35,145 nt of DNA from Herbidospora galbida (GTDB taxonomy: Bacteria > Actinomycetota > Actinomycetes > Streptosporangiales > Streptosporangiaceae): contig NZ_SZQA01000057.1 of the NCBI RefSeq assembly GCF_005233835.1, positions 1 to 35,145 of the forward strand, in the 5' to 3' direction. The position numbers were made by a program, and so were the translations under genes. The notes beneath the pieces were generated by a model. The model was given only the letters and a program-made list of their open reading frames with translations. It was not told where the DNA came from and searched no databases. Of the stretch, positions 1 to 35,145 are shown one piece after another; the stretch's first letter is position 1, and each line of letters begins with the position of its first letter.

Positions 1-1641
1 GGTCGAACCGGCGATCGCGGCGTTGACCATCGGCTCGGCCTTGCGCAGCCCCCAGCGGCCCACCCGGGCCGCGGCGACCGGCGGCAGCGCGTTCGCGGCC
101 CGCTGCAGCGTCGGGGCCGTGGCGGCGTCGCCGAGCACGCGGGTCGTGAAGGTGGAGCCGCTGAGCGAGGAGAACAGGTGCTGGAACGGCCTGCGGTAGA
201 AGAACACCGCCAGCGTCAGCAGCGCCATGAACATGATCTGCATGCCCCACGGCAGCGGCGTCGAGATGATCAGGGCGTAGCCGTAGACCAGGACGCCGAG
301 CACCAGCGCGAGCACGGCCTGTCTCAGCAGCGTGCCGACGAGCATCTCCACCCAGCGCATCGCGATGATGCGCCCGGTGCCGGGATGGACGCCGATCAGC
401 AGGAAGATCGGCCCCATGATCAGCAACAGCAGGAAGCCGATCTTCAGCACCAGCAGCGACACCGCCACCAGGAAGATCAGCAACCCGGCGACCATGGCCG
501 CGATGAACGCCCCGATCGCCACGCCGAGACGGCTGGTCCAGTCTTTGCCCTGGAGCAGGTAGAACGACGGGCTGGTGCGCAGCGGTTCGGCGATCTGCTC
601 CTCCCACGCCCGCTGGTGGGCGTCGCCGCCCGGCGACTGCTGGGCGGCCTGCTCGGCCCGGGTGAGGGCCTGCAGTTGGAGGGCCTTGTCGCCGTACTGC
701 GTCACGATCGGCGAGGTCGCGTCGGCGGTGCCGAACATGCCCATCAGCCACGGCTTGCAGACCAGGGTCGACCAGAGCGCGTCGGCGTTCTGCGCCACAC
801 CCGGCGTGCCCGGCTGCCCGTAACCGCCGGCGTTGACCGACGGGGCGGCCGCCGGAGTGGCGGCGTCGGCCGCGGCCGGAGTGGTCGCGGGTGGCGGCAG
901 ACAGGACGCGCCGCCCGCGCCGGGCAGGCCCGCGAAGGCCGAATTGACGATCTCGGTGGTCTTGTCGGTGATGGTCTTGCCGACGCCGGTCAGGTCCTGG
1001 GGACGGCTGAAAAACCAGGTGGCGACCGTGACCGCGACGACCATCCAGATGACCGCCTCGGCGGTCGTGGTGGCGCGCTTGCGGAGCAGGCCGTACCAGG
1101 CCAGCCAGATCGCCGCGATGATCACTATCGGCCGCAGGAACGGCCAGTACATCGCGTCGGCCAGGTTGGTGACGATGTCGTCGACGACGTTCTTGATGGG
1201 CAGCAGCGGGCCCTCGGTCGCGGCGGCCTCGTACGTCGTGATGGTCAGCCGGTCGACCGCCTTGGCCCACGAGAAGATCGCGTTGGCCCAGGCGTTGCCG
1301 ATGACGGCCGCGACGTCGGAGCAGCCGAGCTCGTAGGTGTGCCAGAACTGGCCCGACATGCCGTAGGTCTCGTAGTTGGTCATCGGGGCCGTCACGGGCG
1401 CCTTGACCGACGTGCCGGCCCCTGCGCCGACCCCGGCGCCGGCGGCGGCGCCGGTGTCGCCCACATCGGGTGGCGGGGGTTTGACGAGGCCGTCGACGCC
1501 CGAGCCCACCACCTCCGGCGAGAGGGCGGCGGACATGTCACAGATCCCGTCGGCGTGTGCCACCGACGACCCGATGATCACTGGCGACGCCACGAAGAAC
1601 GTGACGAACACCAGCATGAGCAGGGCGACCCTGCGTTTCAC
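1..1641 (-). CDS. TrbL/VirB6-like polytopic membrane protein of a type IV secretion-like system (partial, C-terminus outside window)
   Basis: The minus-strand frame is open from a GTG at 1641 to the left edge (547 codons, no stop). Residues 1-30 form a signal peptide or signal anchor (KRR, then a hydrophobic stretch ending SSVAHA). An extracytoplasmic segment with FWHTYELGC follows, then two transmembrane helices near residues 175-225, a periplasmic loop with Ala/Pro-rich sequence, and a cluster of about four helices in the last third (LLIFLVAVSLLVLKIGF, FLLLIMGPIFLLIGV and two more). This layout fits TrbL/VirB6 channel proteins; several features recall the actinobacterial SCO6881-type family, but that is from memory. 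The start overlaps the stop of the VirB4-like gene as GTGA (1638-1641), so translation is probably coupled. Likely role: inner-membrane channel component. The family call is inferred from topology and neighbours. Confidence 0.75.
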   Translation of the reverse strand, partial: MKRRVALLMLVFVTFFVASPVIIGSSVAHADGICDMSAALSPEVVGSGVDGLVKPPPPDVGDTGAAAGAGVGAGAGTSVKAPVTAPMTNYETYGMSGQFWHTYELGCSDVAAVIGNAWANAIFSWAKAVDRLTITTYEAAATEGPLLPIKNVVDDIVTNLADAMYWPFLRPIVIIAAIWLAWYGLLRKRATTTAEAVIWMVVAVTVATWFFSRPQDLTGVGKTITDKTTEIVNSAFAGLPGAGGASCLPPPATTPAAADAATPAAAPSVNAGGYGQPGTPGVAQNADALWSTLVCKPWLMGMFGTADATSPIVTQYGDKALQLQALTRAEQAAQQSPGGDAHQRAWEEQIAEPLRTSPSFYLLQGKDWTSRLGVAIGAFIAAMVAGLLIFLVAVSLLVLKIGFLLLLIMGPIFLLIGVHPGTGRIIAMRWVEMLVGTLLRQAVLALVLGVLVYGYALIISTPLPWGMQIMFMALLTLAVFFYRRPFQHLFSSLSGSTFTTRVLGDAATAPTLQRAANALPPVAAARVGRWGLRKAEPMVNAAIAGST

Positions 1642-4112
1642 GAGCGCACCTCCCGCGCGACCCCCGAACGACCCGAACCCACCTTGTCCTGCTCGACCTC
1701 ATCCGGCTTGGCGTGCGTCGGATTGGTATCGAGCCAGCGCAGCAGCTCCTCGGAGATCAGGTCGACGCCGATCCGGCCCGCCCGACCGTCGAGGTCGCGG
1801 AAGACGCACTCGCCGTTGCGCAGCGAGCGCAGCACGCCCTTGTGTTCCTCGTTCGGATCGACTCCCAGGAGCTCCAGTACGTGCTCCACCTCGACCCGTT
1901 CGGTCGAGCGGAAGGCGAACACCGAGGAAAGGCAGTTGGTCACCTGCTCGTTCAGCAGGTCACCCGCGTTCTGGGACACCAGCACGAGTGCGGTGTTGCG
2001 CGACCGTCCCATGCGGGACACCTCGGGCACCAGCTTGGCGCCCTCGGGCGTGGACGTGATGGCCCACGCCTCGTCGAGGAAGATCGCTTTGGGGGTACGT
2101 CTGTCGAGCCCGTTCATCAACCGCCGGGCGAACTGCGAGACCAGGTAGAGCAGGGCGACGGAGAGCCGCTGCTCGTACGAGTAGTCGTCGCGCCCGGTCG
2201 CCGCGTCGGGCAGCGTGAGGCCGCCGAGGGTGAACACGGTGGTCCATCCCTCGGTGTCGATCTGGTCGCCGCCGGAGGGGTCGAAGCAGAGCCGGGCAAG
2301 GTGCATTTCGGACATCGACCGCAGCACTGCGCCCAGGTTCTTCGACGCGGCGTCCTCCGACCGGTCGAGGTGGTCGATGACCTTCCCGAGCGAGGGGTCG
2401 GGCTCGTTGGCGACGGCCGCGACGGCCTGCACCATGGCCGACTCGCGCTCCTCCGACATGCGCGGCAGCAGCAGCCGCAGCGTCTCGGTGGCCATCGTCT
2501 TCTTCGCGGCCAGGTCGTCGCCGAACGAGAACGGGTCGAGCAGCCCCGGCGCGGCCGACCCGAGGGGGATCGTGCGGGCCTGCCGTCCGCGCCTGCGCAG
2601 CAGCTGCACCAGCGACTCGGCGTCGCCCTTCGGGTCGATGACCGCGACGGTGACGCCGCGCAGCGCCATCTGGTAGATGAGCAGCAGCGCCAACGTGGTC
2701 TTGCCGCCGCCGGGCTCGCCGGTGATCGCGATGGCCGTCGGCCGGTTCTTGGTCGCCGCCACGAGCGGGTCGAAGTGGACGATGGAGCGTGCCCGCCCGA
2801 GCGTCTCCCCGATGTAGGGCCCCAGCCAGCCGGCCTCGTCGGCCCGGTCGCCCAGGTCGACGGTGGCGGTCGCCATGCCGCCCGCGATGGTCCGCAGCGG
2901 CTGCCGCTGCGCGTAGGCGTTCACCCTGACCTTCTCGCCCGGCAGCGCCTCGCAGAACAGCGAGAACTGGTCGCCGGTCGAGTTGACGACGTCGATGCCC
3001 ATGTCGCGGTAGTGCTCGATGACCGCCTCGACCCGCTGGACGCACATCTCCTCGGTCGGCGCGCTCACGCTCATGCGGTGCCAGCCGTAGACGAACGGCA
3101 GGCGTTCCTTCGTGATGCCGTGTTCGAGCATGCGGGCGGCGTCGATCTGCTCGGCCAGCGCCAGCGGCGCCTCGGCGCCCGCCTCGCGGATGTGGATGTC
3201 CATGTCGCGCGCGTGGGCCAGCTTCCTGGCGACGTCTCTGGAGGCGCGTACGGGAGAGATGAGCCGCATCCGGGAGGAGATCTCGACCGGGAACGGGAGC
3301 TGGTCGCCGAAGTGCATCCAGGGCTCGCCGTCGGGGAACGGCATCAGGTCGGGGAACCGGGCGAACGACAGGTGGGCGACGTAGGAGTCACCGGCGGGCT
3401 GCTCGATCCGGAGCAGCGACCTGCCGTTGTGGATCTGCCCCTCGACGAGGGCCTCGATCTCGCCCCGCCCCCACTTGCGCCGCTTCGACGCCGACGCCGG
3501 CGGGTCGCCGAGCGAGCCGGTCGCGGCGTGCTGGAACAGCCAGGCGACCTCGACGGACGTGGCGTGCCGCGCGTAGAGCGAACCGGAGGCGAGCGCGCGG
3601 CCGAGCCGCTCGGCCGCGTCGGTCCACCTGGCGACCTCCTTCTCCGGCACGTGGTCGTCGTCGAGCCCCAGGTTCTTCTCGGTCTTCTGGTAGAAGCCGA
3701 ACAGCTGCGCGAGCACGCCCTCGCCGAGCTGCGCGCCGCGCGGCCCGAGCCGGACTCCGAGGTAGACCTCCTTGGACCAGAAGTCCTTGGCCCAGACGTG
3801 GCGGTACATCTCTTCGAGGTAGTCGCGCCAGCCCGGCCCCTCGTCGGAGGTGGCGTTGAGCGCCATCGCCCACTCGGCCGCCGGGTAGGTGCGGTGGGCC
3901 ACCCGCAGGTGCACCTCGGCGTCGGGCATCCGGATCGCGGCCAGCGCGATCGTGATGTTGTTGGCGAGCGCCTCGCGCTCCTCTGGCGTGATGAACTCGT
4001 AGCTGACCGTGGGCAACCGGAAGTAGGCCCAGGCAGCGGAGTCGGTGAGGAGGATCCGGTCGTCGAAGTACCGGACCGCCAGACGACTGCGCGCCCGCGA
4101 CGCCCTAGCCAA
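1638..4112 (-). CDS. VirB4/TraC-family conjugative transfer ATPase
   Basis: 824 residues, the usual size for VirB4-like ATPases that energise type IV secretion and conjugation at the inner membrane. The C-terminal half is a RecA/HerA-like ATPase. It has Walker A GEPGGGKTT at about 465-473, a conserved VIDPKGDAES strand at about 491-500, Walker B AIFLDEAW at about 676-683, and a VSQN sensor-like motif at about 712-715. The N-terminal half (1-440) is the VirB4 N-terminal domain. Translation starts at TTG 4112; GGGGAG lies 7-8 nt upstream and no better ATG or GTG is nearby. The start overlaps the upstream fusion gene by 8 bp, and the stop overlaps the downstream TrbL-like start by 4 bp. The catalytic motifs look intact, so this is probably the active motor of the operon. 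Confidence 0.92.
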   Translation of the reverse strand: MARASRARSRLAVRYFDDRILLTDSAAWAYFRLPTVSYEFITPEEREALANNITIALAAIRMPDAEVHLRVAHRTYPAAEWAMALNATSDEGPGWRDYLEEMYRHVWAKDFWSKEVYLGVRLGPRGAQLGEGVLAQLFGFYQKTEKNLGLDDDHVPEKEVARWTDAAERLGRALASGSLYARHATSVEVAWLFQHAATGSLGDPPASASKRRKWGRGEIEALVEGQIHNGRSLLRIEQPAGDSYVAHLSFARFPDLMPFPDGEPWMHFGDQLPFPVEISSRMRLISPVRASRDVARKLAHARDMDIHIREAGAEAPLALAEQIDAARMLEHGITKERLPFVYGWHRMSVSAPTEEMCVQRVEAVIEHYRDMGIDVVNSTGDQFSLFCEALPGEKVRVNAYAQRQPLRTIAGGMATATVDLGDRADEAGWLGPYIGETLGRARSIVHFDPLVAATKNRPTAIAITGEPGGGKTTLALLLIYQMALRGVTVAVIDPKGDAESLVQLLRRRGRQARTIPLGSAAPGLLDPFSFGDDLAAKKTMATETLRLLLPRMSEERESAMVQAVAAVANEPDPSLGKVIDHLDRSEDAASKNLGAVLRSMSEMHLARLCFDPSGGDQIDTEGWTTVFTLGGLTLPDAATGRDDYSYEQRLSVALLYLVSQFARRLMNGLDRRTPKAIFLDEAWAITSTPEGAKLVPEVSRMGRSRNTALVLVSQNAGDLLNEQVTNCLSSVFAFRSTERVEVEHVLELLGVDPNEEHKGVLRSLRNGECVFRDLDGRAGRIGVDLISEELLRWLDTNPTHAKPDEVEQDKVGSGRSGVAREVRS

Positions 4113-6801
4113 CGAAGCTCTCCCCTCTCGCCGTGGTCAATCCGCTCGCGACAACCCCGGCAAGGGCAACGTACGCCCTGCGGCCGCCGCTGCGAAGGTC
4201 ATTGAGGTCGACTTGTCCTGGTTCGGCCAGCTCGTCTTCCCACGGGACCCTCACGATCGCCCTGCACCTTCCGCGTGCGACCGTCTCGGCCCGCTCGACA
4301 TCGGCCATGCTCCTTCGCGACACGCCGTTGATGACCACGACGGCCCTGCGCCGGAGGTCCGCGCAACCGTGCCCGTCGAGCCAGTCGTAGGTCATCGCGA
4401 CCGAGTCGGGGGCGTCGGCGCTGGCCGGGGCGACCAGCACGAGCTGGTCGGCGTAGGGCAGCAGCCGCGCGGCGAGCGCGGCGGCCGGGTCCATGAGGAT
4501 GATCCGGTACTGCTGGTCGAGCAGCCGCATCGCGCGGGCAATGCGCTGGTCAGAGAACCAGCCACGGTCGCCGATGCGCTGCTCGGCACCGGGGTCGACG
4601 TCGGCGGCGAGCACGTCGAGCCCGGAGTCGGTCCGGGTCGTGTAGTCGCGCACACGGGTCCCGACGCTGTCGACCGCCGTCAGGAACGAGCTGAGCGTCT
4701 CGGGCGTCTCGGGGCTGATCCGCCCGGTGAGCCCGTCGCCCCCGGAGTTGGCGTCGACCGCGACGACCCCGTCCTCCCGGAGCCGCGCGAGGGAGTGCCC
4801 GAGGAGCAGCGTGGTCGTGGTCTGCCCTGCCCCGCCCGTGCAGCCCAGCACGACGATGCGCCGGCTGCCGTTGATGGTCGTCCGGGCGCGGTCTTCGTCG
4901 TTGTCGCCGTCGGACCCCGCGACGACCTGCGACACCCGCCGCCACGTGGCCTCCGACCCCCGCTCGGCCGGCACGAACGGCGCCGGCGGCTGCCCCTTGC
5001 GCAACCGCTCCTTCTGCCAGTCGACCGCGGGCGCGGGCGCCTCCGGCTCGACGGCCGAGTCGGCGGAAGCCGCCAGCCTCCGCAACCTCCGCAACGCGTC
5101 GGGCCGTATCGGCGGCGAGGAGATCTCCTCAGCGGCGGGACTCTCGGCGGCGACCTCACGATCAGGCTCGGCCTGCCGGGGCTCGACGACCGGCTCAGGC
5201 TCCACCCGAGCGGGCGGCACGGCAACCTCGGGCTCAGCCGCGGCATGCCTGCCCACCCGGCCCGACGCCGGCTCTTCCTTGGCGGCCTGACTCGCGGCAT
5301 GCCGGGCTACCCGCGCCGACTCAGCCGGGGTCTCGTCCTGTACGGACTGGGCCACGCCCGACTCTTCGTCCGGGCCCCCCTCACGATCCGACCCGGCCTT
5401 GGCCACCGGCGACCACGAGAACTGAGGAGACGCGGTCTCGGCAGCCGAGGGCGCGGGAACTTCGGCAGACGGCGTCGGCACACCGGCGCCCTGCGACCCG
5501 GAACCCGCAGGAGCGTGGGCGGGCACATCAGGAGCTTCCGACCGGCTCACCGGAACCGGGCGCGTGGGCGCATCGGCACCCTGCGATCCGCTCGCCGGGT
5601 GCGGGGACACACCGGGCACCTCAGGCTGGGCCTGGCGGTCGGAAACCGGCCACACGGGCACGTCGGAGACCTGCGGCGAGCGCGCCTCCGACCCCGCCCG
5701 AGCGACATTCGGCCTGGTGGAAGCCGGGCGCGCCGGCGCACCGGGCGTCTCGGACCGGCTCGGACCTTCGGGCACGTCGGGAGCCTGTGGCCTGGGGGTC
5801 GACGGCGCACTGGGCGTCTCGGACCGGGCCGGGGCTTCGGCCGCCGTGCGCGCGGGCGCGTCGGAAGGCCGGGGGCCGGGCTCCGCAGGCGTGGGCACGC
5901 CGGCGTCTTCCGGCCGGGCCGGACTGCCCGGGACCAGGCGCATGGGCACGGTGGGACCCTGCGGGCGAGGCTCGTTCGCCTCGCGCGCCGGCCTCTCGGG
6001 CCGCCGGATCGGGCGCGGAGTCGGTTCGCTCTCCGCGTGTGCGGGCGGCTCGGGGGCTTCGGGGGTCTTGGGCCTGTCGGACGGGTGGGCGAGGAAGGCC
6101 GGTCGGAGCGGGTTGGCGGCGAGGGGGCGGGAGCGGTCCTTGGCCGGGTCGGCGGGCTCCCCCGGGCGGATCAGGCGTGGGGGCTGGCCGAAGGTCGCGG
6201 GGCGGCGGCCCTCCGGGAGGGCCGTCTGCTTGTCGTCCGGGTGGCCGATCAACCGGCGGGCGGGTTCGGGGGACGCGTGGGCCGTCGTCGTGGTGGTCAG
6301 CGGGGGCTTCACGCGTACCGGGATCTCCTCGACCACCGGCGCGGCGGCCGCGGCGGCGGCGGCCACGGCGGGGCGGACGGTCGCGCGCTGGGGTTCCGGA
6401 GCGCGCTTGGGCTTCTTGACCCGCACGCGCTCGGTGCCGGCCCGCCAGACCTTGGCCTGGAAGTCGATCACGTCGGGCTCGCCCGAGGGCGCGAGGCGGC
6501 ACCACGTCTTGGGCTCGGAGAAGTAGCGGGTCTGCGACTGGAGGAGTTCGGTCAGTCGCTTGCCCTCGATCACGGGACGAGTCGACAGCCATGTAACGAT
6601 CCCGGGCGGAACCAGATAGATCACATGCCAGGGCGCGTCGAAGGGCAAACCGACCACTTGGAGGAGGACCCACCAGAAGGCGGAGACGCCGACGAAGACA
6701 CCGATCCAGACGATGGGCAACGGCATGGGCAGCCGGAGATCATAAAGCTTGTAAAGCCGCTTCTCAATTCGCCAGATATTGGTGTATGTAGGCAGATCCA
6801 C
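4105..6801 (-). CDS. TcpE-like membrane domain fused by a long disordered linker to a degenerate MinD/ParA-like ATPase
   Basis: 898 residues in three parts. Residues 1-120 resemble TcpE/Tn916-Orf16 conjugation proteins: YTNIWRIEKRLYKLYDLRLP, two helices at about 28-50 and 56-73, then GKRLTELLQSQTRYF and EPKTW. Residues 125-645 are Pro/Ala/Ser/Glu-rich linker with repeated SETPxAP- and GSQGA-type units. Residues 647-898 form a MinD/SIMIBI-type fold: strand RRIVVLG, P-loop CTGGAGQTTTT (654-664), VVAVDANSGGDG, IILMDP at about 767-772, and VVVING. Residue 660, the Walker A lysine position, is Gln (CAG codon at 4822-4824), and the MinD signature lysine position is Thr. The GTG start has AGGAGG 6 nt upstream. 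It may act as a membrane scaffold or regulatory nucleotide sensor. EspI-like proteins of ESX systems have a related linker plus MinD plan, but this is only an analogy. Confidence 0.85.
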   Translation of the reverse strand: MDLPTYTNIWRIEKRLYKLYDLRLPMPLPIVWIGVFVGVSAFWWVLLQVVGLPFDAPWHVIYLVPPGIVTWLSTRPVIEGKRLTELLQSQTRYFSEPKTWCRLAPSGEPDVIDFQAKVWRAGTERVRVKKPKRAPEPQRATVRPAVAAAAAAAAPVVEEIPVRVKPPLTTTTTAHASPEPARRLIGHPDDKQTALPEGRRPATFGQPPRLIRPGEPADPAKDRSRPLAANPLRPAFLAHPSDRPKTPEAPEPPAHAESEPTPRPIRRPERPAREANEPRPQGPTVPMRLVPGSPARPEDAGVPTPAEPGPRPSDAPARTAAEAPARSETPSAPSTPRPQAPDVPEGPSRSETPGAPARPASTRPNVARAGSEARSPQVSDVPVWPVSDRQAQPEVPGVSPHPASGSQGADAPTRPVPVSRSEAPDVPAHAPAGSGSQGAGVPTPSAEVPAPSAAETASPQFSWSPVAKAGSDREGGPDEESGVAQSVQDETPAESARVARHAASQAAKEEPASGRVGRHAAAEPEVAVPPARVEPEPVVEPRQAEPDREVAAESPAAEEISSPPIRPDALRRLRRLAASADSAVEPEAPAPAVDWQKERLRKGQPPAPFVPAERGSEATWRRVSQVVAGSDGDNDEDRARTTINGSRRIVVLGCTGGAGQTTTTLLLGHSLARLREDGVVAVDANSGGDGLTGRISPETPETLSSFLTAVDSVGTRVRDYTTRTDSGLDVLAADVDPGAEQRIGDRGWFSDQRIARAMRLLDQQYRIILMDPAAALAARLLPYADQLVLVAPASADAPDSVAMTYDWLDGHGCADLRRRAVVVINGVSRRSMADVERAETVARGRCRAIVRVPWEDELAEPGQVDLNDLRSGGRRAYVALAGVVASGLTTARGESFVG
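5250..6420 (-). repeat. Low-complexity Pro/Ala/Ser/Glu linker with degenerate internal repeats
   Basis: This is the coding sequence of the linker in the TcpE/MinD-like fusion. Short units recur without exact periodicity: SETPSAP / SETPGAP, GSQGADAPTRP / GSQGAGVPTPS, APDVPEG / APDVPAH, and RVARHAA / RVGRHAA. An alanine tract of about 10 residues lies near 6350-6370. The reading frame stays open and GC-rich throughout, so this looks like a real disordered spacer and not a frame artefact. Confidence 0.7.
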
Positions 6802-6832
6802 CCGAATCCTCCTCTCCGCAACGTGCCAAAGG

Positions 6833-7123
6833 TCACTGGATGCCGAGCGCCCCCGCGATCGCCTTGGCCGTCACCTCGATGATGTTCGGCACATAGAAGA
6901 TCACACCGATGGCGATCGCCAGGATGATGAACTGGACGAACCGCGTGATCTCCCTGGTGAAGAGGAAGAACAGCGCCACGACCGACACGATCACCAAGAA
7001 CAACGGCGCGAAGAATCGGCGCAGGAACTCGGCCAGGCCTTCGGTGTTGAGCCCGGTGCCCGACCCCGGCGCGGGGGACGGCGCGAGCGCGGTCACGGTC
7101 TCGACAATCGTTTGGAGAATCAA
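6833..7123 (-). CDS. Small two-helix membrane protein of the transfer operon (TcpD/VirB2-like position)
   Basis: 96 residues with a hydrophilic Pro/Gly-containing N-terminus and two hydrophobic helices: about 38-54 (FAPLFLVIVSVVALFFL) and 63-80 (VQFIILAIAIGVIFYV). The start is TTG 7123, preceded by GGGAGGG at 6 nt; no ATG is available upstream in frame. It lies between the TcpC-like and TcpE-like genes. In Tn916- and pCW3-type elements this slot holds a small membrane protein (TcpD-like), and in other type IV systems small two-helix proteins are pilin or channel subunits (VirB2/VirB3). The size, topology and context are visible; the family assignment is inferred. Confidence 0.8.
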   Translation of the reverse strand: MILQTIVETVTALAPSPAPGSGTGLNTEGLAEFLRRFFAPLFLVIVSVVALFFLFTREITRFVQFIILAIAIGVIFYVPNIIEVTAKAIAGALGIQ

Positions 7124-7170
7124 TTCTCGCCCTCCCGGGGGTGTGGATCAGCGACGTCGTGGTCGTTCAT
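7120..7170 (-). CDS. Possible 16-residue coupling ORF between the TcpC-like and small membrane genes
   Basis: ATG at 7170 lies 3 nt after the TcpC-like stop codon and encodes MNDHDVADPHPREGEN. It ends with TGA at 7122-7120, which overlaps the TTG start of the next gene as TTGA, the same geometry as the GTGA overlap at 1638-1641. It fills the otherwise untranslated gap almost exactly. The ribosome-binding site is weak (GGGG about 8 nt upstream). It may serve only to couple translation. There is no homology evidence, so it could be chance. Confidence 0.3.
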   Translation of the reverse strand: MNDHDVADPHPREGEN

Positions 7171-7173
7171 GCG

Positions 7174-8178
7174 CTACCCCACGGACCGGCTCGCGCCCTG
7201 GACCTGCCGGACGAGCCACTTGTCGCCCTGCTTCTCCATCGTGAGCAGGTAGGCCTGCTCCAGCAGCGCGGGCTGCGCGGCCGGGTCGGCCGGATCGGCG
7301 GTCGGCACCGCGGCGGCGTCGGCCGCCGTGATGGACCAGGTGACCGTCACGGTGACATCGCGGCCGGTCTCCCCCCCGAGCGGCGCGACCACGCTGTTGA
7401 GCTGGGCCAGGGTGAACTGACCGCCGAGACCCTCGATCGTCGCGCCGTCGGCCGCGTAGAGCTTCAGCTCGGCGGCGTTGCCGGAGGCGTAGGCCCGGAA
7501 GAAGCCTTCGAGCGTCTGACGCAGCTGGTCTTCGAGGTTGGCGTCGCGGTCGGGACCCGCGATGGCCGGCAGCCCGGCCGCGCCCCCGGAGGGCAGCAGG
7601 GCGGGCAGCCCGGACACGACGAACCGGCCGTCGGCCTGGAAGATCGGCACCGACAGCAGCCAGCGCCGCGCGCCCGACTGGAAACTGACTTGCACCCGCG
7701 CGTTGTTCGCGTCGGCGACCTCGATGGAATGGAATTGAATGGCGCCGGCCGCCATGCGCCCGGACCCATTCCAGCCGAATCGCCTTTCGACCCCGTCGGC
7801 GAGAAAATCGGTGAGCCGGGTGTCGCGCTGTTCTGGATTCGTTCCGTCGAAATTCAGATAAACGGCGGCGAACTGATTCGCGAACGCCGCTCCCTGCTGC
7901 ACCGGGAAACCGGAATCGGCCGGTGCGGACGGTGCGCCGGTGGCGCCCTGATTCGACGTGAAACGCTCGAACGGCGCCCTCACCCCGTTGACGACGATCA
8001 CGACGATGAGCGCCCAGAGCACGGCCCTGCCGGTCCAGACGAGCCAGCGGCCCCCGCCGCCGCTCCAGCCCCTGCGCCGCATCGGCTCCCGTTCAGGCAA
8101 CGGCGGATCCGTAGGAGGGTATGACTCTGGGTCGCCAGCGATCCGAGGATCCTGCTGGACGGTTGACCTGCGAGCCAT
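7174..8178 (-). CDS. TcpC-like conjugal transfer protein (VirB8-type, bitopic)
   Basis: 334 residues from ATG 8178. A GTG directly before it at 8181 is an alternative, but GGAGG is then only 1 nt away, so ATG fits better. The cytoplasmic Pro-rich N-terminus (1-44) is followed by one transmembrane helix (about 46-67, WTGRAVLWALIVVIVVNGV). Two extracytoplasmic alpha+beta domains of the NTF2-like/TcpC type follow, at about 90-200 (AAFANQFAAVYLNFD) and 215-330 (LEGFFRAYASGNAAELKLY, ending WLVRQVQGA). TcpC of pCW3 and Tn916 Orf13 are VirB8-like assembly factors of the transfer channel, and this match is good in order and topology. It is the first gene of the operon, so the promoter should lie in 8182-8492. 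Confidence 0.85.
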   Translation of the reverse strand: MARRSTVQQDPRIAGDPESYPPTDPPLPEREPMRRRGWSGGGGRWLVWTGRAVLWALIVVIVVNGVRAPFERFTSNQGATGAPSAPADSGFPVQQGAAFANQFAAVYLNFDGTNPEQRDTRLTDFLADGVERRFGWNGSGRMAAGAIQFHSIEVADANNARVQVSFQSGARRWLLSVPIFQADGRFVVSGLPALLPSGGAAGLPAIAGPDRDANLEDQLRQTLEGFFRAYASGNAAELKLYAADGATIEGLGGQFTLAQLNSVVAPLGGETGRDVTVTVTWSITAADAAAVPTADPADPAAQPALLEQAYLLTMEKQGDKWLVRQVQGASRSVG

Positions 8179-8181
8179 CAC

Positions 8182-8492
8182 GCCTCCGCTCGCGCCGATC
8201 CCCCCGGCTGGCGCGGTGTCGTCTTACTCTCGATCCGGTTATCCATGTTGAAGTAATCACCTTAGCGGCCTCGCCAATTGTTCCAGGAAAGCCACGCCCA
8301 TGCTGCAGGCATCGCCGTAACCGGCCAAACCGAGTGTGCATGACACCGAGAGTGCCCGTACCGGCATGGATGACTACATAACGACGTTTGCGCAGGCCAC
8401 CGTGGCAAAATGTAACCGTCGAGCCATCAGGAGGTAACCAAACGGCTCTGAGACTCAGTCCGGCATCCCGCACTCGTAGTAGAAAGCAGAGC
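8182..8492. other. 310-bp intergenic region between the transfer operon and a divergent membrane gene
   Basis: No convincing protein gene lies here. It must hold the minus-strand operon promoter. A TAAGGT hexamer (minus strand, 8264-8259) is a possible -10, but it has no matching -35. Two short palindromes occur: ATGCTGCAGGCAT at 8300-8312 and GTGTGCATGACAC at 8334-8346. A strong Shine-Dalgarno-like AGGAGGT lies at 8429-8435 without a normal start codon in range. It sits in the loop of a weak hairpin GAGCC (8421-8425) / GGCTC (8444-8448). Confidence 0.55.
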
Positions 8493-9113
8493 ATGCACCG
8501 CGTGATCATCTTAGTGGTCGCCCTCACGGTCGGGGCCGGGTTCGGCGCGCTGACGTCGCTGGCCAACGCCCTGTCCGGCGACTTCGCCGACCTGGAGAGC
8601 CGGGAGTACACGACCAGCGGATGGTCGGTCCCCGAGATCGTCAGCGTGGTGCTCGACTCGGGCTGGGCCTGGGCGGGCCTGGCCATCGCGGTCGGCTGGC
8701 TCCTCACGCGCGGAACCAGTGGCGGGCGCGCCTCTCTGGTGCGGGGGGCGGTCGTGGGGCCGGTGGCGCTGGTCACCGCCGTCGCGGCCTACGCGCTCGT
8801 CGACACCGCGCGCAGCGGCGCGCCGCTGTCCGACTGGATCCATTCCGAGCCGTACGTGTGGTGGATCGCCGCCGTGGTCTTCGGCGTGCCGCTGGGGGTC
8901 GTGGGCGCCTGCGCCCACCTGCCGGGGGTGGTCGGCCTGCTGGCCGGGCTGACCCTGCCGGTGGGCGCGGCGGTGCAGATGGTGCTGCTGCCGCCGGGCC
9001 GCAACGAGGTGGTCAGGGACATCGGCCAGGCGGTCGTGTGGACGGCCGCCGCGCTGTTCGCGGTGTTCGTCGTCATACGGGTGGCACGTCGGGAGTCCGC
9101 CGACCCGGCGTGA
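8493..9113 (+). CDS. Hypothetical polytopic membrane protein
   Basis: 206 residues from ATG 8493. It has an N-terminal helix (VIILVVALTVGAGFGAL) and about four more hydrophobic segments (WAWAGLAIAVGWLL, VVGPVALVTAVAAYAL, WWIAAVVFGVPLGVVGA with VVGLLAGLTLPVGAAV, and VVWTAAALFAVFVVI). A hydrophilic loop rich in Asp/Ser follows the first helix. No family is recognised. The ribosome-binding site at 8493 is weak. A CTG at 8448 is in frame 12 nt after a strong AGGAGGT and would add 15 mostly basic residues, so the start is uncertain. It converges on the next gene across 10 bp. Confidence 0.75.
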   Translation: MHRVIILVVALTVGAGFGALTSLANALSGDFADLESREYTTSGWSVPEIVSVVLDSGWAWAGLAIAVGWLLTRGTSGGRASLVRGAVVGPVALVTAVAAYALVDTARSGAPLSDWIHSEPYVWWIAAVVFGVPLGVVGACAHLPGVVGLLAGLTLPVGAAVQMVLLPPGRNEVVRDIGQAVVWTAAALFAVFVVIRVARRESADPA

Positions 9114-9123
9114 CGACCGGAGG

Positions 9124-9534
9124 TCAGACCGCCGCCCGGTGATGCCGCCAGGCGACGTACAGCAGGACGAGCGCGAGCGCCCACTCCAGGCCGAGCCCGG
9201 TCCCCACTCCGATCGCGTCGCGCAGCGAGAAGTGGTCGAAGTGCCGGACGTGGAAGAGGAAGTGCGTGCCGGCGTAGATCACATAACCGGTCAGCGCCGA
9301 CAGGACCACCCTGCGCTCCATCACCCCCGCGGCGAAGAACAGCATGGCGGTCAGCGCGAGCCCGAGCCCGCCGACGTCGGAGAGCAGGTGCTCGTTGTAC
9401 GGCGGATCGAGGCTCACCGTCGGGAAGTCGTCGTAGAACGAGCGCGGGAAGACGTACTGCCAGACCGAGACGAGGGTCTGGAGCGCGGCCAGGGCGAGCA
9501 GCCCGGCGCGCAGCCATGTGGCGGTGGGATTCAT
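9124..9534 (-). CDS. Hypothetical four-helix membrane protein, probably ECF-sigma controlled
   Basis: 136 residues from ATG 9534, with four hydrophobic helices (ALLALAALQTLVSVWQYVF, GLGLALTAMLFFAAGVM, VVLSALTGYVIYAGTHFLF, LGLEWALALVLLYVAW) and a loop FPRSFYDDFPTVSLDPPYNE after the first. I recognise it only as an actinobacterial membrane-protein type of unknown function. A longer frame to 9594 exists, but it would run through the promoter motif at 9544-9571, so the ATG is preferred. There is no Shine-Dalgarno sequence. The predicted transcription start falls at or just before the ATG, so the mRNA is probably leaderless. It is divergent from the NmrA-like gene and appears to share its promoter type. 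Confidence 0.75.
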   Translation of the reverse strand: MNPTATWLRAGLLALAALQTLVSVWQYVFPRSFYDDFPTVSLDPPYNEHLLSDVGGLGLALTAMLFFAAGVMERRVVLSALTGYVIYAGTHFLFHVRHFDHFSLRDAIGVGTGLGLEWALALVLLYVAWRHHRAAV

Positions 9535-9543
9535 GCACAGGGC

Positions 9544-9571
9544 GACATTCCGGCCGGGGTCGTTCGTGACA
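9544..9571 (-). promoter_or_regulatory. Putative ECF41-type promoter for the membrane gene at 9534
   Basis: On the minus strand, TGTCACG (9571-9565) is followed after 17 nt by TGTC (9547-9544). It resembles the published ECF41 consensus (TGTCAC- at -35, CGTC at -10). The -10 element ends 9 nt before the ATG, which predicts a leaderless transcript. Confidence 0.55.
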
Positions 9572-9604
9572 CGGCACGATGTGAGCCTCGTCACGGGGGC
9601 GCGA

Positions 9605-9632
9605 TGTCACGAAGCCGCGCCCTCCCCCCGTC
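9605..9632 (+). promoter_or_regulatory. Putative ECF41-type promoter for the NmrA-like reductase gene
   Basis: TGTCACG (9605-9611) is followed after 17 nt by CGTC (9629-9632), the same -35 heptamer and spacer as the divergent minus-strand copy at 9544-9571. The predicted start near 9640 leaves about 25 nt of leader containing the GAGAGGAG ribosome-binding site. Confidence 0.6.
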
Positions 9633-9664
9633 ACCCCTCTCGAAGCGCGTGGAGAGGAGCGGTC

Positions 9665-10399
9665 ATGAGGATCGCGGTGGCCGGAGGAACCGGCGTGGTC
9701 GGGCGGTACGTCGTCGAGGCCCTGCGGGCCCGGGGGTACGAACCGGCGGTGCTCTCGCGGGCGACCGGCGTCGACCTGGCGAGCGGTTCGGGGCTCGACG
9801 CCGCGCTGGTCGGGGCCGAGACGGTCGTCGACGTCGGCAACGTGACCACGACGAGCAGGTCGGCGGCGGTGGCCTTCTTCGACCGGGCGGGGCGCAACCT
9901 CGCCGCGGCGGCGGAGCGCGCCGGGGTGCGGCACCTCGTGACGCTGTCGATCGTGGGGGTCGACCGGGTGAGGCTCGGCTACTACGCGGGCAAGCGGCGG
10001 CAGGAGGCGATCGTCAAAGAGGGGGCGGTGCCGTGGACCATCCTGCGGGCGACCCAGTTCCACGAGTTCGCGGGCCAGGTCCTGGGCGGCGTCCCCGGCC
10101 CGGTCGCGCTGGTCCCGAGCGGACGGGTGCAGCCGGTCGCCGCCCGCGAGGTGGGCGAGGCGCTCGCCGGCCTCGCCCTCGGGGCGCCGCAGGGCATGGC
10201 GCCCGAGCTGGCTGGCCCGCGGGTCGAGTCGCTGCCCGACATGGCCCGCCGCCTCATCGCGGCGGGCGGGGCGCGCAGGCGGCCGGTCGTCCCGGTCTAC
10301 TTCCCCGGCGGGATGAGCGCCGGGGGCCTGCTGCCGACGGGTCGGGGACCTCGTGGCGTTCAGACCTTCGAGGAATGGCTGGCCACTCCGAAGGCGTAA
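9665..10399 (+). CDS. NmrA-type atypical SDR, NAD(P)-binding oxidoreductase/epimerase-like protein
   Basis: 244 residues from ATG 9665, chosen because GAGAGGAG lies 5 nt upstream and the protein then begins directly with a Rossmann strand. RIAVAGGTGVVGR (2-14) is the dinucleotide-binding loop. VVDVGNVTT and HLVTLSIVGVDR are typical of NmrA/atypical SDRs, with YYAGKRRQEAIV matching the YxxxK region and WTILRATQFHEF the usual downstream motif. The substrate is unknown. Genes of this class (epimerases/oxidoreductases) are common targets of ECF41 sigma factors, which agrees with the motif at 9605-9632. No ECF41 sigma gene is in this window. It converges on ychF with 14 bp between stops. Confidence 0.85.
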   Translation: MRIAVAGGTGVVGRYVVEALRARGYEPAVLSRATGVDLASGSGLDAALVGAETVVDVGNVTTTSRSAAVAFFDRAGRNLAAAAERAGVRHLVTLSIVGVDRVRLGYYAGKRRQEAIVKEGAVPWTILRATQFHEFAGQVLGGVPGPVALVPSGRVQPVAAREVGEALAGLALGAPQGMAPELAGPRVESLPDMARRLIAAGGARRRPVVPVYFPGGMSAGGLLPTGRGPRGVQTFEEWLATPKA

Positions 10400-10413
10400 C
10401 GGAAGAAGGGTTT

Positions 10414-11490
<1,077 letters not shown>

Positions 11491-11498
11491 GAAATTCG

Positions 11499-11504
11499 AG
11501 TCTA
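11499..11504 (-). promoter_or_regulatory. -10 element TAGACT of ychF, leaderless type
   Basis: TAGACT ends 8 nt before the GTG start. A TTGACG at 11530-11525 is a possible -35, but the 20-nt spacer is long. Confidence 0.5.
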
Positions 11505-11621
11505 TTGGAATCCGGTACGCCGCTCGTCAAACCCCGTCGTGGGCAAACTCTGGGTCGTGGCGGGGTATGCGGAGGGCGAGCCTCCCTCTTCTGCCGGGAA
11601 AAGCCTGGGATCATCCAGGAC

Positions 11622-12926
11622 GTGGATGTCCTGGCTCTCGCTCTCCAACTGCTGGTGGGCCTGGCGGCCGGGCTCGCCATCGGGTTCGTCGTCGGGCGCG
11701 CCCGATCGGCGGGCGCGAACGCCGAGGCCGCCGTCAAGCTCGCCGACGCCGAAGCGCGCGCCCGGGCGGCCGAAGAGAAGGTGGTGTACGTCGAGGAGCA
11801 GCTCGCCGAGCGCTTCCAGGCCCTGTCGGCCCGCGCGCTCGACGTCAACAATCTGCGCTTCCTCGAACTGGCCGAGAACCGCCTGAACACGACCAGGGCC
11901 GAGGCGGCCGGAGACCTCGACCTGCGCCGGGAGGCCGTGGAGAACCTGGTCGGGCCGTTACGCGAGACGCTGGCGAAGGTCGAGGAGCAGCTCCGCGAGA
12001 GCGAGTCGGGGGCGCGGGTCGCCCGCGCCGAGCTCGCCCAGCAGATGGAGTTCGTCCGGCACAGCTCCGAGCAGCTCAAGTCGCAGACCTCCGCGCTGGT
12101 CCGGGCGCTGCGGCGGCCCGAGGCCCGGGGGCGGTGGGGTGAGCTGCAGCTGCGCCGGGTGGCCGAGATCGCCGGCATGGCCCGGTTCTGCGACTTCGAC
12201 GAGCAGGTCACCGCGATGACCCCCGACGGGCCGGTCCGGCCCGACATGGTCGTCCGGCTGAGCGGTGGCAAGAACATCATCGTCGACTCGAAGGTGTCGC
12301 TGGCGGCCTATCTGGAGGCGTCCGAGGCGGGCGACCCCGACCTGGCCGGCGCCCGGCTCGACGCGCACGCCCGCCACCTGCGCGACCATGTCGACCGGCT
12401 GGCGGCCAAGACCTACTGGCAGGCGTTCAGCCCCGCGCCCGAGTTCATGGTGCTGTTCATCCCGGGCGAGGCGTTCCTGGCCCCGGCGCTGGAGCGCGAC
12501 CCGGCGCTGCTCGAGTACGCGATGAACCGGCGGGTCCACATCGCGACCCCGACCACGCTGATCACGATGTTGCGCACCGCCAGCTACGCCTGGCAGCAGG
12601 CGGCGCTGAGCGAGAACGCCAAGGCCGTGTTCGACCTCGGCAAGGAGTTGTACGACCGGCTCGGCAGTCTCGGGCGGCAGGTCGACGGTCTGGGAAGATC
12701 ATTGGCACGGGCCGTGGCGGCGTACAACCGGACGGTCGGCTCCCTCGAGAGCCGCGTGCTGGTGAGCGCCCGCAAGATGACCGACCTCGGCCTGGTCGAC
12801 ACCCCGCTGCCGGCCCCGCAGCCGGTAGAGGAGTCGCCACGGTCGCTGTCGATGCCCGAACTCGTCGGGGACGACACCGGATATGACGGTAGCTTGAGCC
12901 ACCAGGGAGGGGGGCCGGAGAGATGA
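11622..12926 (+). CDS. rmuC: DNA recombination protein RmuC
   Basis: 434 residues from GTG 11622. It has an N-terminal membrane anchor (about 3-25, LALALQLLVGLAAGLAIGFVVG), a long charged coiled-coil (30-150), and the RmuC domain (about 150-400). The domain contains RGRWGELQLRRVAEIAGM, DMVVRLSGGKNIIVDSKVSL, FMVLFIPGEAFLAPAL and IATPTTLITMLRTASYAWQQ, which are family hallmarks related to restriction-endonuclease-like folds. RmuC limits inversions at short inverted repeats. The start is uncertain: the frame is open upstream to 11505, but the hydrophobic anchor directly follows this GTG. AGGA is only 1 nt away, and GATCAT 7 nt upstream is a weak leaderless-type -10. Its stop overlaps the next gene as ATGA. 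Confidence 0.93.
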   Translation: MDVLALALQLLVGLAAGLAIGFVVGRARSAGANAEAAVKLADAEARARAAEEKVVYVEEQLAERFQALSARALDVNNLRFLELAENRLNTTRAEAAGDLDLRREAVENLVGPLRETLAKVEEQLRESESGARVARAELAQQMEFVRHSSEQLKSQTSALVRALRRPEARGRWGELQLRRVAEIAGMARFCDFDEQVTAMTPDGPVRPDMVVRLSGGKNIIVDSKVSLAAYLEASEAGDPDLAGARLDAHARHLRDHVDRLAAKTYWQAFSPAPEFMVLFIPGEAFLAPALERDPALLEYAMNRRVHIATPTTLITMLRTASYAWQQAALSENAKAVFDLGKELYDRLGSLGRQVDGLGRSLARAVAAYNRTVGSLESRVLVSARKMTDLGLVDTPLPAPQPVEESPRSLSMPELVGDDTGYDGSLSHQGGGPER

Positions 12927-13390
12927 GGGTGACCGCGCGCGGCGCCATCACGTTGCTGTTCTTCGTCTGTCTGCTCGGACAGATCACCCTCCCGGGGCCG
13001 TTCTTCCTCGTCGGGGTGCTCGCGGCGGTCTGGCTGGTGAACCCCCGCGACCTGCTGACCCTGGTGGTCTCCCCGCCCTTGGTCTTCTTCGTGTCGGCCC
13101 TCGTCGTCGAGGTCCTCAGCGCCCTGGGCGCCGACTCGGCCCTCCAGTCGCTGGGCCTGGGCATGTTCACGACCCTGTCGGCGGCGGCGCCGTGGCTGTT
13201 CGCGGGGTCGGCGCTGGCCCTGGGCCTAGCCTGGTACCGGGGGTTGCCGCAGAGCGTGCGCGCGACCCGCGAGGACATGAAGAACCGGGTGCCGGCCCCC
13301 CGGAAGAGCAAGGAGTTCGACGCCGAGCCCGAGGGCTACTTCGAGCCCAAGGTCTACGGAACGGCGAAGGAAGAGCGCCCCCAGGCCTGA
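12923..13390 (+). CDS. DUF6542-like four-helix membrane protein
   Basis: 155 residues. About four helices span residues 7-105 (AITLLFFVCLLGQITL, FFLVGVLAAVWLV, LVFFVSALVVEVLSAL, WLFAGSALALGLAWY), followed by a hydrophilic tail with KNRVPAPRKSKEF. The ATG overlaps the rmuC stop (ATGA, 12923-12926) and GGAGG lies just upstream, so the two are co-translated. Position next to ychF and ispH matches Rv1111c in Mycobacterium tuberculosis. The DUF6542 name is from memory and the function is unknown. Confidence 0.8.
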   Translation: MRVTARGAITLLFFVCLLGQITLPGPFFLVGVLAAVWLVNPRDLLTLVVSPPLVFFVSALVVEVLSALGADSALQSLGLGMFTTLSAAAPWLFAGSALALGLAWYRGLPQSVRATREDMKNRVPAPRKSKEFDAEPEGYFEPKVYGTAKEERPQA

Positions 13391-13414
13391 CGGCCCGGGG
13401 GTCGGGGCGTCAGG
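13386..13414. terminator. Bidirectional hairpin terminator spanning two stop codons
   Basis: The arms CCTGACG (13386-13392) and CGTCAGG (13408-13414) pair perfectly. One mismatch follows, then CCCG pairs with CGGG internally. It lies between the convergent DUF6542-like and ispH genes, and both stop codons (13388-13390 and 13412-13410) lie inside the stem. There is no U-tract, as is common in high-GC actinobacteria. Confidence 0.7.
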
Positions 13415-14384
13415 CCCGCAGGTCCTTGCGGAGCTCGTGGGGCAGGGCGAAGCGCATCTTCTCGGTCACCGACTCGACCTCTTCGACGTCGCCGAAGCCG
13501 TGGGCGGCGAGCTTGGCCAGCACGCCCTCGACCAGGATCTCCGGCACCGACGCGCCGCTCGTCACGCCGACCGTGGTGACGCCGTCGAGCCACGCCGGGT
13601 CGACGAACGTGGCGTCGTCGACGAGGTAGGAGGCGTCGGCGCCGTAGTCGAGGGCCACCTCGACCAGGCGCTTGGAGTTGGACGAGTTCGACGACCCCAC
13701 CACGATCACGAGCTGGGCCTCGGCGGCGATCTCCTTGACCGCCGTCTGGCGGTTGGAGGTCGCGTAGCAGATGTCGTCGCTGGGCGGGTCGATCAGGTCG
13801 GGGAAGCGATTCTTGAGGCGGGTGACCGTCTCGGTGGTCTCGTCGACCGAGAGGGTCGTCTGCGACAGCCACACGACCTTCGACGGGTCGCGCACCTCGA
13901 CGGTCTCGACGCCTTCGAGGCCGTCGACCAGGCGGACGTGGTCGGGCGCCTCGCCGGCCGTGCCCTCGACCTCCTCGTGCCCCTCGTGGCCGATCAGGAG
14001 GATGTCGTAGTCTTGCGCGGCGAAGCGCTTGGCCTCGTTGTGGACCTTGGTGACCAGCGGGCAGGTGGCGTCGATGGTCTTCAGGCTGCGCTGGGCGGCC
14101 TCCTGGTGAACGGCCGGGGAGACTCCATGGGCCGAGAACACGACGATGGCCCCTTCGGGGACCTCCTCGGTCTCGTCGACGAAGATCGCGCCGCGCTCTT
14201 CGAGGGTCTTGACGACGAAGGTGTTGTGGACGATCTGCTTACGGACGTAGATCGGCGCGCCGTACTGCGCCAATGCCCGCTCCACGGCTTCCACCGCCCG
14301 GTCGACGCCGGCGCAGTAACCGCGCGGCTTCGCCACCAGGACACGACGGCGATCTGTAATGGTCGCGGGGGTCTGTGACGTCAT
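13410..14384 (-). CDS. ispH: 4-hydroxy-3-methylbut-2-enyl diphosphate reductase
   Basis: 324 residues. It catalyses the last step of the MEP isoprenoid pathway, reducing HMBPP to IPP and DMAPP with a [4Fe-4S] cluster. The three cluster cysteines are visible: C24 (RGYCAGV), C108 (DATCPLV) and C206 (ICYATSNRQ). Substrate-binding histidines sit in VHNTFV (H53), SAHGV (H86) and [10 protein letters not shown] (H136), with the adjacent acidic residue that serves catalysis. The ATG at 14384 has no Shine-Dalgarno sequence, and TAGCAT ends 6 nt upstream, so a leaderless transcript is likely. It is divergent from the Rv1109c-like gene and convergent with the DUF6542-like gene through a shared hairpin. 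Confidence 0.97.
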
Positions 14385-14390
14385 GGTCTC

Positions 14391-14396
14391 ATGCTA
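14391..14396 (-). promoter_or_regulatory. -10 element TAGCAT of ispH, leaderless type
   Basis: TAGCAT on the minus strand ends 6 nt before the ATG. The predicted transcription start coincides with the start codon. No clear -35 is visible. Confidence 0.6.
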
Positions 14397-14482
14397 CGTG
14401 GATGGTCTGCAGTGGCTTGACCTCCGCCCGCGCCAGTCTTGCCAGACTGCGACATCAACGGAATATCTCCTGGGAGCTGCCC

Positions 14483-15478
14483 ATGTCCCTCTTGCGTACG
14501 ATCACGAAGCCCATTCGCGAGGTCTATAACAACCGTGACGAGATAACACAGAAGGTGAAAGACCTGCCCATGGTGGCGCTCCAGGGCGCGCTCAGCGGGG
14601 TGGGTCAGGCCCTCCTTCTCGGCGACCGGGTCCGCTCCACCCTGAAGCGGGTCACCGGAAACGCCCCGGCCGAGGAGACCCCCACCGACCCCTCCCGCCC
14701 CGGCGTCAAGGCCGTCTCCGACATCGTGGTCGAGGAGGAGGAGAAGAAGCCGCGCCGCGAGCCGGTCATCTTCGCGCCCCGCCCGGCCGCGTCCGGCAAG
14801 CCCGAACCGGTGATCTTCCAGCCGGGGGGTAGCGCCCCGAAGGGCGACCGCCTGGTCGCCTCAGGTGCGAAGGCGGAGGAGACCCCTGTGAGCGAAGCCG
14901 TGCCGGCGTCCACCGAGACCACCCCCGACGACAAGCCGCTGCCCCACGCCGCGACCGACCCCGCCCCCGCGGCCGCCCCGGAACCGGCGAAGGCCGAGAA
15001 CACAGAGGAGAAGGTCGCCGAGACCGCCGACCACGAGGCGACCACGCCCGCCGCCACCCCCGAGGCCGGCGAGAAGGCCAAGGCGGAGCAGGAGGAGGAG
15101 CCCACCCCCGTCGCCGCCGAGCCGCAGGGGCAGAAGACCACCGAGCCCTCCTCCGACCCCGCGCTGGCCGCCGAGCCCGCCGTCCCGTCGAAGATCCCCC
15201 CGGCGCCCAAGCCGGCGAAGAAGACCCCCGGCGAGCCGGTCACCGACACGGCCGTCCCCGAGGTCACCCCCGGTCACACCGAGGAGCCCCCGGCGAGGGA
15301 CCTGCCCGCCGAGCCCATCCCCGGCTACGCCGACCTGACCTTCGCCTCCCTCCGGGCGCGGATGCGCGGCCGGTCGAAGGAGGAGATCCAGAGCTGGATC
15401 GACTACGAGAAGGCGAGCACGGCGCGCCCGGAAGTGCTCCGGATGTTCGAGAACCGGCTGGCCAAGCTGGAAAGCTGA
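14483..15478 (+). CDS. Rv1109c-like Ala/Pro/Glu-rich protein with a C-terminal LRxR-type domain
   Basis: 331 residues from ATG 14483, with GGGAG 6 nt upstream. The N-terminus (1-55) is ordered and partly amphipathic ([37 protein letters not shown]). Residues 60-275 are disordered, acidic and Ala/Pro-rich, with two EPVIF motifs ([16 protein letters not shown]). The last 45 residues ([20 protein letters not shown], then [18 protein letters not shown]) match a short actinobacterial domain found in Rv1109c and other proteins. Rv1109c occupies the same position between xseA and ispH and is annotated by some pipelines as lipid-droplet-associated; that function is from memory. It runs into xseA with a 4-nt gap, so it is probably co-transcribed with the exonuclease VII genes. 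Confidence 0.85.
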
Positions 15479-15482
15479 GCAG

Positions 15483-16688
15483 GTGAGCGCGAAGACCTCC
15501 CCCGAGGCGCCCCTGCCGGTCAGGTCGGTGCTGCAGATGGTCGCCCAGTGGATCGGGAAGCTCGGCACGGTCTGGGTCGAAGGCCAGATCACCGAGCTGA
15601 CCGCCCGGGGCGGCACGGTGTTCATGACCCTGCGCGACCCGGTCGCGAACGTGTCGGCCCGGGTGACGTGCGCCCGGAACGTCTACGAGTCGAGTCTCCC
15701 GCGCCCGGTCGACGGCGCGCGGGTGGTGGTGCACGTCAAGGCCGACTTCTGGGTCAACCGGGGGTCGTTCGCGTTCACCGCCATGGAGATCCGGCCCGTC
15801 GGGGTCGGCGAGCTGCTGGCCCGGCTGGAGCGGCTGCGGCAGGTGCTGGCGGCCGAGGGCGTGTTCAACAACGACCGCAAGCGCCGGCTGCCGTTCCTGC
15901 CCGGGACCGTCGGGCTGATCTGCGGGCGCGACTCGGCGGCCGAGCGCGACGTGCTGGAGAACGCCCGGCGCAGGTGGCCGGCGGTCCGGTTCAAGGTCGA
16001 GCAGGTGGCGGTGCAGGGCGGGCTGGCGGTCGCCGAGGTGACCGACGCGCTGCACCGGCTCGACGCCGACCGCGAGGTCGACGTGATCATCGTGGCCCGG
16101 GGCGGCGGGTCGCTGGAAGACCTGCTGCCGTTCTCCGACGAGTCGCTGGTCAGGGCCGTCGCGGCCTGCCGGACCCCGGTGGTGAGCGCGATCGGCCACG
16201 AGCAGGACTCGCCGCTGCTGGACCTGGTGGCCGACCTGCGGGCGTCCACCCCCACCGACGCCGCCAAGAAGGTGGTGCCCGACGTGGGCGAGCAACTCGC
16301 GCTGGTCCACCAGCTGCGCGACCGGGGCAGGCGGGTCATGGGGGGCTGGCTGGAACGGGAGCTCGCGTGGGTGAACTCGGTACGGTCGCGGCCGTCGCTG
16401 GCCGATCCCGTACGCGAGGTCGAACGCCGCGCCGAACAGGTCGACCAGCTGAGAGAGCGGGCCCGGCGGGTGCTCGACCACTCCCTCCACCGCAGTTCCG
16501 ACGGGCTGGAGCACCTCAGAGCCCGGCTGGTGGCCCTCTCGCCCGCCGCGACCCTCGAACGGGGCTACGCGATCGTGCAGAGGCCCTCGGGCGAGGTGGT
16601 CAGGAAGGCCGCCGAGCTCGCCGAGGGCGAGGCGCTCACCGTCAGGTTCCCCGACGATCGGGTCGGGGTCGAGGTCACCGGCCTTTAG
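15483..16688 (+). CDS. xseA: Exodeoxyribonuclease VII large subunit
   Basis: 401 residues, normal length. An N-terminal OB fold lies at about 8-105 ([38 protein letters not shown]). The catalytic domain follows, with [74 protein letters not shown], and a coiled-coil region before the C-terminal LERGYAIVQ strand. It degrades single-stranded DNA bidirectionally in complex with XseB. The start is GTG 15483, 4 nt after the upstream stop; GGAAAG about 8 nt upstream is a weak ribosome-binding site. In E. coli this GHEQDS motif reads GHEtDf, a normal variation. Confidence 0.97.
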
Positions 16689-16698
16689 GGTGGGCAGC

Positions 16699-16929
16699 GT
16701 GGCTGACGAGAAGACGCCGTCCTACGAGAAGGCGCGCGAGGAGCTGACCGAGGTGGTGCGCCGCCTGGAAGCGGGCGGCCTGACCCTGGAGCAGTCGATC
16801 GAACTGTGGGAGCGCGGCGAGAAACTGGCCGCGATCTGCGAGAACTGGCTTCAGGGCGCCCGGGTCAAGCTGGCCGCCGCGATGGCCGAACGCCGCCCAG
16901 AGCCGGCCTCCGACGAGGCCCCGTTCTGA
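16699..16929 (+). CDS. xseB: Exodeoxyribonuclease VII small subunit
   Basis: 76 residues from GTG 16699, chosen because AGGG lies 8 nt upstream and the product then begins VADEKTPSYEKAREEL as in homologues. An in-frame GTG at 16690 would add three residues. The protein is one helical hairpin with the family pattern YEKAREELTEVVRRLEAGGL, TLEQSIELWERGEKLA and C-terminal ARVKLAAAM. Several copies wrap one XseA subunit. It lies 10 nt after xseA in the same operon and converges on the DUF4245 gene. Confidence 0.95.
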   Translation: MADEKTPSYEKAREELTEVVRRLEAGGLTLEQSIELWERGEKLAAICENWLQGARVKLAAAMAERRPEPASDEAPF

Positions 16930-16954
16930 GCGGCCCGTTCTAGGCGTCCCGCTC
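16928..16954. terminator. Weak hairpin between xseB and the DUF4245 gene
   Basis: A 6-bp stem GAGCGG (16928-16933) / CCGCTC (16949-16954) with a 15-nt loop sits at the convergent junction. It covers the xseB stop and encloses the opposing stop (16942-16940). It may act as a bidirectional terminator but is marginal. Confidence 0.35.
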
Positions 16955-17464
16955 GACCAGGCTGGCCGCGAGCGCACCCAGCTCCGGCCAGTCGGCCGAG
17001 CCGGTGACGACGACGGTGCGGCCGTCGGAGACCTTGACCAGCGATCTCTGGTTCTTGTCTTCGCGGAAGCGCTTCTCCCACGTCGCGCCCTTGATCACCT
17101 CGGTGCCGATCGAGGTCTCGGTGTTGGCCAGGCGGTTGGCGAACCCGGCGGTGGGCTGCTCGTTGCTCTGGGCCACCATGGCGTGCATGCGCTTGCCGGT
17201 GGCGAAGCCCAGCCGCCAGGTCAGCACGCCCTTGGTGTTGGTCAGCCGTGAGCTGGTCGGCACCCAGTTGGCCAGGACCGGCTCGGGCACCGCGACCGGG
17301 AACTCGGCCGCGCGGGCGGCGTTGTCGGCGTCGACGGTGAAGTCGACGCGCGGGATGTGCTCGGTCCGGCTCTGCGGCGTGATCAGCAGGAACAGGCCGA
17401 CCCCGGCGAAGCAGACGAGCAGCGCGAAGGCGTAGCCGTAGAGGCCCTGGGTGAATCGGCGCAC
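16940..17464 (-). CDS. DUF4245 domain, membrane-anchored protein (Rv1100-like)
   Basis: 174 residues. A cytoplasmic MRRFTQGLYGYAFAL start leads into one transmembrane helix (about 10-30, ALLVCFAGVGLFLLIT). A soluble extracytoplasmic domain follows, with VDFTVDADNAARAAEFPV, WRLGFATGKRMHAMVAQSN and WEKRFREDKNQRSLVKVS. This fits DUF4245, found as Rv1100 next to glpX in mycobacteria. The function is unknown. The GTG start at 17464 has no ribosome-binding site, but TAGTCT lies 7 nt upstream, so the mRNA is likely leaderless. Confidence 0.88.
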   Translation of the reverse strand: MRRFTQGLYGYAFALLVCFAGVGLFLLITPQSRTEHIPRVDFTVDADNAARAAEFPVAVPEPVLANWVPTSSRLTNTKGVLTWRLGFATGKRMHAMVAQSNEQPTAGFANRLANTETSIGTEVIKGATWEKRFREDKNQRSLVKVSDGRTVVVTGSADWPELGALAASLVERDA

Positions 17465-17471
17465 GGTCCCG

Positions 17472-17477
17472 AGACTA
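17472..17477 (-). promoter_or_regulatory. -10 element TAGTCT of the DUF4245 gene, leaderless type
   Basis: TAGTCT on the minus strand ends 7 nt before the GTG start at 17464. No ribosome-binding site or clear -35 is visible. Confidence 0.55.
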
Positions 17478-17487
17478 CCGGCTCGGG

Positions 17488-18081
17488 TCAGAGGTTCCTG
17501 ATCCGGCCGATGATGCCGAGGGCCTGATCGGCCATCAGCCGGGCCGCGTCGAGGTCGGCCGACAGGGTCAGTTCCTGGACGACCGCCGCCAGCGCCCCCG
17601 TGATCACCACCACCAGCGCGTCTTCGTGCTCGAAGAGCGAGGCGTTGCGGCGGGCCCAGGTACGCAGCCGTTCGCGGATGACGACCTCGAAGCCGGGCGG
17701 CCCGTCGCCCCGCAGGAACAGCGCCGCCAGGTCGCGTTCCTGCACGCAGCCGTCGAGGTAGGCCCGCGCCCCGGCCAGGAACAGCTTCATCGGCTCGGTC
17801 TCGCCCTCGGCGCGGGCGTCTTGGACGGCGGTCTTGGTGCGCTGCGCCTGCCGGTCCTGGAACTCGTCGAACAGCGCCCGGTAGAGGTCGGCCTTGCCGG
17901 AGAAGTGGTGGTAGAGGCTGCCGACGCTGGCCCCGGCCCGCTGGACCACCTCGGTGACCCCGGCCTCGGCGAACCCCTGGGTGATGAACACGTCGCGGGC
18001 GGCGTCGAGAAGGGCGACCCGGGTCGCCGCGCCTCTTTCCGAGGTGCCCCGGCCGGTCTCCTTGATGTTGTCGCCGCTCAT
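17488..18081 (-). CDS. TetR/AcrR-family transcriptional regulator
   Basis: 197 residues from ATG 18081. An upstream in-frame ATG at 18126 is less likely because the TAATCT promoter hexamer would lie inside the coding region. The TetR DNA-binding domain spans about 15-65: RVALLDAARDVFITQGFAEA, then VTEVVQRAGASVGSLYHHF, then SGKADLYRAL. The C-terminal ligand domain has LAGARAYLDGCVQERDLAALF and resembles regulators with a TetR_C-type domain; the ligand is unknown. It is divergent from glpX. The 112-bp gap between them holds a long inverted repeat (18112-18172) that could be its operator. Confidence 0.92.
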   Translation of the reverse strand: MSGDNIKETGRGTSERGAATRVALLDAARDVFITQGFAEAGVTEVVQRAGASVGSLYHHFSGKADLYRALFDEFQDRQAQRTKTAVQDARAEGETEPMKLFLAGARAYLDGCVQERDLAALFLRGDGPPGFEVVIRERLRTWARRNASLFEHEDALVVVITGALAAVVQELTLSADLDAARLMADQALGIIGRIRNL

Positions 18082-18088
18082 GCAGGCG

Positions 18089-18094
18089 AGATTA
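18089..18094 (-). promoter_or_regulatory. -10 element TAATCT of the TetR gene, leaderless type
   Basis: TAATCT on the minus strand ends 7 nt before ATG 18081, with no ribosome-binding site between. The same hexamer precedes the DUF1707 gene. Confidence 0.6.
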
Positions 18095-18111
18095 TCGATG
18101 GAGCCGGGTGA

Positions 18112-18172
18112 TGTGGCACGACTCACGCAGAATCAACGGGTGATACGGGGTAGGGCAGTGTCATGTGCCACA
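18112..18172. promoter_or_regulatory. Interrupted inverted repeat between the TetR gene and glpX
   Basis: TGTGGCAC (18112-18119) is repeated in inverted orientation as GTGCCACA (18165-18172), with 45 nt between. The arms flank the divergent promoter region, as expected for a two-site operator. The symmetry is seen directly; TetR binding is inferred. Confidence 0.4.
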
Positions 18173-18193
18173 ACGCGCGCTTGAGGAGATGCG

Positions 18194-19246
18194 ATGAACT
18201 CAGATCAGTCTGTGCCCCCGCCCCTGGCCACTGACCACCGTGCGCCCGACCGCAACCTCGCCCTCGAACTGGTCAGGGTGACCGAGGCGGCGGCGATGGC
18301 CAGCGCCCGGTGGGTGGGCCGTGGTGACAAGAACGGCGCCGACGGGGCGGCGGTCAGCGCGATGCGGCAGTTGATCAACACGGTGTCGATGCGCGGCAAG
18401 GTGGTGATCGGCGAGGGCGAGAAGGACAAGGCCCCGATGCTGTTCAACGGCGAGGAGGTCGGCGACGGCACCGGCGCCGAGTGCGACGTGGCGGTCGACC
18501 CGATCGACGGCACCCGGCTGTGCGCCCTGGGCATGAACAACGCCATCTCGGTGATCGCGGTGAGCCCCAGGGGGTCGATGTACGACTCCAGCGCCGTCTT
18601 CTACATGGAGAAACTCGTGACGGGCGCCGAGGCGGCCGGGGTGGTCGACATCGAGGCGCCGGTGGCCCACAACGTGGCGGCGGTGGCCAAGGCGAAGGGC
18701 GGCAAGGCCTCCGACGTGACCGTGGTCATCCTCGACCGGACGCGGCACGAGAAGATCGTCCAGGAGATCAGGGAGACCGGCGCGCGGATCAAGTTCATCA
18801 CCGACGGCGACGTCGCGGGCGCGATCATGGCCGCCCAGCCGGGCACCGGCGTCGACCTGATGCTCGGCATCGGCGGCACCCCCGAGGGCACCGTCGCGGC
18901 CTGCGCGATGAAGTGCCTCGGCGGCGTCATCCAGGGCAAACTCTGGCCCCAGGACGACGCCGAACGCCGCCGCGCCCTCGACGCGGGCCTCGACCTGAAC
19001 CGGGTGCTCACCACCGACGACCTGGTCAGCTCCGACGACGTGTTCTTCGCCGCGACCGGCGTGACCGACGGCGAGCTGATGAACGGCGTCCGCTACCAGG
19101 GCGGCCTGCGCAACCGGGGCGGCGTGGCGCACACCCACTCGCTGGTCATGCGCGGCCGGTCGGGCACGATCAGGCGGATCGAGAGCGAGCACCAGCTCTG
19201 GAAGCTCGGCGCCTACAGCGCCATCAACTTCGACACCGCCCTCTGA
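18194..19246 (+). CDS. glpX: Class II fructose-1,6-bisphosphatase
   Basis: 350 residues, normal for GlpX. It hydrolyses fructose 1,6-bisphosphate in gluconeogenesis and uses Mn2+ or Mg2+. Motifs: [20 protein letters not shown] (40-59), [12 protein letters not shown] (70-81), the metal/phosphate site DPIDGTRL (102-109), [25 protein letters not shown] and KCLGG. The ATG at 18194 is preceded by GAGGAG at 5-6 nt. In mycobacteria glpX (Rv1099c) lies between fumC and the DUF4245 gene. Here glpX is still beside the DUF4245 gene, but fumC has been pushed 12 kb away. Confidence 0.97.
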
Positions 19247-19253
19247 CGCCCGT

Positions 19254-19877
19254 CTAACGCCGCCGCCCCTTCTTGGGCGGCTTCGGCGACTTGGCGATCA
19301 CCCGCCCGCCCCAGACGTATCCGGCCAGTTCGATGACCGGGCAGTCGGGGTCGGCGGGTGGTCGCGTCTGGTCTTTGAACTGGCCGATCCGGGCGTTGGG
19401 CGCGACCACGATGCGCACCCCTTCCGGGACGGTCATGTTGACCGTGCCGGCCACGACGGCCAGCTGCACGACGATCCGGCGCGACTGGAGCAGCGCCTCG
19501 CGCAGGTCGAGTTCGACCTTGCCCCCGATCGAGCTGACCGGGACGGTCGAGGGCACCACCCAGCGGCCGCCGCGCGACTCGTTGCGGAAGACGGCCGCGA
19601 CGGGCCGGCTGTGCAGGGCGATGGGCTGCTGGTCGGGTGGCAGCAGATCCCGCGTGAGCACCATGAGCTGCCCGAGCGTCAGGGAGCGGTAGGCGGCGTC
19701 GACGCGTTCCTCGTGTTCGAGGCGGGACAGCCGCCCGTCGGCGGCGGCCTCGGTCAGCACGGTGATGACCCGCTCACGGTCGGCGTCGGAGGCGCGCAGT
19801 TCCTCGGGCCGGGGGCCCGACGAGGTCTCCCTGGGGGTGACCAGGGCGGCGATCCATTCACGGAAGTCGCTACTCAC
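19254..19877 (-). CDS. DUF1707 protein with LiaF-like C-terminal beta domain
   Basis: 207 residues. The DUF1707 segment lies at about 25-80: ELRASDADRERVITVLTEAA, DGRLSRLEHEERVDAAY, TLGQLMVLTRDLLP. The C-terminal half resembles the LiaF/DUF2154 beta-helix type: VSSIGGKVELDLREALL, VVQLAVVAGTVNMTVPEGVR, a Pro-rich loop, and a basic tail ending GRRR. Unlike many relatives it has no transmembrane helix. Function unknown; LiaF-like domains act in envelope stress. The GTG start at 19877 follows TAATCT by 6 nt, so it is probably leaderless. It is convergent with glpX and divergent from the sigma gene. Confidence 0.88.
   Translation of the reverse strand: MSSDFREWIAALVTPRETSSGPRPEELRASDADRERVITVLTEAAADGRLSRLEHEERVDAAYRSLTLGQLMVLTRDLLPPDQQPIALHSRPVAAVFRNESRGGRWVVPSTVPVSSIGGKVELDLREALLQSRRIVVQLAVVAGTVNMTVPEGVRIVVAPNARIGQFKDQTRPPADPDCPVIELAGYVWGGRVIAKSPKPPKKGRRR
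19262..19281 (+). terminator. Hairpin downstream of glpX, inside the DUF1707 coding end
   Basis: GCCGCCC (19262-19268) pairs perfectly with GGGCGGC (19275-19281) around a 6-nt loop and is followed by TTCGG. It lies 16 nt past the glpX stop and within the last codons of the convergent gene, so it probably terminates glpX transcripts. Confidence 0.55.
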
Positions 19878-19883
19878 CCCTTG

Positions 19884-19889
19884 AGATTA
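19884..19889 (-). promoter_or_regulatory. -10 element TAATCT of the DUF1707 gene, leaderless type
   Basis: TAATCT on the minus strand ends 6 nt before GTG 19877. The intervening AAGGG is too close to the start to be a normal ribosome-binding site. Confidence 0.6.
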
Positions 19890-19965
19890 CGGTGCGGGCG
19901 GCAGATCCCCACCAGGGACGGACCCCGATATGCAACGGCTTCGGCCCTGACGTGCTCTAAGGGAC

Positions 19966-20451
19966 ATGCGGGAAGACGACCAGTTCGAGAAGTTCGCCGA
20001 CGGGCGGGCCGACGCGCTGCTGAGGTTCGGCTACGTCCTGTCCGGCGACCCGCACGACGCCGCCGACCTCGTCCAAGAGGCGCTGGCCCGATTACGCGCC
20101 TCCTGGCACCGGGTCCAGCGCAAGGACGACCCCGAACGCTACGTGCGGACCACCATGACCCGGCTCCATTTGCGCCAGTGGCGGCTGCGCAGCCGGGAGC
20201 GCCCGACCGCCGACCCGCCCGACCGGGGCTCACCACCGGTCTACGACGAGACCTCCGACCTCGGCGACGCGCTGGCCGCCCTGCCCCGGCGGCAGCGCGC
20301 GGTGATCGTGCTGCGTTACTACACGGGCCTGACCGACGAGGAGATCGCCGCCACCCTCGGCGTCTCCCGGGGCACCGTGCGCAGCCAGGCGTTCCGCGCG
20401 CTGGCGCGGCTGCGCGGGCAACTGAGGGCCGACGGGTTCAGGAGGATCTGA
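19966..20451 (+). CDS. SigE-family ECF RNA polymerase sigma factor
   Basis: 161 residues. Sigma region 2: FEKFADGRADALLRFGYVLS, DPHDAADLVQEALARLRASW. Sigma region 4: DALAALPRRQRAVIVLRYYT, LTDEEIAATLGVSRGTVRSQ. The length and the FEKFADGR-type N-terminus match the actinobacterial SigE (SigE70) subgroup of minimal ECF factors. The ATG at 19966 has AAGGGA close upstream. Its stop overlaps the next start by one base (TGATG), with AGGAGG before it, so the pair is translationally coupled. It likely controls a small regulon including its own operon, but no autoregulated promoter motif is evident. Confidence 0.93.
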   Translation: MREDDQFEKFADGRADALLRFGYVLSGDPHDAADLVQEALARLRASWHRVQRKDDPERYVRTTMTRLHLRQWRLRSRERPTADPPDRGSPPVYDETSDLGDALAALPRRQRAVIVLRYYTGLTDEEIAATLGVSRGTVRSQAFRALARLRGQLRADGFRRI

Positions 20452-21563
20452 TGCGCGACGACTTCGAACGGCACCTGGAATCCGGCCTCCGACTCCTGGC
20501 CGACCGCGCCCCCACTGCCCCTCCCGACCTCATGGCCCAGGTCCGGGCCCGCCGCCCCCGCCGCTGGTGGAAGGCGCTGGCCGCCTTCGTGACGACGGGC
20601 GCGCTCGTCGCGACGGGCGTCGCCGTCACGTCCCCGGGCGGCCGGCCGGTGGAGAAGCCCGATCCGTCTCCCGCCATCGAGAAGGTGTTTCCGCGGGCGG
20701 TGCACTCGGTTCCCCGGCTGATGCCCGACGGCCGCATGTACGACGTCGTGGCGATGATCGACCGGGGGCACGCGCTGATCCGGACCGGCGAGGGCGACCG
20801 CACCGACGGGTTGTGGTCGCTCGACCTGGCCACCGGCCGGCCGACCCGGCTGGTCGAGGTCTCCACGCCCAAGGGCACCGTGATCAGCTTCTGGTCGGCC
20901 GCGGTCGGCGAGGGGCGCATCGCCTGGTGGACGTCCCGGAGGGTCAAGGGGAAGATGACCACCACCTTCTTCACCGCGCCCGTCACCGGCGGCGAGCAGC
21001 GGGTGCTGGCCGAGGCCCCGGGCTCCCCGCTCGACCTCACGATCTCCGACGGCAGGCTCGTCTGGACCCGGGGCGGCACGGGAGGCGCCTACGAGGTGCC
21101 GCTGTCGGGCGGCGTCCCGAAGGCGATCAAGGGCACCGAGGGCATGCACATGGTCCAGTGGCCGTGGGTCGGCACTCCGGCCTTCCGGCAGCAGAAGCTG
21201 GCCATCGTGCACGGCGAGATCGTCAACGCCCTGACCGGCGAGCGGCGCACCACCTCGGGCTGGACCGCGCCCGCCCAGTGTTCGGTCACCTGGTGCATGT
21301 CCCGCGACCGGATCGGGCGGCGCGACGGCACCGGGGCCAGGGTGGTGCCGGAGATGTTCCTGGCGGACCCGCCCGCCCTCGACCGCTTCGTGCTGCCGCG
21401 CTCTCCGGGCGGGGGGCTGATCGACCTGGCCACGGGGCGGAACATCGGCCTGCGCGCCGACGACAACCCCGTGCTCGACTACCGCATGAAGGTGCTGACG
21501 TACGAGAAGGGCGGCCGTCTGATCATCGTCGATCTGGCGGCGATACCCCGGGTGAACCCTTAG
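20451..21563 (+). CDS. Membrane-anchored partner of the SigE-family sigma factor, probable anti-sigma factor
   Basis: 370 residues. The cytoplasmic N-terminus (1-38) contains FERHLESGLRLLADRAPTAP and PPDLMAQVRARRPRR, typical of proteins encoded after SigE-type sigmas. One helix spans about 41-60 (ALAAFVTTGALVATGVAVTS). The large extracytoplasmic domain has repeated blades such as LWSLDLATGRPTRLVEV, GRIAWWTSRR, GRLVWTRGGTGG and GGLIDLATGRNIGL, suggesting a beta-propeller. C282 and C287 (AQCSVTWCM) could form a disulfide. By position it should hold the sigma factor inactive until an envelope signal is sensed. There is no recognisable zinc-binding HxxxCxxC anti-sigma motif, so the role is inferred. 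Confidence 0.82.
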   Translation: MRDDFERHLESGLRLLADRAPTAPPDLMAQVRARRPRRWWKALAAFVTTGALVATGVAVTSPGGRPVEKPDPSPAIEKVFPRAVHSVPRLMPDGRMYDVVAMIDRGHALIRTGEGDRTDGLWSLDLATGRPTRLVEVSTPKGTVISFWSAAVGEGRIAWWTSRRVKGKMTTTFFTAPVTGGEQRVLAEAPGSPLDLTISDGRLVWTRGGTGGAYEVPLSGGVPKAIKGTEGMHMVQWPWVGTPAFRQQKLAIVHGEIVNALTGERRTTSGWTAPAQCSVTWCMSRDRIGRRDGTGARVVPEMFLADPPALDRFVLPRSPGGGLIDLATGRNIGLRADDNPVLDYRMKVLTYEKGGRLIIVDLAAIPRVNP

Positions 21564-21571
21564 CCGCCGCT

Positions 21572-21603
21572 CCGGGATCTCCGCCGCACGGAGGAGGTCC
21601 CGG
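21572..21603 (+). terminator. Hairpin after the sigma/anti-sigma operon
   Basis: CCGGGA (21572-21577) pairs with TCCCGG (21598-21603), and CTCCG (21579-21583) pairs with CGGAG (21589-21593), with a small asymmetric bulge. It starts 9 nt after the operon stop and is a good candidate Rho-independent terminator without a U-tract. Confidence 0.6.
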
Positions 21604-21654
21604 TTCGGCCTTCGCGCCGATTACGGCGGCGCCCACGAGGACGACGCTGAACCC

Positions 21655-22203
21655 ATGAATCCCCGCATCGCCTTCATCGGCGCGCCTCTGCTCACCCTCG
21701 TCTACGGCGTGATCCGCCTGCTGAGCGAGCACGGCCCCGGTCTCGCCTGGACCACCGGCCACATCGCCTTCCTCGTCGCCCTCGGCCTCTACGGCGTGGT
21801 GCTGATCCAGCTCGACCGGCACACCTTCACCGGCTTCACCGTCGTGGGCTTCGCCGGGCTGGCCGCCTTCGCCGCGCAGTTCGTCATCGACCTCGTGGTG
21901 GGCTTCATGGCCGCCGACCGCGCCGAGATGAGCGACCTGTTCGGCCGGGTCTACGACACCCCGGGGCTGGAACTGCTCGTCCAGCAGGCCGGTCCGCCGC
22001 TGTTCTACCTCGCCCTGTTCGCCGTCATGACCCACCTCGCGATCCAGCGCCGGATTCCGATCTGGATCCCGGTCGCCGTGCTGGTGGCCAGCGTGCTCCC
22101 CGCCCTCAACCTCGATCTGCTGCCGGTCTCGGCGGTGATCATCCTGATCGCCTTCGCGACCCTCGTACGGGGAGTTGTTGACCTGGAAGAGGCCCGCCCC
22201 TAG
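21655..22203 (+). CDS. Hypothetical polytopic membrane protein
   Basis: 182 residues with about five hydrophobic segments (FIGAPLLTLVYGVIRLL, IAFLVALGLYGVVLIQ, GFAGLAAFAAQFVIDLVVGF, PLFYLALFAVMTHLAI, IPVAVLVASVLPALNL, VSAVIILIAFATLV). A hydrophilic loop AADRAEMSDLFGRVYDTP lies in the middle. No family is recognised. The ribosome-binding site before ATG 21655 is weak. It ends 43 nt before the MFS gene on the same strand, and the two may be co-expressed. Confidence 0.75.
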   Translation: MNPRIAFIGAPLLTLVYGVIRLLSEHGPGLAWTTGHIAFLVALGLYGVVLIQLDRHTFTGFTVVGFAGLAAFAAQFVIDLVVGFMAADRAEMSDLFGRVYDTPGLELLVQQAGPPLFYLALFAVMTHLAIQRRIPIWIPVAVLVASVLPALNLDLLPVSAVIILIAFATLVRGVVDLEEARP

Positions 22204-22246
22204 CCTGAGCCAAATCTTGAAACACGCTCATGTTCGGGAGGCTGTC

Positions 22247-23434
22247 GTGCCTCGTGACCGGCAGGCCCGCCTCGCCACGTTCGCGGTGTTCTTCGTGCAG
22301 GGCCTCACGTTCTCGACGCTGCTCACCCAGGTCGCGGCGCTGCAGCACAAACACGGTCTCGACGAGGGCGAACTGACCCTCCTCCTGCTGGTCGTGCCGG
22401 TCATCGCGGGTGTGGGCAGCGTCGTCGCCGGTCAGGTGGCGGCCCGGTGGGGCAGCCGGTCCATGCTCCTGTACGTCCAGCCGCTCGCCTGCGCCGCCGT
22501 CGCGCTCAGCGGGTGGGCGGGGAGCGTGCCGGTCCTGGTGGCGGCGCTGGTGCTGTTCGGGCTGGGCCTGGGCGGGGTCGACGCCGGGATGAACATGCAG
22601 GGCACCGCCGTCGAGCGGCGCTACGCCCGGCCGGTGATGACGGGGTTCCACGCGCTGTGGAGCCTGGCGGCGGTGATCGGGGCCGCGTGGGCGTCGAACG
22701 CGACCGGGCTCGGCCTCGACCTGGGGCCGGCGTTCACGATCGTGATGGTCCCGGCCCTGCTGATCTCGCTGGCCGCCAACCGGTGGCTGTTCGGCCCGGC
22801 CGAGGAGCACGTCGAGACGGTCGTGGCGACCGGCCCGGTCACCGTCCCGTGGCGGCCGATCCTGCCGCTGTGCCTGGCGATGGCCTTCCTCTACGTCGGC
22901 GACGCGTCGGTGTCGAACTTCGGGTCGGTCTACTTCGACCAGGCGCTCACCGCCGAGGCGTGGCTGGCGCCGTGGGCCCTCGGGGCCTACCAGGCGACGA
23001 CCTTCCTCGTGCGGGTCGGCGGCGACGCGGCGGTCAGCCGGTTCGGGCCCGCCACGATCGTGCGGGTCGGCGGGGTGGTCGCGGCGCTGGGCTTCCTGCT
23101 CATCGTGCTCGCGCCGAACGAGGCGGTGGCGATCGCCGGGTTCGCGCTGACCGGGGTCGGGCTGTCGGTGGTCGCGCCCCAGTCGTTCTCGGCGGCCGGG
23201 CGGCTCGACCCGGCCGGGACCGGCGTGGCCATCGCCCGGGTCAACATGTTCAACTACGTCGGCTTCATCGTCGGGGCCGCGCTGGTCGGCGGCATCGGCG
23301 ACGCCGCCGGGTTCCAGGCCGCGTTCGTCGCGCCGCTCGTGCTGGCCGCCGGGATCGTGGTGCTGGCTAGGGGCTTCGCATCTCCCGTACGGCTCCCGCG
23401 AGCCGATGGCCAGGCCACCGAGCGAAACCGATGA
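22247..23434 (+). CDS. Major facilitator superfamily transporter
   Basis: 395 residues from GTG 22247, preferred because GGGAGG lies 5 nt upstream and the first helix follows (LATFAVFFVQGLTFSTLL). Twelve hydrophobic helices are visible. The family signature after helix 2 reads GQVAARWGSRSMLLY, and the sequence GVDAGMNMQGTAVERRYARP is typical of the YbjJ-like MFS group. The substrate is unknown. The 3' end overlaps the convergent MocR-type gene by 68 bp, so the last 20 or so residues (ASPVRLPRADGQATERNR region) are encoded opposite the regulator C-terminus. Confidence 0.9.
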   Translation: MPRDRQARLATFAVFFVQGLTFSTLLTQVAALQHKHGLDEGELTLLLLVVPVIAGVGSVVAGQVAARWGSRSMLLYVQPLACAAVALSGWAGSVPVLVAALVLFGLGLGGVDAGMNMQGTAVERRYARPVMTGFHALWSLAAVIGAAWASNATGLGLDLGPAFTIVMVPALLISLAANRWLFGPAEEHVETVVATGPVTVPWRPILPLCLAMAFLYVGDASVSNFGSVYFDQALTAEAWLAPWALGAYQATTFLVRVGGDAAVSRFGPATIVRVGGVVAALGFLLIVLAPNEAVAIAGFALTGVGLSVVAPQSFSAAGRLDPAGTGVAIARVNMFNYVGFIVGAALVGGIGDAAGFQAAFVAPLVLAAGIVVLARGFASPVRLPRADGQATERNR

Positions 23435-24683
23435 CCACGGCCGGGCCGTCGACCGGTTCGGCGGCCAGCCCGGCGGCGACCGCCTCGGCGGCGAACGTGC
23501 GGGCGTCCCACTCGGGCGGCAGTTCGGCGAACAGGTGCAGCCCGGCCGAGATGCCGCACACCTTCACCTCGGGGAACCGCTCGGCCAGCGCGCCCACCAG
23601 GGCGTCGCGGCGGGCCCGGTATTCGCGCCGCATCCGCCGCAGGTGCCGGTCGTAGGCGCCGGTGGCGATGAAGTGGGCCAGGGTGTACTGGTCGAGCACC
23701 GGTGACCCCAGGTCGAACTCGCCCCGGAACTTCCGCAGCTCGGCCGCGAGTGAGACGGGCGCGACCAGCCAGCCCAGCCGCAGGCCCGGCGCGAGGGCCT
23801 TGCTGACGCTGCCGGCCAGCACCACCCGGTTGGGGGCGAGCCCCTGGAGGCAGCCGACGGGTTCGCGGTCGAACCGGAACTCGGCGTCGTAGTCGTCTTC
23901 GAGGACGGTCGCCCCGGTCCGGGCCGCCCAGGAGATCAGCTCGGCACGGCGGCGCGGCGACAGCACCACGCCGGTCGGATAGTGGTGGGCCGGGGTCAGC
24001 AGCACCGCGGTGGCGCCGCTGCGGGCCAGCTCGGCGACGTCGATCCCCTCGTCGTCGACCGGGATCCCGATCAGCTCGGCCCCCGCCCTGCGGAGCAGCG
24101 GCGTCTGCCGCTCGCTCGTGGGCAGCTCGGTGGCCAGCCGCAGCGGCCCGAGCGCCTGGACGACCAGCGACAGCCCCTGCGCCACGCCGGTGACCACCAC
24201 GACGTTCTCGGGCTCGGCCCGCGCCGCCCGGACCCGCCGGAGATAGGCCGCCAGCTCGCCCCGCAGCTCCGGCACGCCGCCGGGATCGCCGTAGTCGAGC
24301 GCGTCGTGCGGCAGCGTGGCCAGCACGTGCCGGTAGGCGGCGCCCCACGCCTGCCGGGGGAAGGCCCCGAGGTCCGGCGAGGTCGGCCTACCGCCGAACT
24401 CACCCGAGGCGTCGGCCGGGGAGGCGGGTTCCTCGATCGTGACGGCCGCGACGGTCGTGCCGGCCCCGATCCGCGACTCCAGGAAGCCTTCGGCGACGAG
24501 CTGCTCGTACGCCTCGACGACCACCCCGCGCGAGACCGCCAGATCCCGCGCCAGATCACGGCTCGCCGGGAGCCGGGTGCCGGCGGGCAGCCGGCCGGTG
24601 CGCACCGCCTCGCGGAGTTCGCCGGCCACCTGGCGGGCGAGGCCGCCGGCCTGGCGGTCAAGGGAGAGATGCAGGTCGGCCAA
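23367..24683 (-). CDS. MocR/PdxR-type GntR-family regulator with an aminotransferase-like PLP domain
   Basis: 438 residues. The GntR winged helix lies at about 5-75: GGLARQVAGELREAVRTGRL, TRLPASRDLARDLAVSRGVV, AYEQLVAEGFLESRIGAGT. The fold-type I aminotransferase domain (about 105-435) has LDYGDPGGVPELRGELAAYL, VTGVAQGLSLV, TPAHHYPTGVVLSPRRR, LEDDYDAEFRFD, and the PLP lysine K295 in GSVSKALAPGLRLGW. The segment equivalent to EDPxYP reads TELPTSERQ, a divergent version. The start is TTG 24683 with GAGGA 7 nt upstream. It is divergent from the EamA transporter, its likely target; PLP-related or amino-compound control is a family inference. Confidence 0.93.
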   Translation of the reverse strand: MADLHLSLDRQAGGLARQVAGELREAVRTGRLPAGTRLPASRDLARDLAVSRGVVVEAYEQLVAEGFLESRIGAGTTVAAVTIEEPASPADASGEFGGRPTSPDLGAFPRQAWGAAYRHVLATLPHDALDYGDPGGVPELRGELAAYLRRVRAARAEPENVVVVTGVAQGLSLVVQALGPLRLATELPTSERQTPLLRRAGAELIGIPVDDEGIDVAELARSGATAVLLTPAHHYPTGVVLSPRRRAELISWAARTGATVLEDDYDAEFRFDREPVGCLQGLAPNRVVLAGSVSKALAPGLRLGWLVAPVSLAAELRKFRGEFDLGSPVLDQYTLAHFIATGAYDRHLRRMRREYRARRDALVGALAERFPEVKVCGISAGLHLFAELPPEWDARTFAAEAVAAGLAAEPVDGPAVVIGFARWPGHRLAGAVREMRSP

Positions 24684-24684
24684 C

Positions 24685-24714
24685 GATTGGTCCTCGTTTT
24701 ACCGGAGAGATTGG
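24685..24714. promoter_or_regulatory. Candidate MocR operator: GATTGG direct repeat
   Basis: GATTGGTCC at 24685-24693 and GATTGGACT at 24709-24717 form a direct repeat with a 24-bp centre spacing (about two helical turns) in the 71-bp region between the divergent MocR and EamA genes. MocR proteins commonly bind direct repeats of this kind. Confidence 0.45.
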
Positions 24715-24740
24715 ACTGATTCTGTGAACCATTTCATTCC

Positions 24741-24746
24741 TAGCAT
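24741..24746 (+). promoter_or_regulatory. -10 element TAGCAT of the EamA gene, leaderless type
   Basis: TAGCAT ends 8 nt before ATG 24755, with CCATCGTC between and no ribosome-binding site. No matching -35 is visible, as expected if an activator such as MocR assists. Confidence 0.55.
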
Positions 24747-24754
24747 CCATCGTC

Positions 24755-25735
24755 ATGAGCAAAGGCACGACGGTGGCCGCGGCGGCGGGGGCGATGTTCC
24801 TGGTGGGCACTCTCGCCGCGGTGAGTGGCCTGATCAAGGACTATCCCCTCTACGGCGGGCAAACGGTGCGTTACGCCGTCGCCGCCCTGATCATGTTCGT
24901 GATCATGAAGGCGAGTTCCAGGCCCAGAGCCCACCTCACGGTAAAGGATTTCGGGCTGCTGGTCGCACTCGCGCTGACCGGCCTGGTGCTGTTCAACGTC
25001 TGCGTGGTCGAGTCGACCCGGGGGGCCGGTCCGGCACTCGTGGGGACCATGCTGGCGACGGTGCCGCTGGTGATGGCGGTGGTGACCACGCGCAGGCCGA
25101 AGCCCCGGGTGGTCGTGGCGGCGGGGATCGTGGTGGCCGGGGCGCTGCTGGCGACCGGGCTCGGCGGGGGCGGGGTCGACTCGCTGCTCTGGGCGCTGGG
25201 GGCGGTGGCGTGCGAGGTGTGCTTCTCGCTGCTGGCGCTGCCGCTGCTGCCGAAGCTGGGGGCGGTGGGCGTGACGGCGTGGTCGGCGGCGCTGGCCGTA
25301 CCACTGCTGGCCGTGACGGGCCTGGTCGCCGACGGCGCGGCGGTGCTGCGCGTGCCGACGGTGCCCGAGGCGCTGGGCTTCGCCTATCTCGCCTCGGTGG
25401 TGACGTGCGGCGCGTTCTTCCTCTGGTACACCGCCCTCCCGCGGCTGGGGCCCGGCCGTGCCGGGCTGTTCGCCGGCGTGATCCCGGTCGGGGCGATCAC
25501 GACCGGGACCCTCATCGGGCTGGGCCTGCCGTCGGGCGCCGAACTGGCCGGCGCCGCGATCGTGGTGGGCGGCATCGTGGTCGGGCTGCTACCCGATCGG
25601 CCACTGCGGGTGCGGGTCGTCCATGTTCTTGCGGACGGACCTGATCAGCATGAAGACCAGGGCGCCCACGATCACGACGACACCGACGATTCCGATCGCA
25701 ATAAAGGCCATGATTCCTCCCGCATTCAGGTCTAA
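24755..25735 (+). CDS. EamA/DMT-family transporter with an unusual hydrophilic C-terminal tail
   Basis: 326 residues. Ten transmembrane helices in two EamA repeats, from AAAAGAMFLVGTLAAVSGLI to GAAIVVGGIVVGLLP at about residue 280. YAVAALIMFVIM, VVESTRGAGPALVGTMLATV and LGPGRAGLFAGVIPVGAITTG are typical of the family (metabolite or amino-acid exporters). After the last helix the frame stays open for about 45 residues of Asp/His-rich sequence (HEDQGAHDHDDTDDSD) that does not resemble EamA proteins and lies opposite a small membrane-protein gene at 25589-25711. This may be loss of the original stop codon. It is divergent from a MocR regulator, which probably controls it. The start is leaderless-type. 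Confidence 0.88.
   Translation: MSKGTTVAAAAGAMFLVGTLAAVSGLIKDYPLYGGQTVRYAVAALIMFVIMKASSRPRAHLTVKDFGLLVALALTGLVLFNVCVVESTRGAGPALVGTMLATVPLVMAVVTTRRPKPRVVVAAGIVVAGALLATGLGGGGVDSLLWALGAVACEVCFSLLALPLLPKLGAVGVTAWSAALAVPLLAVTGLVADGAAVLRVPTVPEALGFAYLASVVTCGAFFLWYTALPRLGPGRAGLFAGVIPVGAITTGTLIGLGLPSGAELAGAAIVVGGIVVGLLPDRPLRVRVVHVLADGPDQHEDQGAHDHDDTDDSDRNKGHDSSRIQV
25589..25711 (-). CDS. 40-residue single-helix membrane protein, antisense to the EamA gene 3' end
   Basis: This ORF runs from ATG 25711 to TAG 25591-25589. The protein has one strong transmembrane helix (FIAIGIVGVVVIVGALVFML), then a basic patch IRSVRKNMDD and a C-terminal DPHPQWPIG. A very good ribosome-binding site GGGAGG lies 4 nt before the ATG. 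The codons and membrane topology look genuine, and similar small proteins ending in a short Pro/Trp motif are common in actinobacteria. It is divergent from the class I fumarase (126 bp apart). Function unknown. It lies entirely inside the antisense tail of the EamA reading frame. Confidence 0.8.
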   Translation of the reverse strand: MAFIAIGIVGVVVIVGALVFMLIRSVRKNMDDPHPQWPIG

Positions 25736-25837
25736 TGTCTAGTTTCTCACTATTTGCACCTTCGGGCGGGGGTGCCGGGCGGTTGCCGTACAGTCTTTGC
25801 AGACTCACACCGGCGTGATCAACGGAGGCTCGACCCC

Positions 25838-27481
25838 ATGCCCGAGTTCAGCTACACCGACCTCCTTCCTCTGGGGGCCGATGAGACCGAATACCGGCTG
25901 ATCACCTCCGAAGGGGTCAGGGTCGTCGAGGCAGCCGGACGGAGATTCCTCGAGGTCGAGCCCGAGGCGCTGCGGTTGCTGACCGAGACCGCGATTCACG
26001 ACATCTCCCACTACCTGCGCGCCTCCCACCTGGCCCAGCTCCGCAAGATCGTCGACGACCCCGAGTCGAGCGGGAACGACCGGTTCGTCGCCCTCGACCT
26101 GCTGAAGAACGCGTCGATCTCGGCCGGCGGCGTGCTCCCCATGTGCCAGGACACCGGCACCGCGATCGTCATGGGCAAGCGCGGCCGACACGTGCTGACC
26201 GACGGCCGCGACGCCGAGCACATCTCGCGGGGCGTCTACGACGCGTACACGAAACTGAACCTCCGCTACTCCCAGATGGCCCCCATCACCATGTGGGAGG
26301 AGAAGAACACCGGCTCCAACCTGCCCGCCCAGATCGAGCTCTACGCCGAGGGCGACGACGCCTACAAGCTGCTGTTCATGGCCAAGGGCGGCGGGTCGGC
26401 CAACAAGTCGTTCCTCTACCAGGAGACCAAGGCGGTCCTCAACGAGAAGCGCATGCTGGCCTTCCTGGAGGAGAAGATCCGCTCTCTCGGCACGGCCGCC
26501 TGCCCGCCCTACCACCTCGCCGTCGTCGTGGGCGGCACCTCCGCCGAGTTCGCCCTGAAGACCGCCAAGTACGCCAGCGCCCGCTACCTCGACGCGCTGC
26601 CGACCGAGGGCTCCCCCGAGGGCCATGGCTTCCGTGACCTGGAGATGGAGCAGAAGGTCTTCGAGCTCACCCAGAAGCTCGGCATCGGCGCCCAGTTCGG
26701 CGGCAAGTACTTCTGCCACGACGTCCGCGTGATCCGGCTGCCCCGCCACGGCGCGTCGTGCCCGGTCGCCATCGCGGTCTCGTGCTCGGCCGACCGCCAG
26801 GCGCTCGCGAAGATCACCGCCGAGGGCGTCTTCCTGGAGCAGCTCGAGACCGACCCGGCCCGGTTCCTGCCCGACACCACCGACGAGCACCTCGGCGGCG
26901 ACGTCGTCAGCGTGGACCTCAACCGGCCCATGTCCGAGGTCCTGGCCGAGCTGTCGAAATACCCCGTCAAGACCCGCCTGTCGCTGACCGGCCCGCTGGT
27001 GGTGGCCCGCGACATCGCGCACGCCAAGATCGGCGAGCTCCTCGACGCCGGCGGCGAGATGCCGCAATACCTGAAAGACCACGCCGTCTACTACGCCGGG
27101 CCCGCGAAGACCCCCGAGGGCTACGCCTCGGGCTCGTTCGGCCCCACGACCGCCGGCCGCATGGACTCCTACGTCGAGCGCTTCCAGGCGGCGGGCGGCT
27201 CGATGGTCATGCTGGCCAAGGGCAACCGGTCCAAGCAGGTCACCGACGCCTGCAAGTCCTACGGCGGGTTCTACCTCGGCTCGATCGGCGGACCGGCCGC
27301 GCGGCTCGCGCAAGACTGCATCAAGAAGGTCGAGGTCCTGGAATATCCGGAACTCGGCATGGAAGCGGTCTGGAAGATCGACGTGGTCGATTTCCCGGCC
27401 TTCATCGTGGTGGACGACAAGGGCAACGACTTCTTCACCGACACAACGGGGCCGATTCTGTCCATCGGACGTCGAACCTGA
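25838..27481 (+). CDS. fumA: Class I fumarate hydratase ([4Fe-4S])
   Basis: 547 residues from ATG 25838, the full length of E. coli FumA/FumB. It interconverts fumarate and (S)-malate in the TCA cycle using an oxygen-sensitive [4Fe-4S] cluster. Cysteines C103 (LPMCQDTGT), C222 (AACPPYH) and C316 (VSCSAD) correspond to E. coli FumA C105, C224 and C318. The N-terminal alpha domain contains [20 protein letters not shown], and the C-terminal domain contains [17 protein letters not shown] and [11 protein letters not shown]. The ATG has CGGAGG 9 nt upstream. A frame-open upstream ATG at 25754 is rejected because it has no ribosome-binding site. The oxygen-stable class II enzyme is encoded 4 kb downstream. 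Confidence 0.96.
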
Positions 27482-27548
27482 CGGAGTTTGACAAAAGTTC
27501 TCGACAATGAATCGGCCCGGTCTCTACAGGCACTCGTACACAAATCGG

Positions 27549-27554
27549 TAAGCT
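27549..27554 (+). promoter_or_regulatory. -10 element TAAGCT of the first kinase gene, leaderless type
   Basis: TAAGCT ends 7 nt before ATG 27562 and is followed by GCCACCC, which is not a ribosome-binding site. A perfect TTGACA at 27488-27493 is too far away to be its -35. Confidence 0.55.
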
Positions 27555-27561
27555 GCCACCC

Positions 27562-28728
27562 ATGCGTGCGCCGTCCGGATACCAGTTAGCCGCGCGCTAC
27601 CGGCTCCTCCAGCCGGTAGGCCGCGGCGGCATGGGCACGGTGTGGCGTGCGCGTGACGAGCTTCTCGACCGCGACGTGGCGGTCAAGGAGGTGCGGCTGC
27701 CTCTCGTCCTCGACGAGGAACTGCGGGCCGAACTCTGCGCCCGCACCGAGCGCGAAGGCCGGGCCACCGCGATGGTCGCCCACCCCTCGGTGATCACCGT
27801 CTACGACGTCGTCACCGAAGACGACCGGCCGTGGATCGTCATGGAGCTGCTGAAGGCCCAGTCGCTCGAAGAACTGGTCAAGGCCCAGGGCCCGCAACAC
27901 CCCGTCAGGGTCGCCGAGATCGGCCGCCAAGTGCTCGGCGCGCTGCGCGCCGTCCACGCGAAGGGCATCCTCCACCGCGACGTGAAGCCCAGCAACGTGC
28001 TCGTCACCGACGACCGGGCGGTCCTCACCGACTTCGGCCTGGCCGCACTGGAAGGTGACGTTTCCATAACCCAGGCGGGCATCGTGCTGGGCTCCGCCGG
28101 TTACATCGCGCCCGAGCGCGTCCTGGGCGACAAGGCCTCCCCCGCCGCCGATCTGTGGTCGCTCGGGGCGACCCTCTACACCGCCGTCGAGGGCCGGGGC
28201 CTTCACGGCCGCCGTACGGCCGCCGCCGCGCTGGCCGCCCTCACGAGCGGCGCCCCCATACCGATGGACAACGCCGGCCCGCTGGCCCCCGTGCTCCGCG
28301 GCCTGCTGCAGATCGACCCGGCGGTCCGGCTCGACGGCGTACGGGCCGCGTTGATGCTGGCCAGGATCGCCGCAGGCGGGACGGCCGAGGAGCCCATCGC
28401 GGTGCACCGGCCGCCGGTCCGGCCGTCGGCGCCGCCCGCTTTCACGCCGCCGCCCGTCCGGAAGCCGCCCCACCGGGGGCAGCACCGGGCCGACAGCCGT
28501 CCGGCCGTGCCCCGGCCGCAGAGCCCGCACGTCTTCCCCCGCGAGCCCCACCCGACCGGCGAGTTCCAGGCGGTGCCCGTACCGGCGCAGCGACGACGGC
28601 CGGCCGAAGGCTCACACCGGAAGCCGGCCACCTACGACGCACCCATCGGCCCGCTGACCCGGAGCTTCTGGAACTTCGTCCGGATAGTGCTGCCACGGCG
28701 GCTCTGGCCGAAGAAATTTCGCAAGTGA
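27562..28728 (+). CDS. Serine/threonine protein kinase (PknB-like Hanks type), apparently without a transmembrane helix
   Basis: 388 residues. The kinase domain spans about 12-270. Glycine loop GRGGMGTVW (20-28), ATP lysine K42 (VAVKE), catalytic loop HRDVKPSN (138-145), DFG (157-159), APE (183-185) and DLWSLG (197-202) are all intact, so it should be active. After residue 275 there is a Pro/Arg-rich linker, ending with TRSFWNFVRIVLPRRLW and KKFRK, which may form a basic amphipathic membrane-binding helix. No transmembrane segment or extracytoplasmic sensor is present. It lies 80 bp after the fumarase and 43 bp before a second kinase, with a leaderless-type promoter of its own. Confidence 0.93.
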   Translation: MRAPSGYQLAARYRLLQPVGRGGMGTVWRARDELLDRDVAVKEVRLPLVLDEELRAELCARTEREGRATAMVAHPSVITVYDVVTEDDRPWIVMELLKAQSLEELVKAQGPQHPVRVAEIGRQVLGALRAVHAKGILHRDVKPSNVLVTDDRAVLTDFGLAALEGDVSITQAGIVLGSAGYIAPERVLGDKASPAADLWSLGATLYTAVEGRGLHGRRTAAAALAALTSGAPIPMDNAGPLAPVLRGLLQIDPAVRLDGVRAALMLARIAAGGTAEEPIAVHRPPVRPSAPPAFTPPPVRKPPHRGQHRADSRPAVPRPQSPHVFPREPHPTGEFQAVPVPAQRRRPAEGSHRKPATYDAPIGPLTRSFWNFVRIVLPRRLWPKKFRK

Positions 28729-28758
28729 ACCTAAAGCGTTCCTCAAGGCCTAGGACGC

Positions 28759-28764
28759 TATCTT
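28759..28764 (+). promoter_or_regulatory. -10 element TATCTT of the second kinase gene, leaderless type
   Basis: TATCTT ends 7 nt before ATG 28772 and there is no Shine-Dalgarno sequence. Both kinase genes therefore appear to have their own leaderless promoters. Confidence 0.55.
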
Positions 28765-28771
28765 TCTAGTC

Positions 28772-31378
28772 ATGCAGAGCAGGCTGCTGGCGGAGCGCTA
28801 CGAACTCATATCCCCCCTTGGGCGCGGCACGATGGGCACGGTCTGGCGTGCCGTCGACCGGACCCTGGGACGTGACGTGGCGGTCAAGGAGATCCGCCAG
28901 GATCCCGGGCTGACCCAAGAGCAGCGCACCGAACTCCGCGAACGCATGATCCGCGAAGGCCGCGCCGCGGCGCGCGTCCACCACCCCTCCGTGGCGACCA
29001 TCTTCGACGCCATCGAGGTCGGCGGGGTGCCGTGGATCATCATGGAACTCGTCGAGGGCCGCTCTCTGGAACAGGTCGTGGACGAAGACGGCCCCCTCCC
29101 GCCCCGCCTGGTCGCCGAGATCGGCGCCGACCTGCTGGGCGCCCTGCGCACCGCCCACGCCTCGGAGATCCTGCACCGGGACGTGAAACCGAGCAACGTG
29201 CTGATCACCCACTCGGGCCGGGTGGTCCTGACCGACTTCGGCATCGCCAAGTCGCGCGGCGACTCGGCCCTGACGCAGACCGGCATGGTGATCGGCTCAC
29301 CGGGCTACACGGCCCCCGAACGGGCCCGGGGCGACTACACGGGCCCCGAATCCGACCTCTGGTCTCTGGGCGCGACCCTCTACTTCGCGGTGGAGGCGCG
29401 GCCGGCGTACGAACGCCGCTCGATCGCCGAGACCCTCGCCGCCCTGATGACCGAGGTGTGCGACCCACCCCGCAACGCCGGACAGCTGAGGCCCGTCCTC
29501 GAGGCGATGCTGGAGAAGGACCACACGAAGCGCATCACGGCCGAACGCGCCTCCGTCCTGCTCCGCGCGGTCGCCGACACCCCGACGATGACCCAGTTCC
29601 CGGCGGCGGGCGCCCCCAGACCCACCGGCGGCGCGTTCGCTCCCGACGCGGTGTCGCCTTACGGTGACAGCGGGCGCGACCCGAGCGTGGACCGCCCGTT
29701 CGGCGCGCCTCGGCCGGTACTGGGCAGCGCGGCTCCCCAGCAGGACCCGAACCGAACGACGACGCCCACCCCTGCTTCGGAAGTCTCGGGACGTGGGGGC
29801 GCGATTCCGGGCACCGGACAGCCAGCGGCATCCCGACCTGGCGGCCCCGCGACACCTGGTGGCGGCGCAGGTCACGAAATTTCGGGGCATGGGGCGGAAG
29901 AAGTAGGGCCGGGCGCCGGAGCAAGCAGCGCGGGTACCACCTCCGCAGGACACGGCAGATCGGCGCAGGCCAGCGGCGTGGCCACCCCTGATTCAGAGAT
30001 TTCCGGATCTGGGACCGGGGCCGGAGCGCCACACGCGGGCGAAGCCCCAGGCGACTTGGCCGCTGACGTTCATCCGACGTGGGCAGGTCCTGATATTTCG
30101 GCATCCGGCTTCGTGAGCTCGCGGCCCTCCGACGCTCCTGGTTCTGGCGCAAGTGGTCCGGGTGCAGGCGATCCCCGTGCGAGCGGGCCAAGTGCAGCCA
30201 GGCCAGGCTCAGGCGGTCCCGGTTCAGGCGGCCCCGGTGCTAGCGGCCCCGGCGCAATTGGACCGGGTGTGGATCCCGGCGCAGGTTTCCCCGGTGTTGG
30301 CGGATCTGGGGCCGCGGACTTCGAGGATCCCGATGCCACCCGCTTCCGGCGGCCCACCGTTTCCGATGATCAGACCGTCGTCGTGGTGAAGTCCGAGGCC
30401 GCCAACCCCGCCGGTCTCGCCGATGACGTCACCGTCGTCCAGGGACAGCTCCCCGGCAGGCGGGTCTACCCGCCTGACCCGGGCGCCCGTCGGGTCGACA
30501 TCGACACCGACGCGACTCCCCCCTCGGCCCTTCCGCTGCCGCCACCCCCGCCGCAGGCCTGGACTCCTCCGCCCGTGGGCGGCTACCCGCCGCCCCCCGG
30601 CCAGAGCCGGCCCGGCTTCCCTCCAGGCCAAGGTCAGGGCAACTACCCCCCGCACCTCCCCGAGCCCGACCCCAACGTCACCCAAGCCGTCCCCCGGGGC
30701 CTGGGCACCGACATCTTCTCGATGCAGCGCGGCGCTCCCCCGCCGGCCGCCAAGCCGAAGGGCAAGGGCCGCCTCGTCCTGCTGCTCGTGCTGGCGTTCG
30801 TCGCGTTCGTGGCGCTCGCCGTCGTGGCGGTCTCGGCTTTCGGGGCCAACAGTGCCGCGCCGACCAAGACCGCGGGCCGGATCATCCCGCCCAGCCCCAC
30901 CTCCGCCACCTACCCCCCGGAGCCCCCCGCACCGGCCCCCGCCAAGGGCACCAAGCGCCAGCAGGGTGCGGGCTACACCATCGACATCCCGGCGAGCTTC
31001 GGACGTACGGAGAAGGGAACCCAGGTCTCCTTCTCGGCCAAGGGCAAGGCCACCATCCGGGTGGCCGCAGTGAAGATCACCACCGATCTGCTGAAGTCGA
31101 TCGAGGCCGCCGAGGCCAAGCAGCCCTATGAGGGCTACGAGCTCATCCGGATCGCGCCGCTGGAAACGTCCCCTTACAAGGGGGCCGACACGGCCGAGTG
31201 GGAGTACGCCTACGAGGGCAAGGACGGGCTGGTCCACGTCGTGTCACGGTGGGTCGACGTGCCCGACGGGGGCGCCTTCGCGATCTACTACGCGGTCCCG
31301 GAAGCGCAGTGGGCCAAGTCGAAGAAGCAGCGGGACGCCGTTTTCGCCTCGTTCCGGTTCCAGCGCCACCCCAGCTGA
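28772..31378 (+). CDS. Receptor-type serine/threonine protein kinase with long linker, one transmembrane helix and an extracytoplasmic domain
   Basis: 868 residues. Kinase domain about 10-265: glycine loop LGRGTMGTVW, lysine K39 (VAVKE), HRDVKPSN (135-142), DFG (155-157), APE (181-183). A disordered linker (about 275-665) contains Gly/Ser/Pro repeats, four (D/E)xSGxG-type motifs and a Pro-rich stretch. A transmembrane helix spans about 668-690 (LVLLLVLAFVAFVALAVVAV). The outer domain (about 720-868) has GYTIDIPASFGRTEKGTQVS, IRVAAVKI and WVDVPDGGAFAIYYAVPEAQW, resembling a PsbP/Mog1-type fold, and probably senses an envelope signal. The kinase domain is close to that of the preceding gene, suggesting tandem duplication with loss or gain of the sensor. 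Confidence 0.92.
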   Translation: MQSRLLAERYELISPLGRGTMGTVWRAVDRTLGRDVAVKEIRQDPGLTQEQRTELRERMIREGRAAARVHHPSVATIFDAIEVGGVPWIIMELVEGRSLEQVVDEDGPLPPRLVAEIGADLLGALRTAHASEILHRDVKPSNVLITHSGRVVLTDFGIAKSRGDSALTQTGMVIGSPGYTAPERARGDYTGPESDLWSLGATLYFAVEARPAYERRSIAETLAALMTEVCDPPRNAGQLRPVLEAMLEKDHTKRITAERASVLLRAVADTPTMTQFPAAGAPRPTGGAFAPDAVSPYGDSGRDPSVDRPFGAPRPVLGSAAPQQDPNRTTTPTPASEVSGRGGAIPGTGQPAASRPGGPATPGGGAGHEISGHGAEEVGPGAGASSAGTTSAGHGRSAQASGVATPDSEISGSGTGAGAPHAGEAPGDLAADVHPTWAGPDISASGFVSSRPSDAPGSGASGPGAGDPRASGPSAARPGSGGPGSGGPGASGPGAIGPGVDPGAGFPGVGGSGAADFEDPDATRFRRPTVSDDQTVVVVKSEAANPAGLADDVTVVQGQLPGRRVYPPDPGARRVDIDTDATPPSALPLPPPPPQAWTPPPVGGYPPPPGQSRPGFPPGQGQGNYPPHLPEPDPNVTQAVPRGLGTDIFSMQRGAPPPAAKPKGKGRLVLLLVLAFVAFVALAVVAVSAFGANSAAPTKTAGRIIPPSPTSATYPPEPPAPAPAKGTKRQQGAGYTIDIPASFGRTEKGTQVSFSAKGKATIRVAAVKITTDLLKSIEAAEAKQPYEGYELIRIAPLETSPYKGADTAEWEYAYEGKDGLVHVVSRWVDVPDGGAFAIYYAVPEAQWAKSKKQRDAVFASFRFQRHPS
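29760..30330 (+). repeat. Degenerate repeats with lower third-position GC in the kinase linker
   Basis: Four copies of an (E/D)-(I/V)-S-(G/A)-x-G motif lie near 29780 (EVSGRG), 29876 (EISGHG), 29995 (EISGSG) and 30091 (DISASG), spaced about 95-120 bp. The stretch 30130-30310 encodes Gly/Ser/Pro/Ala units (SGPGA, GSGGPG, ASGPGA). Codons here use many A- and T-ending triplets (GCA, GGT, TCA, ATT) compared with the flanking sequence. Confidence 0.6.
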
Positions 31379-31411
31379 ATCATCCGCCCGTCTGGGGACA
31401 GACTGGGGGGT

Positions 31412-32851
31412 ATGACGCGCATCGAGCATGACTCCATGGGCGAGGTCGAGGTCCCGGATCTCGCCAAGTGGCGGGCGCAGACGCAGCGCGCGGTGGAGAA
31501 CTTCCCCGTCTCGGGAAGAGGGCTGGAGCCGGCGCACATCTCCGCGCTGGGCACGGTCAAGGCCGCCGCCGCCGTGGTGAACGCCTCCTACGGCCTGCTG
31601 GAGGCCGACATGGCGGCGGTGATCGCCGAGGCCGCCGGGGAGGTGGCCGCGAACAAGTGGGACGAGCACTTCCCCGTCGACGTCTTCCAGACGGGCTCTG
31701 GCACCTCGTCGAACATGAACGCCAACGAGGTGATCGCGACGCTGGCCGAGGAGCGGCTGGGGCGTCCGGTGCATCCGAACGACCATGTGAACGCCGCCCA
31801 GTCGTCCAACGACGTGTTCCCCTCCTCCATCCACGTCGCCGCCGTGACCGAACTGTCGACCCGCCTCACCCCGGCGCTGGAGCACCTGACCACCGCGCTG
31901 GAGTCGAAGTCGGTCGAGTTCGCCGAGGTGGTGAAGTCGGGGCGGACCCATCTCATGGACGCCACCCCGGTCACCCTCGGCCAGGAGTTCGGCGGATACG
32001 CCGCCCAGATCGAGCTCGCCATCGAACGGCTCCAGGCGGCGCTCCCGAGGGTGGCCGAGCTGCCGCTGGGCGGGACGGCCGTCGGCACCGGCGTCAACAC
32101 CCCCGACCGCGAGTGGGCCGGGAAGGTGATCGCGGAGATCTCCCGCGCCACCGGGCTGCCGTTCACCGAGGCCAGGAACCACTTCGAGGCCCAGGGCGCG
32201 AGAGACGCCCTCGTCGAGCTGTCGGGCGTCCTGAAGACGATCGCGGTCTCGCTCAACAAGATCGCCAACGACCTGCGGTGGATGGGGTCGGGGCCCCGCA
32301 CGGGGCTGGGCGAGATCAACCTGCCCGACCTCCAGCCGGGGTCGTCGATCATGCCGGGGAAGGTCAACCCGGTCGTGCCCGAAGCCGTGACGATGGTCGC
32401 CGCGCAGGTCGTCGGGAACGACGCGACGATCACGATGGCGGGGGCGTCGGGGACGTTCGAGCTGAACGTCCAGATGCCGGTGATCGCGCGGAACCTGCTG
32501 GAGTCGATCAGGCTGCTGGGGAACGTGTCGCGGCTGCTCGCCGACCGCTGCGTCGACGGCATCACGGCGAACGAGGAGCGGCTGCGGGAGTACGCCGAGT
32601 CGTCCCCCTCCATCGTCACGCCGCTGAACAGGTACGTCGGCTACGAGGAGGCCGCCCGCATCGCCAAGCAGGCGCTCAAGGAGAGGAAGACCATCCGGGA
32701 GGTCGTCGTCCAGAGAGGGCACCTCGCCAACGGGACGCTCACGGAGGAACAGCTCAACGAGCTCCTCGACGTGCTGCCCATGACCGGACACATACCGGAA
32801 AAGCCCGCTATGTCGGAGCCCCACATGGGCGACAACGACCCAGACGCGTAG
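31412..32851 (+). CDS. fumC: Class II fumarate hydratase
   Basis: 479 residues. It is the oxygen-stable homotetrameric fumarase of the TCA cycle. Motifs: [16 protein letters not shown] (substrate loop), [35 protein letters not shown], and the fumarase/aspartase signature [12 protein letters not shown] (310-321) with catalytic Ser at about 311. The C-terminus has an extra polar tail ([17 protein letters not shown]). The start ATG 31412 is preceded by a run of G residues, and CAGACT 7 nt upstream is a weak leaderless-type -10. The gene lies 33 bp after the receptor kinase. FumC near glpX is conserved in mycobacteria (Rv1098c/Rv1099c). Confidence 0.97.
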
Positions 32852-32854
32852 ATT
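32849..32854 (+). promoter_or_regulatory. -10 element TAGATT of the SDR gene, overlapping the fumC stop codon
   Basis: TAGATT begins with the TAG stop of fumC and ends 8 nt before ATG 32863, with no ribosome-binding site in between. A leaderless SDR transcript from within fumC is predicted. Confidence 0.5.
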
Positions 32855-32862
32855 CGGGTCGC

Positions 32863-33627
32863 ATGACGAAAGACCTCGCCGGGCGGACGGCCCTGGTGAC
32901 GGGCGCGGGCAGCGGCATCGGACGGGCGTGCGCGATCAGGCTGGCGGCGGCGGGGGCCCACGTTGTCGTCGCCGACCTGCGGGAACACGAGGCGGCCGAG
33001 ACCGCGGCCATGATCGGAGGCGTCGCGGTCACGGCCGACCTGGCCGACCCGGCCGCCTATGAAGAGGGGCCGCTCATCGAGCACGCCGCCCAGGCCGACA
33101 TGATCGTCAACAACGCCGGGTTCCAGCATGTCGCGCCCATCGAGGAGTTCCCGCCGGAGATCTTCTCCCGTCTCATGTCGGTGCAGGTGGAGGCGCCCTT
33201 CCGGCTGATCCGGGCGGCGTTGCCGTACATGAAGGAGAACCGGTTCGGCCGGGTGGTGAACATCTCCTCGGTGCACGGGCTGCGGGCCTCGCCGTTCAAG
33301 GTGGCCTACGTGACGGCCAAGCACGCCCTCGAAGGGCTGTCGAAGGTGATCGCCCTCGAAGGCGCTCCCTACGGGGTCACCTCGACCTGTGTCTGCCCGG
33401 CCTACGTGCGCACCCCGCTCGTCGAGAACCAGATCGCCGCGCAGGCGGAGGCGCACCGGATCTCGCCCGAAGAGGTCGTCGAGCGCATCATGTTGCAACC
33501 GGCCGCCATCAAGCGGCTGGTCGAACCCGAAGAGGTGGCCGAGATGGTCGCCTATCTGTGCGGCCCTGCGGGATCGTTCATCACGGGGGTGTCCATTCCG
33601 CTCGACGGAGGCTGGAGCGCGCGATAG
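32863..33627 (+). CDS. bdh: Short-chain dehydrogenase, 3-hydroxybutyrate dehydrogenase type
   Basis: 254 residues. Rossmann SDR with TGAGSGIG (13-20), NNAG (83-86) and catalytic S136, Y149 and K153. The regions NNAGFQHVAPIEEFP, VHGLRASPFKVAYVTAKHAL, CPAYVRTPLVENQI and PEEVVERIML are close to D-3-hydroxybutyrate dehydrogenases (TIGR01963-like), which interconvert 3-hydroxybutyrate and acetoacetate in PHB or ketone-body metabolism. The fourth tetrad position, normally Asn, is Gln108 (CAG at 33184-33186). The gene is followed immediately by the regulator gene (TAG then ATG at 33628), so both are on one transcript. The substrate is inferred from sequence similarity; the enzyme could act on a related 3-hydroxyacid. 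Confidence 0.85.
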   Translation: MTKDLAGRTALVTGAGSGIGRACAIRLAAAGAHVVVADLREHEAAETAAMIGGVAVTADLADPAAYEEGPLIEHAAQADMIVNNAGFQHVAPIEEFPPEIFSRLMSVQVEAPFRLIRAALPYMKENRFGRVVNISSVHGLRASPFKVAYVTAKHALEGLSKVIALEGAPYGVTSTCVCPAYVRTPLVENQIAAQAEAHRISPEEVVERIMLQPAAIKRLVEPEEVAEMVAYLCGPAGSFITGVSIPLDGGWSAR

Positions 33628-35145
33628 ATGAACGTCTTCCTGGAACTGCTGGCCAGGGAGGCCTCGGCCGTCGAGTTCGAGGGGCCGGTGCTCCAGGCGC
33701 GGGCGGCGGGCGCCGACCAGGCCACGCTGGAGGAGCTGGAGCGCGAGAAGGTCGCCGCGCTGCGGATCAGGGCCGTGATGCGCCGCCGCGCCCGCCGGGA
33801 GGCGGAGCTGTCGGCGCTGTTCGACACCGCCAAAGACCTCGCGGGCCTGCGTGACATCGACGCCGTCCTGGCCGCGATCGTGCGCCGGGCGCGCGGGCTG
33901 CTCGGCACCGACGTGGCCTACCTGACGCTCAACGACGCCGAGCGCGGCGACACCTACATGCGGGTCACCGACGGCGTGATCACCGCCCGCTTCCGTTCTG
34001 TACGCCTCCCTCTCGGCGCCGGCCTAGGCGGCCTGGTGGCCCAGACGGGCGAGGGATACGCCACCTCCGACTACTTCGCCGACGAGCGCTTCCGGCACAC
34101 GATCACGATCGACGACGCCGTCACCGAAGAGGGGCTGGTGGCGATCCTGGGCGTGCCGCTGCGGCTGGGCGGTCAGGTCATCGGCGTGCTGTTCGCGGCC
34201 GACCGGGGCGCCCGGCCGTTCGCGCGCGAGGAGATCGCGCTGCTGTCGTCGCTGGCCGCGCACGCCTCGGTCGCCATCGACACCGCGCGGCTGCTGGAGG
34301 AGACCCGGGCCGCGCTGACCGAGCTCAGCGAGGCCAACCGGCTGATCCGCAACCACTCCACGGCCATCGAGCGGGCCGCCGACGCGCACGACCGGATGAC
34401 CGGCCTGGTGCTGCGGGGCGGCGGCGTCGAGGACGTCGCGGCGGTGGTCACCGAGGTCATCGGCGGCAAGCTGACCGTGCTCGACGGCACCGGCGAACCG
34501 CTGGTGGGCGACCCGGGCGACGTCGACCCGAGCGTCCCCGACGCGGCACGGGCCTCCCGGGCGCTGGGCAGGTCGGTGGAGCGCGGCCGGAACCTGATCG
34601 CCTCGGTCGACGTGGGCGGCTCGGAGAGCGCCCCGCTGTGCACGCTGGTGCTGCGCACGGCCGGCCCGGTGGTCGACACCGACCGGCGCATCCTGGAGCG
34701 GGCCGCCCTCGTCACCGCCCTGCTGCTGTTGTTCCGCCGCAGCGTGGCCGACGCCGAGGGCCGGGTGCGCGGCGAGCTGCTCGACGACCTGATCGCCCGG
34801 CCCGACCTGGCCGGGCTGCCCGACCGGGCCCGCCGCCTGGGCCTGGACCTGGCCGAACCCCACGTGCTGGTGACCGTCACCCACGACGGGCAGCGCGAGC
34901 GGGCCGCGTTCTGGGCGTCGTCGGAGGCGGCCCTCACGGGCGGCCTGGCGACCGCGCGCGGCGACGAGGTGGTGCTGCTGCTCCCGGGCGACAAACCGGG
35001 CGTGACGGCCAAACGGGTGGCCGCCGAGCTGTCGGCCAGCCTGGGCCGGCCGGCCACCGCCGGGGCCGCGCAGGCGCGGTCGGACGTGGCCGCCGCCTAC
35101 GAGGAGGCCCGCCGGTGCGCGTCGGCCCTGGTGGCGCTCGGCCGG
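33628..35145 (+). CDS. GAF-domain transcriptional regulator, PucR/CdaR-like (partial, C-terminus outside window)
   Basis: The frame is open from ATG 33628 to the right edge (506 codons). Residues 1-55 are helical and charged (ELEREKVAALRIRAVMRRRA). A GAF domain follows at about 60-215: ELSALFDTAKDLAGLRDIDA, GTDVAYLTLND, VRLPLGAGLGGLVAQTGEGY, VAILGVPLRLGGQVIGVLF and LLSSLAAHASVAIDTARLL. A coiled-coil leads to a middle domain resembling the CdaR/PucR GGDEF-like region (RRILERAALVTALLLLFRR, VRGELLDDLIARPDLAGLPD, DEVVLLLPGD). The PucR-type C-terminal helix-turn-helix should lie just outside the window. The start directly follows the SDR stop, so it probably controls 3-hydroxybutyrate use. Confidence 0.85.
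   Translation, partial: MNVFLELLAREASAVEFEGPVLQARAAGADQATLEELEREKVAALRIRAVMRRRARREAELSALFDTAKDLAGLRDIDAVLAAIVRRARGLLGTDVAYLTLNDAERGDTYMRVTDGVITARFRSVRLPLGAGLGGLVAQTGEGYATSDYFADERFRHTITIDDAVTEEGLVAILGVPLRLGGQVIGVLFAADRGARPFAREEIALLSSLAAHASVAIDTARLLEETRAALTELSEANRLIRNHSTAIERAADAHDRMTGLVLRGGGVEDVAAVVTEVIGGKLTVLDGTGEPLVGDPGDVDPSVPDAARASRALGRSVERGRNLIASVDVGGSESAPLCTLVLRTAGPVVDTDRRILERAALVTALLLLFRRSVADAEGRVRGELLDDLIARPDLAGLPDRARRLGLDLAEPHVLVTVTHDGQRERAAFWASSEAALTGGLATARGDEVVLLLPGDKPGVTAKRVAAELSASLGRPATAGAAQARSDVAAAYEEARRCASALVALGR

Follow-up and report, generated by a model that had tools for sequence, protein, structure and literature searches.

A probable VirB3-type membrane subunit carrying a degenerate MinD-like domain in a type IV secretion operon of Streptosporangiales

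The fusion gene and its operon

The window analysed in this study is a stretch of 35,145 nucleotides from Herbidospora galbida (contig NZ_SZQA01000057.1). It is a whole contig, G000:C70 in our survey, and the contig start cuts a type IV secretion system (T4SS) operon inside the VirB6 gene. The features of the operon are listed in Table 1.

Table 1. Features of the fusion gene and the neighbouring operon in the window
Feature	Position	Strand	Remarks
VirB6/TrbL-type membrane protein	1..1641	minus	cut by contig end; part 178-1641 profile-scanned
VirB4/TcpF-type ATPase	1638..4112	minus	downstream of fusion; start as called overlaps fusion stop by 8 bases
Fusion gene, TcpE-linker-putative pseudo-MinD	4105..6801	minus	898 codons, GTG start, one open frame
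MinD/ParA-fold domain	4108..4926	minus	C-terminal part of fusion; MinD/ParA fold recognised
Degenerate P-loop CTGGAGQT	4819..4842	minus	both lysines replaced
WRR-type segment	4921..4944	minus	residues 620-627, directly before MinD domain
Linker	4927..6465	minus	residues 113-625 (513 residues), Pro/Ala/Arg/Glu-rich, mostly predicted disordered
Basic motif ALRRLRRLAAS	5065..5097	minus	linker residues 569-579
TcpE (probable VirB3) membrane domain	6466..6801	minus	residues 1-112; Pfam PF12648, alignment, model, hydropathy
Shine-Dalgarno AGGAGG	6808..6813	minus	six bases 5' of fusion GTG
96-aa hydrophobic protein, tcpD position	6833..7123	minus	upstream of fusion; no Pfam match
TcpC/VirB8-like protein	7174..8181	minus	upstream; PF12642, E 1.2e-15

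The N-terminal domain of the fusion protein scored 75.2 bits in the Pfam profile search against PF12648, for which the gathering score is 29.9. As the protein has 898 residues, it is not a small stand-alone TcpE, and PF12648 was assigned as a domain and not as a whole-protein match. A low-confidence model (pLDDT 66) predicted helices at residues 3-21, 27-50, 58-62, 64-79, and 83-95 of the domain, and the hydropathy threshold was passed by residues 24-54 only, in a single peak. An antisense open reading frame of 945 aa on the plus strand was rejected as a shadow ORF because the domain matches and the conservation fall in the minus-strand frame.

The gene order is TpcC, the 96-aa protein, the fusion, VirB4, and TrbL/VirB6, followed in relatives by an NlpC/P60 protein with a transglycosylase-type match. 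TcpE proteins of PF12648 from pCW3, ICEBs1, and ICESt3 share the N-terminal domain of the fusion and its place directly before the VirB4 gene, and we take the order tcpC-D-E-F-H-G of pCW3 to be the same as the one found here. The VirB4 protein has a P-loop of its own, GEPGGGKTT, and its nearest NCBI model was TcpF (E 1e-74), though well under the cut-off of that model. A homologue of the 96-aa protein was found in 35 of the 38 other loci compared. The NlpC/P60 protein, which is the VirB1 function of the system, lies downstream in the scanned relatives G161, G346, G171, and G250; in the window genome such a gene would sit on another contig. Thus, the MPF_FA gene set (VirB8, TcpE, VirB4, VirB6, and VirB1) is present in tcp order, VirB1 being known from relatives only and unrecognised in genus g3. 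The VirB6 homologue was recognised in about 23 of the loci compared and the NlpC homologue in about 22, and genus g3 has different genes at both positions. Two extra genes also lie between the fusion and VirB4 in genus g3 (L035 7357-9425 in G377 and L036 10441-12487 in G223); those in L035 are PhyH-like and GmrSD_C-like.

The operon is chromosomal in relatives, where its neighbours include ychF (G161 and G171), sdh (G161), and typA (G346 and G241). In the window, a minus-strand frame at 10417-11526 is conserved in 24 loci and apparently encodes the YchF GTPase, whose gene adjoins the operon in G161 and G171.

Distribution of the fusion and conservation of the linker

PF12648 was found above its cut-off in 40 of 394 genomes of the class. 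All 40 belong to the family of the window, of which 41 genomes were listed, and a single weak TcpE match occurred outside the family. The surveyed family appears, by inference, to be the Streptosporangiales of the named records described below. Among the 36 loci uncut by contig ends (35 fetched loci and the window), 35 carry both domains in a single frame, and their linkers span 382-1750 residues. Five of the 41 listed genomes were excluded from this set as cut: the TcpE frame stops at or near the contig end in G016, G110, G121, and G299, and only the MinD part is present, at a contig end, in G131. The sole uncut locus with TcpE and MinD in different frames is L044 6437-9871 (G171), which reflects either an error or a real frameshift. 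Among the best 80 of 269 named relatives, which share some genomes with the set of 36, the two domains share a frame in 70 loci, and the other 10 are truncated within the frame by a contig edge. The closest of these 80 copies are six from Herbidospora (94-99% in the TcpE domain), and they are followed by Acrocarpospora, Planomonospora, Microbispora, Nonomuraea, Streptosporangium, Actinomadura, and others.

The initial annotation had proposed, from one sequence, that a TcpE domain and a MinD-like domain are joined by a long linker and that the single open frame reflects a real fusion. The profile search confirmed the domain plan on the minus strand, and the proposed fusion was borne out by a single frame in 35 of 36 and 70 of 70 uncut loci. 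The survey of domain architectures that it had called for showed that the fusion is conserved across one bacterial family, and that the two parts are not always separate genes.

Within a sample of 148 genomes, VirB4 was 77-90% identical in the ten other genomes of the family, and its best match outside the family was 32% identical. The identity within the family argues for a working machine.

Two minor observations concern further TcpE-type sequences. In G250, a second tcp-type cluster (L067 6849-14340) occurs in addition to the fusion copy of that genome. It contains a stand-alone TcpE-like frame of 182 codons; its TcpE, TpcC, and TrbL matches are below the Pfam cut-offs, and the stretch read has no MinD match. 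G037, which also has the fusion, has a second TcpE match just above the cut-off with one internal TAG stop (L068, G037:C74:8604-8864).

A mobile, plasmid origin was considered and rejected. Among 25 listed of the 60 plasmid records matched, one has both domains, namely 'plasmid I' of Nonomuraea gerenzanensis, which at 11.85 Mb must be a chromosome (L175, NZ_LT559118.1; labelled plasmid in PLSDB, with 10 annotated features there). The other 24 match only from fusion residue 596 onward.

We also searched 11 genomes for conjugation functions. FtsK_SpoIIIE gave no match within 20 kb of the fusion as far as the contigs reach, the contig ends being nearer than 20 kb in G000 and G151. The relaxase families covered were Rep_trans, found in none of the 11 genomes, and TrwC, found in two on contigs other than that of the fusion. 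The TraG-D_C coupling domain was present somewhere in eight genomes and in none of the remaining three, and it lay within 20 kb of the fusion in one. The operon genes scanned gave no match to any relaxase or coupling family covered. From these results, an ordinary role in conjugation seems unlikely for the machine. The TraG-D_C match near the operon, the only one in the 11 genomes, belongs to a 636-codon frame about 17 kb from the fusion in G232 (L167 6497-8404); this match, the TraG-D_C domains elsewhere, and the two TrwC genomes count against a non-conjugative system.

The linker is mostly unconserved between loci apart from two elements. Of 105 linkers, 66 contain a single basic, helix-like motif of the RLRRL type, whose place varies from 85 to 579 residues ahead of the P-loop; in the other 39 it was not found. 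LRRLR was present in 55 of 85 non-redundant linkers as compared with 1 of 85 shuffled ones. The second element is a conserved island before the MinD domain, GWRR.A in 75 of the 85 linkers and TWRRVS in the window.

The degenerate P-loop and related MinD proteins

The P-loop of the MinD/ParA superfamily is KGGxGK[ST]. In this study, we found that both lysine positions are changed, to T and Q, in all 98 distinct fused domains, giving C-T-G-G-A-G-Q-[T/S]; one domain has S for the second G. For comparison, 16 related domains not fused to TcpE were hand-picked from the stronger matches and are not a random draw; all 16 keep both lysines and the Asp of the NPD motif and have the P-loop KGGVGKT. The lysine motif KGGxGK[ST] is therefore found in 0 of 98 fused domains and 16 of 16 paralogues, and Gly replaces the NPD Asp in 98 of 98 fused domains. 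The switch-II region is also four residues shorter in the fused domains than in the paralogues in the alignment rows printed. The rest of the degenerate pocket is conserved: all 98 domains retain the Walker B Asp and the first A' Asp and have Thr or Ser at the Mg position. Within the degenerate loop, C, T, G, A, G, and Q do not vary across a 22-row alignment, which argues that the pocket is not decaying.

In a tree of 53 domains, a branch with 100/100 support separates the 37 fused domains from the rest. Long branches meet at the fused clade, so its position relative to particular paralogues is unsure. A search of 396 genomes of the phylum, a sample holding no other members of the family, with an exact DNA pattern for GCTGGAGQT returned one genome, that of the window; this excludes only exact copies of GCTGGAGQT in the other 395.

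As judged from its residues, the MinD-like tail looks unable to use ATP and is best described as a putative pseudo-ATPase. A ligand may still bind the tail, since the Walker B Asp, the A' Asp, and the Mg-position Thr/Ser are kept. Some MinD/ParA proteins that lack the first lysine are active, for example McdA. A curated family with a KGGVGR motif is found among the NCBI models (NF047398).

We then compared the tail with MinD proteins linked to ESX secretion. The best matches to the tail were the family's own copies (50-67% identity), followed by proteins across actinobacteria (36-43%). An EccB gene lies 4.5-5.1 kb from 3 of the 16 related-domain loci, all three in f18 genomes, presumed to be Streptomyces, and EccB gave no match within 20 kb of the other 13. 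The domains of the three ESX-linked loci are 38-39% identical to the fusion tail. The SCO5717 N-terminal model (NF041021) matched L070, the sole one of these three proteins scanned, with E 6.4e-24, and was not found in the fusion protein of the window in the NCBI model scan. In six family genomes searched for EccB, there was no match in G000, G161, G171, and G151, and G180 and G131 have one or more on contigs other than that of the fusion.

SCO5717-family ATPases, and by analogy EspI of ESX/T7SS, likewise have a long linker and a C-terminal MinD-type domain and lie beside a secretion system, and the fusion has this same plan of a MinD-type domain after a long disordered stretch. However, the SCO5717-family ATPases have an intact KGGVGKT and no TcpE domain, and they belong to T7SS and not T4SS; the likeness to EspI is one of analogy. 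The initial annotation had compared the whole plan to EspI and had taken the tail for an ATPase. The first idea survives in so far as the MinD part is related to ESX-linked proteins, which makes the EspI comparison a fair lead for that part, short of a shown orthology; the second is not supported, as none of the 98 distinct copies has an intact nucleotide motif. The layout resembles that of some ESX-linked proteins of the same phylum, in which the MinD domain is intact, and hints at a common control logic across two unrelated secretion systems.

Every one of 16 family genomes also had at least one further MinD-type match, and KGGVGKT was present in all seven such loci read (five genomes). The canonical MinD paralogue of the window genome is at G000:C46:17191-17967. 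The paralogues of G000 and G161 are surrounded by unrelated genes, at a distance from the T4SS operon. About 7 kb from the paralogue of the window genome there is an FtsK_SpoIIIE-type match (G000:C46:9903-10418).

Possible roles of the MinD-like tail

The TcpE domain is probably VirB3, a point on which the literature is divided. According to PMC12857230, TcpE is most likely the VirB3 of such systems, adjoining VirB4, and VirB3 homologues are of 10-15 kDa; the fusion has about 780 further residues ending in the pseudo-MinD. PMC12102498 states that VirB3 anchors VirB4 in the membrane, and it also describes MPF_FA systems without a distinguishable VirB3 homologue, which counts against equating TcpE with VirB3.

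With moderate confidence, we propose that a probable VirB3-type subunit of a fixed, probably non-conjugative MPF_FA/tcp T4SS of Streptosporangiales carries a tethered, nucleotide-independent docking module. The T4SS would be chromosomally fixed and domesticated, with TcpE as an inner-membrane subunit beside VirB4. Should TcpE cross the membrane twice, in line with the low-confidence model, both of its ends would be cytoplasmic, and the MinD-like domain would hang in the cytoplasm on a long flexible tether next to VirB4. The loss of the P-loop lysines makes the tail unlikely to cycle as a motor, and the conservation of an apparently inactive, tethered fold suggests a docking role. The tail may thus bind a partner as a docking arm and keep it close to VirB4, the energy being supplied by VirB4 and not by the tail. 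Candidate partners are a polar or septal marker, the canonical MinD paralogue, and a secreted substrate.

Related arrangements are known from other systems. VirC1 of Agrobacterium and gonococcal ParA are also ParA/MinD-type proteins serving T4SS; unlike the fusion, they are separate proteins acting with the relaxosome, and gonococcal ParA requires its own Walker A box (PMC8716806). VirB3 is likewise a fusion platform in the VirB3-VirB4 fusions of some conjugative systems, where the partner is the VirB4 ATPase (PMC12102498). Each part of the present protein was already known. No paper among the literature matches listed described the fusion or the chromosomal T4SS of the family, and a VirB3-type fusion of this kind, the uniform loss of two lysines, and family-wide T4SS fixation were absent from those matches; this is a weak indication of novelty, as most subscription journals lie outside the coverage.

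Type IV machines have mostly been studied on mobile DNA. The system described here seems to be a fixed part of the core genome throughout a family of filamentous actinobacteria from soil.

Other explanations for the tail were weighed against the docking module. The tail might still be a nucleotide-binding switch, in which Gln and other residues stand in for lysine and which senses nucleotide state to gate VirB4. The intact MinD/ParA fold, the Asp and Mg-position residues kept in all 98 copies, and the SCO5717 model in one of the 16 related domains are consistent with such a switch, as is the statement in PMC11302016 that EspI lowers ESX-1 secretion at low ATP. However, the same text names the P-loop lysine as the essential ATP-binding residue of EspI, and both lysines and the NPD Asp are gone in all 98 distinct copies. 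We regard the switch as unlikely, though worth weighing.

Alternatively, the tail could recruit a canonical KGGVGKT paralogue of the same cell and thereby make the machine a MinD cargo, either with its pseudo-domain as a half-dimer or by way of the basic RLRRL helix in the linker. A further MinD-type match is present in each of the 16 family genomes, the basic motif is far more frequent in the linkers than in shuffled sequence, and according to PMC10241942, binding of cargo proteins to such ATPases by a positively charged disordered N-terminus has been demonstrated or proposed. However, such paralogues are common in actinobacteria, those of G000 and G161 lie away from the operon, and more than a third of the linkers (39 of 105) have no recognised basic motif. 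Recruitment as such seems quite doubtful. A broader form of the idea, which we consider speculative and rather unlikely, is that a family-wide domesticated T4SS is the cargo of a positioning system, with the dead MinD half and the basic linker helix of VirB3 binding the live paralogue. If this were true, the binding would bring the machine to hyphal tips, septa, or spore chains; the tail would then be a positioning arm integral to a secretion machine, and the MinD proteins would include a class of pseudo-ATPases.

It is very unlikely that the locus is what remains of a decaying conjugative element whose ATPase has become a fossil. The lost lysines, and the lack of the searched relaxase and coupling families in or near the operon, G232 apart, would fit decay, but the pocket changes are uniform and not random, TcpE is near-universal in the family, and VirB4 remains highly similar in the ten other family genomes sampled. 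Finally, a frameshift or misassembly joining two genes, to which the frequent contig ends in the linker (10 of the best 80 of 269 relatives) and the split frames of G171 might point, is ruled out by 105 uncut single-frame copies in the two overlapping sets, some of them in single-contig genomes.
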